Shown here one piece after another: positions 1 through 64,000 of a stretch of DNA of 64,000 nt. The stretch is from Betaproteobacteria bacterium (lineage in GTDB: Bacteria; Pseudomonadota; Gammaproteobacteria; Burkholderiales; UBA3065), in contig JAIXXL010000047.1 of the NCBI GenBank assembly GCA_027490755.1, forward strand, positions 62,001-126,000, in the 5' to 3' direction. The notes beneath the pieces are model-generated. The model saw only the letters and a list, made by a program, of their open reading frames with translations. It was not told the DNA's origin and searched no databases. The stretch's first letter is position 1. The number at the start of each line of letters is the position of its first letter. Position numbers and translations under genes: made by a program.

Positions 1-2450
1 ACGCCCAGTTCGGTCTCGGGCGCCGCCGCGGTCACGGCCACCAGAGCGATCTCCTTGCTGTAATCGATCTGCGTCAGCCGCACCAGCATCGGCCCGCTCA
101 GCGCCTGCAGCACGTGCATGAAGCGGAAGAAGCGCGCCTCGTCGGAGAGACCCGCCACAAAGTCACGCACCAGTTCGGCGTCCTCGGGCCGGATCGGACG
201 GATCACCACGTCGGTACCGTCGGGGAGTTGCCAATCGCTGACCAGATGCGCCGGATATGGGTAGATGGCCATGTGGCCATAGCGGTCGGCGCCGGTGTGG
301 CGGTATTCCAGCACCACGCGCGCATCGGCGGCGATGGCGCCATCCTCGTCGAGGATCAGCGGGTTGATGTCCATCTCACGCAGGGCCGGCAACTCACAGA
401 CCATCTCGGAGACGCGCAACAGCACGGCCTCCAGCGCCTCGAGATCGGCCGCAGGCAGGTTGCGGAAGGGGTCGAGCATTCGCGACACGCGGGTGCCGGC
501 GATCATGTCTCGGGCCAACACGGCATTGAGCGGCGGCAGTGCCACCGCGCGGTCGCCGATCACCTCCACCGCGGTACCGCCCGCGCCAAAGGTGATGACC
601 GGGCCGAACACCGGGTCGCTGGTCACGCCGATCAGCAACTCGCGGCCGTTGGGCTTGACCACCATCGATTCGACGCATACGCCGTCCATCACCGCATCCG
701 GCCGGTTGCGGCGGATGTTGTCGGCGATGCGCTGGTAGGCGCTGCGCACCTCGGAGGCGCTGCCAAGGTTGAGGGAAACGCCGCCGGCGTCGGTCTTGTG
801 GGTGATGCCCTGTGCGTTGACCTTCATCGCCACCGGGAAGCCCAGCTGCTCCGCGATCAGCAGCGCCTCATGTGGCGAGCGAGCAATCATGGTGCGCGCC
901 ACCGGGATGTGGAACGCCGCCAGCAGGGCCTTCGATTCCATCTCGGTGAGCACCTGTCGCCGCGCCTGCAGAGCGCCATCGACGATCACGCGCGCGGTCT
1001 CCAGGTCCGGCTCCGCATGTCCGCAGAGCGGCCCCGGCACCTGCATCAGCAGGCGCTGGTTGCGGTAGTAGGCGGACAGGTGCGCGAACACCTCCACCGC
1101 AGGCTCGGGCGTGCGGAAATGCGGCCGGTGCGCCGCCTCCAGCGCCAGCCGAGCCTCGGCCACCTGAACCTCGCCCATCCAGCAGGTGAGCAGCGGCTTG
1201 CTGCTGCCGTCGGCCAGCTCGATCACCGCCTGCGCCGCCTCCAGCGGTCGGGTCATGGCCTGCGGCGTGAGGATGGCCAGCACGCCATCGACGCCGTCAT
1301 CTTCCAGACACGCCTTGACCGCTTGCCGGTAGCGCTCGGCGGGGGCATCGCCGATGATGTCCACCGGGTTGGCATGCGACCAGTTGGCGGGCAGAACCCC
1401 GTTCAGCGCATCGATGGTCGCCGGCGACAGACGCGCCAGCGGCACGTTGAGGTCGGCCGCGCGGTCGGCAGCCATCACGCCGGGGCCGCCACCGTTGGTG
1501 ACGATGGCCAAGCGCTCACCGACCGGGCGGAAGCCGCATGACAGCGCCTTGGCTGCGGTGAACAGCTGGCTCACGGTCTGCACCCGAACCACCCCGGCGC
1601 GGCTCACCGCGGCATCGAACACGTCGTCGGCGCCGACCAGACTGGCAGTGTGCGCCACCGCCGCGCGCCGACCTGCATCGTGGCGGCCGACCTTGACCAG
1701 CAGCACCGGCTTTACCCGCGCCGCCGCCCGCAACGCGCTCATGAAGCTGCGCGCGTGGCGGATGCCCTCGATGTAGAGCAAGATGCTGCGCGTCTCGGGG
1801 TCGAGCGCCAGGTAATCCAGTATCTCGCCGAAGTCGACATCGGTCGATGAGCCCATCGACACCACGCTGGAGAAGCCGACATCGTTGCCCTGTGCCCAGT
1901 CGAGGATGGCGGTGCACAGCGCCCCTGACTGCGAGACGAAGGCGATATGGCCTTGCCGTGCGCTGCCCTGGTTGAAGGTGGCGTTGAGGCCGATCGACGG
2001 CCGCATCACACCGAGGCAATTGGGCCCGATGAGGCGGATGCTGTAGCGGTGCGCGACCTCCAGCACGCGCCTCTCCAGCGCAGCGCCCGCCTCTCCCGCC
2101 TCGCCAAAGCCGGCGGTGATGACCACCGCGGCCGGCACGCCGTGCAGGCCGCAGTCCTCGAGGATGCCCGGCACCGCCTCCGGCGGGGTAGCGATCACGG
2201 CGAGGTCGACCGGCGCGTCGATAGCGCCGACCGACGCATAGGCCTTGCGGCCCTGCACCTGGTCGTGGCGCGGGTTGACCGCATACAGGCCACCACCGAA
2301 ACCGCCGGCGAGCATATTGCGCATCACCACGCCGCCCACCGCATCAGGGCGGTCGCTGGCGCCCACCACTGCCACCGAGCGCGGCTCGAAAAGCCGGCTG
2401 AGGTAGTGGCGGCAGGCGTCGGGGGTGGCGACCTCGGACGTATGTTCCAC
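1..2450 (-). CDS. Bifunctional acyl-CoA synthetase (ADP-forming type) / GNAT acetyltransferase, Pat-like, 3' end beyond window
   Basis: About 816 codons are visible and the frame stays open to the window edge, so the C-terminus is missing. Reading from a GTG at 2450 gives a Rossmann CoA-binding domain (VVGASDRPDAVGG near residue 20), a succinyl-CoA-ligase-like region, an ATP-grasp domain and the start of a GNAT domain (VVIRPIRPEDAELV). This order is that of Pat/YfiQ lysine acetyltransferases, which regulate enzymes such as acetyl-CoA synthetase. His267 in AVAHTASLVGAD sits where NDP-forming acyl-CoA synthetases carry their phospho-histidine. The gene lies 80 bp downstream of yicC on the same strand. 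The start is uncertain, because no ATG lies in frame nearby. It could be a plain ADP-forming synthetase with a GNAT tail, but the domain order is clear. Confidence 0.85.
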   Translation of the reverse strand, partial: MEHTSEVATPDACRHYLSRLFEPRSVAVVGASDRPDAVGGVVMRNMLAGGFGGGLYAVNPRHDQVQGRKAYASVGAIDAPVDLAVIATPPEAVPGILEDCGLHGVPAAVVITAGFGEAGEAGAALERRVLEVAHRYSIRLIGPNCLGVMRPSIGLNATFNQGSARQGHIAFVSQSGALCTAILDWAQGNDVGFSSVVSMGSSTDVDFGEILDYLALDPETRSILLYIEGIRHARSFMSALRAAARVKPVLLVKVGRHDAGRRAAVAHTASLVGADDVFDAAVSRAGVVRVQTVSQLFTAAKALSCGFRPVGERLAIVTNGGGPGVMAADRAADLNVPLARLSPATIDALNGVLPANWSHANPVDIIGDAPAERYRQAVKACLEDDGVDGVLAILTPQAMTRPLEAAQAVIELADGSSKPLLTCWMGEVQVAEARLALEAAHRPHFRTPEPAVEVFAHLSAYYRNQRLLMQVPGPLCGHAEPDLETARVIVDGALQARRQVLTEMESKALLAAFHIPVARTMIARSPHEALLIAEQLGFPVAMKVNAQGITHKTDAGGVSLNLGSASEVRSAYQRIADNIRRNRPDAVMDGVCVESMVVKPNGRELLIGVTSDPVFGPVITFGAGGTAVEVIGDRAVALPPLNAVLARDMIAGTRVSRMLDPFRNLPAADLEALEAVLLRVSEMVCELPALREMDINPLILDEDGAIAADARVVLEYRHTGADRYGHMAIYPYPAHLVSDWQLPDGTDVVIRPIRPEDAELVRDFVAGLSDEARFFRFMHVLQALSGPMLVRLTQIDYSKEIALVAVTAAAPETELG

Positions 2451-2530
2451 CGCAAAGCTTCTAACATGCGCGACCACCAGCCCGACCTGTCGCAGGTCAG
2501 GGCCCCGCGCAGTCCCGGTGCAGCGCCCCC

Positions 2531-3397
2531 CTACTCCAGGTTCTGCGCCTGCTCGCGCACCTGCTCGATGAGAACCTTGAGCGCCATCGAGGTGCGGCTG
2601 GTCTCCACCGCGACCGACTTCGAACCAAGTGTATTGGCCTCGCGCTGCAACTCCTGCAGCAAGAAGTCCAGACGCTTGCCAACCGTGCCGCCGTTGGTCA
2701 GCAGCCGCTCGAGCTCGTCGAGGTGGGTCTGCAGGCGGCCGATCTCCTCGTCGATATCGATGCGGTTGGCGAACAGCGCGAACTCCTGTGCCAGGCGCGC
2801 CGGGTCGGCATCGACAGCTGCCTCGCGCAGCCTGGCGGCGAGCCGCTCGCGGTATGCCACCACCAACCCGGGGATCAGCGGCTCGACCGCCGCCACCTCG
2901 GCGCGCATCGCGGCGACGCGCTCCAGCATCAGCGCCGCCAGACGGCCGCCCTCGCGGGCGCGGGTGGCGTCGAGCTGGTCTAGCGCCTCGGCCAGCGCCG
3001 CCAGCACCTCGCCGCGCAGCGTGTCGGCGTCGGGCTGCGCAGTGTCGAGCACGCCGGGCCAGCGCAGCACGTCGGCCACGCGCAGCTGCGGCGCGTCCGG
3101 CATCACGGCCAACACATCGCGCTGCCATGCCGCCAGCGAGTCGAGCGTGCCGCGATCGGGCCGCACGCCGGTGGTGGCGCCGGCCTCCGGCTGCCAGGTA
3201 GCGCGCAGGTCGACCTTGCCGCGGTTCAGGCGCGCCGACACCGCCTCGCGGATGGCCGGCTCTACGGCCCGCAGTTCGTCAGGAAGGCGCAGCGTCTGCT
3301 CCAGATAGCGGTGGTTGACACTGCGGATATCGATGCCCAGGCGCCCCTTGCTGCAATCGCGCTGGACACTGGCAAAACCGGTCATGCTGCGGATCAT
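2531..3397 (-). CDS. yicC: YicC-family endoribonuclease
   Basis: The product is 288 aa and opens with MIRSMTGFASVQRD, the standard YicC N-terminus. SVNHRYLEQTLRLP follows, and the acidic C-terminal block around NRIDIDEEIGRLQTHLDELE carries the conserved E/D residues of the DUF1732 catalytic end. QELQREANTLGSKS near the C-terminus is also typical. YicC proteins are cytoplasmic endoribonucleases; the E. coli member acts on small RNAs. The ATG overlaps the rnfH stop codon by 4 bp (ATGA), so translation is probably coupled to ratA-rnfH upstream. Confidence 0.93.
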   Translation of the reverse strand: MIRSMTGFASVQRDCSKGRLGIDIRSVNHRYLEQTLRLPDELRAVEPAIREAVSARLNRGKVDLRATWQPEAGATTGVRPDRGTLDSLAAWQRDVLAVMPDAPQLRVADVLRWPGVLDTAQPDADTLRGEVLAALAEALDQLDATRAREGGRLAALMLERVAAMRAEVAAVEPLIPGLVVAYRERLAARLREAAVDADPARLAQEFALFANRIDIDEEIGRLQTHLDELERLLTNGGTVGKRLDFLLQELQREANTLGSKSVAVETSRTSMALKVLIEQVREQAQNLE

Positions 3398-3720
3398 GTT
3401 GCGGCCCTTCGTCTGTCGTTGCGTTGGCGTGCGGCGCGGTGCCGGCGCGCGGTCTTGGGGTCAGCCACCAGCGGCCGGTAGACCTCCAGCCGGTCACCCG
3501 CCTCCAGTGCGACATCCGGCGCCACCTTGCGACTCCAGACGCCCAGCACCGGCTCGCCGATCTGCAGCTCCGGGCACTCGGCCAGCAGACCAGACAGCAG
3601 CAGCGCATCGCGCGCGGTGGAGCCCTGCTGCAGGTCCAGCGCCAGCAACCACTGGCGGTCGGGGCGGGCGTAGGCGACCTCGACGCGGATGATCCCGGCC
3701 AGGGCGCTGTCGGGAGGCAT
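3394..3720 (-). CDS. rnfH: RnfH-family ubiquitin-like protein (UPF0125)
   Basis: The product is 108 aa with a beta-grasp pattern: IRVEVAYARPDRQWLLALDLQQGSTARDALLLSGL, then GVWSRKV and GDRLEVYRPLVADPKTAR, which is the RnfH signature. The last 20 residues are arginine-rich and probably disordered. RnfH usually sits next to ratA, as here, where the two genes share one base (stop TGA, start ATG). The family's molecular role is not settled. The gene also overlaps yicC at its 3' end, which suggests a ratA-rnfH-yicC operon. Confidence 0.92.
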   Translation of the reverse strand: MPPDSALAGIIRVEVAYARPDRQWLLALDLQQGSTARDALLLSGLLAECPELQIGEPVLGVWSRKVAPDVALEAGDRLEVYRPLVADPKTARRHRAARQRNDRRRAAT

Positions 3721-4157
3721 CAGCCGCCCTCGCCAAACAACTGATCAGCGCGCCGCTCGAACGACTGCACGAAGGTGCTGGCGATGCGGTTGAACACCGG
3801 CCCGATGACCTTCTCCAGCAGGCGGGTGGAGAACTCCCAGTGCAGACGCAGCTCGACCTTGCAGGCATCGTCGCCGAGCGGCGTGAACACCCACTCGCCC
3901 TCGAAACGCTTGAAGGGACCGTCGACCAGCGCGATCAGCATGTGGTTGGGCGCCTTGGTATTGCGCGTGTGGAAGTGCGCCTTCACGCCGTGAAAGTTGA
4001 TATCGATGCGTGCTTCTGTAACGGTATCGGTGCGCTCCTTCAACTGAACGCCGCCACACCATGGCAGAAACTCGGGATACGCCTCGACCCCGTCGACGAG
4101 ACCGAACATGCGCTGCACCGGATGCATCACCAGAACCGACTGTACGACCTGCGACAT
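3720..4157 (-). CDS. ratA: RatA-type START-domain protein (ubiquinone-binding / ribosome-associated)
   Basis: The product is 145 aa. It has the Coq10/RatA pattern VEAYPEFLPWCGGVQLKERTD, a central GVKAHFHTRNT strand pair, and a C-terminal helix LLEKVIGPVFNRIASTFVQSFERRADQLFG. Proteins of this family bind hydrophobic ligands such as ubiquinone. E. coli RatA was reported to block 70S ribosome association. The gene diverges from smpB across 41 bp, a very common arrangement in beta- and gammaproteobacteria, and starts the ratA-rnfH-yicC operon. Confidence 0.93.
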   Translation of the reverse strand: MSQVVQSVLVMHPVQRMFGLVDGVEAYPEFLPWCGGVQLKERTDTVTEARIDINFHGVKAHFHTRNTKAPNHMLIALVDGPFKRFEGEWVFTPLGDDACKVELRLHWEFSTRLLEKVIGPVFNRIASTFVQSFERRADQLFGEGG

Positions 4158-4198
4158 GCTCCGCCCGAGCGTAAAATCACGATTTTACAAGGTACCCC

Positions 4199-4657
4199 GT
4201 GAGCATCGTAGACAACCGCAAGGCTTGGCACGACTACTTCATCGAAGAGAAGTACGAGGCCGGGCTCGTCCTGGAGGGTTGGGAGGCCAAGGCCATCCGT
4301 GCCGGGCGCGTCCAGCTGAAGGAGGCCTACGTCGTGCTCAAGGGCGAGGAAGTGTGGCTCATCGGCTGCCACATCACACCACTTTCCACTGCCTCCACCC
4401 ACATCCACCCGGACCCTACACGCAGCCGCAAGTGCCTGATGCATGGCGACGAGATCGCCACCCTGATCGGCAAGGTCGAGCGTGCCGGCTACACGCTGGT
4501 GCCGCTAGACCTGCACTACAGCAAGGGCCGCATCAAGCTCGAGGTGGGTCTGGCACGCGGCAAGAAGCAGCACGACAAGCGCGAATCCGAGAAGGACCGC
4601 GAATGGCAGCGCGAGAAGCAGCGCCTGATGCGCCACGATCAAAAACGTGGCGGCTAA
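4199..4657 (+). CDS. smpB: SsrA (tmRNA)-binding protein SmpB
   Basis: The product is 152 aa, the usual length. The GTG start is followed by [40 protein letters not shown]-type SmpB sequence. [23 protein letters not shown] leads into the basic C-terminal tail that occupies the decoding centre during trans-translation. SmpB delivers tmRNA to stalled ribosomes. No tmRNA gene is visible in the window. The gene diverges from ratA and lies 15 bp before mtnA. Confidence 0.97.
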
Positions 4658-4672
4658 GCCCATGATCGCACC

Positions 4673-5797
4673 ATGAAAGTCGACGGCACCCCGACCCGCG
4701 CCATCTGGCGCGACGGCGCGCGCGTCTGCTTCATCGACCAGACGCGCCTGCCGCACCGCGTCGCGCTGATTCGTGCCGGCACCGTCGAGCGCATGGCGCG
4801 GGCCATCGTAGACATGCAGGTGCGCGGGGCGCCGCTGATCGGCGCAGCAGCCGGCTACGGCGTCGCACTGGCCATGCAGCAGGACCCGTCCGACGCCGGC
4901 CTCGAGGCCGCGCTGCGGGTGCTCGGCGCGACCCGGCCCACCGCCGTCAACCTGCAGTGGGCGCTGCGCCGGCAGCGCAACCGTCTGGCGGGGGTCGCGC
5001 CCGAGCGGCGCGCCAGCACGGCGTGGATGGTGGCCGCGCAGATCGCCGACGAGGACGTCGCCACCAACGCCGCCATCGGCCGCCACGGGCTGGAGCTCAT
5101 CCGCGCGCTGCTGCCGCGAGGCCCCCGCATCAACCTGCTCACCCACTGCAACGCTGGCTGGCTCGCCACGGTCGATGGCGGCACAGCGCTGGCGCCGGTC
5201 TACGCCGCCCACGATGCCGGCCTCGACATCCACGTCTGGGTCGATGAGACGCGGCCCCGCAATCAGGGGGCCGCGCTCACCGCATGGGAGCTCGGCCAGC
5301 ACGGCGTACCGCACACGGTGATCGCCGACAACGCCGGCGGCCACCTGATGCAGAGGGGTGAGGTCGACGCGGTCATCGTTGGTGCCGACCGTATCGCCGC
5401 CAACGGCGATGTCGCAAACAAGATCGGCACCTATCTCAAGGCGCTCGCCGCGCACGACAACGCCGTCCCGTTCTGGGTCGCGGCGCCGGTATCCACGCTG
5501 GATGCCACCATCCAGACCGGCGTCGGCAGCATCCCCATCGAGAACCGCGACGCTGATGAACTGCGCTGGATGGCTGGGGTCGACAACTCGGGGCGGCGAC
5601 GGCGCGTGCGCGTCACGCCGGATGCCAGCCCCGGCCACAACCCGGCGTTTGACGTCACCCCGGCGCGACTGGTCAGCCGCATCATCACCGAGCAGGGCGC
5701 GGTCCCAGCATCGAAAGATGGCATCGCCCGCGCGATCCTCGGCAAGGCCGAAGCGGTACGCAACCACACGTCAGTATCGGGGTCGAAACCCTCATGA
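4673..5797 (+). CDS. mtnA: S-methyl-5-thioribose-1-phosphate isomerase
   Basis: The product is 374 aa. It belongs to the eIF2B-alpha/MtnA fold and has both catalytic residues in their usual motifs: Cys159 in LLTHCNAGWLATVDGG and Asp239 in VIVGADRIAANGDVANKIGTY. The enzyme converts 5-methylthioribose-1-phosphate to 5-methylthioribulose-1-phosphate during salvage of 5'-methylthioadenosine. It overlaps the next gene, a class II aldolase, by ATGA, which points to use of the aldolase branch rather than MtnBCD. No mtnP or mtnK is in the window. Confidence 0.95.
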   Translation: MKVDGTPTRAIWRDGARVCFIDQTRLPHRVALIRAGTVERMARAIVDMQVRGAPLIGAAAGYGVALAMQQDPSDAGLEAALRVLGATRPTAVNLQWALRRQRNRLAGVAPERRASTAWMVAAQIADEDVATNAAIGRHGLELIRALLPRGPRINLLTHCNAGWLATVDGGTALAPVYAAHDAGLDIHVWVDETRPRNQGAALTAWELGQHGVPHTVIADNAGGHLMQRGEVDAVIVGADRIAANGDVANKIGTYLKALAAHDNAVPFWVAAPVSTLDATIQTGVGSIPIENRDADELRWMAGVDNSGRRRRVRVTPDASPGHNPAFDVTPARLVSRIITEQGAVPASKDGIARAILGKAEAVRNHTSVSGSKPS

Positions 5798-6471
5798 ACA
5801 GTCCACACGCGGCAACCGAAGGCCGCAGCAGCCCGTTGCACGCGCACGAACGACTCATCACCCTCATGCAGCGGCTGGTCGCGCACGGTGTGAACCGCGG
5901 CGCCAGCGGCAACAGCAGCGTGCGCCATGGCCGCGGCATGCTGATCACGCCGTCGGCACTGCTGCCCGATGCCCTGACCCCGGATACGCTGGTCGAGGTC
6001 GACATGGAGGGCGGCTACGACAACCCGCTCAAGCCGTCGAGCGAGTGGCGCATCCACCGCGACATCTATGCCGCCCGGCCCGACATCAACGCCATCGTCC
6101 ACACCCACTCCACGCACGCCGTGACCCTGGCCTGCCTGCGCCGCGACCTGCCGCCGTTCCACTACATGATCGCGATGGCCGGCGGACGCGACATCCGATG
6201 CTCTGGCTACGCCACCTTCGGCACCGAGGCGCTCAGCCAAACGGCCCTGACTGCGCTCGAGGGCCGCATGGCCTGCCTGCTGGCCAACCATGGGCTGCTG
6301 GCTTGTGGCACCGACCTGGCGCAGGCGGAGACGCTTGCAGTCGAGGTCGAGCACCTTTGCGAGGCCTACCTCAAGGCGTGCAGCGTCGGCGACCCGGTGC
6401 TGCTGTCGGATACCGACATCGACGAGGTGCTGGAGCGCTTCGGCCGCTACCGGCGCGGCGAGCTCGACTGA
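5794..6471 (+). CDS. Class II (zinc) aldolase, probable 5-methylthioribulose-1-phosphate aldolase (Ald2-like)
   Basis: The product is 225 aa in the FucA/AraD/adducin fold. The zinc ligands are His103, His105 (HTHSTHA) and His166 (ANHGLLA), and Glu84 lies in SSEWRIHRDIY; these spacings equal those of E. coli FucA (Glu73, His92, His94, His155). By homology alone this reads as L-fuculose-phosphate aldolase. Because it is translationally coupled to mtnA, I infer the DHAP-shunt activity: 5-methylthioribulose-1-phosphate to DHAP plus methylthioacetaldehyde, as described for Ald2 in Rhodospirillum rubrum and some E. coli. No fucose genes are nearby. Confidence 0.85.
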   Translation: MNSPHAATEGRSSPLHAHERLITLMQRLVAHGVNRGASGNSSVRHGRGMLITPSALLPDALTPDTLVEVDMEGGYDNPLKPSSEWRIHRDIYAARPDINAIVHTHSTHAVTLACLRRDLPPFHYMIAMAGGRDIRCSGYATFGTEALSQTALTALEGRMACLLANHGLLACGTDLAQAETLAVEVEHLCEAYLKACSVGDPVLLSDTDIDEVLERFGRYRRGELD

Positions 6472-6500
6472 CAAAAGTCAGGCGGCATCGCAGCAAGTCT

Positions 6501-6530
6501 CCTTGCGCCGGCGCAAGGGGGGCGTAGAAT
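6501..6530 (+). promoter_or_regulatory. Candidate desaturase promoter overlapped by an 18-bp perfect palindrome
   Basis: CCTTGCGCCGGCGCAAGG at 6501-6518 is a perfect dyad. TTGCGC (6503-6508) and TAGAAT (6525-6530) are separated by 16 bp and could serve as -35 and -10 boxes, so a protein bound to the palindrome would cover the -35 and spacer. The desaturase ATG is 28 bp downstream. There is no U-run after the dyad, so it does not look like a terminator for the mtnA operon. The promoter call rests on inspection only. Confidence 0.5.
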
Positions 6531-6557
6531 CTGACCAATTGCCTTAAGGAATCCGCG

Positions 6558-7727
6558 ATGCTGCTGCACGGACTGTTCGAGCTCCCTTGGTGGGGCTATG
6601 TTGTTGTTGCACTTGCCTTTACCCACATCACGATTGCCGGTGTCACGATCTACCTGCACCGCCACTCGGCGCACCGGGCGCTCGATCTGCACCCGATCCC
6701 GGCCCACTTCTTCCGTTTCTGGTTGTGGCTCACCACATCGATGGGCACCCAGCAGTGGACGGCCGTGCACCGCAAACACCACGCCCGCTGCGAGACCGAG
6801 GACGACCCGCACAGCCCGCAGGTGCTTGGCATCAACAAGGTGCTGTGGGAAGGCGCTGAGCTCTACTCGGCCGCCAAGAACAATCGCGAGATGCTCGACA
6901 CCTTCGGCCGTGGGTGCCCGGACGACTGGATCGAGCGCAACCTTTACCTGCCGCACCAGAACCTCGGCATCATCTCGATGCTGGTGCTCAATCTCATCCT
7001 GTTCGGCCCGCTCGGCGCCACCATCTGGGCGGTGCAGATGATGTGGATCCCGTTCTTCGCTGCCGGCGTGGTCAACGGCATCGGTCACTACTGGGGCTAC
7101 CGCAACTTTCAGTGCGATGACGCCAGCACCAACATCGTGCCCTGGGGGATCATCATCGGCGGCGAGGAGCTGCACAACAACCACCACGCCCACCCCAGCT
7201 CGGCGCGCCTCTCGAACAAGTGGTACGAGTTCGACATCGGCTGGCTGTATATCCGCGTCCTTGAGATGCTCGGCCTGGCCAAGGTCAAGAAGACCGCACC
7301 GCAACTGGTCACGGGTGCCGCGCGCAGCGAGTGCGACCGCCAGATGCTCAACGCCGTCATCACTCACCGCTGGGTGGTGCTGGAGCACTTCATGCGCGAC
7401 ATCCGCGGCACCTGCGCCAGCGAACTCGAACGCCTCCGTTCGTCGCGCCACGGCATCAACTGGCTCACGGTGCGCCGCTGGCTGCACCTCGACAAGGCGG
7501 CCCTTCCGGAAGACGAACAGGCCCGCGTCGGCAAGCTGCTGGAGGAGAGTGCCGTGCTGAACACGCTGCAGCGCATGCGCCAGGATCTCGGCGCCCTGTG
7601 GAGCCGGTCCAATGCCACGACCGAGCAATTGGTCCAGCAGCTGAATGACTGGTGTGACCGCGCCGAACGCAGCGGCATCGACGCCTTGGTCATCTTCTCG
7701 CGGCGCCTGCGTACCTTCCAGGCCTGA
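6558..7727 (+). CDS. Membrane acyl-CoA / fatty-acid desaturase
   Basis: The product is 389 aa with the three histidine boxes of the delta-9 membrane desaturase family: HRHSAHR (His34-His39), HRKHH (71-75) and HNNHH (206-210), plus an extra His in GIGHYWGY. Hydrophobic segments near residues 10-30, 50-62 and 138-175 flank the boxes. These enzymes bind two irons and introduce a cis double bond in saturated acyl chains at the inner membrane. The soluble C-terminal extension after residue 260 is longer than the catalytic core needs and has no domain I recognise. A palindrome in the promoter suggests control by a dimeric repressor. Confidence 0.93.
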   Translation: MLLHGLFELPWWGYVVVALAFTHITIAGVTIYLHRHSAHRALDLHPIPAHFFRFWLWLTTSMGTQQWTAVHRKHHARCETEDDPHSPQVLGINKVLWEGAELYSAAKNNREMLDTFGRGCPDDWIERNLYLPHQNLGIISMLVLNLILFGPLGATIWAVQMMWIPFFAAGVVNGIGHYWGYRNFQCDDASTNIVPWGIIIGGEELHNNHHAHPSSARLSNKWYEFDIGWLYIRVLEMLGLAKVKKTAPQLVTGAARSECDRQMLNAVITHRWVVLEHFMRDIRGTCASELERLRSSRHGINWLTVRRWLHLDKAALPEDEQARVGKLLEESAVLNTLQRMRQDLGALWSRSNATTEQLVQQLNDWCDRAERSGIDALVIFSRRLRTFQA

Positions 7728-7741
7728 CCGCCACCGCCCGC

Positions 7742-7770
7742 AAAAAAGCCCGCCGAGTGCGGGCTTTTTT
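7742..7770. terminator. Rho-independent terminator, usable on both strands
   Basis: A 12-bp arm (AAAAAAGCCCGC, 7742-7753) pairs with GCGGGCTTTTTT (7759-7770) across a 5-nt loop. The A/T tails make it work in both directions, serving the desaturase gene on the plus strand and the FdsR-like gene on the minus strand. Confidence 0.9.
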
Positions 7771-7806
7771 GCGTCAATACAGACTCGGCAGCGCCGGGAA
7801 GCGCCG

Positions 7807-8895
7807 TCAGGCCTCGGCGTCGGCAGCGCCCGATGCGACCTCTTCGATCGGAATCTCAAAGCCCGGGGACACCACCCGATAACCGGTCAGCTCATTGACG
7901 CTCTCGGTGAAACGCTCTCCGGCCAGGATAGCCATCAAGCGCTGTGCCGGCTTCTGCTGCGCCGTCTCCCGGCTCATCGCCAGCACATAACGCTCGGTGG
8001 CCAGCGGGATGAACTCCAGACCGAAACGCGCCGCCGAAGCCGCGACGCCAAAACCAGCATCGACCTGGCCGCTGGCCACGTGCGCCGCCACGGCGGCGTG
8101 GGTGAACTCCATGTCGCCGTAGCCGTGGATGCTCGACGGGTCCATGCCCGACGATTCGATCATAGCGTCGAGCAGCGCGCGGGTGCCGGCGCCCTCCTGG
8201 CGGTTGATGAAGCGCACGCCGGGACTTGCCAGGTCGGCCACGGTACGGATGCCACGCGGGTTACCGGGCGCGAGCATAAGCCCCTGAACACGGGTGACCA
8301 GCCGCACCAGCACGTGGTTGCGCGACTTGAGCCAGCGCGCGTAGCGGTTCCACAAAGGGGCTGCCATAGGCCCGATGGGAATGTGAAAACCAGCCACATC
8401 CGACTGTCCGCGGACCATCGCCGCGACCGCATCCTGGGAGTTGAGGTAGTTGAGCTCAAGCCGCAGGCCGCCCTCCGCAGCGACCAGTTCGGGCAGCAAC
8501 GCGACGGCGTAGCCGTGGCTCGCCGCGACCCGGATGGTGGGCTCGGTCTCCAACACCGCGCGGTTGATCTCGCGGTCGATCTCCTGCGCAAGGTTGTGCA
8601 GTTGCGGGCCCAGACGGGCCTGTACCCGCTCTACCGCCCAAGCCAGCGCCTCGCCCAGCGGCGCCAGTCGGGCGCCGCGGCCGCGCGTCAGGTCCACCAG
8701 CGGCGCACCAAAGAACTCCGACCACTCCTTGATCATGTTCCAACAGTGCCGGTAGCTGTAACCGACCTCGCGACTGGCCACGGTCAGCCGCCCATGATCG
8801 CGGATGGCGGTCAACAGCCTGAACAGGACCGGGTCGATGTTGTCGCCAGCACGGTCGCGAAAACTGAGCGCTGGCTCGATACTGATTCGGGGCAT
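7807..8895 (-). CDS. ModE-like HTH plus periplasmic-binding-fold regulator, probable formate dehydrogenase regulator (FdsR-like)
   Basis: The product is 362 aa. Residues 20-110 form a LysR/ModE-type winged helix (LFRLLTAIRDHGRLTVASREVGYSYRHCW, then LVDLTRGRGARLAPLGEAL). The rest is a type-2 periplasmic-binding fold (IRVAASHGYAVALLPELV, FINRQEGAGTRALLDAMI, QVDAGFGVAASAARFGLEFIPL), which resembles molybdate/tungstate or small-anion sensors. The gene diverges from fdsG over an AT-rich 177-bp region. In Cupriavidus a regulator called FdsR is also divergent from fds, so I infer control of formate dehydrogenase. Formate or molybdate are the obvious candidate effectors, but neither is shown by sequence. 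Confidence 0.78.
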   Translation of the reverse strand: MPRISIEPALSFRDRAGDNIDPVLFRLLTAIRDHGRLTVASREVGYSYRHCWNMIKEWSEFFGAPLVDLTRGRGARLAPLGEALAWAVERVQARLGPQLHNLAQEIDREINRAVLETEPTIRVAASHGYAVALLPELVAAEGGLRLELNYLNSQDAVAAMVRGQSDVAGFHIPIGPMAAPLWNRYARWLKSRNHVLVRLVTRVQGLMLAPGNPRGIRTVADLASPGVRFINRQEGAGTRALLDAMIESSGMDPSSIHGYGDMEFTHAAVAAHVASGQVDAGFGVAASAARFGLEFIPLATERYVLAMSRETAQQKPAQRLMAILAGERFTESVNELTGYRVVSPGFEIPIEEVASGAADAEA

Positions 8896-9072
8896 GAAAA
8901 GGCCTTAAAGTTATAACCAAGATTTCATATAGCCAATACCCTAGCAGGTGTTTAATCTTCAGTCCATCAGGGTGTGCACGCCCAAAAAAACTACAATCTG
9001 GTGCATATCTAAAATAGCCGTCACTAGGGGTCACAATGCTCCGACAGACGGCACCGCCTGGAGGAGGCCAGA
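8896..9072. promoter_or_regulatory. Divergent fdsR/fdsG control region
   Basis: This stretch is clearly more AT-rich than its surroundings. It contains GTTATAAC (about 8909-8916) and an imperfect dyad GGGTGTGCACGCCC (8970-8983), both possible operator elements. A TAAAAT hexamer near 9010 could be a -10 for fdsG. GAGGAGG at 9061-9067 is a strong ribosome binding site that selects the TTG start at 9073. No -35 box could be assigned with confidence. Confidence 0.5.
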
Positions 9073-9576
9073 TTGAAAGCTGAAGTCCCGCCCATCGTGC
9101 GGCAGATCGAGGCCCTGATCGACCCGCTGGTCGATCTGCCCGGCGCCACGCTACCCATGCTCCACGCCATCCAGGACGGCATCGGCTACGTGCCGGACGA
9201 GGCCGTGCCGATGATCGCTGAGCGGCTCAATCTGTCGCGCGCCGAGGTTCACGGCGTCGTCACCTTCTACCATCACTACCGTCGCCACGCGCCGGGCAAG
9301 CACGTTGTGCAGATCTGCCGCGCCGAGGCCTGCCAGTCGATGGGTGCCCGCGACCTCGAGGCGCATGCCCGCAAGGCTCTGGGCTGCGACTACCACGAGA
9401 CCACTGCCGACGGCGTCGTCACGCTCGAGGCCGTCTACTGCCTGGGCAATTGCGCCTGCGCCCCCGCCATCCGCGTCGATGACGAGTTCGTTGGCCGCGT
9501 GAGCAAGGCCCGCTTCGACGAGGTCATCGCCGAGCTGCGCCAAGGCTCTGATGCATCCAGGGAGACCCGATCATGA
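9073..9576 (+). CDS. fdsG: NAD-dependent formate dehydrogenase gamma subunit
   Basis: The product is 167 aa and resembles NuoE: a helical N-terminus (VRQIEALIDPLVD) and a thioredoxin-like [2Fe-2S] domain with Cys pairs in CRAEAC and YCLGNC. It passes electrons between the FMN/NADH module and the rest of the soluble FdsABG complex. A TTG start at 9073 is chosen because GAGGAGG lies 5 nt upstream and no better start exists. The last codons overlap the fdsB ATG (ATGA). A TTG start for the first gene of a strongly expressed operon is unusual and may limit translation. Confidence 0.95.
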   Translation: MKAEVPPIVRQIEALIDPLVDLPGATLPMLHAIQDGIGYVPDEAVPMIAERLNLSRAEVHGVVTFYHHYRRHAPGKHVVQICRAEACQSMGARDLEAHARKALGCDYHETTADGVVTLEAVYCLGNCACAPAIRVDDEFVGRVSKARFDEVIAELRQGSDASRETRS

Positions 9577-11126
9577 GCATCACCGTCTACGTCCCCTGCG
9601 ATTCCAGCGCGCTGTCGCTCGGCGCCGGCAAGACGGCGGCGGCCATCGCCGCTGAAGCCGCACGCCGCGGCGCCGACATCCGCCTTGTGCGCAACGGCTC
9701 GCGAGGCCTGTTCTGGCTCGAACCGATGGTCGAGGTCGAGACCCCGGCCGGCCGCGTCGCCTACGGCCCGGTGCAGCCCAAGGATGTCGCCAGCCTGTTC
9801 GAGGCCGGCTTCCTGACCGGCGGCGTTCATGCATTGTCGTTGGGCATCACCGCAGAGATCGCCTACCTGAAGAACCAGGAGCGCCTGACCGCAGCCCGCG
9901 TCGGCCTCGGCGACCCGCTCTGCATCGAAACCTATGCTGCGCACGGCGGCTGGCAGGGCCTCAAGAACGCGATCGGCATGTCGGGCGCCGACGTCGTCAA
10001 GGAGGTCACCGAATCCGGCCTGCGCGGCCGTGGTGGCGCAGCGTTCCCTACAGGCATCAAGTGGAACACCGTGCTTAACACCCCGGGCGCGCAAAAGTAC
10101 GTGGTCTGCAACGCCGACGAGGGCGACTCAGGCACCTTCTCCGACCGCATGCTGATGGAGGGCGACCCCTACACCCTGGTCGAGGGCATGACCATCGCCG
10201 GCGTGGCGGTTGGCGCCACCCAGGGCTACATCTACCTGCGCTCTGAATACCCGCACGCGTTCAAGACGCTGCAGGAGGCCATCCGCCGCGCCCGCGAGGC
10301 CGGCTATCTGGGCACCAATGTGGCCGGCTCGGGCAAGACCTTCGAGCTCGAAGTACGGCTCGGCGCCGGCGCCTACATCTGCGGCGAGGAGACCAGCCTG
10401 CTGGAGAGTCTCGAGGGCAAGCGCGGCATCGTCCGCTTCAAGCCACCGCTGCCGGCCATCGAGGGCCTTTTCGGCAAGCCCACGGTCATCAACAACGTCA
10501 TCTCGCTGTGCTCGGTGCCGATCATCCTGGCCAAGGGCGGCAAGTACTACCAAGACTTCGGCATGGGTCGCTCGCGCGGCACGCTTCCGTTCCAGCTCAC
10601 CGGCAACATCAAGCACGGCGGCCTGATCGAAAAGGCCTTCGGCCTGACGCTCAACCAGTTGCTGTATGACTACGGCGGCGGCTCCGCCACTGGCCGGCCG
10701 ATCCGCGCGGTGCAGGTCGGTGGCCCTCTGGGTGCCTACGTGCCCGAGTCGCAGTTCGACATCCCGCTGGATTACGAGGCCTACAGCAAGGTCAACGCCA
10801 TGATCGGCCACGGCGGCATGGTGGTCTTCGACGACACCGTCGACATGGCCGCTCAAGCCCGTTACGCGATGGAGTTCTGCGCCATCGAGTCCTGCGGCAA
10901 GTGCACACCCTGCCGTATCGGTTCCACGCGCGGCACCGAGGTGATGGACAAGATCATCGAGGGCATCGACCTCGAGGCCAACATCGCGCTCATGCGCTCG
11001 CTGTGCGACACCATGCTCAACGGCTCGCTCTGCGCGCTAGGCGGTATGGCGCCCTACCCCGTGCTGTCCGCGCTCAACCATTTCCCCGAGGACTTCGCCA
11101 AAGTGCGCGAAGCCGCGGCAGCCTGA
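9573..11126 (+). CDS. fdsB: NAD-dependent formate dehydrogenase beta subunit (NADH/FMN module)
   Basis: The product is 517 aa. An N-terminal thioredoxin-like region is followed by the NuoF core: GRGGAAFPTGIKW (FMN site), CNADEGDSGTFSDR, GAGAYICGEETSLLESLEG (NAD/FMN loop) and the [4Fe-4S] motif ESCGKCTPCRIG with a later Cys in LCDTMLNGSLC. It catalyses NAD+ reduction in the cytoplasmic complex. It is coupled to fdsG and lies 10 bp before fdsA. Confidence 0.96.
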   Translation: MSITVYVPCDSSALSLGAGKTAAAIAAEAARRGADIRLVRNGSRGLFWLEPMVEVETPAGRVAYGPVQPKDVASLFEAGFLTGGVHALSLGITAEIAYLKNQERLTAARVGLGDPLCIETYAAHGGWQGLKNAIGMSGADVVKEVTESGLRGRGGAAFPTGIKWNTVLNTPGAQKYVVCNADEGDSGTFSDRMLMEGDPYTLVEGMTIAGVAVGATQGYIYLRSEYPHAFKTLQEAIRRAREAGYLGTNVAGSGKTFELEVRLGAGAYICGEETSLLESLEGKRGIVRFKPPLPAIEGLFGKPTVINNVISLCSVPIILAKGGKYYQDFGMGRSRGTLPFQLTGNIKHGGLIEKAFGLTLNQLLYDYGGGSATGRPIRAVQVGGPLGAYVPESQFDIPLDYEAYSKVNAMIGHGGMVVFDDTVDMAAQARYAMEFCAIESCGKCTPCRIGSTRGTEVMDKIIEGIDLEANIALMRSLCDTMLNGSLCALGGMAPYPVLSALNHFPEDFAKVREAAAA

Positions 11127-11136
11127 GGAGGATCCC

Positions 11137-13998
11137 ATGTCACTGCCACGCGACGTCGATTACGGCACACCCGCCCGCGAAGCTGAAAAACTCGTCACCC
11201 TGAGCATCGACGGCATCGAGGTCTCGGTCCCGGCCGGCACCTCGGTGATGCGCGCCGCGCAAGATGCCGGCAACGCCATCCCCAAGCTGTGCGCCACCGA
11301 CAGCCTCGAGCCCTTCGGTTCTTGCCGCCTGTGCCTGGTCGAGATCGAGGGCCGCCGGGGCTATCCGGCCTCTTGCACCACGCTGGTCGAGCCCGGCATG
11401 CAGGTGACCACGCAGTCGCCGAAGCTTGCCGAGATCCGCAAGGGCGTGATGGAGCTGTACATCTCCGACCACCCGCTCGACTGCCTCACCTGCTCGGCCA
11501 ACGGCAACTGCGAGCTGCAGGACATGACTGGCGTGGTCGGCCTGCGCGAGGTTCGCTACGGCTACGAGGGCAAGAACCACTTCGACGTCCGCTCCGGCAC
11601 CGTCAAGGACTTCTCCAACCCCTACTTTGCGTATGACCCGAGCAAGTGCATCGTATGCAACCGCTGCGTGCGCGCTTGCGAGGAGACCCAGGGCACCTTC
11701 GCGCTGACCATCTCCGGCCGCGGCTTCGAGTCGCGCGTGTCGCCGGGCATGGACGAACCGTTCATGGACTCTGAGTGTGTGAGCTGCGGTGCCTGCGTGC
11801 AGGCATGCCCGACCGCCACGCTGATGGAGAAGTCGGTCATCGAACACGGCCAGGCCGAGAAGAGCACCATCACCACCTGCGCCTACTGCGGTGTGGGCTG
11901 CTCGTTCAAGGCAGAGACCAAGGGCAACCAGGTCGTGCGACTGGTGCCCAACAAGGACGGCCACGCCAACCACGGCCACAGTTGTGTCAAGGGTCGCTTC
12001 GCATTCGGCTACGCCACCCACAAGGACCGCATCACCACGCCGATGATCCGCAACAGCATCGACGACCCGTGGCAGGAGGTCAGCTGGGAGGAGGCGGTCA
12101 ACCACGCCGCCAGCGAGATCAAGCGCATCCAGGGCAAGTACGGCAAGCATTCGGTCGGTGGCATCGTCTCCAGCCGCTGCACCAACGAGGAAGGCTATCT
12201 GGTGCAGAAGCTGGTCCGCGCCGCGTTCGGCAACAACAACGTCGACACCTGCGCACGCGTCTGCCACTCGCCGACCGGCTACGGCCTCAAGGCGACGATG
12301 GGCGAATCGGCTGGCACCCAGACCTTTGACTCGGTGCGCAAGTCTGACGTCATCCTCATCATCGGCGCCAACCCGTCGGCCGGGCACCCGGTCTTCGCCT
12401 CGCAGATGAAGCGTCGACTGCGTGAGGGTGCGAAGCTGATCGTGATCGACCCGCGCGTCACCGAAAGCGTCTCCGGCCCGCACTACAAGGCCGACTATCA
12501 CCTGCAGCTCAAGCCCAGCACCAACGTCGCCATCATCAACTCGCTGGCCCACGTTGTCGCCACCGAGGGCCTGATCAACAAGGCCTTCGTCGCCGAGCGC
12601 TGCGAGGCCGACTCGTTCCAGGTCTGGCTCGACTTCATCAGCAAGCCGGAGAACTCGCCGGAGGCCATGGAGGCCATCACCGGCGTGCCGGCCGAGCAGG
12701 TGCGCGGTGCTGCACGCCTCTACGCCACCGGCGGCAACGCGGCCATCTACTATGGCCTTGGCGTGACCGAGCACAGCCAGGGGTCGACCATGGTCATCGG
12801 CATCGCCAACCTCGCCATGGCCACCGGCAACCTTGGCCGCGAGGGCGTGGGCGTCAACCCGCTGCGCGGCCAGAACAACGTCCAGGGCTCGTGCGATATG
12901 GGCTCCTTCCCGCACGAACTGCCGGGATACCGCCACGTCTCCGATGCCGCCACCCGTGCCCTTTTCGGCAAGGAGTGGAACGTGACCCTGCACGACGAGC
13001 CGGGCCTGCGCATCCCGAACATGTTCGAGGCGGCGATGGACGGCACCTTCAAGGCGCTGTACTGCGAGGGTGAGGACATTGTCCAGTCCGACCCCAACAC
13101 GCAGCACGTCGAGGCCGCGCTGCGCGCCATGGAATGCGTCATCGTCCAGGATCTGTTCCTCAACGAGACCGCCAAGTTCGCGCACGTGTTCTTCCCGGGC
13201 TCGAGCTTCCTCGAGAAGAACGGCACCTTCACCAACGCCGAGCGCCGTATCTCGCCGGTGCGCAAGGTGATGAAGCCGCTCGCCGGCTACGAGGACTGGC
13301 AGGTCACCCAGCTGCTCTCCAACGCGCTGGGCTACCCGATGAACTACACCCACCCGGGCGAGATCATGGACGAGATCGCGCGCCTGACGCCGACCTTCCA
13401 CGGTGTCAGCTACGAGAAGCTCGACCGCCTGGGCAGCATCCAGTGGCCGTGCAACGACGAGCACCCGGAAGGCACGCCGATCATGCACATCGACGAGTTC
13501 GTTCGCGGCAAGGGCCACTTCATGCCGACCGCCTACGTGCCCACCGATGAGCGCACCAACCGCGAATTCCCGCTGGTCCTCACCACCGGTCGCATCTTGT
13601 CGCAGTACAACGTCGGCGCGCAGACCCGCCGCACCGAGAACTCGCAGTGGCACGACGAGGACATCCTCGACCTCCACCCAGCCGATGCGGAGACACGTGG
13701 CGTCCAGGACGGCGACTGGGTCGGTATCAGCAGCCGCGCCGGCAGCACCGTGCTGCGCGCGCGTGTCACCGAGCGGGTGCAGCCGGGAGTGGTCTACACC
13801 ACCTTCCACCATCCGTTCTCGGGCGCCAACGTGATCACCACCGACAACTCTGACTGGGCCACCAACTGCCCCGAGTACAAGGTCACGGCGGTCGAGATCA
13901 CCAAGGTGAGCCAGCCTTCCGACTGGCAGGAGCGGTACCGTAAGTTCAGCGACCAGCAACTCGACAAGCTGCCGCGCCGCCAGAAGGAAACGGTGTGA
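11137..13998 (+). CDS. fdsA: NAD-dependent formate dehydrogenase alpha subunit (molybdopterin, Fe-S)
   Basis: The product is 953 aa. The N-terminal NuoG-like part has a [2Fe-2S] domain, the His-Cys cluster motif HPLDCLTCSANGNCELQ, and two ferredoxin clusters (CIVCNRCVRACEE and CVSCGACVQACPT). The catalytic part begins with the [4Fe-4S] motif CAYCGVGCSF. Cys376 in CARVCHSPTGYG is the expected molybdenum ligand, followed by the bis-MGD domains. It oxidises formate to CO2 and, with FdsB and FdsG, reduces NAD+. AGGAGG at 11126-11131 is a good ribosome binding site. The stop overlaps the GTG of fdsC. Confidence 0.97.
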   Translation: MSLPRDVDYGTPAREAEKLVTLSIDGIEVSVPAGTSVMRAAQDAGNAIPKLCATDSLEPFGSCRLCLVEIEGRRGYPASCTTLVEPGMQVTTQSPKLAEIRKGVMELYISDHPLDCLTCSANGNCELQDMTGVVGLREVRYGYEGKNHFDVRSGTVKDFSNPYFAYDPSKCIVCNRCVRACEETQGTFALTISGRGFESRVSPGMDEPFMDSECVSCGACVQACPTATLMEKSVIEHGQAEKSTITTCAYCGVGCSFKAETKGNQVVRLVPNKDGHANHGHSCVKGRFAFGYATHKDRITTPMIRNSIDDPWQEVSWEEAVNHAASEIKRIQGKYGKHSVGGIVSSRCTNEEGYLVQKLVRAAFGNNNVDTCARVCHSPTGYGLKATMGESAGTQTFDSVRKSDVILIIGANPSAGHPVFASQMKRRLREGAKLIVIDPRVTESVSGPHYKADYHLQLKPSTNVAIINSLAHVVATEGLINKAFVAERCEADSFQVWLDFISKPENSPEAMEAITGVPAEQVRGAARLYATGGNAAIYYGLGVTEHSQGSTMVIGIANLAMATGNLGREGVGVNPLRGQNNVQGSCDMGSFPHELPGYRHVSDAATRALFGKEWNVTLHDEPGLRIPNMFEAAMDGTFKALYCEGEDIVQSDPNTQHVEAALRAMECVIVQDLFLNETAKFAHVFFPGSSFLEKNGTFTNAERRISPVRKVMKPLAGYEDWQVTQLLSNALGYPMNYTHPGEIMDEIARLTPTFHGVSYEKLDRLGSIQWPCNDEHPEGTPIMHIDEFVRGKGHFMPTAYVPTDERTNREFPLVLTTGRILSQYNVGAQTRRTENSQWHDEDILDLHPADAETRGVQDGDWVGISSRAGSTVLRARVTERVQPGVVYTTFHHPFSGANVITTDNSDWATNCPEYKVTAVEITKVSQPSDWQERYRKFSDQQLDKLPRRQKETV

Positions 13999-14849
13999 TC
14001 GACGACCGCCCAGCCTCTGCCGTGTTGGATGACGGCGCAGGGGCTGGGGCCGCATTCGCAGTGACCGCCTCGCGGCCGGTCTGGCGGGTGGGTGCCAGTG
14101 GCACTTCGCCAGCCACCGAATGGCTGGCCGAGGAGGTGCCGGTGGCTCTGGTCTACAACGGCATCTCGCATGTCGTGATGCTGGCCACGCCTTGCGACCT
14201 TGAGGACTTTGCCACCGGCTTCTCTCTCACCGAGGGCGTGGTCGAGGATGCAGCCGAGGTTCGCGCCTGCGAGGTGGTAGAGACCTGTGTTGGCATCGAG
14301 TTGCAGGTCGAGTTGTCGAGTCGGGCATTCGCCGGGCTCAAGGACCAGCGCCGGCAGATGGCCGGCCGCACCGGTTGCGGAATCTGTGGCGCCGAGAGCA
14401 TCGAGCAGGCGATCCGGCCGGTGGCACGCGTTGCGCAGCGGCCGCGGATCGACTTGGCGCGTGTCAACACCGCGCTGCAGGCGCTGGATGCGGCGCAGCA
14501 CATCCGCAACGACACCGGCGCCACACATGCTGCGGGCTGGGTCGACGCCGATGGTCAACTGCGCCTTTGCCGAGAGGATGTTGGCCGCCACAACGCGCTC
14601 GACAAGCTTATCGGCGGCATGCAGCGCCAGCGTATCGATACCTCTGGTGGCTTCGCGCTGGTCTCCAGCCGTGCCAGCTACGAGATGGTGCAGAAGGCGG
14701 CTCGTGCCGGCATCGGCGCGCTGGTGGCGGTCTCCGCCCCCACCGCGCTAGCGGTGCGGGTGGCTGAAGAGTCTGGCGTGGCGCTGGCCTGCTGGGCACG
14801 CGGCGACCGGCTCACCGCCTACACATTTCCCGAGGCGTTCGCCGCCTGA
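13995..14849 (+). CDS. fdsC: FdhD-family sulfurtransferase for formate dehydrogenase maturation
   Basis: The product is 284 aa from a GTG overlapping the fdsA stop (GTGA). It is an FdhD/FdsC homologue: [35 protein letters not shown]-type N-terminus, the redox pair in [10 protein letters not shown], and [16 protein letters not shown]. FdhD proteins pass sulfur from IscS to the molybdenum cofactor to give the Mo=S ligand needed for activity. FdsC is also reported to bind bis-MGD and act as a chaperone. Confidence 0.94.
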   Translation: [284 protein letters not shown]

Positions 14850-14886
14850 AGGCGTTGGCCCCGATATTCAGACGACAGGAGCAGAC

Positions 14887-15114
14887 ATGGACATCCATCA
14901 CCTGGCCAAGATGGCCAACCAGATCGGCAGCTTCTTCGAGGCCTACCCAGACCGCGAATTCGCCGTCAACGAGATCGCCGCCCACCTGCGCAAGTTCTGG
15001 GAGCCGCGCATGCGCGACGCCATTTTCAAGGACCTCGACGCGGTGAAGGCCGAGCTGCACCCCTCGGTGTACGAAGCCTTACTGCGGCTGCAAGGTACCG
15101 AAGCCGCGGTCTGA
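14887..15114 (+). CDS. fdsD: Formate dehydrogenase delta subunit
   Basis: The product is 75 aa with the FdsD pattern HLAKMANQIGSFFEAYPDR, EIAAHLRKFWEPRMR and LHPSVYEALLRL. It is a small cytoplasmic accessory protein found at the end of fds operons and is needed for an active enzyme in related bacteria. ACAGGAG at 14875-14881 is a ribosome binding site. It lies 37 bp after fdsC and ends 13 bp from the convergent modC. Confidence 0.93.
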   Translation: MDIHHLAKMANQIGSFFEAYPDREFAVNEIAAHLRKFWEPRMRDAIFKDLDAVKAELHPSVYEALLRLQGTEAAV

Positions 15115-15127
15115 GGCACCTGCGCCG

Positions 15128-15879
15128 CTAGATCTGGCGCAAGCGGTCGAGGCGATCCGCCACCACCCCCAGCCCGGCTTGGCGCAGCGCCGCCTCAGGG
15201 GCATCGCAGGCTGCCGCGCGGCCGCTTGACAGCACCAGCGCCCGGTCCGCCAGGCGGGCCAACTCCTCCAGCGAGTGCGTGACGTAGAGCATCGGCGTGC
15301 CGGTGCCGTCGCGCAGCTTTAACAGCCAATCCATGATCTCGTCGCGGCGCGCAAAGTCGAGTGCCGAAAGCGGCTCGTCAAGCAGCAGCAGCGCCGGCCG
15401 CGTGGCCATGGCGCGGGCGATGGCCACGCGCTGACGCTCGCCACCGGAAAGCGTGTCAACGCGCCTGCGCAGCAGGCCGCCGATGCCCAGCAAGCCGACC
15501 AGAGCGTCGACGCCCACCCGGCTCTCGTCGCGGCTATCGGCGGCGCCGTCGTCACGCTGCCAGCGCAGGCCGTAGGCGATGTTGCCGGCCACATCCAGAT
15601 GCTCGAACAGGCTCGCCTCCTGGAACACGTAACCGATGCGGCGGCGCCAAGCCGGCACACGGACGCCAGCCGCGTCGTCCTGCCACACGCGAGGACCCAG
15701 CGCCACGCGACCGGCCGCCGATGGCTCGAGGCCGGCGATGGCGCGCAGCAGAGTGGTCTTGCCCGACCCCGAGGCGCCGAACAGAACGCTGATGCCGCTG
15801 GCGGGGAGCTGAAAGTCAGCCTCCAGCGCGAAGGCGGGCCCGTGACTGAGCCGCAACGACACCGACAACAGGTCGCCGG

Positions 15880-15883
<4 letters not shown>
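15128..15883 (-). CDS. modC: Molybdate ABC transporter ATP-binding protein (short, no TOBE domain)
   Basis: The product is 251 aa from an ATG that overlaps the modB stop (ATGA). It has Walker [13 protein letters not shown], signature [16 protein letters not shown], Walker [13 protein letters not shown] and the switch His in [15 protein letters not shown]. ModC is normally about 350 aa because of a C-terminal TOBE/Mop domain that binds molybdate. This one stops soon after the nucleotide-binding domain, so feedback inhibition by molybdate on the transporter may be absent. modA and modB upstream support the assignment. Confidence 0.9.
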
Positions 15884-17549
<1,666 letters not shown>

Positions 17550-17583
17550 TCAACGCGGACTTGCGTCGGGACCCACAGGTTGG

Positions 17584-17599
17584 TGGTCCGGGCGTTGCT
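17584..17599 (+). promoter_or_regulatory. Sigma-54 (-24/-12) promoter for the aldehyde dehydrogenase
   Basis: TGGTCCGGGCGTTGCT matches the consensus TGGCACG-N4-TTGCW at 10 of 12 defined bases, with exact GG and GC dinucleotides 10 bp apart. Transcription would start near 17610, about 22 nt before the ATG at 17632 and just ahead of the ribosome binding site. Aldehyde dehydrogenases of the AcoD/ExaC group are often RpoN-dependent. The 200 bp upstream offers room for an enhancer-binding protein; GTGCCGC (near 17409) and GCGGCAC (near 17461) are inverted copies there. Confidence 0.72.
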
Positions 17600-17631
17600 T
17601 TCGTGAAAACCAGCCTGCAATGGAGGAATGC

Positions 17632-19152
<1,521 letters not shown>

Positions 19153-19180
19153 GCTGCGGCAGTCGGCATGAAAATGCATC

Positions 19181-19229
19181 GGGGGCCGGCAACGGCCCCC
19201 GTTGTTCTTGGTGGCCGGCAACGGCCACC
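19181..19229 (+). repeat. Two tandem near-identical GCAA-loop hairpins between ALDH and DUF779 genes
   Basis: GGGGGCCGGCAACGGCCCCC (19181-19200) and GGTGGCCGGCAACGGCCACC (19210-19229) each fold into a perfect 8-bp stem with a GCAA tetraloop. They differ only by one compensated base pair. Nine bases (gttgttctt) separate them. The U-rich stretch after the first could allow partial termination. The second lacks one. They may protect or process the transcript between the two genes. Confidence 0.8.
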
Positions 19230-19255
19230 CCTGTCACTCAGACGAAGGAGACCCC

Positions 19256-19636
19256 ATGGTCGCCAAGGTTGTAGCCACACCCACAGCGCTGGCCTTCATC
19301 GAGACGCTCAAGGCCAAGCATGGGTCCAACATGATCTTCCACCAGTCAGGTGGCTGCTGCGACAACAGCGCGGCCAACCTGTACATGGAGGGCGAGGTGA
19401 TGGTGTTCAACGACGTCAAGCTCGGCGAGCTGGGCGGCATCCCCTTCTATATCAGCGCATCACAGTACGAGTACTGGAAGCACACGCAGATCATCATCGA
19501 CGTGGTCGAGGGTGGCCACGGCGGCACCTTCAGCATCGAGGCCTCGGAGGGCAAGGCCTTCATGGCCGACTCGCGCCTGTTCACCGACGAAGAATGGGCC
19601 GAGCTGGTCAAGGCCGAGCCGGCACTGGCGGACTAG
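19256..19636 (+). CDS. DUF779 family protein, aldehyde dehydrogenase companion
   Basis: The product is 126 aa. ATG at 19256 follows AAGGAG (19245-19250). The DUF779 core HGSNMIFHQSGGCCDNSAANLYMEGEV is present with its adjacent cysteines, then GIPFYISASQYEYWKHTQIIIDVVEGGHGGTFSIEA. The family is cytoplasmic and of unknown biochemistry, but it is found repeatedly next to acetaldehyde dehydrogenases. It is probably transcribed with the ALDH through the two hairpins. Confidence 0.88.
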   Translation: MVAKVVATPTALAFIETLKAKHGSNMIFHQSGGCCDNSAANLYMEGEVMVFNDVKLGELGGIPFYISASQYEYWKHTQIIIDVVEGGHGGTFSIEASEGKAFMADSRLFTDEEWAELVKAEPALAD

Positions 19637-19652
19637 CGGCGCCGCATTCGCG

Positions 19653-20063
19653 CTATCTCACGCGGATGCGGATCTGCCGCGATGCCACCGGCGGGTCGTG
19701 CGGCACGTGGGTGTGATCGCCGAGGATAAGTTGCAGGGTGTGGTCACCCGGCGGCAGGCTGATCTCGGCCTCGGTCTGGCCCTTGCCAAAGTGCTTGTGC
19801 TTGTCGTCGAAGGGCACCGGCTGGCCGGCCGCCGGCAGCGGCGCGTCGATGACCAGATGGTGGTGGCCGGTGCCAGGCATCTCGACGCCGGCCGGTGCCA
19901 CACCCATACCTTTCAGACCAAAGCGCACCGTGAATGGCGAACTCACCTTCTCGCCATCCTGCGGGCTGATGATGTAGGCCTCGGCAGAGGCAGCCACGGT
20001 GGCCGGCGTCGCCAAAAGGGCGGCGGCCAGGACGGCGGGTTGAAACATCCGGAAGTTGAGCAT
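19653..20063 (-). CDS. Exported DUF4399 protein
   Basis: The product is 136 aa. The ATG at 20063 gives a clear signal peptide (MLNFRMFQPAVLAAALLATPATVAASAEA) and has AAGGAGT just upstream. The mature part has the DUF4399 pattern YIISPQDGEKVSSPFTVRFGLKGMGVAPAG, then GTGHHHLVIDAPLP, DDKHKHFGKGQTEA and PGDHTLQLILGDHTHVPHDPPV. The many histidines suggest periplasmic metal binding, but no function is established. It ends 16 bp from the convergent DUF779 gene. Confidence 0.85.
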   Translation of the reverse strand: MLNFRMFQPAVLAAALLATPATVAASAEAYIISPQDGEKVSSPFTVRFGLKGMGVAPAGVEMPGTGHHHLVIDAPLPAAGQPVPFDDKHKHFGKGQTEAEISLPPGDHTLQLILGDHTHVPHDPPVASRQIRIRVR

Positions 20064-20200
20064 CGGGACTCCTTGTTTGGTGCAGATGGACGAGCCGCGC
20101 GCCGGGATGACCCGCGTCAGGTGTGCATGCCTGTGACAGCAGCAGCCCCCCCTTGTGTTCCCCCGCCGACAGGCACAATACGCGCCGGAGACCGCCAAAC

Positions 20201-21067
20201 ATGACACCCGAACTCTCATTCGACACGCTCAGGATCCTGATCGAGAGCGACCACCTGCCGCCGTGGGCACACGGCCTGCTCTCATTGCTGCGCATCAGCG
20301 TCATCGTTCTGCTCTGGTGGCTGCTGTCGGCACTGGCGCGGCGCGTCATCCGGCTGGCCATCACCGGCATGGAATCGACCGCCGAGTGCCCTGAAGACCG
20401 TCGCCGCATCCAGACACTGGGGCGCGTGTTCCGGTACATCGCCTCGGTGGTACTGGGCGTGGTCACGGTCATGCTGGTCCTCAACGAGTTGGGCGTATCC
20501 ATCGCGCCCATCCTTGCCACTGCTGGCGTGGCCGGTGTGGCGGTGGGCTTCGGCGCACAAAGCTTGGTCAAGGACTACTTCACCGGCTTCGTCATGCTGA
20601 TCGAGAACCAGGTCCGCGTCGGCGATGTGGTGGAGCTGGGCGGCAAATCGGGGGTGGTCGAGGAGGTCACGCTGCGCTTCGTGCGGCTGCGTGACCTGGA
20701 GGGTGCCGTGCATTTCGTACCCAACGGCGCGGTCAGCACCGTCTCCAACCGCAGCCGCGAGTACGCCTACGCGGTGGTGGACGTGCCGGTGGCCATGGAC
20801 AACGACATCGGCCGCACGCTGCAGAGCCTGGCACGAGCCGGTGAGACGCTCTGCAGCACGCCTGAATGGCAAGGCCGGGTCATCGGCGCGCTCGAGGTCC
20901 TGGGTATCGACCGGCTCGGCGAGGGCGGCATGGTGCTCAAGGCACGCGTCCGCGTCTCGGCGATGGAGCAGGCAGCCGTGCGCCGCGCGCTGCTGCAGAC
21001 CATGGTCGAGACACTGCGGCAGGACGGCATCCGACTGCCGGCGCAGGCCACCGCGATCAGCGGATGA
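20201..21067 (+). CDS. Small-conductance mechanosensitive channel, MscS family
   Basis: The product is 288 aa. Three hydrophobic segments lie near residues 27-45, 75-95 and 98-120. The last is the glycine/alanine-rich pore helix ILATAGVAGVAVGFGAQSLVKDYFTGFVMLIENQVRVGDVVEL, which is diagnostic. The cytoplasmic beta domain follows (GVVEEVTLRFVRLRDLEGAVHFVPNG). These channels release solutes on hypo-osmotic shock. The ATG at 20201 keeps the first helix intact. The 3' end overlaps the convergent hydroxylase gene by 11 bp. Confidence 0.93.
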   Translation: MTPELSFDTLRILIESDHLPPWAHGLLSLLRISVIVLLWWLLSALARRVIRLAITGMESTAECPEDRRRIQTLGRVFRYIASVVLGVVTVMLVLNELGVSIAPILATAGVAGVAVGFGAQSLVKDYFTGFVMLIENQVRVGDVVELGGKSGVVEEVTLRFVRLRDLEGAVHFVPNGAVSTVSNRSREYAYAVVDVPVAMDNDIGRTLQSLARAGETLCSTPEWQGRVIGALEVLGIDRLGEGGMVLKARVRVSAMEQAAVRRALLQTMVETLRQDGIRLPAQATAISG

Positions 21068-21890
21068 ACGACCAGTTCTTGTAGAAGATGTGGTTGGTGC
21101 GCAGCAGCACCACGCCGAGCCAATCGACCAGACGCGCCATCAGGCCGGTGAAGGGCCCCGGGCGCACCACGTCTATGAAGGCGCAGTAGCGCGGCGCCTC
21201 GGTCTCGTTGAAGGACTGGTGCATCAGCGTGTCGTCGAAGATGAACATCTTCTCCTCGCGCCAGACGTTGACGTGCTTGCCGACCTCGATCCAGGCCTGG
21301 TCGCTTTGCACATCGTTCAGGTTGTAGAGCACGCGGATGGTCATGCGCAGCGGCCCGAAGTGACGGTTGGTCGACTTGCGACGGTTGAACACTGACACAC
21401 CGATGGTGCGGATCAAGGGATAGCGCTGGCGGAACTCGGGAATGTCGATCGGGCCATCGATGTTCTGGCCGTACCACTTGAAGAACAGCATCTCGCGCGG
21501 GTTGTCCTGCAGACGGGTCTCGATCTTCTCGACCAGGCTGTGGCGCTTCATGCTGTCGATCAGGCCACCGATCTCCTGCTGGTGCGAGGCCGGCAGATCC
21601 TCCAGCCGGTAGACGCCCTTGTTCCAGAACGGCAGATGAATGATGTCCATCAGGATGTTGAACGGCGACAGCATCCAGGTGCCCAGGCCACGCCCGAAGA
21701 AGTACTGGTAGATGGTGTAGCCGTCGAGCTGGCTATTGCGGGCGACGTCGTACAGCCCGCAGAGCAGGTAGAACACCGCCAGCCCGGGCACCATCCAGGC
21801 GATGGCGGCGTAGATGACGGAGCGGATGGCGATGGCCTTGAGCGTCTTCGAGTTGAGCCTGACGCGGGGCGAGGGAGTGGCAGACTGCAT
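21057..21890 (-). CDS. Aspartyl/asparaginyl beta-hydroxylase family protein (LpxO-like)
   Basis: The product is 277 aa. N-terminal hydrophobic helix AIAWMVPGLAVFYLLCGLYDVA anchors it in the membrane. The catalytic cupin carries HFGPLRMTIRVLYNL and EEKMFIFDDTLMHQSFNETEAPRYCAFIDVVRPG, with two His ligands for Fe(II). The family uses 2-oxoglutarate. Membrane-anchored bacterial members such as LpxO hydroxylate lipid A acyl chains, but the substrate here is not known. The ATG at 21890 lacks a clear ribosome binding site. The gene diverges from the carboxypeptidase gene across 49 bp. Confidence 0.85.
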   Translation of the reverse strand: MQSATPSPRVRLNSKTLKAIAIRSVIYAAIAWMVPGLAVFYLLCGLYDVARNSQLDGYTIYQYFFGRGLGTWMLSPFNILMDIIHLPFWNKGVYRLEDLPASHQQEIGGLIDSMKRHSLVEKIETRLQDNPREMLFFKWYGQNIDGPIDIPEFRQRYPLIRTIGVSVFNRRKSTNRHFGPLRMTIRVLYNLNDVQSDQAWIEVGKHVNVWREEKMFIFDDTLMHQSFNETEAPRYCAFIDVVRPGPFTGLMARLVDWLGVVLLRTNHIFYKNWSFIR

Positions 21891-21939
21891 ATGGCATACC
21901 CTGTGACTTTGCGCACCGCGCACTATACTCCGCAGCTTC

Positions 21940-23067
21940 ATGCCGTATGCCCTCCGAACCCTGGCGCTGCTCGCCCTGCTGCTTTGGCAGGGTGTCGCCG
22001 CAGCCGGCACGCAGATCCAGGTGCCGGCGCGCAGCTGGCTGCTGTACGACCTCTCGGCGCGGCAGACGCTGGCCTCCGGCAACCCGGAGCGACGCTTCGA
22101 GCCAGCTTCGCTGACCAAGCTGATGACCGCCTACCTCGCGCTGCAGGCGATCGAGCGCGGCCAGCTGGAGCGCGAGCAAACGGTCACCCCCTCGCCTGCG
22201 GCGGCGAAGGTTGCCGGCGCGCGCATGTATGTCGACCCGAAGAACCCTGCCACGGTGCAGCAGCTGCTGCAGGGGCTGGTCACAGTCAACGCCAACGACG
22301 CGGCGGTCGCCCTCGCCGAGGCAGTGGCCGGCAGCGAGGCGAAGTTCGTCGAACGCATGAACGAGCAGGCGCGCACCCTGGGCATGACCGGCACCCGTTT
22401 CGCCAACGCCAGCGGCCGCCCCGAGCCCCAGCACTACAGCACCGCGCTGGATATGGCACGCCTGGCCGAGGCGCTGTCACGCGATTTCGCCGACGAGTAC
22501 CGGCTGTTCGCGGCGCGCCAGTTCAGCTTCAACGGGCTGACACAGCCCACACGCAACCGCTTGCTGTTGCGCGACCCCGCGGTCGACGGCCTGATGGCCG
22601 GCCAGACCCCGGCATCCGGCTACAGCGTGGTCGCCTCTTCGCAGCGCGGCGAGCGGCGCATCATCGCCGTGGTGGTCGGCGCCGACTCCGACCGCGCCCG
22701 CATCAGCGAGGCGCAACGCCTGCTCAACCTGGGTTTCACCCGCTGGGAGGTGATGCGGGTGGGCGGCGTCGAGCGCGACCTTGCCAACGTGCGGGTGTGG
22801 AAGGGCGATGCGCGCGAGGTGGGCTTGGTGCTGGCCGGCGAGACGCTGCTGGCGGTGCCGCGTGAGCGCAGCGGTGTGATCCGTCCGGCCATCGAGGTGC
22901 GGCGCATGGTCGAGGCACCGGTGAGCGCCGGCCAGACGCTCGGCCGCCTGCGCCTGATGTCGGGCGAGCAGGTGCTGGCGGAGTACCCGCTGGTTGCGCG
23001 AGAATCGGTGCCGGTTGGCGGTTTCGTGCGCCGCATGATCGACACCGCGCTGCTATGGTTGGAATGA
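21940..23067 (+). CDS. D-alanyl-D-alanine carboxypeptidase-like protein (PBP5 family) with degenerate active site
   Basis: The product is 375 aa with a signal peptide and the PBP5/DacA layout, including the C-terminal beta domain (VRRMVEAPVSAGQTLGRLRLMSGEQVLAEYPL) and amphipathic anchor. The nucleophile motif is intact (Ser57-Leu-Thr-Lys60). The SxN motif reads Asn117-Ala-Asn119, and the KTG motif reads Met219-Ala-Gly221 in VDGLMAGQTPASGYSVVAS. Both changes are direct in the DNA. Canonical enzymes trim D-Ala from peptidoglycan; this copy may bind but not process peptides. dat lies one base downstream. Confidence 0.9.
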   Translation: MPYALRTLALLALLLWQGVAAAGTQIQVPARSWLLYDLSARQTLASGNPERRFEPASLTKLMTAYLALQAIERGQLEREQTVTPSPAAAKVAGARMYVDPKNPATVQQLLQGLVTVNANDAAVALAEAVAGSEAKFVERMNEQARTLGMTGTRFANASGRPEPQHYSTALDMARLAEALSRDFADEYRLFAARQFSFNGLTQPTRNRLLLRDPAVDGLMAGQTPASGYSVVASSQRGERRIIAVVVGADSDRARISEAQRLLNLGFTRWEVMRVGGVERDLANVRVWKGDAREVGLVLAGETLLAVPRERSGVIRPAIEVRRMVEAPVSAGQTLGRLRLMSGEQVLAEYPLVARESVPVGGFVRRMIDTALLWLE

Positions 23068-23068
23068 G

Positions 23069-23908
23069 ATGACGGTCTACCTGAACGGCGAATACATGCC
23101 CATCGGCGAGGCGCGGGTGCCCGTGCTCGACCGCGGCTTTCTGCTGGGCGACGGCGTCTACGAGGTGATTCCGGTATACGGCCGCCACGCGTTCCGGCTG
23201 GAGCAGCATCTGCTGCGCCTGCAGAACAGCTGCGATGGCATACGCCTAGACAACCCGCACAACGCGGCGGCATGGACCACGCTGATCCAGGACTTCATCG
23301 GCCGCCAGGACTTTGCGAACCAGAACCTGTACCTGCAGCTGACGCGCGGCGTGGCCAAGCGCGACCACGCCTTCCCGCAGGGCGCCACGCCAACCATCTT
23401 CATGATGGCCAACCCGCTGGTCACGCCAACGCCCGAGCAGTTTGAAGCGGGCGTTGCGGCGGTCAGCACCACTGACAACCGCTGGCAGCGCTGCGACATC
23501 AAGTCGATCGCGTTGCTCGCCAACGTGCTGCTGCGGCAGATCGCGGTAGATGCCGGCGCCACCGAATCGATCCTGTTCCGTGACGGCTACATGACCGAGG
23601 GCGCGGCCAGCAACATCTTCGCGGTGAAGGGCGGGACCATCCTGGCGCCGCTGCGCAACCACCTCATGCTGCCGGGGATCACCTACGACACGGTGATCGA
23701 GCTGGCGCGCGCCAACAATGTGCCGTTGGAGGTGCGCGAGATCAGCGAGGCTGAAGTGCGCGCCGCCGACGAGCTCTGGCTGACCTCCTCGACCAAGGAG
23801 ATCCTGCCCATCACCCGCCTCGATGGCCGTGTGGTCGGCAGCGGCACGGCGGGCCCGGTGGCACGCCGCATGCTGGCCCTCTATCAGGGCCTCAAGCGGA
23901 CTGGCTGA
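23069..23908 (+). CDS. dat: D-amino acid aminotransferase (class IV, PLP)
   Basis: The product is 279 aa. It shows the class IV pattern VLDRGFLLGDGVYEVIPVYGR, the PLP lysine in RCDIKSIALLANVLL, EGAASNIFAVKGG and LTSSTKEILPIT. It interconverts D-Ala and D-Glu for peptidoglycan precursors. A role in trimming the carboxypeptidase product fits the gene order. Branched-chain aminotransferase is an alternative, but length and motifs favour Dat. It starts 1 bp after the preceding stop. Confidence 0.9.
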   Translation: MTVYLNGEYMPIGEARVPVLDRGFLLGDGVYEVIPVYGRHAFRLEQHLLRLQNSCDGIRLDNPHNAAAWTTLIQDFIGRQDFANQNLYLQLTRGVAKRDHAFPQGATPTIFMMANPLVTPTPEQFEAGVAAVSTTDNRWQRCDIKSIALLANVLLRQIAVDAGATESILFRDGYMTEGAASNIFAVKGGTILAPLRNHLMLPGITYDTVIELARANNVPLEVREISEAEVRAADELWLTSSTKEILPITRLDGRVVGSGTAGPVARRMLALYQGLKRTG

Positions 23909-23922
23909 ACGGACCGACAGCC

Positions 23923-24192
23923 ATGAGCGAGCAACCGGAAAGCCTGATCGAGTATCCCTGCGACTTCCCGATCAAGGTGATGGGAATGGCCAGCGACGAT
24001 TTCGCCGGCATCGTCTGCCATCTGGTGCGGGCGCACGCGCCCGACTTCGACAGCACCTCCATAAGCACACGCGCCTCAGCCGGCGGCAAATACCTCTCGG
24101 TCACCTGCACTGTGCGCGTGGTCTCGCGCGACCAGCTGGACAACCTCTACCGCGACCTGAGCACGCACCCCGCCGTCGCGATGGTGCTCTAG
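23923..24192 (+). CDS. ybeD: YbeD family protein (DUF493)
   Basis: The product is 89 aa: SLIEYPCDFPIKVMGMASDDFAGIVCHLVRAHAPDF, then SRDQLDNLYRDLSTHPAVAMVL. It has the ACT-like fold of the DUF493/YbeD family, usually linked to lipB. A regulatory role in lipoate metabolism is assumed but not proven. lipB starts 4 bp after its stop. Confidence 0.92.
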   Translation: MSEQPESLIEYPCDFPIKVMGMASDDFAGIVCHLVRAHAPDFDSTSISTRASAGGKYLSVTCTVRVVSRDQLDNLYRDLSTHPAVAMVL

Positions 24193-24196
24193 CAGC

Positions 24197-24838
24197 ATGG
24201 CACCGCGCGTGGAGCCGACCATCCGCGCGCTCGGACTGCGACCCTACGAGGCCACCTGGCGGTCCATGCGCGACTTCACTGCGGGGCGAACCGCGTCCAC
24301 CGCCGACGAGATCTGGTGCCTGGAACATTCGCCGGTCTACACCCTGGGCAAGGCCGGCCGGCCGGAACACCTGCACGATGCCGCCGGTACGCCGGTGGTG
24401 CGCAGTGACCGCGGTGGCCAGGTGACCTGGCACGGCCCCGGGCAATTGATCGTGTACACCCTGCTCGACCTGCACCGTTTGGGGCTCACCGCCCGTGGCG
24501 CGGTGAGCCTGCTAGAGGACGCCCTGGCGGCAGCACTAGCGACGACCGGCATCGCCGCCCTGCCGCGCGCCGACGCGCCGGGTCTCTATGTGGGCAGCGC
24601 CAAGATCGCCTCGCTGGGATTGCGTGTGAGCCGCGGCTGTTGCTACCACGGCGTGGCGCTTAACATCGACTGCGACCTCACCCCGTTCAGCCGCATCGAC
24701 CCTTGCGGCATGGCCGGCCAAGCCATGACCCGTACCGCAGACCACGGCTGCAGCGACGATGTGGCCGGCTGGTCGATGCCGGTGGCGCAAGCGCTGGCCG
24801 CACGGGTCACGGCGCTGCGCCAGGTAGCCGCCGCGTGA
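24197..24838 (+). CDS. lipB: Octanoyl-[ACP]:protein octanoyltransferase
   Basis: The product is 213 aa. [21 protein letters not shown] is the LipB signature, the catalytic Lys is in [24 protein letters not shown], and the Cys nucleophile is in FSRIDPCGM. It moves octanoate from ACP to the lipoyl domains of 2-oxoacid dehydrogenases and the glycine cleavage system. The last codons overlap the GTG of lipA (GTGA). Confidence 0.96.
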
Positions 24839-25770
24839 GCCTGGACGCCGGCGAGAAGCAGCGCGGCCGCAGCAAGACGGCGCGCAACCCGATCCCGATC
24901 GTCGCCGTGGACGCGCCGCTGGCAAAGCCGGACTGGATCCGCGCTCGCGCGCCGGGTGGCGAGCGCTTCGAGCAGGTGCGGCAGACGCTGCGCGAGCGCG
25001 GCCTGCACTCGGTCTGCGAGGAGGCGAGCTGCCCCAACATCGGCGAATGCTTTGGCGGCGGCACGGCTACGTTCATGGTGCTGGGCGACATCTGCACGCG
25101 GCGCTGCCCGTTCTGCGACGTCGCCCATGGCAGGCCACTGCCGCCCGACCCGGCCGAGCCGGCTCAGCTGGCTGGGGCCATCGGCGCCCTGGGCTTGCGC
25201 TATGTGGTGATCACCAGCGTCGACCGCGACGACCTGCGCGATGGCGGCGCGCAGCACTTCGCAGACTGCATCGCGGCCATCCGCGACGCTTCGCCGGCCA
25301 CCCGCATCGAGGTACTGGTGCCGGACTTCCGCGGCCGCGCCGCGCGCGCGCTGGACATCCTGGTAGCGACCCCGCCAGACGTGCTCAACCACAACCTGGA
25401 GACGGTTCCGCGCCTGTACCGCGAGGCGAGGCCCGGGGCCGACTACGCCGAGTCGCTGGCGCTGCTGCGCGACTTTGCCGCCCGCCACCCTGGCGTGCCA
25501 ACCAAGTCGGGCCTGATGCTTGGTCTGGGCGAGACCGACGACGAGGTGGAGGCGGTGCTGCACGACCTGCGTGCGCACGGCGTGACCATGCTGACGCTGG
25601 GCCAGTACCTGCGGCCCGGCCCCGGCCACCTGCCGGTGCAGCGCTATGTTCCGCCAGCCCGGTTTGCCGAGTGGCGCCGGCTGGCAATGGGGCTGGGTTT
25701 CGAGAGCGCGGCCTGCGGCCCGCTGGTGCGTTCGAGCTATCACGCCGAAGCACAAGCCGGCAATACTTAG
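24835..25770 (+). CDS. lipA: Lipoyl synthase (radical SAM)
   Basis: The product is 311 aa from a GTG coupled to the lipB stop. The auxiliary [4Fe-4S] cluster motif is [12 protein letters not shown], and the radical SAM cluster motif is [28 protein letters not shown] and [20 protein letters not shown] are family hallmarks, and the C-terminal RSSYHAE supplies the auxiliary-cluster Ser. It inserts two sulfurs into protein-bound octanoate. A longer in-frame reading into lipB is not supported. Confidence 0.96.
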
Positions 25771-25838
25771 CGCAAACATAATCATTCAAGTAAACTAGCA
25801 GGACGTTGTATTAAATAGGCCACCGAAGAGGCGCGCCG

Positions 25839-27878
25839 ATGTCCAGCCCAAGTTCTGCGTTCCTGCTGACGGTACTCACCGCTCTGGTGATGGGTCTGGT
25901 CGCGTTCCTCGTGGCACAGCACCGCAGCCGGCGCAAACGGGCACGGCAGATCGAAGAACTGCGCGTCGCCAACCAGCAGCTCGAGACGCGGGCCTTCGAG
26001 ATGGCCCAGCAGATGACGCGCGAGCTTCAGGCCAGCGAGGCGCGCCACCAGCTGATCATGCAGGGCTCCGGTGTCTGCTTCTGGGACTGGGACGTCAGCC
26101 GCGACGAGGTTCACTTCGAGGGCAGTCTGGGCGATGGCAGCGAGCTCGGCTTCGAGGGCAAGCTACTGCCCTCCAACGTCTGGTTCCGCGCCGTGCACAG
26201 CGAGGACCAGGCGCAGATGTGGGCGCTGCTGGATGATCACATGCGCGGCAAGACGCCCACCTTTGAGGCCGAGTACCGCATCGTCGGACGCGAACGCCAA
26301 GCCCACTGGGTGATGGCGCGCGCACTGGTGGTGGACCGTACAGCTGATGGCGCCCCCACCCGCCTCAGCGGCACGCTGGTGGACATCGACAAGCGCAAGC
26401 AGGTCGAGATGGCGCTGGAGCAGGAACGACGCCTGTTCAACAACGGGCCGGTCATCGTCATCCGCATCCGCCTCGACGACGATCCCGCCTACACGTATTT
26501 CTCCAGCAACGTTTACGAGCTGTGGGGCTACGCCCCCGGTTCGCTCGACCAGGGCTGCAAGCGCGCCGAGCTGGTGCACCCCGACGACCTCGGGCGCACC
26601 GTCGACATGTACCGCGAGGTCATCGCCAGCGGCGGCCGACACCTGCAGACCGAGCTGCGCTACCGCATGCAAGACCAGAGCTACCGCTGGCACTCTTTGT
26701 ACGGCAAGGTCGTGCGTGGCAGCAACCCGCCGGAACTTGTCGGCTACCTGATCGACATCGAAGACCGCAAACAGGTCGACCAGGAGATCTCCTCACAGAA
26801 GGCCATGCTCGAGGAACTGGTGGTCAATCTGCGCGACTCCGAGCACGAGCGTACGCTGCTTCACCAGACCGGCGACATGCTCAACTCGGCCAAGAACATC
26901 GACGAGGCCTGCGCCATCGTGCAGCGTACCGCGCAGGTCATGTTCCCCGGCTGGAGCGGTGCCATCAGCACCAGCGACGCCAGCGGCAACCTGTCGGTAC
27001 GCGACCAGTGGGGCAGCGAGGTGATCACCCGCATGCTGCCCACCTTCGGCAACGAGCAGTGCTGGGCGCTGCGTCGCGGTCGCAGCCATACCTTCCTCGA
27101 CGCGCGTCGCAGCGTGCCGTGTCAGCACATGGAGTGCACCGAACACCCGCACTCGACCCTTTGCGTACCGATGGTCGCCGACGGCAAGGTGGTGGGTGCC
27201 CTGCACCTGCTGGCAGACGCCCACGCCGTGGACGGCGAGGTGATGCGCACAGTGGAGCGCGCCGAGCGGCTCGGCGAGACGCTCAAGCTGTCGCTCTCCA
27301 ACCTCGGGCTGCGCGCCACGCTGCAGGAGCAGGCGGTGCGCGACGGCCTCACCGGCCTCTACAACCGGCGTCTGCTGGCCGAGCGCCTGCCGGCCGAGAT
27401 GGCACGTTGCCAGCGCACCGGGCAGATGCTGGTGCTGGCGATGATGGACATCGACCACTTCAAGCGCTTCAACGACGAGTTCGGCCACGAGGCTGGCGAC
27501 CTGGTGCTGCACGCGGTGGCGCGCTGCATCGGCGAGAGCGTGCGCGGCTACGACCTGGCCTGCCGCTACGGCGGCGAGGAGTTCTGCGTCGTGCTGCCGG
27601 GCTGCTCGGTGGATGCCGCCATGGCGCGCCTGCAATCGATGCGCCAGATGTCGAGTTCGCTGACGCTGCGACACGGCGGCCAGCCGCTGCCGCGCGTCAC
27701 GCTGTCGGGCGGCCTGGCGCTGGCGCGCGAGGAGTCCCCGGAACAGTTGTTGGCGAGAGCCGATGCGGCGCTTTATGCGGCCAAGGCGGCCGGACGCGAC
27801 CGCGTCATCGTCGCCGACGGCGACCGCGCCAGCAGCCCAGCGTCGCTGCGGCTGGTCAACGAGGTTGCCGCCCGCTAG
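25839..27878 (+). CDS. Membrane diguanylate cyclase, PAS-PAS-GAF-GGDEF
   Basis: The product is 679 aa. One transmembrane helix lies at residues 8-27, then a short coiled coil, two PAS/PAC modules (about 68-190 and 200-310), a GAF-like domain (about 330-490) and GGDEF (about 500-660). The active site is GGEEF at 578-582. An RxxD inhibitory site (Arg569-Gly-Tyr-Asp572) precedes it by the standard five residues, so product inhibition by cyclic di-GMP is expected. DGLTGLYNRRLL and FKRFNDEFGHEAGD are intact. An AT-rich 68-bp leader separates it from lipA. The signals sensed are unknown. Confidence 0.93.
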   Translation: MSSPSSAFLLTVLTALVMGLVAFLVAQHRSRRKRARQIEELRVANQQLETRAFEMAQQMTRELQASEARHQLIMQGSGVCFWDWDVSRDEVHFEGSLGDGSELGFEGKLLPSNVWFRAVHSEDQAQMWALLDDHMRGKTPTFEAEYRIVGRERQAHWVMARALVVDRTADGAPTRLSGTLVDIDKRKQVEMALEQERRLFNNGPVIVIRIRLDDDPAYTYFSSNVYELWGYAPGSLDQGCKRAELVHPDDLGRTVDMYREVIASGGRHLQTELRYRMQDQSYRWHSLYGKVVRGSNPPELVGYLIDIEDRKQVDQEISSQKAMLEELVVNLRDSEHERTLLHQTGDMLNSAKNIDEACAIVQRTAQVMFPGWSGAISTSDASGNLSVRDQWGSEVITRMLPTFGNEQCWALRRGRSHTFLDARRSVPCQHMECTEHPHSTLCVPMVADGKVVGALHLLADAHAVDGEVMRTVERAERLGETLKLSLSNLGLRATLQEQAVRDGLTGLYNRRLLAERLPAEMARCQRTGQMLVLAMMDIDHFKRFNDEFGHEAGDLVLHAVARCIGESVRGYDLACRYGGEEFCVVLPGCSVDAAMARLQSMRQMSSSLTLRHGGQPLPRVTLSGGLALAREESPEQLLARADAALYAAKAAGRDRVIVADGDRASSPASLRLVNEVAAR

Positions 27879-27884
27879 AGCGGG

Positions 27885-28205
27885 TCAGTCGGCGCCGAAG
27901 CGGTGCCGCACCCGCAGGCGCGCGCCGCTGTCGATCAGCGCAAACAGGCGGTCGATGTTCGGGTGCTTGCCCGGGTTGGCCCGCGCGTCCTCGGTGTGCT
28001 CGGCGTAGAGGTCGAGTCCGGTCTGCGCGGCCAAGGACGTGATCGCACCGAAATGCTGACCAAGAAAGTTGTAGACCGCCAGCGAGCCGGCCTGTCCCGG
28101 CTTGTTGTCGATGGCGGCGACGACGGCGCCGCTGTCGTCGAGCAGGTCCAGCCCCTGCAGGTGCGAGATCGGCGGCAGCTGCTTTAGGTTGTCGGCGAAG
28201 GCCAT
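27885..28205 (-). CDS. Small conserved protein, DUF2322-like
   Basis: The product is 106 aa. ATG at 28205 follows AAGGAG. MAFADNLKQLPPISHLQGLDLLDDSGAVVAAIDNKPG is followed by LYAEHTEDARANPGKHPNIDRLFALI, which I recall as DUF2322, though this is from memory. It has no signal peptide or membrane helix. It lies 20 bp downstream of mfd on the same strand and 6 bp from the convergent cyclase gene. Its function is unknown. Confidence 0.7.
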   Translation of the reverse strand: MAFADNLKQLPPISHLQGLDLLDDSGAVVAAIDNKPGQAGSLAVYNFLGQHFGAITSLAAQTGLDLYAEHTEDARANPGKHPNIDRLFALIDSGARLRVRHRFGAD

Positions 28206-28225
28206 CTCGGGCTCCTTGATGATGT

Positions 28226-31200
28226 TCAGGCGGCCAGCCCGCGGCACAGGTCGCGCACCATGCGCGCGCGCTCGGCCACCGGCACGGTGGGGATGGGCAG
28301 GCGGATGCGGTCGGCGCCGAGGAAACGCGCACCGCGGTGCTTCTGCACCAGCGCCATCAGGCGCATCGGGTCGACCGTCGTGTCGCCCCGGAACTGCAGC
28401 GATAGCGCCTCTTCAGACGCGTCCAGCTTGAGGATGCCGAGCCCGCTGCAGGCCAGCCGCAGCCGGTGGCACTCGAGCAACGCCTGAGCCGGCTCGGGCA
28501 GCTGGCCGAATCGGTCTACCAGCTCCTCGTGCAACTGCTCCAGCGCATCCTCGGTCTCGCAGTTCGCCAGGCGCTTGTAGAGGATCAGGCGCTGGTGGGT
28601 GTCGCCGCAGTAGTCCTCGGGCAGCAGCGCCGGCACGTGCAGGCGGATCTCGGTGGTCACCGCCAGCGGCGCCTCGAGGTCCGGCTCGCGGCCAGCGCGC
28701 AGCGAACGCACCGCAGCGTTGAGCATCTCGATGTACATGCCGAAGCCGACCTCCTGCATCTGCCCCGACTGGTTGTCGCCCAGCACCTCGCCGGCGCCGC
28801 GGATCTCGAGGTCGTGCATGGCCAGGTAGAAGCCCGAGCCCAGCTCCTCCATCGCCTGGATCGCCTCGAGGCGTTTCTTGGCGGCAGTGGAAAGGCTCTC
28901 GTCACCGGCGGTGAGGAGGTAGGCGTAGGCCTGATGGTGGCTGCGCCCGACCCGCCCGCGCAGCTGGTGCAGCTGCGCGAGTCCGAAGCGGTCGGCGCGG
29001 TTGATGAGGATGGTGTTGGCGGTCGGCACGTCGATGCCGGTCTCGATGATGGTGGTGCACAGCAGCAGGTTGTGGCGCTGGTGGTAGAAGTCGCGCATGA
29101 CCTGCTCCAGCTCGCGCTCCGCCATCTGCCCGTGGGCCACGCCGATGCGCGCCTCGGGAACCATCTGCGCGAGCTTGTCGCGCATGTGCTGGATGGTGTC
29201 GACCTGGTTGTGCAGAAAGTACACCTGACCGCCGCGCTTGAGCTCGCGCAGCACCGCCTCGCGGATGTGGCCGTCGCTGTAGGGCACCACCAGCGTCTTG
29301 ATGGCGAGACGCCGCTGCGGCGCAGTGGCGATCACCGAGAAGTCGCGCAGGCCCTCCAGACTCATCGCCAGCGTGCGCGGGATCGGCGTCGCGGTGAGCG
29401 TGAGCACGTCGACCTCGGCGCGCAGGCTCTTCAGCGCCTCCTTCTGCCGAACGCCGAAACGGTGCTCCTCGTCGATGATGACCAGGCCCAGGTTCTTGAA
29501 TTTGACGTCCTTCTGCACCAGCCGGTGGGTGCCGATGATCAGGTCGATGCTGCCCTCGGCGAGCCCCTTGAGCGCTGCGGCCTGCTCCCTCGGCGTGCGG
29601 AAGCGCGACAGCTCAGCGACGCGGATCGGCCACTCGGCCAGGCGGTCGGAGAAGTTCTGGAAGTGCTGCTCGGCCAGCAGGGTGGTGGGCACCAGTACCG
29701 CCACTTGGTAACCGGCCATCAGCGCGATGAAGGCCGCACGCATGGCGACCTCGGTCTTGCCAAAACCCACGTCGCCACACACCAGCCGGTCCATCGGCCG
29801 GCCGCTGGTGAGGTCCTGCAGCACGGCACCGATGGCGGCGGCCTGGTCGGGTGTCTCCTCGAAACCGAAGCCCTCGGCAAACACGGCGTAGTCGTGTGCG
29901 GCCAAGGGGAAGGCGCGGCCCTCGCGGGCGGCGCGCTGGGCGTACAGGTTGAGCAGCTCGGCGGCGGTGTCGCGCACGTTCTTGGCGGCGCGGCGCTTGG
30001 CCTTCTCCCACTGGCCGGAGCCGAGCTTGTGCCACGGTGCCGATTCTGGCGGCCCACCGGTGTAGCGCGACACCACGTGCAGCTGCGCGACGGGAACGTA
30101 GAGCGTGTCGCCGCCTGCGTACTCGATGTGCAGGAACTCGGCCATGCCCTCGCCCACATCCGCGCTGACCAGACCGCGATAGCGCCCCACCCCGTGCGAC
30201 TCGTGCACTACAGGGTCGCCGGCACGCAACTCGCTCAGGTCCCGGAGCATGCCCTCGGCATTGCGTTTGGCGTCGTCACGGCGACGCGTCTGGCGCACCT
30301 GGGCGGCGTAGAGTTCGGCTTCGGTGACGATGGCGATGCCGGCATCGGCATCCAGCCAGCCCTGCGCCAACGGGCCGGCGGTGATGCAGAGGGCCGGCAC
30401 ACTGGCCGCGGCGCCCGGATCACCAAAAGCAGCCCAGCCATCGACCGCGGTGGGCTTGAGGCCATGCTCGGCCATCAGTTGCGAAAGCGTCTCGCGGCGG
30501 CCAGCCGATTCCGCGACCACCAGCACGCGGCCGCCAAAGCCAGCGACGAATCGCTTGAGCGCCCCGAGCGGATCGTCGGCGCGGCGGTCGATGACCAGAG
30601 ATGGAAGCGCCGGCGGCGCATCGGCAGCCGCAAGCTCGGGCGCGGCCTCGTCGGACAGGCCCGGCACGCCAGGAGCCGCCACGCGCACCTGCGGCCGCTC
30701 GGCAAGCCCGGCGAACAGCGACTCGGCGGTCAAAAAGATGTCTCCCGGCGGCAACAGAGGACGTTCAGAGTCGCCGCGGAACAGGTCGTACCGGCTGCGC
30801 GTGTCGCGCCAGAACGCCTCGGCCGCGGCATGCACCTCGTGGTGCAGGACTACGGTGGCATCGGCTGGCAGATAGTCGGCCAGGGTGGCCAACTCGTCAA
30901 AGAACAGCGGCAGGTAGTACTCGATGCCCGGGGGTGCCACCCCGTTGCTCACATCCTTGTAGATGCGCGAGCGGCTGGGGTCGCCCTCCATACGCTCGCG
31001 GTAGCGGCTGCGGAACGCGGTACGGGCGGCATCGTCCAGCGGGAACTCGCGTGCCGGCAGCAGGCGCACCTCAGGGACCGGGTAGATGGTGCGCTGGGTC
31101 TCGGGGTCGAAGGTGCGGATCGACTCGATCTCATCGTCGAACAGGTCGATGCGATAGGGCACCGCACTGCCCATCGGGAACAGGTCGATAAGGTTGCCGC

Positions 31201-31678
31201 GCAGGCAGAACTCGCCCGGTGACAGCACCTGGCTCATGTGCGTGTAACCGGCCACGGTGAGCTGCTCACGCAGCTTCTGCTCGTCCAGGCGGCCGCCCTT
31301 CTTCAGTAAGAAGGTGCGCGCAGCGACATAGCTCACAGGCGTCAGCCGAACCATGGCGGTGGTGACCGGCACGATGAGGACATCACACTGCCCCTGACTG
31401 CTCTGGTACAGCGCCGCCAGGCGGTCGGAGATCAGGTCCGGGTGCGGAGACAGCGTGTCGTAGGGCAGCGTCTCCCAGTCAGCCAGCAAGTTCACGCGCA
31501 GCGTTTCGTCGAACCAGTGCAACTCGTCGGACAGGCGCTGTGCATCGAGGCCGGTTGCGGTCAGCACCACCAGACGGCGGCCAGCGGCCAGCCGTGCGAT
31601 GGCCAGGGCATCAGCCGAACCGGTCAGAGCTGGCCAGCCGGCGCTGCGGCCGGCTTGAGGGAGTGGAAGGTCGCGCAT
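28226..31678 (-). CDS. mfd: Transcription-repair coupling factor
   Basis: The product is 1150 aa, the normal length. The N-terminal UvrB-like region binds UvrA. The RNA-polymerase interaction domain carries RDLSELRAGDPVVHESHGVGRYRGL. The RecG-like motor has Walker A CGDVGFGKTEVAMRAAF, the DEEH box (VIIDEEHRFGV), LTLTATPIPRTLAMSL and QLHQLRGRVGRSHHQAYAYLL. The C-terminal TRCF domain is present. It removes stalled RNA polymerase and recruits UvrA to lesions. Confidence 0.97.
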   Translation of the reverse strand: MRDLPLPQAGRSAGWPALTGSADALAIARLAAGRRLVVLTATGLDAQRLSDELHWFDETLRVNLLADWETLPYDTLSPHPDLISDRLAALYQSSQGQCDVLIVPVTTAMVRLTPVSYVAARTFLLKKGGRLDEQKLREQLTVAGYTHMSQVLSPGEFCLRGNLIDLFPMGSAVPYRIDLFDDEIESIRTFDPETQRTIYPVPEVRLLPAREFPLDDAARTAFRSRYRERMEGDPSRSRIYKDVSNGVAPPGIEYYLPLFFDELATLADYLPADATVVLHHEVHAAAEAFWRDTRSRYDLFRGDSERPLLPPGDIFLTAESLFAGLAERPQVRVAAPGVPGLSDEAAPELAAADAPPALPSLVIDRRADDPLGALKRFVAGFGGRVLVVAESAGRRETLSQLMAEHGLKPTAVDGWAAFGDPGAAASVPALCITAGPLAQGWLDADAGIAIVTEAELYAAQVRQTRRRDDAKRNAEGMLRDLSELRAGDPVVHESHGVGRYRGLVSADVGEGMAEFLHIEYAGGDTLYVPVAQLHVVSRYTGGPPESAPWHKLGSGQWEKAKRRAAKNVRDTAAELLNLYAQRAAREGRAFPLAAHDYAVFAEGFGFEETPDQAAAIGAVLQDLTSGRPMDRLVCGDVGFGKTEVAMRAAFIALMAGYQVAVLVPTTLLAEQHFQNFSDRLAEWPIRVAELSRFRTPREQAAALKGLAEGSIDLIIGTHRLVQKDVKFKNLGLVIIDEEHRFGVRQKEALKSLRAEVDVLTLTATPIPRTLAMSLEGLRDFSVIATAPQRRLAIKTLVVPYSDGHIREAVLRELKRGGQVYFLHNQVDTIQHMRDKLAQMVPEARIGVAHGQMAERELEQVMRDFYHQRHNLLLCTTIIETGIDVPTANTILINRADRFGLAQLHQLRGRVGRSHHQAYAYLLTAGDESLSTAAKKRLEAIQAMEELGSGFYLAMHDLEIRGAGEVLGDNQSGQMQEVGFGMYIEMLNAAVRSLRAGREPDLEAPLAVTTEIRLHVPALLPEDYCGDTHQRLILYKRLANCETEDALEQLHEELVDRFGQLPEPAQALLECHRLRLACSGLGILKLDASEEALSLQFRGDTTVDPMRLMALVQKHRGARFLGADRIRLPIPTVPVAERARMVRDLCRGLAA

Positions 31679-31726
31679 GGGGCGCGGATTATATGTCGTT
31701 GGGCCGCCTGGGCCCGGGTGCGGCGA

Positions 31727-32290
31727 TCAGGTCGCGGGTCCCTCGACCTGTGTGCCGGGCAGGCTCTCGCCTGCCTGCTCATGCAGAGCCTGGTTGCGCG
31801 CCATCACCTCCTTGCGCAACTCGCGGCGCATCTGCGCAGCCTTGAACAGGCGATGCTCGGCCTCGGTCTCGAGGATCAGAGGGGGCGCGGCGCTGGGCTT
31901 GCCATCGTCTCCCATGCAGACCATGGTGAAGTAGCAGCTGTTGGTATGGCGCTTCGCCTGCGTCTTCAGGTTCTCGGCGACCACCTTCACGCCGATCTCC
32001 AAGGAGGAACTACCTACGTAGTTGACGTGTGCCAGCACGGTCATCAGTTCGCCGACGTAGATCGGCTCCTTGAAGAAAACGTGGTCAAGCGACACGGTGA
32101 CGCAGTAGCTCTTGCAGTAGCGTGCCGCGCAGGCGTACGCCACCTGATCGAGCAACTTGAGTAGCGAACCGCCGTGCACCCGCCCGGAGAAGTTGGCCAT
32201 GTCCGGCGTGGCCAGCTGGGTCATGTGCAGGGTCTTTTCCTGGGCCGACGTGTTGACCGGCTCCAGCGGCGACGGTTGGTTGGTGCTCAT
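31727..32290 (-). CDS. Hotdog-fold acyl-CoA thioesterase (YciA/BACH type)
   Basis: The product is 187 aa. GRVHGGSLLKLLDQVAYACAARYCKSYCVTVSLDHVFFKEPIYVGELMTVLAHVNYVGSSSLEIGVKV-type sequence covers the hotdog helix and strands, including the catalytic region around LLDQVAY. Enzymes of this group cleave a wide range of cytoplasmic acyl-CoAs. The ATG at 32290 is chosen because residues before it have no family match. The C-terminal 25 residues are helical and extra. It lies 55 bp after the nuclease gene. Confidence 0.88.
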   Translation of the reverse strand: MSTNQPSPLEPVNTSAQEKTLHMTQLATPDMANFSGRVHGGSLLKLLDQVAYACAARYCKSYCVTVSLDHVFFKEPIYVGELMTVLAHVNYVGSSSLEIGVKVVAENLKTQAKRHTNSCYFTMVCMGDDGKPSAAPPLILETEAEHRLFKAAQMRRELRKEVMARNQALHEQAGESLPGTQVEGPAT

Positions 32291-32345
32291 GCCTGATCCT
32301 CGAGGTAGGTGTCTTCGCGTGGGGCGACCTTGGCCGCCAAATGTA

Positions 32346-32975
32346 TCAGGCGGCGCGGCCGCTGCAGAGGATGGAGTGGCCCGAGGCCGGGCGGTTGGTA
32401 CGCCGCCACTCCCAGGGCGGCTGTGGGTCGCCGGCCCACAGACCACGACGCGCCGCGCGCGCCTCGTTCCACGCCGCCTCATAAGCTGCACGCAAGTCGG
32501 CAGGTGCGCCCTCCAGATAGCGCTTGACGCGCCAGGCCAGGCCCTCGCGCACCAGCAGTACGCCCAGGTCTTCGCCCCCCACCTCGACACTGGCGACGGT
32601 GCGGCCGTAGCGGTCTTGCCCGTGCGAGCGCCAGCTCACCGCGGCGCCACAGACACGCGCGGCCACAAAATCGCGCGCCTCGGCACCGCCCTCCTGACCC
32701 GACTCGGGGGCGTCGATAGCCAGCAGTCGCAGGGTCGCAAGGCCGCCGCTGTCCAGAACAACGCGCAGGGTATCGCCGTCGACCACGCGCTCGACCGTGC
32801 CGGGTTGCGGCACCGCAGCGACCTGCGCCCGCGGGTCGGCGCCGCCGGACGCACTGAGCCACCAGGCAGCAGCCACGAAGGCGATACCGGCCCAGCCGAA
32901 ACGTCGCGCGCGACGCCAGACCGCTGCCGAAGGAACGCCTCTGGCTTTATTCGCAGATGGTTTGATCTGGAGCAA
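32346..32975 (-). CDS. Membrane-anchored or secreted thermonuclease (SNase family)
   Basis: The product is 209 aa. A hydrophobic segment (GWAGIAFVAAAWWLSAS) near residue 30 acts as a signal or anchor. The SNase core follows with VVDGDTL, the catalytic Arg and Glu in LRLLAIDAPESGQ, and the second Arg in QDRYGRTVASV. All key residues of calcium-dependent nucleases are present. The TTG at 32975 is the first possible start because a TAA precedes it in frame; no ribosome binding site is evident, so the start is uncertain. Confidence 0.83.
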   Translation of the reverse strand: MLQIKPSANKARGVPSAAVWRRARRFGWAGIAFVAAAWWLSASGGADPRAQVAAVPQPGTVERVVDGDTLRVVLDSGGLATLRLLAIDAPESGQEGGAEARDFVAARVCGAAVSWRSHGQDRYGRTVASVEVGGEDLGVLLVREGLAWRVKRYLEGAPADLRAAYEAAWNEARAARRGLWAGDPQPPWEWRRTNRPASGHSILCSGRAA

Positions 32976-33119
32976 TTCTTATTTTCAGCCGTTTACGTCA
33001 GATGAACTAGATTATTGATGCTTGCTCGTGTTACTGTAGTGAAATTAGCTTAATGTAAACGTTATTTAGAACGCGATTAAGTCGTGAACGTACGGTCCTA
33101 GACACCAGGAGACTCCCAA
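32976..33119. promoter_or_regulatory. AT-rich divergent region between nuclease and winged-helix genes
   Basis: This 144-bp stretch is strikingly AT-rich for the window. CGTTTAC near 32990 and GTAAACG near 33053 form a widely spaced inverted repeat. CAGGAG before 33120 is the winged-helix ribosome binding site. It must hold both promoters, but I cannot assign hexamers reliably. Confidence 0.4.
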
Positions 33120-33485
33120 ATGAAGAACACTTTCGTGCGTTTTACCAACCTTGTGCAGAAGCTTTACGCGGAACAATCGACCGAGTCCGCTGAGGTCGAC
33201 GCGTTGCTGGCGCACATCTACGAACAGAATGAAGCACGCGTGCCGGTGTGCATCACCGACCTGGTCCGCGCTGACCGTTTCGGCACCCTGCCCACGCTCA
33301 GCAAGCGCCTCCAGGACATGGAGAAGCGCGGCCTGATCAAGGTCACCACCGGCTCCGATCGCCGCACCCGACTGGTCGAAGTGGGCCGTGGTGGCATGGA
33401 GCTGCTGGAGAATCGCGCCAAGCTGCTCACCGAAGCCGCCGCTGCCGAGGATCGTCAACGTAAGTTGACCTCCAAGGCTGCCTGA
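33120..33485 (+). CDS. Small winged-helix (MarR-like) DNA-binding protein
   Basis: The product is 121 aa. A helical N-terminus (FVRFTNLVQKLYAEQSTESAEVDALLAHIYEQNEARVPV) leads into a winged helix: ITDLVRADRFGTLPTLSKRLQDMEKRGLIKVTTGSDRRTRLVEV. This fits MarR-type recognition and wing elements. It lacks the long C-terminal dimer helix of full MarR proteins. ATG follows CACCAGGAGACTCCCAA. Target and ligand are unknown. It ends 7 bp from the convergent glycosyltransferase gene. Confidence 0.8.
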   Translation: MKNTFVRFTNLVQKLYAEQSTESAEVDALLAHIYEQNEARVPVCITDLVRADRFGTLPTLSKRLQDMEKRGLIKVTTGSDRRTRLVEVGRGGMELLENRAKLLTEAAAAEDRQRKLTSKAA

Positions 33486-33492
33486 GAGGCCG

Positions 33493-34773
33493 TTAGCGCC
33501 CTGACCCGAGCAGGGCGTCGACCCACGCGACCTGCCGCGGCAGACATACGGTCTGCAGGTCGTAGTGGGACACCGCGAACTCGCGCGCAGCGGTACCCAG
33601 CCGCTGCCGCTGTTGTTCATCCGCACATAGCTCCGCAACAGTCGATGCCAGTGCAGCGGGGTCGAAAAAGTCGACCAGGCGTCCGGTGACGTTCTCATGT
33701 ATCGCCTCGCGCAGCGGCGCCGTATCGCTGGCGACGATGGCGCAGCCCGCGCTCATGGCCTCCAGCAGTGACCAGCTCAGGACGAACGGGTACGTCAGGT
33801 AGACGTGCACCGTGCTCGTCTGCAGCAAACGGATGAAGCCGGGGTAGGGCAATTGCCCGACGAAGTGCACGCGCGCCATGTCGGCGGGTGTCAATCGGCC
33901 GCGCACCTCATCAACGAAGATGTCCTTCCACTTGCCCTGCTTGGGCCGCGCGCCGTAGCTCACGTCGTCGCCACCGACGATGACCACTTGCGCCTTCGGG
34001 CGTGCCTGCAGCAACGCTGGCAGCGCCCTCATGAAGGTGTGATAGCCGCGGTAGGGCTCAAGGTTGCGGTTGACGAAGGTGATCACCTCGTCAGCGCGGC
34101 TCAGCGCAACTTGGCGAGCCGGCGCCTTGCCTCCGGGCGGGGCGATCCCGTGCGCTGGCAACTCGAGCGTGGCGGCCGGCTGCGGCGCCACCGCCAGCGT
34201 GTCGATACCGTCGTGGACCACGCTTATCCTTGAGCGGAAAGGCTCGGGGAAGGTGCTGGCCTGCCACTCTGTGGGCGAGATGCCGGAATCGGCCTGGGCA
34301 AAGTGCAGCAGGTTGTTGAGGTTCTTCAGCCGAAGACGGCAGACGTCGCCCGGGTCCTGGCTGGGGAATTCCGGGTCGAAGCCGGTATCGGCCCCGCTGG
34401 GCTGGTAATAGAACTCGCAGTAGATGCCCAGCCGGGTCTCGGGCCAGACCTCCTTGAGAAATAGCGTCTCGCCCCAGCCGTGATGGGCGATCACGGCGTC
34501 GGGGACATAGCCCTGCTCACGCAACTGAAGCGCCTTGCGAAAGAAGGCCTCGCCGCGGATCACCTTGGTCTCGAAGTCGGACACCCACGGGTGCACCCCC
34601 TGGGTGCTGCCGCGCTGGATGGGGTAAGGCACCAGTTGCACGCCGTTCCATTCAGGCGGCGGCGACTTCTGCAGGGTGGTGGCGGTGACGCGGTGGCCAC
34701 CCCGCACGAGCGCGGGCGCAAGATGTTTGAACTGCCCAGGGAAGTTCTGGTGGACGAGCAGGATCTTGGCCAT
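33493..34773 (-). CDS. Glycosyltransferase family 4 protein
   Basis: The product is 426 aa with a GT-B fold. The N-terminal domain starts MAKILLVHQNFPGQFKHLAPAL. The C-terminal donor domain includes EVITFVNRNLEPYRGYHTFMRALPALLQARPKAQVVIVGGDD, VHFVGQLPYPGFIRLLQTSTVHVYLTYPFVLSWSLLEAMSAGCAIVAS (with the conserved E of the E-x7-E region), and APLREAIHENVTGRLVDFFD. It resembles GT4 enzymes for cell-surface polysaccharide. No polysaccharide cluster surrounds it, so the acceptor is unknown. Confidence 0.9.
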   Translation of the reverse strand: MAKILLVHQNFPGQFKHLAPALVRGGHRVTATTLQKSPPPEWNGVQLVPYPIQRGSTQGVHPWVSDFETKVIRGEAFFRKALQLREQGYVPDAVIAHHGWGETLFLKEVWPETRLGIYCEFYYQPSGADTGFDPEFPSQDPGDVCRLRLKNLNNLLHFAQADSGISPTEWQASTFPEPFRSRISVVHDGIDTLAVAPQPAATLELPAHGIAPPGGKAPARQVALSRADEVITFVNRNLEPYRGYHTFMRALPALLQARPKAQVVIVGGDDVSYGARPKQGKWKDIFVDEVRGRLTPADMARVHFVGQLPYPGFIRLLQTSTVHVYLTYPFVLSWSLLEAMSAGCAIVASDTAPLREAIHENVTGRLVDFFDPAALASTVAELCADEQQRQRLGTAAREFAVSHYDLQTVCLPRQVAWVDALLGSGR

Positions 34774-34932
34774 GACCCGATGATTCTAGCGGCCCGCAGC
34801 GGCCGGTGGCTGAGAGGCGGCCGCCCTTTAGGGACCATCAAAGGCCCCAGACGAATATTTCGTGGCAAAGGCTCACCCAGTGAGCCCCTCAGATATTAAA
34901 AAGCTCAGGCGTGTAACCCTTGGAGACACCGT

Positions 34933-35268
34933 ATGCGTTTTCTCGCCCTAGCCATTCTGTTACTGCTTCCGCTGGCTGCAATTGCCGACCCCCATGGTCG
35001 CCCCCCACTGCTCAAGCCGGTGGAGAACCCCTTCGACCGCGACACCTACCGTCAGGGTACGAACCCGTTTGACCGCGAGACCTACCGTCAGACCACCAAC
35101 CCCTTTGACCGGGAAACCTACAGGCAGAACCACAATCCGTTCGACCGCGAGACCTACCGCCAGAACACCAACCCGTTCGACCGCGAGACTTACATTCAGG
35201 ACACCAACCCGTTCGACCGCGAGACCTATCGTCAGGGCCCGTTCAGATACCCGGGCCAGGACAAATAA
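34933..35268 (+). CDS. Exported protein of six 12-residue NPFDRETYRQ repeats
   Basis: The product is 111 aa. A signal peptide (MRFLALAILLLLPLAAIADP) is followed by a short linker and six tandem units of the form NPFDRETYRQxT, then GPFRYPGQDK. TTGGAGAC precedes the ATG. The repeats vary at third codon positions while the protein stays constant, which suggests selection on the amino-acid sequence. Each unit carries Asp, Arg, Glu, Tyr and Arg, so it is highly charged and probably extended. I know no family for it. A hairpin (34870-34886) lies in its leader. Confidence 0.82.
   Translation: MRFLALAILLLLPLAAIADPHGRPPLLKPVENPFDRDTYRQGTNPFDRETYRQTTNPFDRETYRQNHNPFDRETYRQNTNPFDRETYIQDTNPFDRETYRQGPFRYPGQDK
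35026..35241 (+). repeat. Six tandem 36-bp units within the repeat-protein gene
   Basis: Units start at 35026, 35062, 35098, 35134, 35170 and 35206. All are exactly 36 bp and in frame. They differ mainly by synonymous changes (for example CCGTTC, CCCTTT and CCGTTT for Pro-Phe), plus changes at the last two codons of each unit. Confidence 0.95.
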
Positions 35269-35278
35269 GCGGGGACAC

Positions 35279-35306
35279 TGGACAAAACGAGTGCCAGATG
35301 TAGAAT
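35279..35306 (+). promoter_or_regulatory. Sigma-70-like promoter for a short structured transcript
   Basis: TGGACA (35279-35284) and TAGAAT (35301-35306) are separated by 16 bp. A start near 35313 would place the GCGCC/GGCGC stem at the very 5' end of the RNA and the terminator about 90 nt downstream. Confidence 0.55.
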
Positions 35307-35312
35307 CTTAGT

Positions 35313-35404
35313 TGCGCCGATTTGACACTTGCGGGCGCTTTACAAGTTCAGCTAAACGGTCGCCATTCGGGCCCGCCAGCTGACGCTTGCGGGCTTTTTG
35401 TTTT
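35313..35404 (+). ncRNA. Candidate structured RNA or leader (about 90 nt) ending in a terminator
   Basis: The transcript predicted from the promoter at 35279 contains GCGCC (35314-35318) pairing with GGCGC (35334-35338). Downstream lie CAGCTAAACGGTCGCC and a terminator stem (35371-35394) with a T run. The first stem's 3' arm can also pair with later GCC-rich segments, so alternative folds are possible. The style recalls leaders found in integrative elements, for example the radC RNA motif, but I could not verify a match. It may be an attenuator for the gene at 35511 or a free small RNA. Confidence 0.45.
35371..35404 (+). terminator. Rho-independent terminator of the candidate RNA
   Basis: GCCCGC (35371-35376) pairs with GCGGGC (35389-35394) and is followed by TTTTTGTTTT. 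It sits 106 bp before the next start codon, so it would attenuate transcription into that gene. Confidence 0.75.
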
Positions 35405-35510
35405 GGGAAACAGTGGCAAAGCAGCACGGGATGGTCCACCTCACGGGCCGGGGGATTTCACCGAATTGCGGCCCCGGCATCTCGCCAAACTCGCTAAAGA
35501 GGAGACTCAC

Positions 35511-36164
35511 ATGACGTCTGACATCAAACGCGGGGCGGACTTCCGTCCGAGCACCTACTTCTGGGCGCAGGACCTCAAGCTCAAGCTGCCCTCGGACATC
35601 TCCGGGGCCGAGCGCCGGCGCCTGTACAAGGCCGCGCTCAAGGCCGGCGACACGGATTCGCTGTTTCTGGAGGACCCCGACTTCTCTAGCGATCGGCTGG
35701 AGCGCGATCTGCTGCGGGCATGGGGCGGCTTCCACCCCAGCCACCTGGGCGGCGAGTACCTGCCCAAGCGGCGCAGCGAGGAGGTGTAGATCGCGCGCAT
35801 CGTCATCGACTCGACCACGCGCGACGTGACGAGCGTCTACGCGCGGCGCGGCCAGAACCGCATCTACTACCGCGCGGTGGATGAGTACGGGGGCGACACG
35901 CTGGCGGAGAAGCGGGCCCGTAGCAGCAGGCAGCCGCTGACACTCAGAGAGTTGGTGGACTTCTTCCTCGGCGCGTGGGACCTGTTCGGCTGCCTCGACG
36001 CCAACTTCGCGTGGGAGGGCTACCCGGTGCGGGACATCCACCGCTTCCTGCTGACGCTGGAGTCGGACTTCTACCCCGACTTTGAGGAAGAGGTGCGCGA
36101 CCGCGTCTACGACTGGCTGGCGACCAAGCCGGTCAGGGAGACGGAGGAGGAAGAGGAGGATTGA
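35511..36164 (+). pseudogene. Hypothetical accessory-element gene split by an in-frame amber codon
   Basis: ATG at 35511 follows AAAGAGGAG. The first 92 codons (MTSDIKRGADFRPSTYFWAQ to KRRSEEV) end at TAG 35787-35789. The same frame then stays open for 124 more codons (IARIVIDSTTRDV, SVYARRGQNRIYYRAVDEY, LTLRELVDFFLGAWDLFGCLDANFAWEGYPVRDIHRF, to a Glu-rich end). Coding character right after the stop, before any start codon, shows a single gene broken by one substitution, probably GAG to TAG. A GTG at 35826 could restart translation. I recall similar proteins in mobile elements, but the function is unknown. Confidence 0.7.
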
Positions 36165-36245
36165 TCCGCTGGGTGCGGTGGTCAGATCTCTGGTCGCCGC
36201 GCGCGCTACATCGGCGGCTCACGTGGTGAGCCCGCCGAGTCTTAG

Positions 36246-36392
36246 ACTCTCTGCACGTACAACTGCGACAACCCACCTTATAACTACCAGAGCAATCCCT
36301 ACAAAACGAACTCGAGCAACAGCGTGTACGACAACAATGGCAAACGCATCGGCCACCAACCGGCCAAGCGTCGCCAAGGAGGCAAAGCATGA
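36246..36392 (+). pseudogene. Remnant of an Asn/Tyr-rich coding sequence
   Basis: Directly after a TAG at 36243-36245 the frame reads TLCTYNCDNPPYNYQSNPYK, then TNSSNSVYDNNGKRIGHQ and a basic tail, ending TGA at 36390-36392. That stop overlaps the next ATG (ATGA), as in a coupled operon. No start codon precedes the coding-like part, so the 5' portion seems lost or out of frame. Asn/Tyr-rich NxPYN-type sequences of this kind occur in plasmid and phage proteins. Confidence 0.5.
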
Positions 36393-36700
36393 AGGCAGGC
36401 AACTGCAAGGTGGGCGATCTGGCGATCTCGGTCAACACCGACCTGCCAGAGAATGCCGGGGTCATCGTGGAAGTGCTGGCGGTGAAGGTGGACGACCCGG
36501 ATTGGAGCCAGTCTTGCCACCCCCTGTGCCTGGTAAGGGCGGTCGGCAGCCGGCCGCTGCACCTCAACCGCCACGACGGCCGCCGCTGGAATCGCGAGAT
36601 CGTGCGCGAAGCCGTAGTGCCGGACAACCGCCTGCGGCCGATCACGCCTCCAGAGAAGGACATCGAAGTGCTGCGGGACCTCGAGATCTCAGCCCACTAG
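36389..36700 (+). CDS. Hypothetical protein of the accessory patch
   Basis: The product is 103 aa: MKAGNCKVGDLAISVNTDLPENAGVIVEVLAVKVDD, then CHPLCLVRAVGSRPLHLNRHDGRRW and a charged C-terminus. The opening resembles small SH3-like barrel proteins found in phages and conjugative elements. AAGGAGG (36375-36381) is a strong ribosome binding site. There is no signal peptide or membrane helix. Its function is unknown. Confidence 0.7.
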   Translation: MKAGNCKVGDLAISVNTDLPENAGVIVEVLAVKVDDPDWSQSCHPLCLVRAVGSRPLHLNRHDGRRWNREIVREAVVPDNRLRPITPPEKDIEVLRDLEISAH

Positions 36701-36775
36701 CCGGTCCGGAAACGTTTTCCGGGTCAGCCTCGCGCCGCCCGAGCCGCAGACACTCGCCGACAGCCGCCCCCTTTT

Positions 36776-37036
36776 CTATCGCGCCGGTTGCTGCTCGGTG
36801 CGCTTGCCATCAGCCTCTAACGGCTTTCCATCGGGGCCGCTGATCAGCTGCTGCTGCGCCGCCTCACGTTGCCGCATCTGTTCCTGCTGCTGGCGCATCT
36901 GCTGCTCACGCTGCTGCTGCTGAATGATCGCCTGCTGCTGGATGGTGGCCTCTAGCGCGCGCATGGCCGCATCGCCTGCATACGCAGGCAGCGCCGCGCA
37001 CATCAACGCCGGAATCAAAAAGATCGCCCGCATCAC
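36776..37036 (-). CDS. Small exported glutamine-rich protein
   Basis: The product is 86 aa. A signal peptide (MMRAIFLIPALMCAALPAYAGDA) is followed by a helix very rich in Gln and Arg (QQQAIIQQQQREQQMRQQQE) and a GPDGKPLEADGK tail. It is probably a periplasmic single helix or coiled coil. No family is recognised. The divergent hsp20 start is 199 bp away. Confidence 0.7.
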   Translation of the reverse strand: MMRAIFLIPALMCAALPAYAGDAAMRALEATIQQQAIIQQQQREQQMRQQQEQMRQREAAQQQLISGPDGKPLEADGKRTEQQPAR

Positions 37037-37234
37037 CTGGTCTCCATAAGGGCCACCGATCGGGCCCGTCCCGGCGAGTATGCGGCAGATTAACGGTCAG
37101 CCGCGACTGCCAGCCCCCCCCCGGACCAAGATTGACCTGTCGCAAAGCAGGCCAACGCGCGTTTTCCGAACATCGAGCCTCCATCCGCACATGAACGGAT
37201 GACGTCCGCGATCTGACCAAGGAGGAATGACCCG

Positions 37235-37648
37235 ATGGACCGACTCACCCGCTTCGACCCCTTCGCCGACCTTGACGAGATGTTCCGCGGCCTCATGCTG
37301 CGCCCGATCCGCTTCGAATCGCCCTCGCCGCAGATCCGCATTGACGTCACCGAGAACGAGGGCGCCTACACCATCCAGGCCGAGATGCCCGGCGTGAAGA
37401 AGGACAACATCCACGTTGATGTCGACGGCAATCAGGTCTCGATCTCGGCGGAGATGCGTCACGCAAAGGACGAGAAGACCGACCGCATGATCCGTAGCGA
37501 AAGGCAGTACGGCTCGATGGCGCGCACCTTCAGCCTGCCCCACGCCGTGGATCAGACCGGCGCCAAGGCCCACTACAGCGACGGCGTGCTCGAACTCACC
37601 CTGCCCAAGAAGACCCGCTCGCGGCCCAGCGCCGTGTCCATCAAATAA
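37235..37648 (+). CDS. Small heat-shock protein, Hsp20/alpha-crystallin family
   Basis: The product is 137 aa. A short N-terminal arm (MDRLTRFDPFADLDEMFRGL) precedes the crystallin domain (IRIDVTENEGAYTIQAEMPGVKKDNIHVDVDGNQVSISAE) with the terminal GVLELTLPKK motif. It is a cytoplasmic holdase. AAGGAGG (37220-37226) is the ribosome binding site. I see no clear sigma-32 promoter in the 198-bp leader. It ends 4 bp from convergent nadE. Confidence 0.94.
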   Translation: MDRLTRFDPFADLDEMFRGLMLRPIRFESPSPQIRIDVTENEGAYTIQAEMPGVKKDNIHVDVDGNQVSISAEMRHAKDEKTDRMIRSERQYGSMARTFSLPHAVDQTGAKAHYSDGVLELTLPKKTRSRPSAVSIK

Positions 37649-37652
37649 GGCG

Positions 37653-39236
37653 TCAGTTGCCGTAGCGGGCGGCGATGGGGTACCGCCAATCCTTGCCGAA
37701 TCCCCTCGGCGTCACCCTGGGCCCCACCGCCGCCTGCCGGCGCTTGTATTCGCTCAGCCGAATCAGCCGCACCACGCGTTCGACATCGGCCTGCGCGTAG
37801 CCGGCCGCCACGATCGCATCTGGCGACTGGTTCTGCTCCACATACAAGGCCATCACCGCATCCAGCACCTCATAGGGCGGCAGGCTGTCCTGGTCGCGCT
37901 GGTCGGGACGCAACTCGGCACTGGGTGGCCGCGTGATGATGCGTTCCGGGATCACCTCTGACTGCCTGTTGCGCCACTCCGCAAGCCGGTACACCAGTGT
38001 CTTGGCGACATCGCGCAGCACCGCGTAGCCGCCCGCCATGTCGCCGTACAGCGTGGCATACCCCACCGCCATCTCGCTCTTGTTGCCGGTCGTCAGAACC
38101 AACCGGCCAGACTTGTTCGATAGCGCCATCAGCAGCGTGCCGCGACTGCGCGCCTGCAGGTTCTCTTCGGTGGTGTCGGGCGGCGTGCCGGCAAACGCAG
38201 TCGCCAGCGCCTGCTCGAACTGTGCCGTGATGTCGCCGATGGCGATCTCCTGATACGCCACGTCCAGCCGTGCAACCATGTCGCGCGAGTCGATCACGCT
38301 GATGTCAGCGGTGTAGCGTGACGGCATCATGACCGCCTCGACCCGCTCGGCACCCAGCGCATCCACCGCCACCGCCAGCGTCACCGCCGAATCGATGCCG
38401 CCGCTCAGGCCCAGCAGCACACCGGGGAAGCCGCACTTGCGCACATAGTCGCGCACCGCCAGCACCAGTACCTGCCACACCTGCTCTTCGACGCTGGCGA
38501 CACCGGGCGCGTCTCCCGGCTGGTCCGGGTCGATCACCACGACCGCCTCAGCGCACGCCGGCAGGCGGTGCAGCACGCTGCCATCAGCCGCCATCACCAG
38601 GCTGCCACCGTCGAACACCAGTTCGTCCTGCCCCCCCACCGCGTTCACGTACACCAAAGGCAGCCCCGTCTCGCTGGCGCGCTGGCGCAACACCTCGGTG
38701 CGCTGCCGTGGCTTGTCGAGGTGGTAGGGCGACGCGTTCAGCACCACAACTCGCCGCGCACCCGCCAGACGCAGGTCAGCAGCCACATCGGGCTGCCAGA
38801 TGTCCTCGCAGATGGCGATGCCGATACGCTCACCGGCCACCTCGACCACAGTGGCGCCCAGGCCGGCGGCAAAGTAGCGCTTCTCGTCGAACACCTCTGC
38901 GTTCGGCAGATGCCGCTTGTGGGCGGTGGCCTTCACACGGCCACCTTCCAACAACGATGCAGCATTGAACAGCACAGCACCCTGCCGGTGTGGGTGACCG
39001 ACCAGCAGTGGCAGCGGCGTCTCTCGCGCCAGTTGCGCCAGCCGCGCTTCGCACGCATCGAGAAAATGCTCGCGCAGAAGCAAGTCCTCAGGCGGGTAGC
39101 CGGTCAGTGCCAGCTCGGGCGTGACCAGCAGCTGCGCGCCCTGCGCAGCGGCCTCCCGGGCCGCGGCAAGGATGCGGGCAGTGTTGCCGGCGAGGTCGCC
39201 AACGGTAGGGTCGATCTGGGCTAGGCCGATGCGCAT
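37653..39236 (-). CDS. nadE: Glutamine-dependent NAD+ synthetase
   Basis: The product is 527 aa. The N-terminal nitrilase-type glutaminase has the catalytic triad: Glu in VTPELALTGYPPEDLLL, Lys in KRHLPN and Cys in IGIAICEDIWQPD. The C-terminal synthetase has the ATP-binding SGGIDSAVTLAVAVDALG and TTGNKSEMAVGYATLYGDMAGG. It makes NAD+ from deamido-NAD, ATP and glutamine. ATG is followed by RIGLAQIDPTVGDLAGN, the usual start of the family. Confidence 0.97.
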   Translation of the reverse strand: MRIGLAQIDPTVGDLAGNTARILAAAREAAAQGAQLLVTPELALTGYPPEDLLLREHFLDACEARLAQLARETPLPLLVGHPHRQGAVLFNAASLLEGGRVKATAHKRHLPNAEVFDEKRYFAAGLGATVVEVAGERIGIAICEDIWQPDVAADLRLAGARRVVVLNASPYHLDKPRQRTEVLRQRASETGLPLVYVNAVGGQDELVFDGGSLVMAADGSVLHRLPACAEAVVVIDPDQPGDAPGVASVEEQVWQVLVLAVRDYVRKCGFPGVLLGLSGGIDSAVTLAVAVDALGAERVEAVMMPSRYTADISVIDSRDMVARLDVAYQEIAIGDITAQFEQALATAFAGTPPDTTEENLQARSRGTLLMALSNKSGRLVLTTGNKSEMAVGYATLYGDMAGGYAVLRDVAKTLVYRLAEWRNRQSEVIPERIITRPPSAELRPDQRDQDSLPPYEVLDAVMALYVEQNQSPDAIVAAGYAQADVERVVRLIRLSEYKRRQAAVGPRVTPRGFGKDWRYPIAARYGN

Positions 39237-39356
39237 GGTGCGGCAAGTGTAGCGAACCCGCCCGAAACCGCTGCGTCGGCCTTCATCGCCACCCGGCGGC
39301 CAACTTGCGACAGATCATCCGTGGCCGATAAGCACCTGATCTATTGGACCGATTCT

Positions 39357-39392
39357 TTGTCCACAATGTGTCTTAGACAGCCCTGGGGACAA
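39357..39392. promoter_or_regulatory. Nested 36-bp dyad before the GNAT gene
   Basis: Outer arms TTGTCC (39357-39362) and GGACAA (39387-39392) flank an inner dyad TGTCTTAGACA (39369-39379), all sharing one centre near 39374.5. It lies 4 bp upstream of the GTG at 39397. The outer half-site is the same as the core of the sox operator at 57576. This could be an operator or an mRNA hairpin covering the start. Confidence 0.4.
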
Positions 39393-39396
39393 TGCC

Positions 39397-40590
39397 GTGA
39401 CCGAGGATGCCGGACCGGCGCAGGAACCGTACTCCGACTTGGCGGGGGTGGAGAGCACCAATCGGCACCTGCGTCTGGACGTGGTCGACCGTCTGGCCGA
39501 GTTGCCACCCGAATGGGACACACTCGCCGCCGGCAGCATCTGGCACGCGCGTGGCTTTCTGCAGGCGCTCGAATCCAGCCGCTGCATCGGCCCGGGCACT
39601 GGGTGGGATCCGCGCTTTCTTCTTGCCTGGCACGGCGACGCTCTGGTGGGTGGCCTGCCGCTTTGGCTCAAGACACACTCCTACGGCGAGTACGTTTTCG
39701 ATTGGGCGTGGGCGCGCGCCTATCAGCAGAACGGGCGGTCCTACTACCCCAAACTGCTCTCCGCCATCCCTTTTACACCCGCCACCGGCGCGCGCCTGCT
39801 CGCCACCGACCCGCAGGTCGCGGCAGCACTTCTTGCCATGCTCGAGGCCTGGCTGGAGACCGGCGAGGTGTCCTCGGCCCACGTCCTGTTCCCGCACGCG
39901 GCAGAGACGCAGCACTGGCTGAGCGCCGGCTACATGCTACGCGAGGGCGTGCAGTTCCATTGGCAGTCGCGTGGCGAGGCCGATTTCGAGGCCCTGCTGA
40001 CCAGCCTGACGCGCGACAAGCGCAAGCACATCCGCCAGGAGCGCCGCCGCGTGCGCGATGCTGGCGTGCAGTTCCGCGTCGAGACCGGCGCCAGCGCCAG
40101 CCGAGCCGACTGGTCGCTGTTCGCCAACTGCTACGCGCGCACCTACGCCGAGCACCACTCGTCGCCCTATCTGAATGAGGAGTTCTTTGTGCGCTGGGCC
40201 GCTACCTGCCCCGACGCGCCATTGCTGTTCATTGCCGAGGTAAACGGCGAACCGCTGGCAGCCAGCCTGTGCGCGCGCCAGGGGGATGTTCTCTATGGCC
40301 GTTACTGGGGCGCTCTGGCGCACGTCCCTTGCCTGCACTTTGAGGCTTGTTATTACCAGCCGCTGGAGTGGGCGATCGCCAACGGCTTCCGGCGCTTCGA
40401 GGGTGGCGCGCAGGGTGAGCACAAGCAGGCGCGCGCGCTGGAACCAGTGGTTACGCAGTCGCTGCACCGCATCGCCGACCCGCGCTTCGCCCGTGCAGTC
40501 GATGATTTCCTGCGTCGCGAGCGCGCCGGCGTGGCGGACTACGCCAGCGACCTGCTGGCTCACTCGGCCTATCGCTCGCAAGGAGCTTGA
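39397..40590 (+). CDS. GNAT-fold protein of the DUF482 / FemAB-like group
   Basis: The product is 397 aa. The sequence runs [61 protein letters not shown]-type text, [80 protein letters not shown]. This is the DUF482 'peptidoglycan biosynthesis/GNAT' family. The substrate is unknown. The start is a GTG inside a possible hairpin. It precedes fnr by 79 bp. Confidence 0.85.
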   Translation: [397 protein letters not shown]

Positions 40591-40669
40591 TCTGGCGCAA
40601 ACCACACTGGCGGTCATGAACGGAAACTGCATCCGCTATCGATAAGGCAATGCCTGACGGAGAACATAC

Positions 40670-41485
40670 ATGAGCAACCCGCCGACCGACCGCCGCATGA
40701 CCCAGCCCGACCGTCGCCGGCGCGGCCGTCGGGCCAGCGACCAGCGCATCGCCACAAGCAAGTTCCCTCCAGCTTCGCGCAACTTCAGCCAGTTGAAGGC
40801 CGCCTGTTCGCAGTGCACCCTGCACGAGATCTGTCTGCCAGCGGGCGTCGACATGCTCGACCTGGCGCGCATCGACCAGCTCACGCAGAAACGAATGCGC
40901 GTGCTGCGCCATCAGGCGCTGTACAAGGCCGGCGACCCGTTCCACTCCGTCTATGCCGTACGCGCCGGTTTCTTCAAGACGGAGGGCGGGACCGGCGACG
41001 GACGTGATCAGATCACTGGGTTCCAGATGGCCGGCGAACTGATCGGGCTGGATGGCATCAGCAGCGGCCGTCACGCCTGTTCGGCCGTGGCACTGGAGGA
41101 CAGCGAGGTCTGCATCATCCCGTTCAACGAGATGGAGGCACTGGCGCGCGCGGTGCCCGCCCTGCAGCGCAGCCTGCACCGGCTGATGAGCCGCGAGATG
41201 GTGCAGGACCACAAGTTGCTGGCGCTTCTGGGCAGCGGCACTGCCGAGGAACGCATCACCGCCTTCCTCGTCGACCTTTCACGGCGCCTGTCGCAACGCG
41301 GCTATGCCGCTTCCGAGTTTGTCTTGCGCATGACCCGCGAGGAGATAGGCCGCCACCTGGGTCTCACGTTGGAAACCGTCAGCCGCACCCTGTCGCGCCT
41401 GCAGCGCCAGGGGACGATCCGGGTGCAGCAGCGACTGGTGCGCATCATCGACCCTAAGGCCCTGTCCGACAAAGTGCCGGCCTGA
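40670..41485 (+). CDS. fnr: FNR-type oxygen-sensing transcription regulator
   Basis: The product is 271 aa. The N-terminal extension is basic. [4Fe-4S] ligands are Cys46, Cys49 and Cys55 (KAACSQCTLHEICLP) plus Cys148 (DSEVCIIPF), with the same spacing as E. coli FNR. GDQITGF-like GRDQITGFQMAGELIGLDGI and the DNA-recognition helix ETVSRTLSRLQ (E-xx-SR) are conserved, so it should bind TTGAT-N4-ATCAA sites. It would regulate anaerobic or microaerobic genes, possibly including the fds or sox-like clusters. Confidence 0.95.
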   Translation: MSNPPTDRRMTQPDRRRRGRRASDQRIATSKFPPASRNFSQLKAACSQCTLHEICLPAGVDMLDLARIDQLTQKRMRVLRHQALYKAGDPFHSVYAVRAGFFKTEGGTGDGRDQITGFQMAGELIGLDGISSGRHACSAVALEDSEVCIIPFNEMEALARAVPALQRSLHRLMSREMVQDHKLLALLGSGTAEERITAFLVDLSRRLSQRGYAASEFVLRMTREEIGRHLGLTLETVSRTLSRLQRQGTIRVQQRLVRIIDPKALSDKVPA

Positions 41486-41544
41486 ACCACAACCCACGGC
41501 CTGCAGCAGATCTCCACCAGCCGAGACGCTTGTCCGAGCCAGAC

Positions 41545-41573
41545 TTGAAATCCGGTGACCCCGTCCTTATCAT
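41545..41573 (+). promoter_or_regulatory. groESL housekeeping promoter
   Basis: TTGAAA (41545-41550) and TATCAT (41568-41573) are separated by exactly 17 bp. The last base of the -10 is the first base of the CIRCE element, so HrcA binding would block the start site. A sigma-32 promoter with proper spacing was not found. Confidence 0.8.
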
Positions 41574-41599
41574 TAGCACTCGCTGACGGAGAGTGCTAA
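41573..41599 (+). promoter_or_regulatory. CIRCE operator (HrcA binding site)
   Basis: The arms TTAGCACTC (41573-41581) and GAGTGCTAA (41591-41599) form a perfect 9-bp inverted repeat with a 9-bp spacer, identical to the CIRCE consensus. It places groESL under HrcA repression. hrcA itself is not in the window. Confidence 0.97.
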
Positions 41600-41659
41600 C
41601 AAAGCCTCCGTCGCGATCGATTTCACCAACCCCTGGTAAACATACGGAGCAAAAAGTCC

Positions 41660-41950
41660 ATGAAGATCCGTCCCCTGCACGATCGCGTCATCGTCAAGCG
41701 CCTCGAGGAAGAGCGCAAGTCGGCTGGCGGCATCGTCATCCCGGACAGCGCAACCGAGAAGCCGGTGCGCGGCAAGATTGTTGCTGCTGGCAACGGCAAG
41801 ATCCTCGAGAACGGCGACGTCCGCCCGCTGGCGGTCAAGGTCGGCGATGAAGTGCTGTTCGGCAAGTACAGCGGCACCGAGGTCAAGATCGAAGGCGAAG
41901 AGCTGCTGGTGATGCGCGAAGAGGACATCGTTGGCGTGATCGAGGGCTAA
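41660..41950 (+). CDS. groES: Co-chaperonin GroES
   Basis: The product is 96 aa: [39 protein letters not shown], the mobile loop, then [32 protein letters not shown]. It caps the GroEL ring. CIRCE lies 61 bp upstream and groEL 107 bp downstream. Confidence 0.98.
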
Positions 41951-41991
41951 CACCCTCTGCGCTGTCCGGCCGGCAACCTCCGGCCCGCTGA

Positions 41992-43689
<1,698 letters not shown>

Positions 43690-43743
43690 GCCAGCCCTGC
43701 GGCAGCCCATGCGGCTGCCGTTTGCCCAAGTTTCAGGCAAAAC

Positions 43744-43767
43744 AAAACCCCGCCGAGGCGGGGTTTT
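43744..43767 (+). terminator. Rho-independent terminator after groEL
   Basis: AAAACCCCGCC (43744-43754) pairs with GGCGGGGTTTT (43757-43767), followed by GTTTTT. Confidence 0.93.
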
Positions 43768-43815
43768 GTTTTTGGCGGTCAGCGATGTGAAACGAGCCTG
43801 ACCCGCATGCGGCTC

Positions 43816-45078
43816 TCAGACTGCGATGAAATCAGCATCGCTTAAAGACGACACGCCAGTGAGAATGGCGACCACGATACCAATGCCCTCGCCAGCCGAA
43901 CCATCGGCGTCGTAGGTCAAGGTATCAGAGGCGTCATCGAACACGAAGCGCCCCGAATTGACAGCGCCGCCTACGAGGTCTGCCTTGCGAACACCGAGCC
44001 GGTCCGTACCGGACTGGAAGTCGTTCACGAAATCGGCCGAACTCGCGGTCGTGGCCAGCACAAAAACATCGCGACCGGCACCACCAGTGAGATTGTCCGC
44101 GCCATCGTCGCCCTTCAGACGGTCATTGCCATCACCACCATTTATGACGTCATTGCCCTTGTCACCATCCAGACGGTCGTTGCCCAAACCCCCAAAGAGA
44201 GTGTCGTTGCCGTCGTCACCATCGAGGCGATCGTTGCCTGCACCGCTGTCGAGAGAATCGTCACCCGAACCGCCCTCGAGTTCGTCATTGCCAGCGTCTC
44301 CGAGCAGAACGTCGTTGTCTTCGTTGCCCTGCAAACGGTCATTACCGGACCCACCACTCAGCGTGTCGAAACCGGCACCGCCGCTCAGGCGGTCTTTGCC
44401 GTCACCACCTACCAAGCTATCGTCGCCGAGACCGCCATCTAGACGGTCATCGCCTTGCCCACCATCAAGGGTGTCGTTGCCATCATCACCGCCAATGTCG
44501 TCTCGCCCCTGCCCCCCCAATGTTCGGTCGTCTCCAGCACCGCCGCGAAGTTTGTCTTCACCCTGACCGCCATCAAGCGAATCGTCGCCATCCTGACCAG
44601 CGAGGTCATCCTTGCCCTGCCCGCCGAAAAGGGTGTCGTTGCCGCCACCACCCGTTACGGAGTCATCCCCGATCTCGCCATCAAGATCGTCGTCCCCCAT
44701 ACCGCCACGCAACTTGTCCTTACCCCTGCCACCGCGCAAGCGACCACCTGAATCATCCGTATCCATGTCGTCATCACCACGTCCGCCAGAGGAGGTTGGG
44801 CGCACGCGAGTGAAGAAGCCGTCACCGTCGGGGTCGCCGAGAGTCTTGGTCTCAATCACGCCAGAAGCGTAGTGTTCGGTGAGGTTGACTGTGCCATCTG
44901 CATTGAGTGTGAACCGTTTGATACCGTCGTCGTCACCGGGCGAATCGTCGTCGCTCTCGCGTGCGCTTCCATCAGCCCCAAGTACAAACATGTCCTTGAA
45001 TTGACTTTCGTCGAATATCTGGGCGCCAGCAAGTGCGCCATCTGCGGTAACGGTGAACTTGTATCGCTTGTCTGACAT
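43816..45078 (-). CDS. RTX-repeat calcium-binding protein
   Basis: The product is 420 aa from ATG at 45078 with AGGAGAT upstream. An acidic N-terminal domain ([30 protein letters not shown]) is followed by about 20 nonapeptides of the GGxGxDxLx type (residues about 108-350), then the peptidase-M10/serralysin-like end [31 protein letters not shown] and a C-terminal uncleaved secretion region. There is no Sec signal peptide, as expected for a type I secretion substrate. No type I exporter gene is nearby. Base composition is visibly less GC-rich than in neighbouring genes. No enzymatic domain is seen. Confidence 0.88.
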
Positions 45079-45231
45079 GGCCCTATCTCCTGTGATGAAT
45101 GTCACGCCTTTCCCAAGAGACATATGCTCACGCCGCAGCCGAATTCGCCATCAGTCAGCTGGACTAAAACACCGACACACTGGGTCGATTGCGAAGTACT
45201 TGCATTCGCGACTTGTGCTGAGTTAACAAAA

Positions 45232-45251
45232 AACCCTGCCGAGGCAGGGTT
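45232..45251 (-). terminator. Rho-independent terminator after the YVTN propeller gene
   Basis: On the minus strand AACCCTGCC and GGCAGGGTT pair around a tiny loop and are followed by TTTTTGTT. It lies 28 bp after the propeller stop codon. Confidence 0.85.
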
Positions 45252-45278
45252 GCTTGCTCGCCATCCCTGTGGACGCGA

Positions 45279-46337
45279 TCAAGGCTGATCCAGCGACCCC
45301 ATCGAGCGCGGGAACGTGACCACCCCCCAGGGGGTATCGAAGCCATCCAGACGTTGCGTCACCGCCAGCGATGCCACGTCGATCACCAGCACCTCGTTGG
45401 ACTTGCCGCATGCCAGCAGGATCTGCTTGTCGTCGGGGGTAAAGGTGAAGTGCCAGCAGCGGCCGCCGGTGGCTACCTCGCCCACCTTGTCGAAGGTCTT
45501 GCCGTCGAACACCTCGAGTTTCTTGTCCTGACCAGCAGCCACGTAAAGGCGCTCACCCTTGCGGTCGAAAGCCACGCCATATGGTGACTTGCCGGTGTCC
45601 ACGGTCTTGATCACCTTGAAGGTGTCATCCATGACCATGAACTTGTTGCCCACCTCCAAGGTGGCCACGTAAGTCTTGCCATCTGGCGAGACCTTGATGC
45701 CGCGAGGACGGTTGCCATACTCGGCGGTCTTGATGGTCTTCAGCAACTTGCGCGTCGCGATATCGTGCACCGTCACCGTGTTGTCGGCCTCGTTGGTCAC
45801 AATCAGCTTCTTGCCGTCCTTGCTGAACTCGACGCCCTCAGTCTCGGGGCCACCGACGATGTCGCCGATCTTCTTGCCCTTCTTCAGGTCGAGGATGGCG
45901 ATACGGGCCGGCTCTTCGTCACCGTCATCATCCCCGTGTGCGGGCGCCTCGCCCGGCTTGGGCGGGGGCCCTGCCTTGGCGCTCGGCTCGTAAGACACAA
46001 AGGCACGGTCGCCACGGATGCGCACGAACTCAGGGTTCTTGCCCACCTTGATGTGCCCCACCTCGGCGCCGGTCACGGCATCAAGGATGGTCACGCCGCC
46101 GGTCTCGCGAGTGGCCACCACCAGCCGCTTGCCGTCCTGCGTCACTCCGATTCCGCGCGGGCCCTTTCCGGAAAGGTCGAAGCTGCCGGTGGTCTGCAGT
46201 GTGGCCAGATCCAGCACGCTCACGCCGGTGTTCTGGCTGGTCACGAAGGCCTGTTCGGCGGCGGCAGGCATCGCTGCAAAAGCGGCGGCCACGGCTGCGG
46301 CAAGCAGCATCGGGCGGAAAGGTTGGGTTTGGGGCAT
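45279..46337 (-). CDS. Periplasmic YVTN-type beta-propeller protein
   Basis: The product is 352 aa. A signal peptide (MLLAAAVAAAFAAMPAAAEQ) precedes seven propeller blades (for example VSVLDLATLQTTGSFDLSGKGPRGIGVTQDGKRLVVAT and NTVTVHDIATRKLLKTIKTAEYGNRPRGIKVSPDGKTYVAT). A proline- and Asp-rich insertion (GPPPKPGEAPAHGDDDGDEE) interrupts blade three. Such proteins often act beside cytochromes or as binding scaffolds; the partner here is unknown. Confidence 0.88.
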   Translation of the reverse strand: MPQTQPFRPMLLAAAVAAAFAAMPAAAEQAFVTSQNTGVSVLDLATLQTTGSFDLSGKGPRGIGVTQDGKRLVVATRETGGVTILDAVTGAEVGHIKVGKNPEFVRIRGDRAFVSYEPSAKAGPPPKPGEAPAHGDDDGDEEPARIAILDLKKGKKIGDIVGGPETEGVEFSKDGKKLIVTNEADNTVTVHDIATRKLLKTIKTAEYGNRPRGIKVSPDGKTYVATLEVGNKFMVMDDTFKVIKTVDTGKSPYGVAFDRKGERLYVAAGQDKKLEVFDGKTFDKVGEVATGGRCWHFTFTPDDKQILLACGKSNEVLVIDVASLAVTQRLDGFDTPWGVVTFPRSMGSLDQP

Positions 46338-46424
46338 GTCTGTCTCCGGTATGTTCTTTCAGCAGGCTGTAGCGCTGGGCGCCTGCAACGCGCCGGAGTA
46401 TAGAGTCGCGCCGCGGCTGCCAGT

Positions 46425-47492
46425 TCAGCCTAAGAGCCCGACCGCCTGCACATCGGGCATAACACCCCCCTGCAGCAGCCCCGCTGCCGACAGTCGCTCG
46501 ACGCCCTGTGCAAAGGTCTGCATGCCCCATGCCTGGCCGGTCTGAATCGCGCTCTCGATCTGGCTCATTCGCGACTCGCGGATGAGATTGCGCACCGCGG
46601 GCGTGGCCACCAGCACCTCGTGTACTGCGATGCGACCCCCACCAACCTGCGGCAGGAGCCGCTGGCAGACCACCGCCGCCAGACTGGCTGCCAGAGAGGT
46701 CCGCACCAGATCGCGCTCGCCCTGCGGGAACACCCCGACGAAGCGATCGACCGCTGATGCGCTGCCGCGGGCATGCAATGTCCCCAGAACCAGGTGCCCG
46801 GTCTCGGCGGCTGCCAGCGCCAGCCGCATGGTCTCAAGGTCACGCAGCTCGCCCACCAGCAGCACGTCCGGGTCCTCGCGCAGCGCCGCGCGCAAGGCAC
46901 TGGCAAAGTCCACCGTATCCCGCCCCACCTCGCGCTGGCTCACCAACGATCGCCGAGACGTATGGATGAACTCGACCGGGTCCTCGATGGTGATCACGTG
47001 GGCCGCCCGTGAGCCGTTGATTGCATCGATCAGCGCGGCAAGCGTCGTCGACTTGCCGCTGCCGGTGGCACCGCAAACCAGCACCAGCCCCTCCTCCAGA
47101 CGGGACAGATCGTCAAACACAGCGGGTGCCGCCAGAGCCTCGAGGCTTGGGATGTGCTGCGGGATGCGCCGCAGCACCAGCGCAGGACCACGCCTCTGGC
47201 GGAAGGCGTTGACGCGGAAGCGCACCACACCCGCACCCCGCAACTCGCCTTGCCAGGCACCGTCGGCATCGCCGCTGCTGGCGAATTCGGACGCCAATTC
47301 GGGCGACAGCAGCGTCTCCAGCGCGGCGTCCATCGCCGGCCCTTCCAGCGGCGCTGCGCCAGCGACCGGGCCCAACGCCCCGTCCAGCCGCACCCGCGGC
47401 GCCTCGCCCGCCGACAGGTGCAGGTCGGAGGCACCCGCACACACGGCCGCCTCGAGCAACTGCAGTACATCCCAAGTACACTCGGCCACCAT
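46425..47492 (-). CDS. pilT: PilT-family twitching-motility ATPase
   Basis: The product is 355 aa. ASDLHLSAGEAPRVRLDG opens the PAS-like domain. Walker A is GATGSGKSTTLAALID, the Asp box is HVITIEDPVEFIH, Walker B is DPDVLLVGELRDLETMRLAL, and the His box is GTLHARGSASAVDR. AVRNLIRESRMSQIESAIQTGQ matches PilT's AIRNLIRE region. It powers type IV pilus retraction. The ATG (47490-47492) overlaps the divergent yggS ATG by two bases, so one of the starts may lie slightly inside. Confidence 0.88.
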   Translation of the reverse strand: MVAECTWDVLQLLEAAVCAGASDLHLSAGEAPRVRLDGALGPVAGAAPLEGPAMDAALETLLSPELASEFASSGDADGAWQGELRGAGVVRFRVNAFRQRRGPALVLRRIPQHIPSLEALAAPAVFDDLSRLEEGLVLVCGATGSGKSTTLAALIDAINGSRAAHVITIEDPVEFIHTSRRSLVSQREVGRDTVDFASALRAALREDPDVLLVGELRDLETMRLALAAAETGHLVLGTLHARGSASAVDRFVGVFPQGERDLVRTSLAASLAAVVCQRLLPQVGGGRIAVHEVLVATPAVRNLIRESRMSQIESAIQTGQAWGMQTFAQGVERLSAAGLLQGGVMPDVQAVGLLG

Positions 47493-48222
47493 GTCGGACA
47501 CCGCCGCCCCCCACCCCGTCGTTGCTGTACGCGCTGCGCTGGACGCCGCCGCCCGCAGTGCCGGCCGCGACCCGGCCGATATCACGCTGGTGGCCGTGTC
47601 CAAGACCTTTCCGGCCGAAGCTGTGTGTGCTGCCCACGCCGCCGGCCAGCGTCACTTCGGCGAGAACTACGTCCAGGAGGGCTGCGCCAAGATCGACGCG
47701 CTCGGCAACCTCGATGGCGCAGTCTGGCATTTCATCGGCCCGCTGCAATCGAACAAATCACGGATGGTGGCCGAGCGTTTCGACTGGGTGCACAGCGTCG
47801 ACCGCGAAAGCATCGCCCGCCGGCTATCGGAGCAGCGCCCCGCCGGCAAGCTCCCTCTGCGCGTCTGCATCCAGGTCAACGTCAGCGGCGAGGCGAGCAA
47901 GAGCGGTATCGAGCCGGATGAGGTCCTGCCCTTGGCGCAAGCTGTAGCAGCGCTGCCCAGGCTCGAACTGCGCGGGCTGATGGCGATCCCAGCCCCTGCC
48001 GATGACGCTGCCAAGCAACGCGTGCCGTTCGCGGCGCTCCGCCATTTGCGTGACCAACTCGCCAGCCAGGGCATTCATCTGCCCGACCTCTCGATGGGCA
48101 TGTCGGCCGATTACCCGGCAGCCGTCGAAGAGGGCGCCACCCTGGTGCGCATCGGCTCGGCCATCTTCGGCGCCCGTCAGGCGCGCCTCGCGGCAACGAG
48201 CGGCAGCGAGGCCCCAGCGTGA
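47491..48222 (+). CDS. yggS: YggS/PLPBP pyridoxal-phosphate homeostasis protein
   Basis: The product is 243 aa in the alanine-racemase-like barrel fold. The PLP lysine is in ITLVAVSKTFPAEAV, then HFGENYVQEGCAKIDAL, WHFIGPLQSNKSR, LELRGLMAIPAP and LSMGMSADYPAAVEEGATLVRIGSAIFGAR. It buffers PLP in the cytoplasm. No clear ribosome binding site precedes the ATG. It overlaps proC by GTGA. Confidence 0.95.
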   Translation: MSDTAAPHPVVAVRAALDAAARSAGRDPADITLVAVSKTFPAEAVCAAHAAGQRHFGENYVQEGCAKIDALGNLDGAVWHFIGPLQSNKSRMVAERFDWVHSVDRESIARRLSEQRPAGKLPLRVCIQVNVSGEASKSGIEPDEVLPLAQAVAALPRLELRGLMAIPAPADDAAKQRVPFAALRHLRDQLASQGIHLPDLSMGMSADYPAAVEEGATLVRIGSAIFGARQARLAATSGSEAPA

Positions 48223-49046
48223 GCGGCGACACGGTGATCCGCTTCATCGGCGGCGGCAATATGGCCTCGGCGCTGGTTGGCGGCCTCCTGCGCACCGGCC
48301 GGCCGGCCGCTGCTGTCCAGGTGGTCGAGCCGGATGCCGCCGCGCGCGAGCGCCTGTCTCGCGAGTTCGGCGTCGATGCGCGTGCTGATACCGCTGGCAT
48401 GGCGCCCTGCAAGGTCGCCGTGCTTGCAGTCAAACCGCAGATGCTGCGCGAGGTGGCGCACGCGCATGCCGCATCGCTGGCCGATGCGCTGGTGGTCTCG
48501 GTGGCGGCGGGGATCCGCCTCGCCGACCTGTCGCGCTGGCTCGGCGGCCATCGCCGCATCGTGCGCGCCATGCCCAATACGCCGGCACTGGTTGGCGAGG
48601 GCGTGACAGGTCTGGCCGCCAGCCCCGGCCTGTCCCAAGGCGACCGCACTGCCGCACAGACGCTGTTCGACGCCGTGGGCAGCTCACTATGGGTGGACGG
48701 CGATGCCGGCATCGATCTGGTCACGGCCATCAGCGGCAGCGGGCCCGCCTACATGATGCTGATGGTTGAGGCACTCACCAGTGTCGGCGTCACCCAGGGC
48801 CTCGACGCGACACGGGCGCAGCAACTGGCACTCGACACCATGGCCGGTGCGGTGGCGCTGATGCGCTCCTCTACAGAGACACCCGCCACACTCCGCGCGC
48901 GGGTCACCTCCCCCGGCGGCACCACCGAACGCGGTATCGCAGCGCTACAAGGCGGTGACTTCGAGGCACTGGTCTCGGCCGCAGTCACAGCCGCCCGCGC
49001 ACGCGCCACGGAGCTCGGCGACATCCTCGGCAAGGACCCGGCATGA
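48219..49046 (+). CDS. proC: Pyrroline-5-carboxylate reductase
   Basis: The product is 275 aa from a GTG coupled to the yggS stop. The Rossmann motif is RFIGGGNMASALVGGLL. MPNTPALVGEGVTGL and the C-terminal AISGSGPAYMMLMVEALTSVGVTQGL and RVTSPGGTTERGIAALQ are ProC signatures. It makes proline from pyrroline-5-carboxylate with NAD(P)H. It overlaps yggT by ATGA. Confidence 0.96.
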   Translation: MSGDTVIRFIGGGNMASALVGGLLRTGRPAAAVQVVEPDAAARERLSREFGVDARADTAGMAPCKVAVLAVKPQMLREVAHAHAASLADALVVSVAAGIRLADLSRWLGGHRRIVRAMPNTPALVGEGVTGLAASPGLSQGDRTAAQTLFDAVGSSLWVDGDAGIDLVTAISGSGPAYMMLMVEALTSVGVTQGLDATRAQQLALDTMAGAVALMRSSTETPATLRARVTSPGGTTERGIAALQGGDFEALVSAAVTAARARATELGDILGKDPA

Positions 49047-49600
49047 CGACACAACTCGCGCTGTTCCTGGTCAACAACCTCATCAGCCTGTTCGCCACCG
49101 CACTCATGCTGCGCTTCATGCTGCACTGGGTGCGCGCGCCCTTCAGCAACCCGTTGGGGCACATGCTGCGCACGCTCACCGACTGGCTGGTGCTGCCTCT
49201 GCGCAGGCTGCTCCCGGCCGGCCGCGGCGACCTTGGCCTGCTGCTCGTGGTCTGGCTGCTCTTGGTCGGCAAGGTGTGGATCACCGGCCTGCTCACCATC
49301 CCCGTCTACACACCGCTGGCGCTCGTCGCCATCGGAGTTTTCGGTGTGCTGGAACTGTGGGTGCAGGTGCTGTGGGTGGCCATCGTCGCCATGGCGATCC
49401 TCAGCTGGGTGGCGCCGCGCAACGACATCATGCCGATGCTTCAGATGCTCTGCGACCCCCTACTAGCGCCCATCCGTCGCATCTTGCCGGCCACTGGTGG
49501 CCTTGACTTGTCGCCTCTGGTTGCCTTGCTGCTGGGTCAGGCACTGCTCACCATCGTGCTGCCAACACTCGAGCACAACCTACTGCGCACGCTGCTCTAG
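49043..49600 (+). CDS. YggT family integral membrane protein
   Basis: The product is 185 aa with two YGGT repeats, each with two membrane helices. The first covers LFLVNNLISLFATALMLRFMLHWVRAPFSNPLGHMLRTLTDWLVLPLRRLLPAGRG-type text; the second covers AILSWVAPRNDIMPMLQMLCDPLLAPIRRILPATGGLDLSPLVALLL. The family is linked to osmotic stress and cell division, but its function is unclear. It ends 13 bp from the convergent cyclase gene. Confidence 0.92.
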   Translation: MTTQLALFLVNNLISLFATALMLRFMLHWVRAPFSNPLGHMLRTLTDWLVLPLRRLLPAGRGDLGLLLVVWLLLVGKVWITGLLTIPVYTPLALVAIGVFGVLELWVQVLWVAIVAMAILSWVAPRNDIMPMLQMLCDPLLAPIRRILPATGGLDLSPLVALLLGQALLTIVLPTLEHNLLRTLL

Positions 49601-49613
49601 TGGCCGCTGGCGG

Positions 49614-51950
49614 CTACTTGTCGGTCATCACCCAGACACCATCCCACTCGCCCTCAGGCGGGCTCGCCTTCAGCAGTTCGCACCGGCCGATGTAGGTCTT
49701 GCTGAGTTTGTCTTGCGGGTTATAGCTCAGCGCCCGCTCAAACGCGGCGATGGCATCGTCCCACTTGCCAGCGCGGTAGCGCGCCAGTCCTTCGGTGAAG
49801 TTGCCCAGCACGTCCATCATGTTGGGGAAGCTCTCCGGCGTGTGGTAGTCGAGCACCTCGTAGATGCTGACCGGCTTGGTCTTGCCCTTGACCACCACCA
49901 GATCGACCTCGCGCATGCGGTAGATGCCGCGCAGCTTGGCCTGCGTGAACTCCGAAATGAGGATCTTCGCCGAATACTGCTTGCAGGCTGATTCCAGGCG
50001 CGCTGCCAGATTCACACCGTCGCCGATCACGGTGAAGTCCATGCGCTTCTTCGAGCCGATGTTGCCGCTCACCACCATGTCGGTGTTAAGGCCTATGCCG
50101 ATGTGCACCGGCAGCTTGCCCTCGGCCTCGCGTACGACGTTCCACTCGTTGAGTTCGCGGATCATCGCCACCGAGGCGCGCACCGCTCGGTCCTCGTCAT
50201 CGTCGTGTGCCAGCGGGATGCCGAAGCCGGCCATGATGGCGTCACCGATGAACTTGTCGAGCATGCCGCCTTCGCGGGTGATGCAGTCGACCATGATCTC
50301 GAAGTACTCGTTGAGCAGGGTCACCGTGGCCTGTGGGCCAAGCGTCTCGGTCAGCGTCGTGAAGCCGCGGATGTCCGAGAACAACAGCGTCGCGACCACG
50401 CTCTGGCCACCCATCGCCTCGCCACCCTTGGCCATCAGCTGGTCGGCGATGGCCGGATCGACATAGCGCGACATGGTCGACTTCATCCGCTTCTCGGACG
50501 AGATGTCTTCGAACATCACCATGGTGCCCAGGTGGCCGCCCTCGACATTGGTGAGGGGCAGAATGGTGGTGTTCAGCGACACCGACTCGCCGTCGATCAC
50601 CATCTCGGCATCCATAGTGATGTCGGGCTCCGACTCGGCGGTGAGCTTGCGTGCCTTCTCCACCACCCAGGCGTTGGCGTCGCAGAACAGCACCTCGGCC
50701 TGACGGCCGATGATGTCGCCAATACGCTTCTTGAGGATCTTCGCGCCGGCGCTGTTGCAGGTGACCACTTTCTCGGTCTCGTCGAGCGTGATCACACCGT
50801 TGCTCATCGATTCGAGCATCGACTCGTTGTAGTTCTTCATGTTCTGCACGTCGGCGAACAGGCTGGCGTTCTCCAGCGAGATGGCGATCTGTGCGGTGAA
50901 GGCTTTCAGACGTGACTCGTCCTCGGAGGTGAAGATGCCATTCTTCTTGTTCAGCACCTGGGTGACGCCGATCACCTTGCCCTTCTGGTTGATGATCGGC
51001 ACGCACAGGATGCTACGGGTGAAGAAACCCGACTTCTTGTCAAAAGCCGGGTTGAATCGCAGGTCGGCATAGGCGTGCGGGATGTTGATGGTCTTGCCAC
51101 TGCTGAACACCGCTCCGGCAATGCCCGCCGTGTTGGGTAGGCGAATCTGTAACGAGCCCAGACCCTGCCCCACCTGTGACCACAGCGTCTGTGTCTTCTC
51201 GTCATTGAGGAACAGCGTGCTGCGCTCGGCGTTGAGCATGCGCGTTGCCTCGGTCATGACCTTCTGCAGCAGCGAGTCGATCTTGATGTCGGACGTGAGG
51301 TCGCTCACCACCTCCAGGAACTCCATCTCCTGCTCGCGGATGCGCTTCATCCGCTCAACCAGCGCCATGCTCTCCAAACCTAGCGCGCCCTGAGTGGTGA
51401 TGGCGGCAAACAGCTCCTGGTCCTGCTTGGTGAACTTGCCGGTACGTTTGTTCAGGGCCTGCGCCACGCCGATCAGGTCACCCTTGGCGTTGCGAATGGG
51501 CACGCAAAGGACGCTCTGTGTCTTGTAGCCGGTGCGCTTGTCGACGGAGGCGTCGAAACGCTTGTCCTTGTAGGCGTCGTGGATGATCGCCGGCTCACCG
51601 TTCTGGTAGACCCAGCCAGCGATGCCGCGATCATTCATCAGACGGATCTCCTGGCTCAGGTTGCCCTGCGCCACGCGGCTGTAGAGCTCGTTGGTCGCCG
51701 GATCGTTGAGGAACAGCGTGCTGCGCTCGGCCTGAAGCTGCTCGGTGCTGACCTCGACCAACAACCTCAGGATCTCGTCGAGCGAGTCCATCGCCGCGAC
51801 CTTCTCCGAGATCGATAACAGCAGACGCAGGAGGTTCTCCTGCCAGGTCTTGCCAACCATCGCCACTGAATAGGCAGAGGCTTGCGCCGCCCTCGCGCTG
51901 GCAGCTCTGCTGCGGGCGACAGTGGTGCCGGTGGTCTTCGTCGTCGTCAT
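49614..51950 (-). CDS. Class III adenylate cyclase with two GAF domains and a PAS domain
   Basis: The product is 778 aa. GAF1 (about residues 45-195, VLCVPIRNAKGDLIGVAQALNKR) and GAF2 (about 215-370, SILCVPIINQKGKVIGVTQVLNKK) precede a PAS domain (about 385-490) and a cyclase domain (about 525-690). Metal-binding Asp residues lie in LLFSDIRGFTTLTE and FIGDAIMAGFG. Lys in GGMLDKFIGD and Asp/Thr in MDFTVIGDGVNLAARLE favour ATP as substrate. A TPR-like tail (YRAGKWDDAIAAFERALSYNPQDKLSKTYIGRC) ends it. The start overlaps the coiled-coil gene (ATGA). The GAF ligands may be cyclic nucleotides. Confidence 0.92.
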   Translation of the reverse strand: MTTTKTTGTTVARSRAASARAAQASAYSVAMVGKTWQENLLRLLLSISEKVAAMDSLDEILRLLVEVSTEQLQAERSTLFLNDPATNELYSRVAQGNLSQEIRLMNDRGIAGWVYQNGEPAIIHDAYKDKRFDASVDKRTGYKTQSVLCVPIRNAKGDLIGVAQALNKRTGKFTKQDQELFAAITTQGALGLESMALVERMKRIREQEMEFLEVVSDLTSDIKIDSLLQKVMTEATRMLNAERSTLFLNDEKTQTLWSQVGQGLGSLQIRLPNTAGIAGAVFSSGKTINIPHAYADLRFNPAFDKKSGFFTRSILCVPIINQKGKVIGVTQVLNKKNGIFTSEDESRLKAFTAQIAISLENASLFADVQNMKNYNESMLESMSNGVITLDETEKVVTCNSAGAKILKKRIGDIIGRQAEVLFCDANAWVVEKARKLTAESEPDITMDAEMVIDGESVSLNTTILPLTNVEGGHLGTMVMFEDISSEKRMKSTMSRYVDPAIADQLMAKGGEAMGGQSVVATLLFSDIRGFTTLTETLGPQATVTLLNEYFEIMVDCITREGGMLDKFIGDAIMAGFGIPLAHDDDEDRAVRASVAMIRELNEWNVVREAEGKLPVHIGIGLNTDMVVSGNIGSKKRMDFTVIGDGVNLAARLESACKQYSAKILISEFTQAKLRGIYRMREVDLVVVKGKTKPVSIYEVLDYHTPESFPNMMDVLGNFTEGLARYRAGKWDDAIAAFERALSYNPQDKLSKTYIGRCELLKASPPEGEWDGVWVMTDK

Positions 51951-52402
51951 TTGCGCAGCTGCTCGATGGTGTCGCGCATGGCCTGCACGGTGGCTCGCAA
52001 CTGCGCGTTCTCGCCCTCGATGCGCTGGATCGCGGACTGCACGAGATGTTCTCGCTCGGCACGCTCGGCGTCCAACTTGTCGCGCATAGACTGGGCCAGC
52101 TCGCGCATCTGCTTGAGCTCTGCCGAATAGCGCTGGGTGGTCGTCTGAACCGCCTCTTCGATGGCACGCTGAGAGGCATCCAACGCAGTACGCATGGTCT
52201 GCACGGTGGCGCGCAACTGCCGCATCTCGTCGGCCTGGGCAGCGACCGCTACCTGAACATTGGCTTCCTCGTGGCGACGCTGAGTGTCCAAGGTGTCGCG
52301 CATGGCGGCCACCGTCGCCCTCAGTTGAGCGACCTCGCGGTCATGCCGGAGCTGTAGTTCTTCGAACGACACCGGCGTGTCGGGCGCAACGCTGGTAGAC
52401 AC
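51947..52402 (-). CDS. Coiled-coil protein of exact 36-residue repeats, co-translated with the adenylate cyclase
   Basis: The product is 151 aa, almost entirely helical. Residues 25-60, 61-96 and 97-132 are three aligned 36-residue units, and 133-151 begin a fourth. Each opens with a xQLRATVxxMRDxLD-type block. 36 residues is close to ten helical turns, so the units should stack in register as a rod. There is no signal or membrane segment. Its stop overlaps the cyclase start, so the two are very probably made together and may interact. No family is recognised. Confidence 0.82.
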   Translation of the reverse strand: MSTSVAPDTPVSFEELQLRHDREVAQLRATVAAMRDTLDTQRRHEEANVQVAVAAQADEMRQLRATVQTMRTALDASQRAIEEAVQTTTQRYSAELKQMRELAQSMRDKLDAERAEREHLVQSAIQRIEGENAQLRATVQAMRDTIEQLRK

Positions 52403-52526
52403 TTGGGTCCTGGTGGAGGCGCGTAGGAGCTAAAGATATCCGTTCGATGCTTGCATTCGCAAGGCTTGCCCCAATTTCTCTGGCACTGCCGTGAACTTTT
52501 ACACAAATCCCTTTTCTGGAGTCGCC

Positions 52527-53621
52527 ATGAACACCCCGAACCCCACCCTCTTTTCGCAATTGCCACTCGGCACGCTGACCCTGCCCAACCGCATCGTCAT
52601 GGCACCGCTCACGCGCTGCCGTGCCGACGCCGGCAACGTCCCAGGACCGCTCGCCCCGCTGTATTACGCGCAGCGTGCCAGCGCCGGCTTGATCATCTCC
52701 GAGGCCACCCAGATCTCGCAGGCGGGTCAGGGTTACCCGGCCACACCCGGGATCCACAGCGATGCACAGGAGGCAGGCTGGCGCGCAGTGACCAGTGCCG
52801 TCCATGCCGCCGGCGGGCGGATGTTCCTTCAGCTGTGGCACGTCGGCCGCGTCTCGCACCAGGAGTTCCAGCCCGGTGGTGAGCTGCCGGTGGCGCCCTC
52901 AGCGATCGCCGCCGCTGGTCAGTCGATGACGCGCTTCGGCGCTCAGGACCATCCGGTTCCGCGCGCGCTCGAGGCTGCGGAGATGCCAAGCCTTGTCGAG
53001 GACTATGCGGCAGCCGCGCGGCGCGCGCTGGCAGCCGGCTTTGACGGCGTCGAGGTGCACGCTGCCAACGGCTATCTGCTCGACCAGTTCCTGCGCGACG
53101 CGTCCAACCATCGCGGCGACGCCTACGGCGGCAGTATCGCCAACCGCATGCGCCTGCTGGATGAGGTGATCAGTGCCGTTACGGCCGTCGCCGGGGCCGA
53201 TCGTGTCGGCGTGCGCATCTCACCCGAGAACACCTTCAACGATATCGACGACAGCGACCCGCAGGCGCTGTTCCAAGCCGTTGCCACCATGCTGCGCGGC
53301 CGCGTGGCCTATCTGCACGTGGTCGAGGGCGAGGATCGCAAGGCGACAGGCTCTCCGCGGGTCGACTACGGCTCACTGCGCACGGCGTTCGGAGGTACCT
53401 ACCTGGCCTGCTGCAACTACACGCCAGAACGCGCCGCCGCCGCAGTGGCGGCCGGGGACGCCGACCTGGTGGCCTTTGGCCGGGCCTACATCGGCAATCC
53501 GGATCTGGTCACGCGGCTGCAGTTGGGCATACCGCTGGTGCGCAGCGAAGCCAAGACCTGGTACGGCGGCAAGCACGCCGGCTACACCGACTACCCGCTG
53601 GCCAGCACGCTGTCTGCCTGA
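52527..53621 (+). CDS. Old yellow enzyme family NADH:flavin oxidoreductase (NemA-like)
   Basis: The product is 364 aa in the TIM-barrel OYE family. LFSQLPLGTLTLPNRIVMAPLTRCRA, QLWHVGRVSH, the His/Asn substrate pair and Tyr in VHAANGYLLDQFLRD, and SNHRGDAYGGSIANRMRLLDEV are all conserved, as is DLVAFGRAYIGNPDLV for phosphate binding. It reduces activated alkenes or nitro compounds using FMN. ATG at 52527 follows TCTGGAG. It ends 10 bp from convergent pufC. Confidence 0.94.
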   Translation: MNTPNPTLFSQLPLGTLTLPNRIVMAPLTRCRADAGNVPGPLAPLYYAQRASAGLIISEATQISQAGQGYPATPGIHSDAQEAGWRAVTSAVHAAGGRMFLQLWHVGRVSHQEFQPGGELPVAPSAIAAAGQSMTRFGAQDHPVPRALEAAEMPSLVEDYAAAARRALAAGFDGVEVHAANGYLLDQFLRDASNHRGDAYGGSIANRMRLLDEVISAVTAVAGADRVGVRISPENTFNDIDDSDPQALFQAVATMLRGRVAYLHVVEGEDRKATGSPRVDYGSLRTAFGGTYLACCNYTPERAAAAVAAGDADLVAFGRAYIGNPDLVTRLQLGIPLVRSEAKTWYGGKHAGYTDYPLASTLSA

Positions 53622-53631
53622 GTAGCCGCAA

Positions 53632-54780
53632 CTACTCTTCTTCGGCTGGAACCGGCTCCGGCGCGTAACCGGTCTCCCAGTCCGGGAGACCGACCTTGAC
53701 CAGCGCCGGGTCAGGGCCCGGATGGTCCAGCGGCAGTGTGCGCACCTCGTTGCTGGTGTCCACCCCGCCACGGCGCCAGAACTCGGGCCAGTCACCCTTC
53801 ATGGTGACGCCGTAGAGCGGCTTGTAGGTCCCCTTGTGACAGGTGGCGCAGGCCACCTTCGGGCCATCGCCCTCGGGGCTGAGGCGGTATTCGGGGAACA
53901 GCACCTTGAGCGGCATCAGGTAATTGACGTTGATGCTGCGGACCATGCGCAGCCCATACCAAGCGGTGATGCGCTGTGGCGAACTCTGCTCCCAGCGGGC
54001 CAACGCCCGCGTGTTGTGGCAGTAGTCGCAGTTCACGCCGAGCGACTTGGCCATATAGATCATCAGCCCATAGGTGTGCTCAGCCTTCTTCACCGATGTC
54101 GGATTTGACCCGGCAAGCGCTCTCGTACCCTGCACGCGGATGCTGCCCGGGTCGGCCGACATGAGATAGGTGGTGAGTGGGTCGTTGGGCAAGGATGAGT
54201 TGCCGACCGTTGCCACACCAGCCTGGTCCTGACCATCGCGGTTGCCCAGCATGCGTACCTGCTGGACCGGTCGCGAGAACCAGTCGCCGCTGGGTACCGC
54301 TTGGCCGCGGTGGCAGGTCCAGCAGGTCACACCCGTTGAGCCGACGTGTTGCGTCCATTCGTTGTTGATGGTGCGCGTCATCTGCAGCATCCGTCGCGCC
54401 ACGACCTTGGTGTACTTCTCGTCCGAGGCCATGTTCTTGGTGTTGTGGCAGTAGACGCAACCCTCTTCGGGTGCCACCCAAGTCACGAATGCCGCCATCA
54501 CACGCGACAACTCGTTGACGCTTAGATCCTTGAGTACCTGAATATTCTTGTAGCGCTCGGTGATGGTGGGCTGGCCGATGATCGGCGGGTCGGCTGGGTC
54601 TTCCGCCTCGGGGATCACGTTGAGCGGCTTGAGCGACTCGACGGCCTTGGGCTTGTACATCACCACCATGCCGGTGCCGCGGAACCCTCGCTGAATCGGC
54701 TCGGTAGAGTCGGTCAGCATGTAGGCGACGAACAGCACGCCGGCGAATGCAGCCGCGATGGCGGCAAAGATCCGAATCAT
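53632..54780 (-). CDS. pufC: PufC-type tetraheme cytochrome c (photosynthetic reaction-centre cytochrome subunit)
   Basis: The product is 382 aa. An uncleaved N-terminal helix (residues 1-22) anchors it to the membrane; there is no lipobox Cys. Four CxxCH sites are at 108-112, 153-157, 251-255 and 311-315. QRGFRGTGMVVMY, ERYKNIQVLKDLSVNELSRVMAAFVTWVAPEEGCVYCH and methionine ligands before each heme match PufC. In phototrophs it receives electrons from HiPIP or c2 and re-reduces the special pair. No pufL or pufM is in the window, and the gene sits beside HiPIP and a sox-like set. ATG at 54780 follows GGAGGGGGAG. Confidence 0.92.
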   Translation of the reverse strand: MIRIFAAIAAAFAGVLFVAYMLTDSTEPIQRGFRGTGMVVMYKPKAVESLKPLNVIPEAEDPADPPIIGQPTITERYKNIQVLKDLSVNELSRVMAAFVTWVAPEEGCVYCHNTKNMASDEKYTKVVARRMLQMTRTINNEWTQHVGSTGVTCWTCHRGQAVPSGDWFSRPVQQVRMLGNRDGQDQAGVATVGNSSLPNDPLTTYLMSADPGSIRVQGTRALAGSNPTSVKKAEHTYGLMIYMAKSLGVNCDYCHNTRALARWEQSSPQRITAWYGLRMVRSINVNYLMPLKVLFPEYRLSPEGDGPKVACATCHKGTYKPLYGVTMKGDWPEFWRRGGVDTSNEVRTLPLDHPGPDPALVKVGLPDWETGYAPEPVPAEEE

Positions 54781-54897
54781 CGCTCCCCCTCCCGCCAGCC
54801 GCAAAACCGTCCGGCGTTATCAACTCCGGCCCACAAGGTCCAGATGTCTATCTATTGTGACGCTTTTTTATGTCTAGTAAACATTACATTTGAATCC

Positions 54898-54924
54898 GAA
54901 AAAAAGGGCTTCATGTCGAAGCCC
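54898..54924 (-). terminator. Rho-independent terminator after the HiPIP gene
   Basis: On the minus strand GGGCTTC (54924-54918) pairs with GAAGCCC (54912-54906), followed by a run of seven or more T. It separates the HiPIP transcript from pufC, which must have its own promoter in the AT-rich 54800-54900 stretch. Confidence 0.9.
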
Positions 54925-54955
54925 CCGGAGAGAAACCTTTTACCGCTGACGCCGA

Positions 54956-55273
54956 TCAGGCGTTCTTCACGGCCTTGAAGTTCTTGCACCAGCCCCCAGC
55001 CGGTGTGTAGCGCTCAAAGAACGAGCACTCACCGTACTCGTCGCTCGCCTTACCGCCCCACAGCTGGCACTTGCTGCACTGCTGCTCGGCGGTCCAGCGC
55101 TTGTACTTGGCCTTGTCGACTTCACCGGAATTCAGCTTGAAACCCATCGACTTGGCATAGGGATCCGATTCCGAGAGCTTCTCGTTGGTCGCCCGAGCGA
55201 CCTGCGGCAGCATGCTTGCGGCGGCAACGCCGGCCACTGCCTTGATGATGAATGTTCTACGGGACTGCTTCAT
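54956..55273 (-). CDS. High-potential iron-sulfur protein (HiPIP)
   Basis: The product is 105 aa. A Tat signal (QSRRTFIIKAVAGVAAASMLPQVARA) is followed by the HiPIP core with [4Fe-4S] ligands Cys66, Cys69, Cys83 and Cys96 (QQCSKCQLW, GECSFFER, GGWCKNF). HiPIPs are soluble periplasmic carriers that donate electrons to PufC or to oxidases. Gene order puts it between the DUF1566 gene and pufC. A ribosome binding site (AGGAGCA) precedes the ATG. Confidence 0.95.
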   Translation of the reverse strand: MKQSRRTFIIKAVAGVAAASMLPQVARATNEKLSESDPYAKSMGFKLNSGEVDKAKYKRWTAEQQCSKCQLWGGKASDEYGECSFFERYTPAGGWCKNFKAVKNA

Positions 55274-55306
55274 GACGTGCTCCTGATAGTTCCAAAAAAT
55301 GTTCGC

Positions 55307-55912
55307 TTACTGCGTTTTGCCAGCGTCGAGCAGACCAGTCCGTGCCACCGGAACCCCATCCGAACGTCGAACCAGTCGCACGTGATGACGTTCTGCCTGC
55401 CGTCCGACACGCAAACCCTCGTCGCCAAAACTTAGCGCGAATGCCGCCAGTTCCGGCCCCTCAAGCAACTTGCGCGACGCCGTCCAGTAGAAGCCGTCTG
55501 CGGTGGCGGGGAAAGCCTCGACATTTATTCGCGGGTCGCGGCAATTCACCTCGCTGATGCTCGCCAACTCGCGCAGGTTCGGCAGGCGCCAGTCAGCGTA
55601 AAAAAGATCGCCCTGCTGGTTGACCGCGCGCGCGTAGGTTTCGGCTGACTCCCAGTCCAGCTCGGCGGCCAAGCCCGTGCAGGCGCCACCCTGCCAAACC
55701 TGGCCCGAAGAACAGCGTGACCAGGTCAGACCGGTACGATGGTCGGTCAGGGTGCCGTCACCATGGTCCTCGAAGTCCGCCATCGTCGAGTTCGGGATGA
55801 ACTGTTCGTTGCAGGACTGCGCGGCCACAGCAGCGGAACCCCAGAGTACCGCCACGCAAAACAGGAACAGGCCAGGGCTCGCGCCCCGGCCGGCCCGATC
55901 ACTTCGTGTCAA
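55307..55912 (-). CDS. Exported DUF1566 (Lcl-like) protein
   Basis: The product is about 201 aa if a TTG at 55912 is used. That gives a signal peptide (GLFLFCVAVLWGSAAVAAQ). The domain is clear: GDGTLTDHRTGLTWSRCSSGQVWQGGACTG, YADWRLPNLRELASISEVNCRDPRINVEAFP and GFYWTASRKLLEG. DUF1566 domains are extracytoplasmic and C-type-lectin-like. The start overlaps the upstream cytochrome gene by 14 bp; a GTG at 55855 is the alternative but would truncate the signal. Its role beside cytochromes and SoxYZ is unknown. Confidence 0.78.
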   Translation of the reverse strand: MTRSDRAGRGASPGLFLFCVAVLWGSAAVAAQSCNEQFIPNSTMADFEDHGDGTLTDHRTGLTWSRCSSGQVWQGGACTGLAAELDWESAETYARAVNQQGDLFYADWRLPNLRELASISEVNCRDPRINVEAFPATADGFYWTASRKLLEGPELAAFALSFGDEGLRVGRQAERHHVRLVRRSDGVPVARTGLLDAGKTQ

Positions 55913-56408
55913 AACCGATGCCCGACGGCTTGGACGGGAAGCCCTTGCCATACTTGACCGGGATCGGCTTGGTCTGCTGCGCCGCAAGACCCGGCTGAAT
56001 CGGCAGGCCCCGGTGCAAGTTCATGGCGTAGGCGTACATCGCCGTCATGTCTTTGCTTTCGAGGGCCAGCGCCTTGCCAGCCTGTGGGTTCTGAACGCAC
56101 CAGTTCACCATCTCACCCCACTGCACCACCCGATTCATGTTCTGGATGTACTTGGGGAAGGTTTGCGGGTTGGATGCGCCAGCATCCGGGTGGCAGTTAC
56201 CGCAGGCCAGGCCGTTGCTGCTCATCTCCGGGTTCGACCCGTGCCACAGGTTGTAGCCCAGTTCTACCAGCTCAAGCAGCTGTGCGTTTTGCTTGTCCAG
56301 CGCTTCCTTGTCGAACGGATCGCGAGCCTGGGCAGCACCGGAGGCCAGCGCGGCAGTGATTGCGGCGGGGATGGCGATAGCAAGCGTTCTCTTGAATGTC
56401 GCTTTCAT
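55899..56408 (-). CDS. Periplasmic monoheme cytochrome c related to SoxA/TsdA
   Basis: The product is 169 aa. A signal peptide (residues 1-28, ending AAQA) is followed by LVELGYNLWHGSNPEMSSNGLACGNCHPDAGASNP. The single CxxCH is at 69-73. After it come FPKYIQNMNRVVQWGEMVNWC (Cys104) and MTAMYAYAMNLHRG. In SoxA and TsdA the same layout (heme motif, P-x-Y, then a Cys before an E/D-rich helix ending in RG) puts that Cys as the distal heme ligand that handles sulfur. I therefore infer a Cys-ligated sulfur-active heme at Cys104. It could instead be an ordinary class I cytochrome. Confidence 0.8.
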   Translation of the reverse strand: MKATFKRTLAIAIPAAITAALASGAAQARDPFDKEALDKQNAQLLELVELGYNLWHGSNPEMSSNGLACGNCHPDAGASNPQTFPKYIQNMNRVVQWGEMVNWCVQNPQAGKALALESKDMTAMYAYAMNLHRGLPIQPGLAAQQTKPIPVKYGKGFPSKPSGIGFDTK

Positions 56409-56425
56409 GTCGGTGTGCTCCTTGA

Positions 56426-57436
56426 TCAGGCCTTGAGACCCTTCTTGAGGAAGGGGGTCAGCGATTCGGCGAAGGGCTGGTACTCGGCGAGCTTGTCGCC
56501 ACCGGCCTTGACGCTCACCGACAGCGTGCCCATCCCGTCGACCTCGTTGCCGGGGTCGGCGCGGTTCATCTGCGAGCCCGGGTAGGCCAGCTTGACCGGC
56601 GGATACGGCCACGGCCACGAAGTGCTCATGGCGCCGATCGAGGTCATGTTGCCGACCTTGTTGTAGAGGGTCTGGTGCACGTGACCGTGGATCGAGGTGA
56701 AGTTCTCGAACTTCGAGAGGATCTCGCGGATCTGCGGGCCGTCGACGGTCTGGAAGTTCCAGCGCGGGTAGTAGTCCCACAGCGGCGAGTGCGTGAAGGT
56801 GACGATAGGCGTGTCGGGCGACAGCTTCGCAACATCCTTCTTCAACCACTCAAGTTGCTTCTCACCGACACCCCACAGGCCACCGATCGGGCCCTCTAGC
56901 ATCTCCATCGCAGCCATCCGCTCGCGCGGGGACATCTGCTTGGCGGTCCAGAAGTCCGGCACCAGGATCGAGTTCATGCCGATGAAGTGCACGCCCTTGT
57001 GATCGAACGACCAGGTGTCCTGGCCGAACATGCCCTTCCAGGCACCACCCATGTCGACATACCAGTCGTGCTCGCCCGGGATCAGAACAAGCTTGGTGTC
57101 CAACTTCGAAAGGATCTTCTTGCCCTTGGCCAGTTGATCCTCGGTACCGTTCTGCGCGATGTCACCGCCGTACAGCACGAAGTCGGGCTTGACCTCCATG
57201 TTGTTGACCTGCTCGACAGCATCCTCCAGCTGGCGGTCAAACTTGTGGTCCTCGCCGCTGTAAAGGTGCGAATCGGTGATCATGGCGAAGCGGAACGGGC
57301 TGACCTTCTTGCCGGGCTGCGCATGAGCCAGGTCGAACACGCCCAGGTTGATACCCGCAGCGCTACCGACGATGGTCGAAAGACCTGCCTTGCCGGTCAG
57401 CTGCAGGAACTCGCGTCTGTCCTTCTTGTGATCCAT
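56426..57436 (-). CDS. Tat-exported calcineurin-like metallophosphoesterase
   Basis: The product is 336 aa. ATG at 57436 follows AGGAG and gives a Tat signal (KKDRREFLQLTGKAGLSTIVG). Metal-binding motifs are Asp55-x-His57 (TDSHLY), Gly91-Asp92, GEHD (121-124, in place of the usual GNHD), His216 (TFTHSPLW) and GHVH at 251-254. SoxB, the Sox thiosulfohydrolase, belongs to the same superfamily but is about 560 aa with an extra nucleotidase domain, which this protein lacks. Its position opposite soxYZ suggests a role in sulfur metabolism. A periplasmic phosphatase is the alternative. Confidence 0.88.
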   Translation of the reverse strand: MDHKKDRREFLQLTGKAGLSTIVGSAAGINLGVFDLAHAQPGKKVSPFRFAMITDSHLYSGEDHKFDRQLEDAVEQVNNMEVKPDFVLYGGDIAQNGTEDQLAKGKKILSKLDTKLVLIPGEHDWYVDMGGAWKGMFGQDTWSFDHKGVHFIGMNSILVPDFWTAKQMSPRERMAAMEMLEGPIGGLWGVGEKQLEWLKKDVAKLSPDTPIVTFTHSPLWDYYPRWNFQTVDGPQIREILSKFENFTSIHGHVHQTLYNKVGNMTSIGAMSTSWPWPYPPVKLAYPGSQMNRADPGNEVDGMGTLSVSVKAGGDKLAEYQPFAESLTPFLKKGLKA

Positions 57437-57550
57437 AACTTCCTCTCCTTGTACCTGTGTCATTTTTTTAAAACACCGCGCCCGGGGGACGAAAAGGCCT
57501 GTAGTTGTGGTTTTATGGATGCTGCGCGCCCTAGGGTGAAGCCGTGCCCG

Positions 57551-57638
57551 ATGGACCATAGGATACGTAGTTCATATTGTCCATAAGAGATTGATTCCAC
57601 TTATTTTATGGACAATGTCTAAGTCAAATGATGGACAA
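57551..57638. promoter_or_regulatory. TTGTCCAT operator array between the metallophosphoesterase gene and soxYZ
   Basis: ATTGTCCATAA (57576-57586) and TTATGGACAAT (57606-57616) form a perfect 11-bp inverted repeat with a 19-bp spacer. A further ATGGACAA lies at 57631-57638 and a degenerate ATGGACCATA at 57551-57560. The region is AT-rich and serves two divergent operons. The pattern fits a dimeric regulator binding several sites. No regulator gene is adjacent. Confidence 0.72.
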
Positions 57639-57689
57639 AGGTGATGAATAAAACCGTGTGTGGAGCAGCCCTGGGGCGGCGCCCAAGCA

Positions 57690-58205
57690 ATGGCCTCCAC
57701 GCCTGACAAGACAATGGCTTACGACGCTTCCCAACGCTCCGCGCGGGCTTCTCGCAGTCACTCGCGCCGGCGCTTCCTGACATTTTTTGCCGGGGCCGGG
57801 GCCGCGATCGCGAGCCTGTCTATCTGGCCCGCAGCGGCGGCGGGTCTGGTGCGCCGCAGTTTCGAGCCCGATACGCTCGAGGCCGCCCTGCAGAAGCTGG
57901 GCATCGCCAACGCCCAGCCCTCTGCCGCGATCCAGATGCTGCTGCCGGACGTCGCCGAAGACGGCGCCGCCGTGCAGATGAGCCTCGCCACGACGCTGCC
58001 CGCGCGGCGGGCGATCGTTCTGGTTCGGAAGAACCGTATCCCGCTGGTGGCCGAGTTCGAGTTCCCGGCGGGCACCCTGCCATTCGTCGCCACCCGCATC
58101 AAGATGGCCGAAGACTCCGAGGTGCTCGCCTTGGTCGAGGCCGATGGCGTCTGGCACTCGGCCCGCCGCCACGTCAAGGTCACGCTGGGCGGCTGCGGCG
58201 GTTAG
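57690..58205 (+). CDS. soxY: Sulfur carrier protein SoxY
   Basis: The product is 171 aa from ATG 57690; GTG 57660 and ATG 57714 are alternatives and none has a clear ribosome binding site. A Tat signal (SRRRFLTFFAGAGAAIASLSIWPAAAAG) is followed by the SoxY domain and the swinging-arm C-terminus VTLGGCGG, whose Cys carries sulfur intermediates. SoxZ follows 8 bp downstream, and together they form the periplasmic SoxYZ carrier. Confidence 0.94.
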   Translation: MASTPDKTMAYDASQRSARASRSHSRRRFLTFFAGAGAAIASLSIWPAAAAGLVRRSFEPDTLEAALQKLGIANAQPSAAIQMLLPDVAEDGAAVQMSLATTLPARRAIVLVRKNRIPLVAEFEFPAGTLPFVATRIKMAEDSEVLALVEADGVWHSARRHVKVTLGGCGG

Positions 58206-58213
58206 GAGGAACC

Positions 58214-58525
58214 ATGCCCGAAGCGATGCGCATCCGCGCTGTGGAAAAGGACGGAATGGTCGATGCCCGGGTACAGATCCGGCACGACATGGAATCTGGC
58301 TCCCGCCGCAACGAGGCCGGCGAGATCGTGCCGGCCTGGTACATCACCCGGTTCTGGGTGCAGGTTGATGGCCGCGAGGTGTTCTCGGCGCAACTGGGGC
58401 CCGGTGTCTCTCGCAACCCACTGCTTCACTTCCGTTTCAAGGGTGCGCGCAAGGGCCAAGCCATCGTCGCGCGTTGGGAGGACAGCCGCGGCGAATCGCG
58501 GGAGGACCGCGGATTTATCGAGTAG
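58214..58525 (+). CDS. soxZ: Sulfur carrier partner SoxZ
   Basis: The product is 103 aa with the SoxZ beta-sandwich pattern ARVQIRHDMESGSRRNEAGEIVPAWYITRFWVQVDGREVFSAQLGPGVSRNPLLHFRFKG-type text. It has no signal peptide and is exported bound to SoxY by Tat, as is usual. AGGAGGA precedes the ATG. The 3' end overlaps convergent tatC by 11 bp. No other sox gene follows. Confidence 0.95.
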   Translation: MPEAMRIRAVEKDGMVDARVQIRHDMESGSRRNEAGEIVPAWYITRFWVQVDGREVFSAQLGPGVSRNPLLHFRFKGARKGQAIVARWEDSRGESREDRGFIE

Positions 58526-59267
58526 CCGGCTCGAAGCGTGCGCCCACCAGCACACCCAGCTCGAACAGCAGCCATAGCGGAATCGCCATCATCAGCTGCG
58601 AGATGACGTCCGGTGGCGTGAAGATGGCCCCAAGCACGAAAGCACCGACGATCACATAAGGCCTCGAGTCACGCAGCTTCTGCGGGGTGACGATGCCGGC
58701 TGCGATGAGCACCACCACCAGCACCGGCACTTCAAACGTCACCCCAAAGGCAATAAAGAGACCGAGCACGAAGTCGAAGTAGGCCGCGATATCGGTCATC
58801 ACCGCCACGCCCTCCGGAGCGAAACCGGTGATGAAGCCGAACACCATTGGCAGCACTGCAAAGTAGGCGAACGCCATTCCGGCGAAGAACAGGAGCGTGC
58901 TCGCCACCACCAAGGGCCCGACCCAGCGCTTCTCGTGTGCGTACAGGCCAGGCGCCACGAATGCCCAAACCTGATAAAGCACCCACGGCAGGGCCAACAA
59001 CAGCGCCGCGAGCCCGGTCACCTTGAGCGGCACAAAGAATGGCGTGACCACGCCGGTCGCGATCATGCTGGTTCCCGCAGGCATCTTGGCCAACAGCGGC
59101 TGAGCCAACCACGTGTAGAGCGACTGGGCGAACGGGAACAGGCACAGGAACACGAGCACCAGCCCAACGACACCACGCAACAGGCGACTGCGCAGTTCGA
59201 TCAGGTGGTCGACGAGAGACATCTCCTGAGGGATGTCCTCCGTGTCAGGGGGCAGAGACTCGCTCAT
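58515..59267 (-). CDS. tatC: Sec-independent protein translocase TatC
   Basis: The product is 250 aa with six transmembrane helices. MSLVDHLIELRSRLLRGV and FVAPGLYAHEKRWVGPLV are the TatC signatures, with Glu at the twin-arginine binding site. It recognises Tat signals. Three predicted Tat substrates are encoded within 4 kb. It overlaps tatB by ATGA. Confidence 0.97.
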   Translation of the reverse strand: MSESLPPDTEDIPQEMSLVDHLIELRSRLLRGVVGLVLVFLCLFPFAQSLYTWLAQPLLAKMPAGTSMIATGVVTPFFVPLKVTGLAALLLALPWVLYQVWAFVAPGLYAHEKRWVGPLVVASTLLFFAGMAFAYFAVLPMVFGFITGFAPEGVAVMTDIAAYFDFVLGLFIAFGVTFEVPVLVVVLIAAGIVTPQKLRDSRPYVIVGAFVLGAIFTPPDVISQLMMAIPLWLLFELGVLVGARFEPATR

Positions 59268-59671
59268 GGCTGCGGTGGCGGAGCGGGCTTCTTGCGCGCG
59301 CGCGGCTTGCGTTCGGGCTGGGCGGACGCCACCGCGGACGGCGCGACGATCTGCGGCTGTTGCTCCGGCTGCGGACGCGGCTGAGCAACGTCATCCAGGG
59401 TGGAGCGCACGGCCTCCTCGACGCCACCAGCGGCACTGTCGACCTCACCGACGGCCTCACGAGCCTTGGCCTCGATCTCGTCACGCAGGCGCCGCAATTC
59501 GGAAAGCTCGACCTCGCGGTCGATCTCCTCGCGGACGTGGTTCATGTAACGCCGTGCCCGGCCGACCCAGCGGCCGACGTCTCGCGCCAGCTTGGGCAGG
59601 CGCTCGGGCCCGAGCACGAGCAGGGCCACCACGCCGATGAGGATGAGCTCGCTGAAGCCGACGTCGAACAT
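59264..59671 (-). CDS. tatB: Sec-independent protein translocase TatB
   Basis: The product is 135 aa: MFDVGFSELILIGVVALLVLGPERLPKLARDVGRWVGRARRYMNHVREEIDREVE, then a disordered Pro/Ala-rich tail. The single helix plus amphipathic helix and GPERLP turn are diagnostic. It forms the TatBC receptor. Confidence 0.96.
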   Translation of the reverse strand: MFDVGFSELILIGVVALLVLGPERLPKLARDVGRWVGRARRYMNHVREEIDREVELSELRRLRDEIEAKAREAVGEVDSAAGGVEEAVRSTLDDVAQPRPQPEQQPQIVAPSAVASAQPERKPRARKKPAPPPQP

Positions 59672-59686
59672 GCCGCGGGCGGGCGG

Positions 59687-59908
59687 CTAGTGCTGGCCGG
59701 AGCCGCCGTCAGTGCGCCTCGACTCCCCTTCCAGGGTGCGCTGGGCGGTCGGCGTTTCGGCAGGCGTGTCGCCCTCGCGCACACCCTTCTTGAAACCCTT
59801 TACGGCCTCGCCGAGGTCGGTTCCGACGCCACGGAGCTTCTTGGTGCCAAAGATCAGCACGATGACCAACAGGACGATGAGCCAGTGCCAGATGCTGAAT
59901 GAACCCAT
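59687..59908 (-). CDS. tatA: Sec-independent protein translocase TatA
   Basis: The product is 73 aa from ATG 59908. [42 protein letters not shown] is the TatA helix, FGTKKL hinge and amphipathic helix. It forms the translocation pore. It is first in tatABC, 15 bp before tatB. Confidence 0.96.
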
Positions 59909-60033
59909 GGAATACCCCCCGGGAGTCGTTGTTTTGCGGGTGTCGGCAGCGGCGGTTGGCGCCACCGTCATGCCGCCATGAGGCTACAGTACCAGTAGAC
60001 ACAGTCTTTTATGTCGTACCTTGCAACGCCAAC

Positions 60034-60080
60034 AAAAAGCCCGCTGATCCATGGATCAGTGATCCGGGGTATCAACGGGC
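60034..60080 (-). terminator. Terminator after the initiator tRNA
   Basis: On the minus strand GCCCG (60080-60076) pairs with CGGGC (60043-60039), enclosing an inner palindrome TGATCCATGGATCA (60045-60058), and is followed by TTTTTG. Confidence 0.7.
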
Positions 60081-60086
60081 GATATC

Positions 60087-60162
60087 TGGTTGCGGGGGCA
60101 GGACTTGAACCTGCGACCTTCGGGTTATGAGCCCGACGAGCTGCCAACTGCTCCACCCCGCG
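60087..60162 (-). tRNA. tRNA-fMet (CAT), initiator
   Basis: The 76-nt cloverleaf is complete with an encoded CCA. The anticodon loop is CTCATAA. Initiator hallmarks are the C1:A72 mismatch at the acceptor end and three G:C pairs at the base of the anticodon stem. Confidence 0.95.
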
Positions 60163-60318
60163 TCTGAGAAGCGAGAGTATACAGCAGAAAAGTCGCCGGC
60201 CTGAGCCAGCCGGTATCGCTTGGCGCGATCTGGCGCAAGCGTCGCCGCTCTGGACAAGTTGCGGCCGTCTGACTATGTTGCGGCTTGAACCCTAAGCCCC
60301 ATGTCAGGAAACCAAGCC

Positions 60319-60441
60319 ATGTCAGACAGCGACTTCCTTCTCATTGTCGGTAGCGTGATCATCCTCACCACCATGGTGTTCTGGAGCCATTTCGCAGCCG
60401 AAGCCGCGCGCTTGGACCGCGAGAAAGAAAAGAAGAAGTAA
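60319..60441 (+). CDS. Putative 40-residue single-pass membrane protein
   Basis: ATG at 60319 follows AGGAAACC. The peptide is MSDSDFLLIVGSVIILTTMV, then FWSHFAAEAARLDREKEKKK. It has one membrane helix (residues 6-22) and a charged cytoplasmic tail. This shape resembles small subunits or regulators of membrane complexes. No homologue is recognised. It lies 3 bp from the convergent ParA gene. Without comparative data it remains tentative. Confidence 0.5.
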   Translation: MSDSDFLLIVGSVIILTTMVFWSHFAAEAARLDREKEKKK

Positions 60442-60444
60442 GCC

Positions 60445-61068
60445 TTAAGCGTCGATCCAGTGGGTCAGCGGCTCCCAATTGGCCCGCTCGCGTCGAGCTC
60501 GGCTCGGGGCGACGTCAAACAAAGACTTGCCCTCAGCCGCTGCGGATGGGTACATCTGAGTGTCACGCAAGTAGGTGAGCACGGGCAGTTCAAAATGCGT
60601 GAGGAAGCGCTCCAACATGGCGGCCGTGCGCGTACGCGGGTCCACCCGCATCGCCACCAGCGCCACGAACGTCTTCTGCTTGCGCACTGACTTTTCCTCC
60701 GCCACCAGGCGCAAGAACTCCTCGGTCGCCGCCATATCGAACAGCGAAGGTTGAACCGGCACCAGCACCTTGTCGGCAGCCTTCAGGCTTTCACTCAGCT
60801 TGCCGCCATGGATGCCAGCCGGTGCATCGACCACCAGCACAGATGTGCCCTTGGGCAGCTTCTTCTCCCAGCTGTCACGCGCATCGAAGCCCTCGATCCG
60901 CGGCAAAGCCTCATCACGAAAATCCAGCCATGCCATAGCCGATTGCTGACGGTCGAGGTCGCCAATGGCCACCCGCTCGCCCTTGCGCGCCAGATAGGCT
61001 GCGACGTTGGTCGACAAGGTCGTTTTGCCGGCCCCGCCCTTGGGATTGACCACCAGAATGGTGCGCAT
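60445..61068 (-). CDS. ParA/MinD-family ATPase, orphan
   Basis: The product is 207 aa. The deviant Walker A is NPKGGAGKTTLSTNVAAYLARKG, with AIGDLDRQQSAMAWL, VLVVDAPAG and VQPSLFDMAATEEFL following. The short form resembles ParA-like proteins that position cellular machinery rather than full plasmid ParA. No parB lies alongside. Confidence 0.88.
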   Translation of the reverse strand: MRTILVVNPKGGAGKTTLSTNVAAYLARKGERVAIGDLDRQQSAMAWLDFRDEALPRIEGFDARDSWEKKLPKGTSVLVVDAPAGIHGGKLSESLKAADKVLVPVQPSLFDMAATEEFLRLVAEEKSVRKQKTFVALVAMRVDPRTRTAAMLERFLTHFELPVLTYLRDTQMYPSAAAEGKSLFDVAPSRARRERANWEPLTHWIDA

Positions 61069-61181
61069 CGGCCCTGCTCCTTAGTCTCTGCTGATTGGGT
61101 GACGCCGAGGATGCCCCAAGCGGCCCTGACTTTCCACCTTGGTCCAACTCGGACCGCACTGCCCAACGCCGGAGTGTCGGC

Positions 61182-61781
61182 TTAACCCACTTCGCGGCGG
61201 TCCATCAGCGCCTGCGCCAGCGTGCCGCTATCGACAAACTCCAACTCACCACCCACCGGCAAGCCCCGCGCGATGCGTGTGACGCGGATATCGCGCTCGG
61301 CGAACCAAGCCGCCAGATATTGCGCCGTCGCCTCGCCCTCGACCGAGAATCCAGTGGCCAGGATGACTTCGCGCACCTCGCCGTCCGCGACGCGCTGGCT
61401 CAGCGGCTCCAGCGCCAGCTGACGAGGCCCGACCCCATCCAGCGGCGAGAGCTTGCCCAACAGCACGAAGTAAAGGCCACGGTAGGTCTGCGTCTGCTCG
61501 ATGCGCAGCAGGTCCGCGGGCGTCTCGACCACTGCAAGCAGGCTGCGATCGCGTTCTGTGCTGGCGCAGAGTGAGCACGACTCCTGCTCGGTGAAGGTAT
61601 TGCAAAGCCGACAGTGGCCTATCGCTGAGCGTGCGTGACCGATGGCGGCAGCCAACCGGTCGGCCCCCCCGGGGTCGCGCTGCAGCAGATGGTAGGCCAT
61701 GCGCTGCGCCGACCTTGGGCCGACACCGGGCAGAACGCGCAGCGCCTCTACCAGTGCGCCCAGCGCCGACGGCGATTCCAA
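61182..61781 (-). CDS. recR: Recombination mediator RecR
   Basis: The product is 199 aa. Helix-hairpin-helix [26 protein letters not shown], the zinc finger [16 protein letters not shown] and the Toprim domain ([26 protein letters not shown]) are present. With RecO it loads RecA on gapped DNA. It follows ybaB and dnaX in the classic order. Confidence 0.97.
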
Positions 61782-61792
61782 CGCGCGCTGAC

Positions 61793-62125
61793 CTAGAAGG
61801 GCAGCTTCATGCCCGGCGGCAGTGGCAGGCCAGCAGTCAGGCTCGACATCTTCGCCTGGGTGGTGGCCTCGACTTGCCTCACCGCATCGTTCAGCGCGGT
61901 CGTGAGCAGGTCCTCCAGCATCTCGCGGTCTTCACTGTCAGCGATGAGCGAAGCGTCGATGCGCACCCGTCGCGTCTCATGGCGACAAGTCATCAGCACG
62001 CTCACGGCACCGTTGCCGGACTTGCCCTCAACCTCGAGCGAGCCGAGTTCCTCCTGCGCGCGGTTCATCTTTTCCTGCATCTGCTGGGCCTGCTTCATCA
62101 GGCCGGCAAGTCCGCCCTTCATCAC
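61793..62125 (-). CDS. ybaB: YbaB/EbfC family nucleoid-associated protein
   Basis: The product is 110 aa: [54 protein letters not shown] and the PPGMKLPF end are typical. It binds DNA as a tweezer-like dimer. Its start overlaps the dnaX stop by ATGA. Confidence 0.96.
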
Positions 62126-63816
62126 GGTGACACCTCTCCCGGGTTACTGGTCTGGTTCTGCAGCGGCCGGATGCTGGCATCCAGCAACACGCCGCCCATC
62201 TCGTCGATCAAACCGCGCACGAACGGGTCGCTGCGGATCGCTTCCACTGCTTGTGCCTGCTGCGCCGCACGCGCTGACTCGCGGCGGGCGATCGGCGTCT
62301 CGGCGACGCCGCCGGTATCCAGCTCAACCACGGCGATCTCGATACGGACGCTGCGACCCAACGCGGCGCCCACTGCCTCGGCCAACTTGTCGCGGACGGC
62401 CGCGTCGAACATGCGCCTGAACGCGGCGCCAAGTTCAAGCTTGATGCAGCCGGGGTCGTGAGACGCCACCACGCAGCGATCGGCGAGCATGCGCGTCTTG
62501 CCGCCGAGACCCATCCGCTCGACCAAGGCCGGCCAGTTTCCATCAAATGTAGCCGCATCTGTCGGTCGCGCGCTCGGTTCCACCACAGCAGCGGCCTCCA
62601 TGTGGGGCGGCTGTGCTGGCGCCGCTGTCGCGGATACCGCGCGAGCGATAGCCGGTGTCGCCGCTGCAGCGGGCTGCGCGACAGCGATGGCCGCGGCTGA
62701 TGCGCGATCGGCGGTCGCCACTTTCAGGGGCTCGGCGCCAGGCCCGGCCAGCGCGATCATGCGCAACACCGCCATGACAAAACCGGACTCGGCATCCGGG
62801 GCCCAGTCCAGTTCTGAGCGGGCGTGTACCGCAATCTGATAGAGCACTTGGAGATCGGTCGAAGACAGGCGCGAGGCTAGCTCGATGAGCCCTTCCTGCG
62901 TGTCCGGTGCAGCCACCGGCAGGGCCTTGTACAAAGCTGCCTGACGGATCAGCCGCGCCAGCTCTTGCAGCGCACCGTCAAGCGCGACGCCCCTGCCGTT
63001 GAGTGCATCAGCCGCCGCCAGCGCGGCAGCAGCATCGTTGCGGCTCACCGCCTGCAGGATGGCGATCAGCGCATCGAGATCGGCCACGCCCAGCATCTCG
63101 GCAACCGCGCCAGCCGCCACCCGGCCGCCACCGAAGGCGATCGCCTGATCGAGCAGGGACAGGGCATCGCGCAGGCTGCCCTGCGCCGCTCGCGACAACA
63201 GTTCGAGCGCTGCGGGTTCGGCCTCGACGCCCTCCTCGGCCAGGATGTGCGTCATGCGTGCCGCGATCACCGCTGGCGCGATCGGTTTGAGGCCGAACTG
63301 CATGCAACGGCTCAAAACCGTCACGGGGATCTTCTGCGGGTCAGTGGTAGCCAGCACGAATTTCACATGGTCCGGCGGCTCCTCAAGTGTCTTGAGCATG
63401 GCGTTGAACGCGGAACCGGATAGCTGGTGTACCTCGTCGATCACATACACCTTGTAGCGCCCCACCGTCGGCGCATAGGTGGCGTTCTCCAACAGCTCCC
63501 GCATGCGGTCGACCTGCGTGTTCGAGGCCGCATCCAGTTCGATGAGGTCGACGAAGCGCCCCTCCTCGATGCCGCGGCACGCCGCACAGACGCCACAGGG
63601 GTCGGGCGTGACACCGGTCTCGCAGTTCAGTGCGCGCGCGAGGACCCGCGCCAGCGTGGTCTTGCCAACACCCCGGGTTCCCGTGAACAAGTAGGCGTGG
63701 TGCAGCCGCCCGCTCGACAGCGCATGCCGCAAGGCCTGAAGAACGTGCGTCTGGCCGACCACGTCTGCAAAGGAATTCGGTCGCCACTTGCGGGCGAGGA
63801 CGCGGTGCGCTTGCAT
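62122..63816 (-). CDS. dnaX: DNA polymerase III subunits gamma and tau
   Basis: The product is 564 aa from ATG 63816. [22 protein letters not shown] is the standard start. Walker A is [20 protein letters not shown], the zinc motif is CGVCAAC, Walker B is [11 protein letters not shown], and sensor 1 follows in [17 protein letters not shown]. An Ala-rich linker and a C-terminal tau region follow. It builds the clamp loader. No obvious programmed frameshift slippery run of A was noted. Confidence 0.96.
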
Positions 63817-63894
63817 GCCCCGATTATGCACCCACGGCCGCAGCCGGACGACGCCAAGCCAGCCGCCCTGGCAGGATCGATACAAAAGCAAGAA

Positions 63895-63912
63895 GGGGCG
63901 CCGCAGCGCCCC
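63895..63912 (-). terminator. Terminator after the porin gene
   Basis: GGGGCGC and GCGCCCC pair around a 4-nt loop, and on the minus strand TTCTTGCTTTT follows. Confidence 0.75.
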
Positions 63913-63934
63913 CCGACGTCAAGACCCGGTGGGT

Positions 63935-64000
63935 CTCAGAAGCCGTACTTCAGTCGGACCTGGTGGAAGTTGACACCACCGTTGTTCTCGGAGATGCCGG
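63935..64000 (-). CDS. C-terminal end of an outer-membrane beta-barrel protein (porin), partial
   Basis: Only 21 codons are visible, reading GISENNGGVNFHQVRLKYGF before TGA. The last strand alternates polar and hydrophobic residues and ends in Phe, the BAM recognition signature of porins. The rest lies outside the window. Confidence 0.65.

Follow-up and report, generated by a model that had tools for sequence, protein, structure and literature searches.

The NPF-repeat gene at positions 34,933 to 35,268 of the stretch analysed (the window, 64,000 nucleotides of contig JAIXXL010000047.1) was found to lie behind a conserved palindromic operator and is, on balance, probably one of the accessory genes switched by a stress regulon under a transcription factor of the HTH-WYL-WCX type. 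Its product is predicted to be small, Sec-exported and unfolded.

The NPF-repeat gene and its product

The gene comprises the following features.

34933..35268, + strand: NPF-repeat protein gene, 111 aa (ATG at 34933, stop codon 35266-35268)
34922..34925, + strand: Shine-Dalgarno-like GGAG, 7 nt 5' of the ATG
34933..34986, + strand: signal-peptide-like segment MRFLALAILLLLPLAAIA, likely cleaved between AIA and D (read from the sequence)
35026..35241, + strand: six 12-residue units of the form NPFDR[ED]TY[RI]Q-xx (Tandem Repeats Finder and unit comparison)

The open reading frame is thus present as described in the first-pass annotation, with its start codon, GGAG and 111-aa product. The export proposed there is also probable, as the first 18 residues resemble, on inspection, a Sec signal peptide with a hydrophobic leader, and the one relative found (locus L003, below) has a leader ending ALA before D. 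The protein is therefore likely to be periplasmic or secreted. The mature form was computed to have 93 residues, a pI of 6.1 and a gravy value of -1.97, making it very hydrophilic.

At 35026-35235 Tandem Repeats Finder placed an array with a 36-bp period and 5.8 copies, whose score of 259 was the strongest in the window (the runner-up scored 76). The units had been called exact, which is incorrect: the core NPFDRETYRQ occurs in four of the six, the order being NPFDRDTYRQ, NPFDRETYRQ three times, NPFDRETYIQ and NPFDRETYRQ, with Asp replacing Glu in unit 1 and Ile replacing Arg in unit 5, and the two-residue linkers are all distinct (GT, TT, NH, NT, DT, and GP). The synonymous divergence between units that had been remarked upon is real (mean pN 0.053 vs. 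pS 0.538).

A peptide-pattern scan of 84,980 species genomes identified one relative, with 78% identity, on a 3.2-kb contig of MAG WB9_2_209 (L003). It shares the signal peptide, the six units and the tail QGPFRYP..K with the window protein; the case of no homologue anywhere, envisaged in the first-pass annotation, did not arise. Each unit of the window array is most like the unit in the same position of L003, and only 2 of the 720 possible orderings reach the observed sum, which indicates that the six-unit array predates the split of the two genomes. Together with a pN/pS of ~0.1 for the units, this comparison supports the earlier suggestion of an old array held by purifying selection. The remaining four genomes of the genus lack the gene, and an order-wide profile run against 399 genomes returned, besides the window itself, chance hits only; two of these, L009 and L010, were rejected, being a chitinase linker translated out of frame and an unrelated repeat. 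No homologue was found on plasmids or viral contigs, and the only match from the phage search, to Corynebacterium phage P1201 at 34% identity, was taken as low-complexity.

No named protein similar to the NPF protein was found, and the description of it as unrecognised holds: the top-scoring Pfam family, PF16601 (Rabenosyn-5 NPF motif; E 0.0034), reached 18.3 bits against a curated cut-off of 27.6, and was discarded with a DUF5409 match that also scored under its cut-off. AlphaFold2, run on the window and L003 sequences, predicted no fold (pLDDT 51), and the mature protein is probably disordered.

A matrix, adhesion or surface-binding function had been proposed from the export signal and from tandem units rich in Tyr and charged residues. 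Nothing in the sequence, the neighbourhood or the predicted structure supports such a role, as the protein has no cell-wall or outer-membrane anchor and no predicted fold, no related adhesin or secretion gene was recognised adjoining it, and its regulatory context points instead to the regulon of a WYL regulator; we regard this function as very improbable. Still further from what we would expect is a host-directed mimic, in which the multivalent NPFD motifs, resembling ligands of eukaryotic EH domains, would target a protist host. The weak Rabenosyn-5 match (with E 8e-4 for the relative) speaks for it, but both matches lie under the curated cut-off and could come from the letters NPF alone, a Sec leader delivers only to the periplasm, and there is no sign of any host.

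The operator palindrome and its promoter geometry

The region upstream of the NPF gene, and that of a second site in the window, contain the following.

34870..34886, no strand: palindromic operator GGCTCACCCAGTGAGCC, of the pattern GGCTCAC-N3-GTGAGCC, ending 46 bp before the NPF start codon
34897..34902, + strand: TAAAAA, a poor match to a -10 hexamer at the conserved spacing of 10 bp from the operator, facing the NPF gene
34854..34859, - strand: AATATT at exactly 10 bp from the operator, facing the glycosyltransferase gene
33493..34773, - strand: divergent glycosyltransferase gene (Glyco_trans_4_3, E 1e-63), 96 bp from the operator
36216..36232, no strand: second operator GGCTCACGTGGTGAGCC, preceding a decayed gene; TAGACT follows at 10 bp on the + strand

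The exact pattern occurs three times in the 2.06-Mb genome (at 34870, at 36216 and ahead of a gene for an exported NSPxNY-repeat protein on contig 41) vs. no copies of a reversed control, and in 34 of the 399 genomes of the order vs. three for the reversed pattern. The L003 relative has an operator as well, GGCTCACCAGGTGAGCC (L003:1242-1258), located 70 bp ahead of its NPF start in different flanking DNA. A description of this operator was not found in the literature searched. By inspection, no CTGT, and hence no LexA-type CTGT-N8-ACAG box, is present within 34780-34932.

Spacing was counted over 44 distinct operator sites, each read in its two orientations. Measured from the palindrome, the hexamer NA[GT]A[ACT]T begins at 10 bp in 14 cases and at 11 bp in three, compared with at most one case at each of the other distances from 0 to 38 bp. 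As the -10 box starts at 10 bp far more often than elsewhere, the palindrome covers the -35 region; assuming the usual 17-bp spacer, its centre falls on the -35 box. The palindrome is therefore a promoter element lying over -35. Among 15 further loci the hexamer stood at 10 bp in only four sites, three of which are IS-element copies, and four hexamers stood at 5 bp, likely as four copies of one repeated element. At the window operator, GATATT (34892-34897, + strand) sits just 5 bp away.

Two other readings of the palindrome bear on the role of the NPF gene. It might serve the divergent glycosyltransferase, leaving the NPF gene as a constitutive exported protein and a neighbour by chance. The better -10 box, AATATT, does face the glycosyltransferase, with only TAAAAA on the NPF side, but in L003 the operator and an AATACT at exactly 10 bp are directed towards the NPF gene, and that locus lacks the glycosyltransferase; we consider this reading unlikely. 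The palindrome might instead be a mobile or structural DNA repeat, such as a terminator, a recombination site or an IS end, as might be suggested by the up to 19 copies in one genome, by the several copies at contig ends and by an IS1595 transposase gene behind one of them. The constant distance to the -10 box argues against this, as do the unrelated flanks, the restriction to three exact copies in this genome and the position of the palindrome before WYL genes in many genera, and a mobile or structural repeat appears very improbable. An operator that acts on the NPF gene is the reading followed below.

The WYL regulator and the genes behind the operators

A one-mismatch copy of the operator was found 41 bp ahead of a gene for an HTH-WYL-WCX protein in this genome (L016:491-1459, minus strand). 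Its product has WYL (3.9e-22) and WCX (1.2e-17) domains, with an HTH_11 match (9e-5) just short of the cut-off, and it matches the CRISPR-associated WYL model PDLC01457 (E 1.6e-43); the closest solved structures by sequence are PafBC (E 5.7e-26) and DriD. No cas gene was recognised around the WYL gene of this genome. Orthologues (E <= 1e-60) are present in 138 of the 399 genomes of the order, including 29 of the 34 that carry the operator (Fisher p 2.6e-10, an overstated value as related genomes were counted as independent). The operator, allowing up to three mismatches within 200 bp, lies upstream of 22 of 30 WYL orthologues vs. 0.73 expected. Exceptions are five operator genomes without a WYL hit and the eight WYL genes without an upstream site. 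Variovorax carries an orthologue with 48% identity.

The recognition helix, SxATxKRD, is nearly invariant among the 30 orthologues. At the arginine positions of PafBC all 30 have Ala/Ser and Ala/Gly/Ser/Thr, giving F[AS]xD[AGST] instead of FRxDR, so that the pair of the PafBC ssDNA site is absent throughout. The signal may for this reason differ from the ssDNA of PafBC, and the regulator appears to sense something through other residues; it is accordingly not classed as an orthologue of DriD or PafBC, only as working alike. LexA is encoded in this genome, so the regulator was rejected as a LexA replacement and its regulon would run beside SOS.

The genes behind operators in this genome, as defined by pattern searches, are rmuC, a SprT-like gene, an M41-peptidase gene fragment, an NSPxNY gene and the WYL gene itself. 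An M41 peptidase gene also follows the operator in two other genomes (G003 and G399). Elsewhere it precedes recA (twice), sbcD, rmuC, a Bro-N/DinD-like gene, a gene for an Hrq1-like helicase, cas3 and cas8e (in other genera) and an IS1595 transposase gene (L059); restriction-modification genes were found near the WYL genes of genus g31. Since the operator precedes DNA-repair, CRISPR, and transposon genes, production of the NPF protein is probably a response to threats to the genome. Some other sites with no plausible target behind them may be due to chance.

Two genomes (G148 and G385; L042 and L043) have in common a gene whose product begins MGEIVNP..., with an operator ~45 bp upstream and the WYL gene at most 6 kb away. 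The operator and -10 promoter are carried both by the IS1595-family gene mentioned above and by repeated elements at contig ends of G357 and G200 (L052, L056, L123-L125), G357 having as many as 19 operator copies. Transposition may thus answer to the WYL regulator.

A further set of exported repeat proteins is associated with the operator. These unnamed NSPxNY proteins (L004, L098, L100-L108) are like the NPF protein in having a signal peptide, short tandem units and the same operator, but their units have a period of 7 residues and a DNxGxRIGY part is present at the C terminus; the two could not be aligned, and no sequence homology was found between them. NSPxNY genes with an operator are present in five of seven WYL-bearing genomes vs. 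none of five without WYL. Those of genus g31 are 0.3-2.3 kb away from the WYL gene, and two of them adjoin genes for type I or type II DNA methyltransferases, in one case together with a methyl-directed nuclease. The second operator of the window is followed by these two sequences.

36246..36392, + strand: remnant of an exported NSPxNY-repeat protein that has lost its start codon and signal peptide (matches the L004 protein, E 4.5e-7)
36389..36700, + strand: small "GDLA" ORF, with relatives near NSPxNY and WYL genes in g31

On contig 41 of this genome, three operator copies were found in an island at 138-143 kb (G000:C41; L031), flanked by HtrA/BLUF genes on one side and a GGDEF-EAL gene on the other, which contains an NSPxNY gene, a MoxR ATPase, a SprT-like protein, and several small antitoxin-like and toxin-antitoxin-like genes. 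The island region also contains a copy (C41:138717-138919; L062:1491-1693) of a leader which in the window occupies 35304-35507, the two being 91% identical. Each resembles a SAM-II and SAM-V riboswitch in tandem, with a terminator hairpin between, an arrangement described from Ca. Pelagibacter ubique (PMC11508383). The scores (23.4 and 21.5 bits in the window, 16.8 and 31.3 in the other copy) are all under the Rfam gathering scores, with one match per copy at E about 0.002. The leader precedes an uncharacterised gene and a MoxR-type ATPase, and no methionine gene was recognised. In the window the ORF behind it, 35511-36164, has an in-frame TAG at 35787-35789 and would be a pseudogene, a sequence error or a case of readthrough. 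A single operon of the NPF gene and this leader is not favoured, because a sigma70-like promoter, TGGACA-16-TAGAAT, seen by eye near 35280, separates the two.

Proposed regulation and comparison with known systems

In the proposed scheme the WYL protein would sense a threat to the genome, in the form of DNA damage or invading DNA such as phage, and would then bind GGCTCAC-N3-GTGAGCC over the -35 region. Once bound, it would help RNA polymerase to start at the -10 box 10 bp downstream, acting as an activator. Repair and defence genes would be turned on in this way, plus small exported repeat proteins, NPF here and NSPxNY elsewhere. Induction of so small an exported protein under genome stress would suggest that it acts at the envelope, for example by delaying division or impeding the entry of phage, and an extracytoplasmic role of this sort (envelope, division or phage entry) is offered as a guess with a low chance of being correct. 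More speculative again, and doubtful, is the wider idea that the NPF and NSPxNY proteins form a standing extracytoplasmic arm of a WYL genome-defence regulon and work at the envelope, for instance against phage entry or by holding division, as repair and CRISPR are switched on in the cytoplasm.

If the scheme is right, one DNA word predicts a regulon, additional to that of LexA, in many genera of the order (probably Burkholderiales), and recA, sbcD, rmuC, CRISPR-Cas, IS elements and exported repeat proteins would be tied to a single WYL regulator. The operator would also give a direct route to testing what a whole group of exported orphan proteins does.

The closest parallel to the proposed mode of action is DriD of Caulobacter, likewise an HTH-WYL-WCX regulator, with a palindrome over -35 at a fixed distance from -10; its dimer brackets the -35 element and activates on binding ssDNA (PMC12340889). 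DriD also has a site before its own gene, repair genes as targets and a small division-inhibitor gene, didA, among them. However, its site is ATACGAC-N7-GTCGTAT, and the arginines of its ssDNA site are missing in the regulator described here. The analogy is limited further by the window promoter itself, where the NPF side has only the weak TAAAAA. PafBC of mycobacteria shares the WYL-WCX core, but is a heterodimer and needs an arginine pair of the R201/R204 type for ssDNA binding (PMC11804915), which the present regulator lacks. BrxR/CapW and the CRISPR-associated regulators are also of the WYL type, and the present regulator may share with them defence genes among or beside its predicted targets. 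BrxR, however, represses locally, within its own island, whereas dispersed promoters with the geometry of activation are predicted here.
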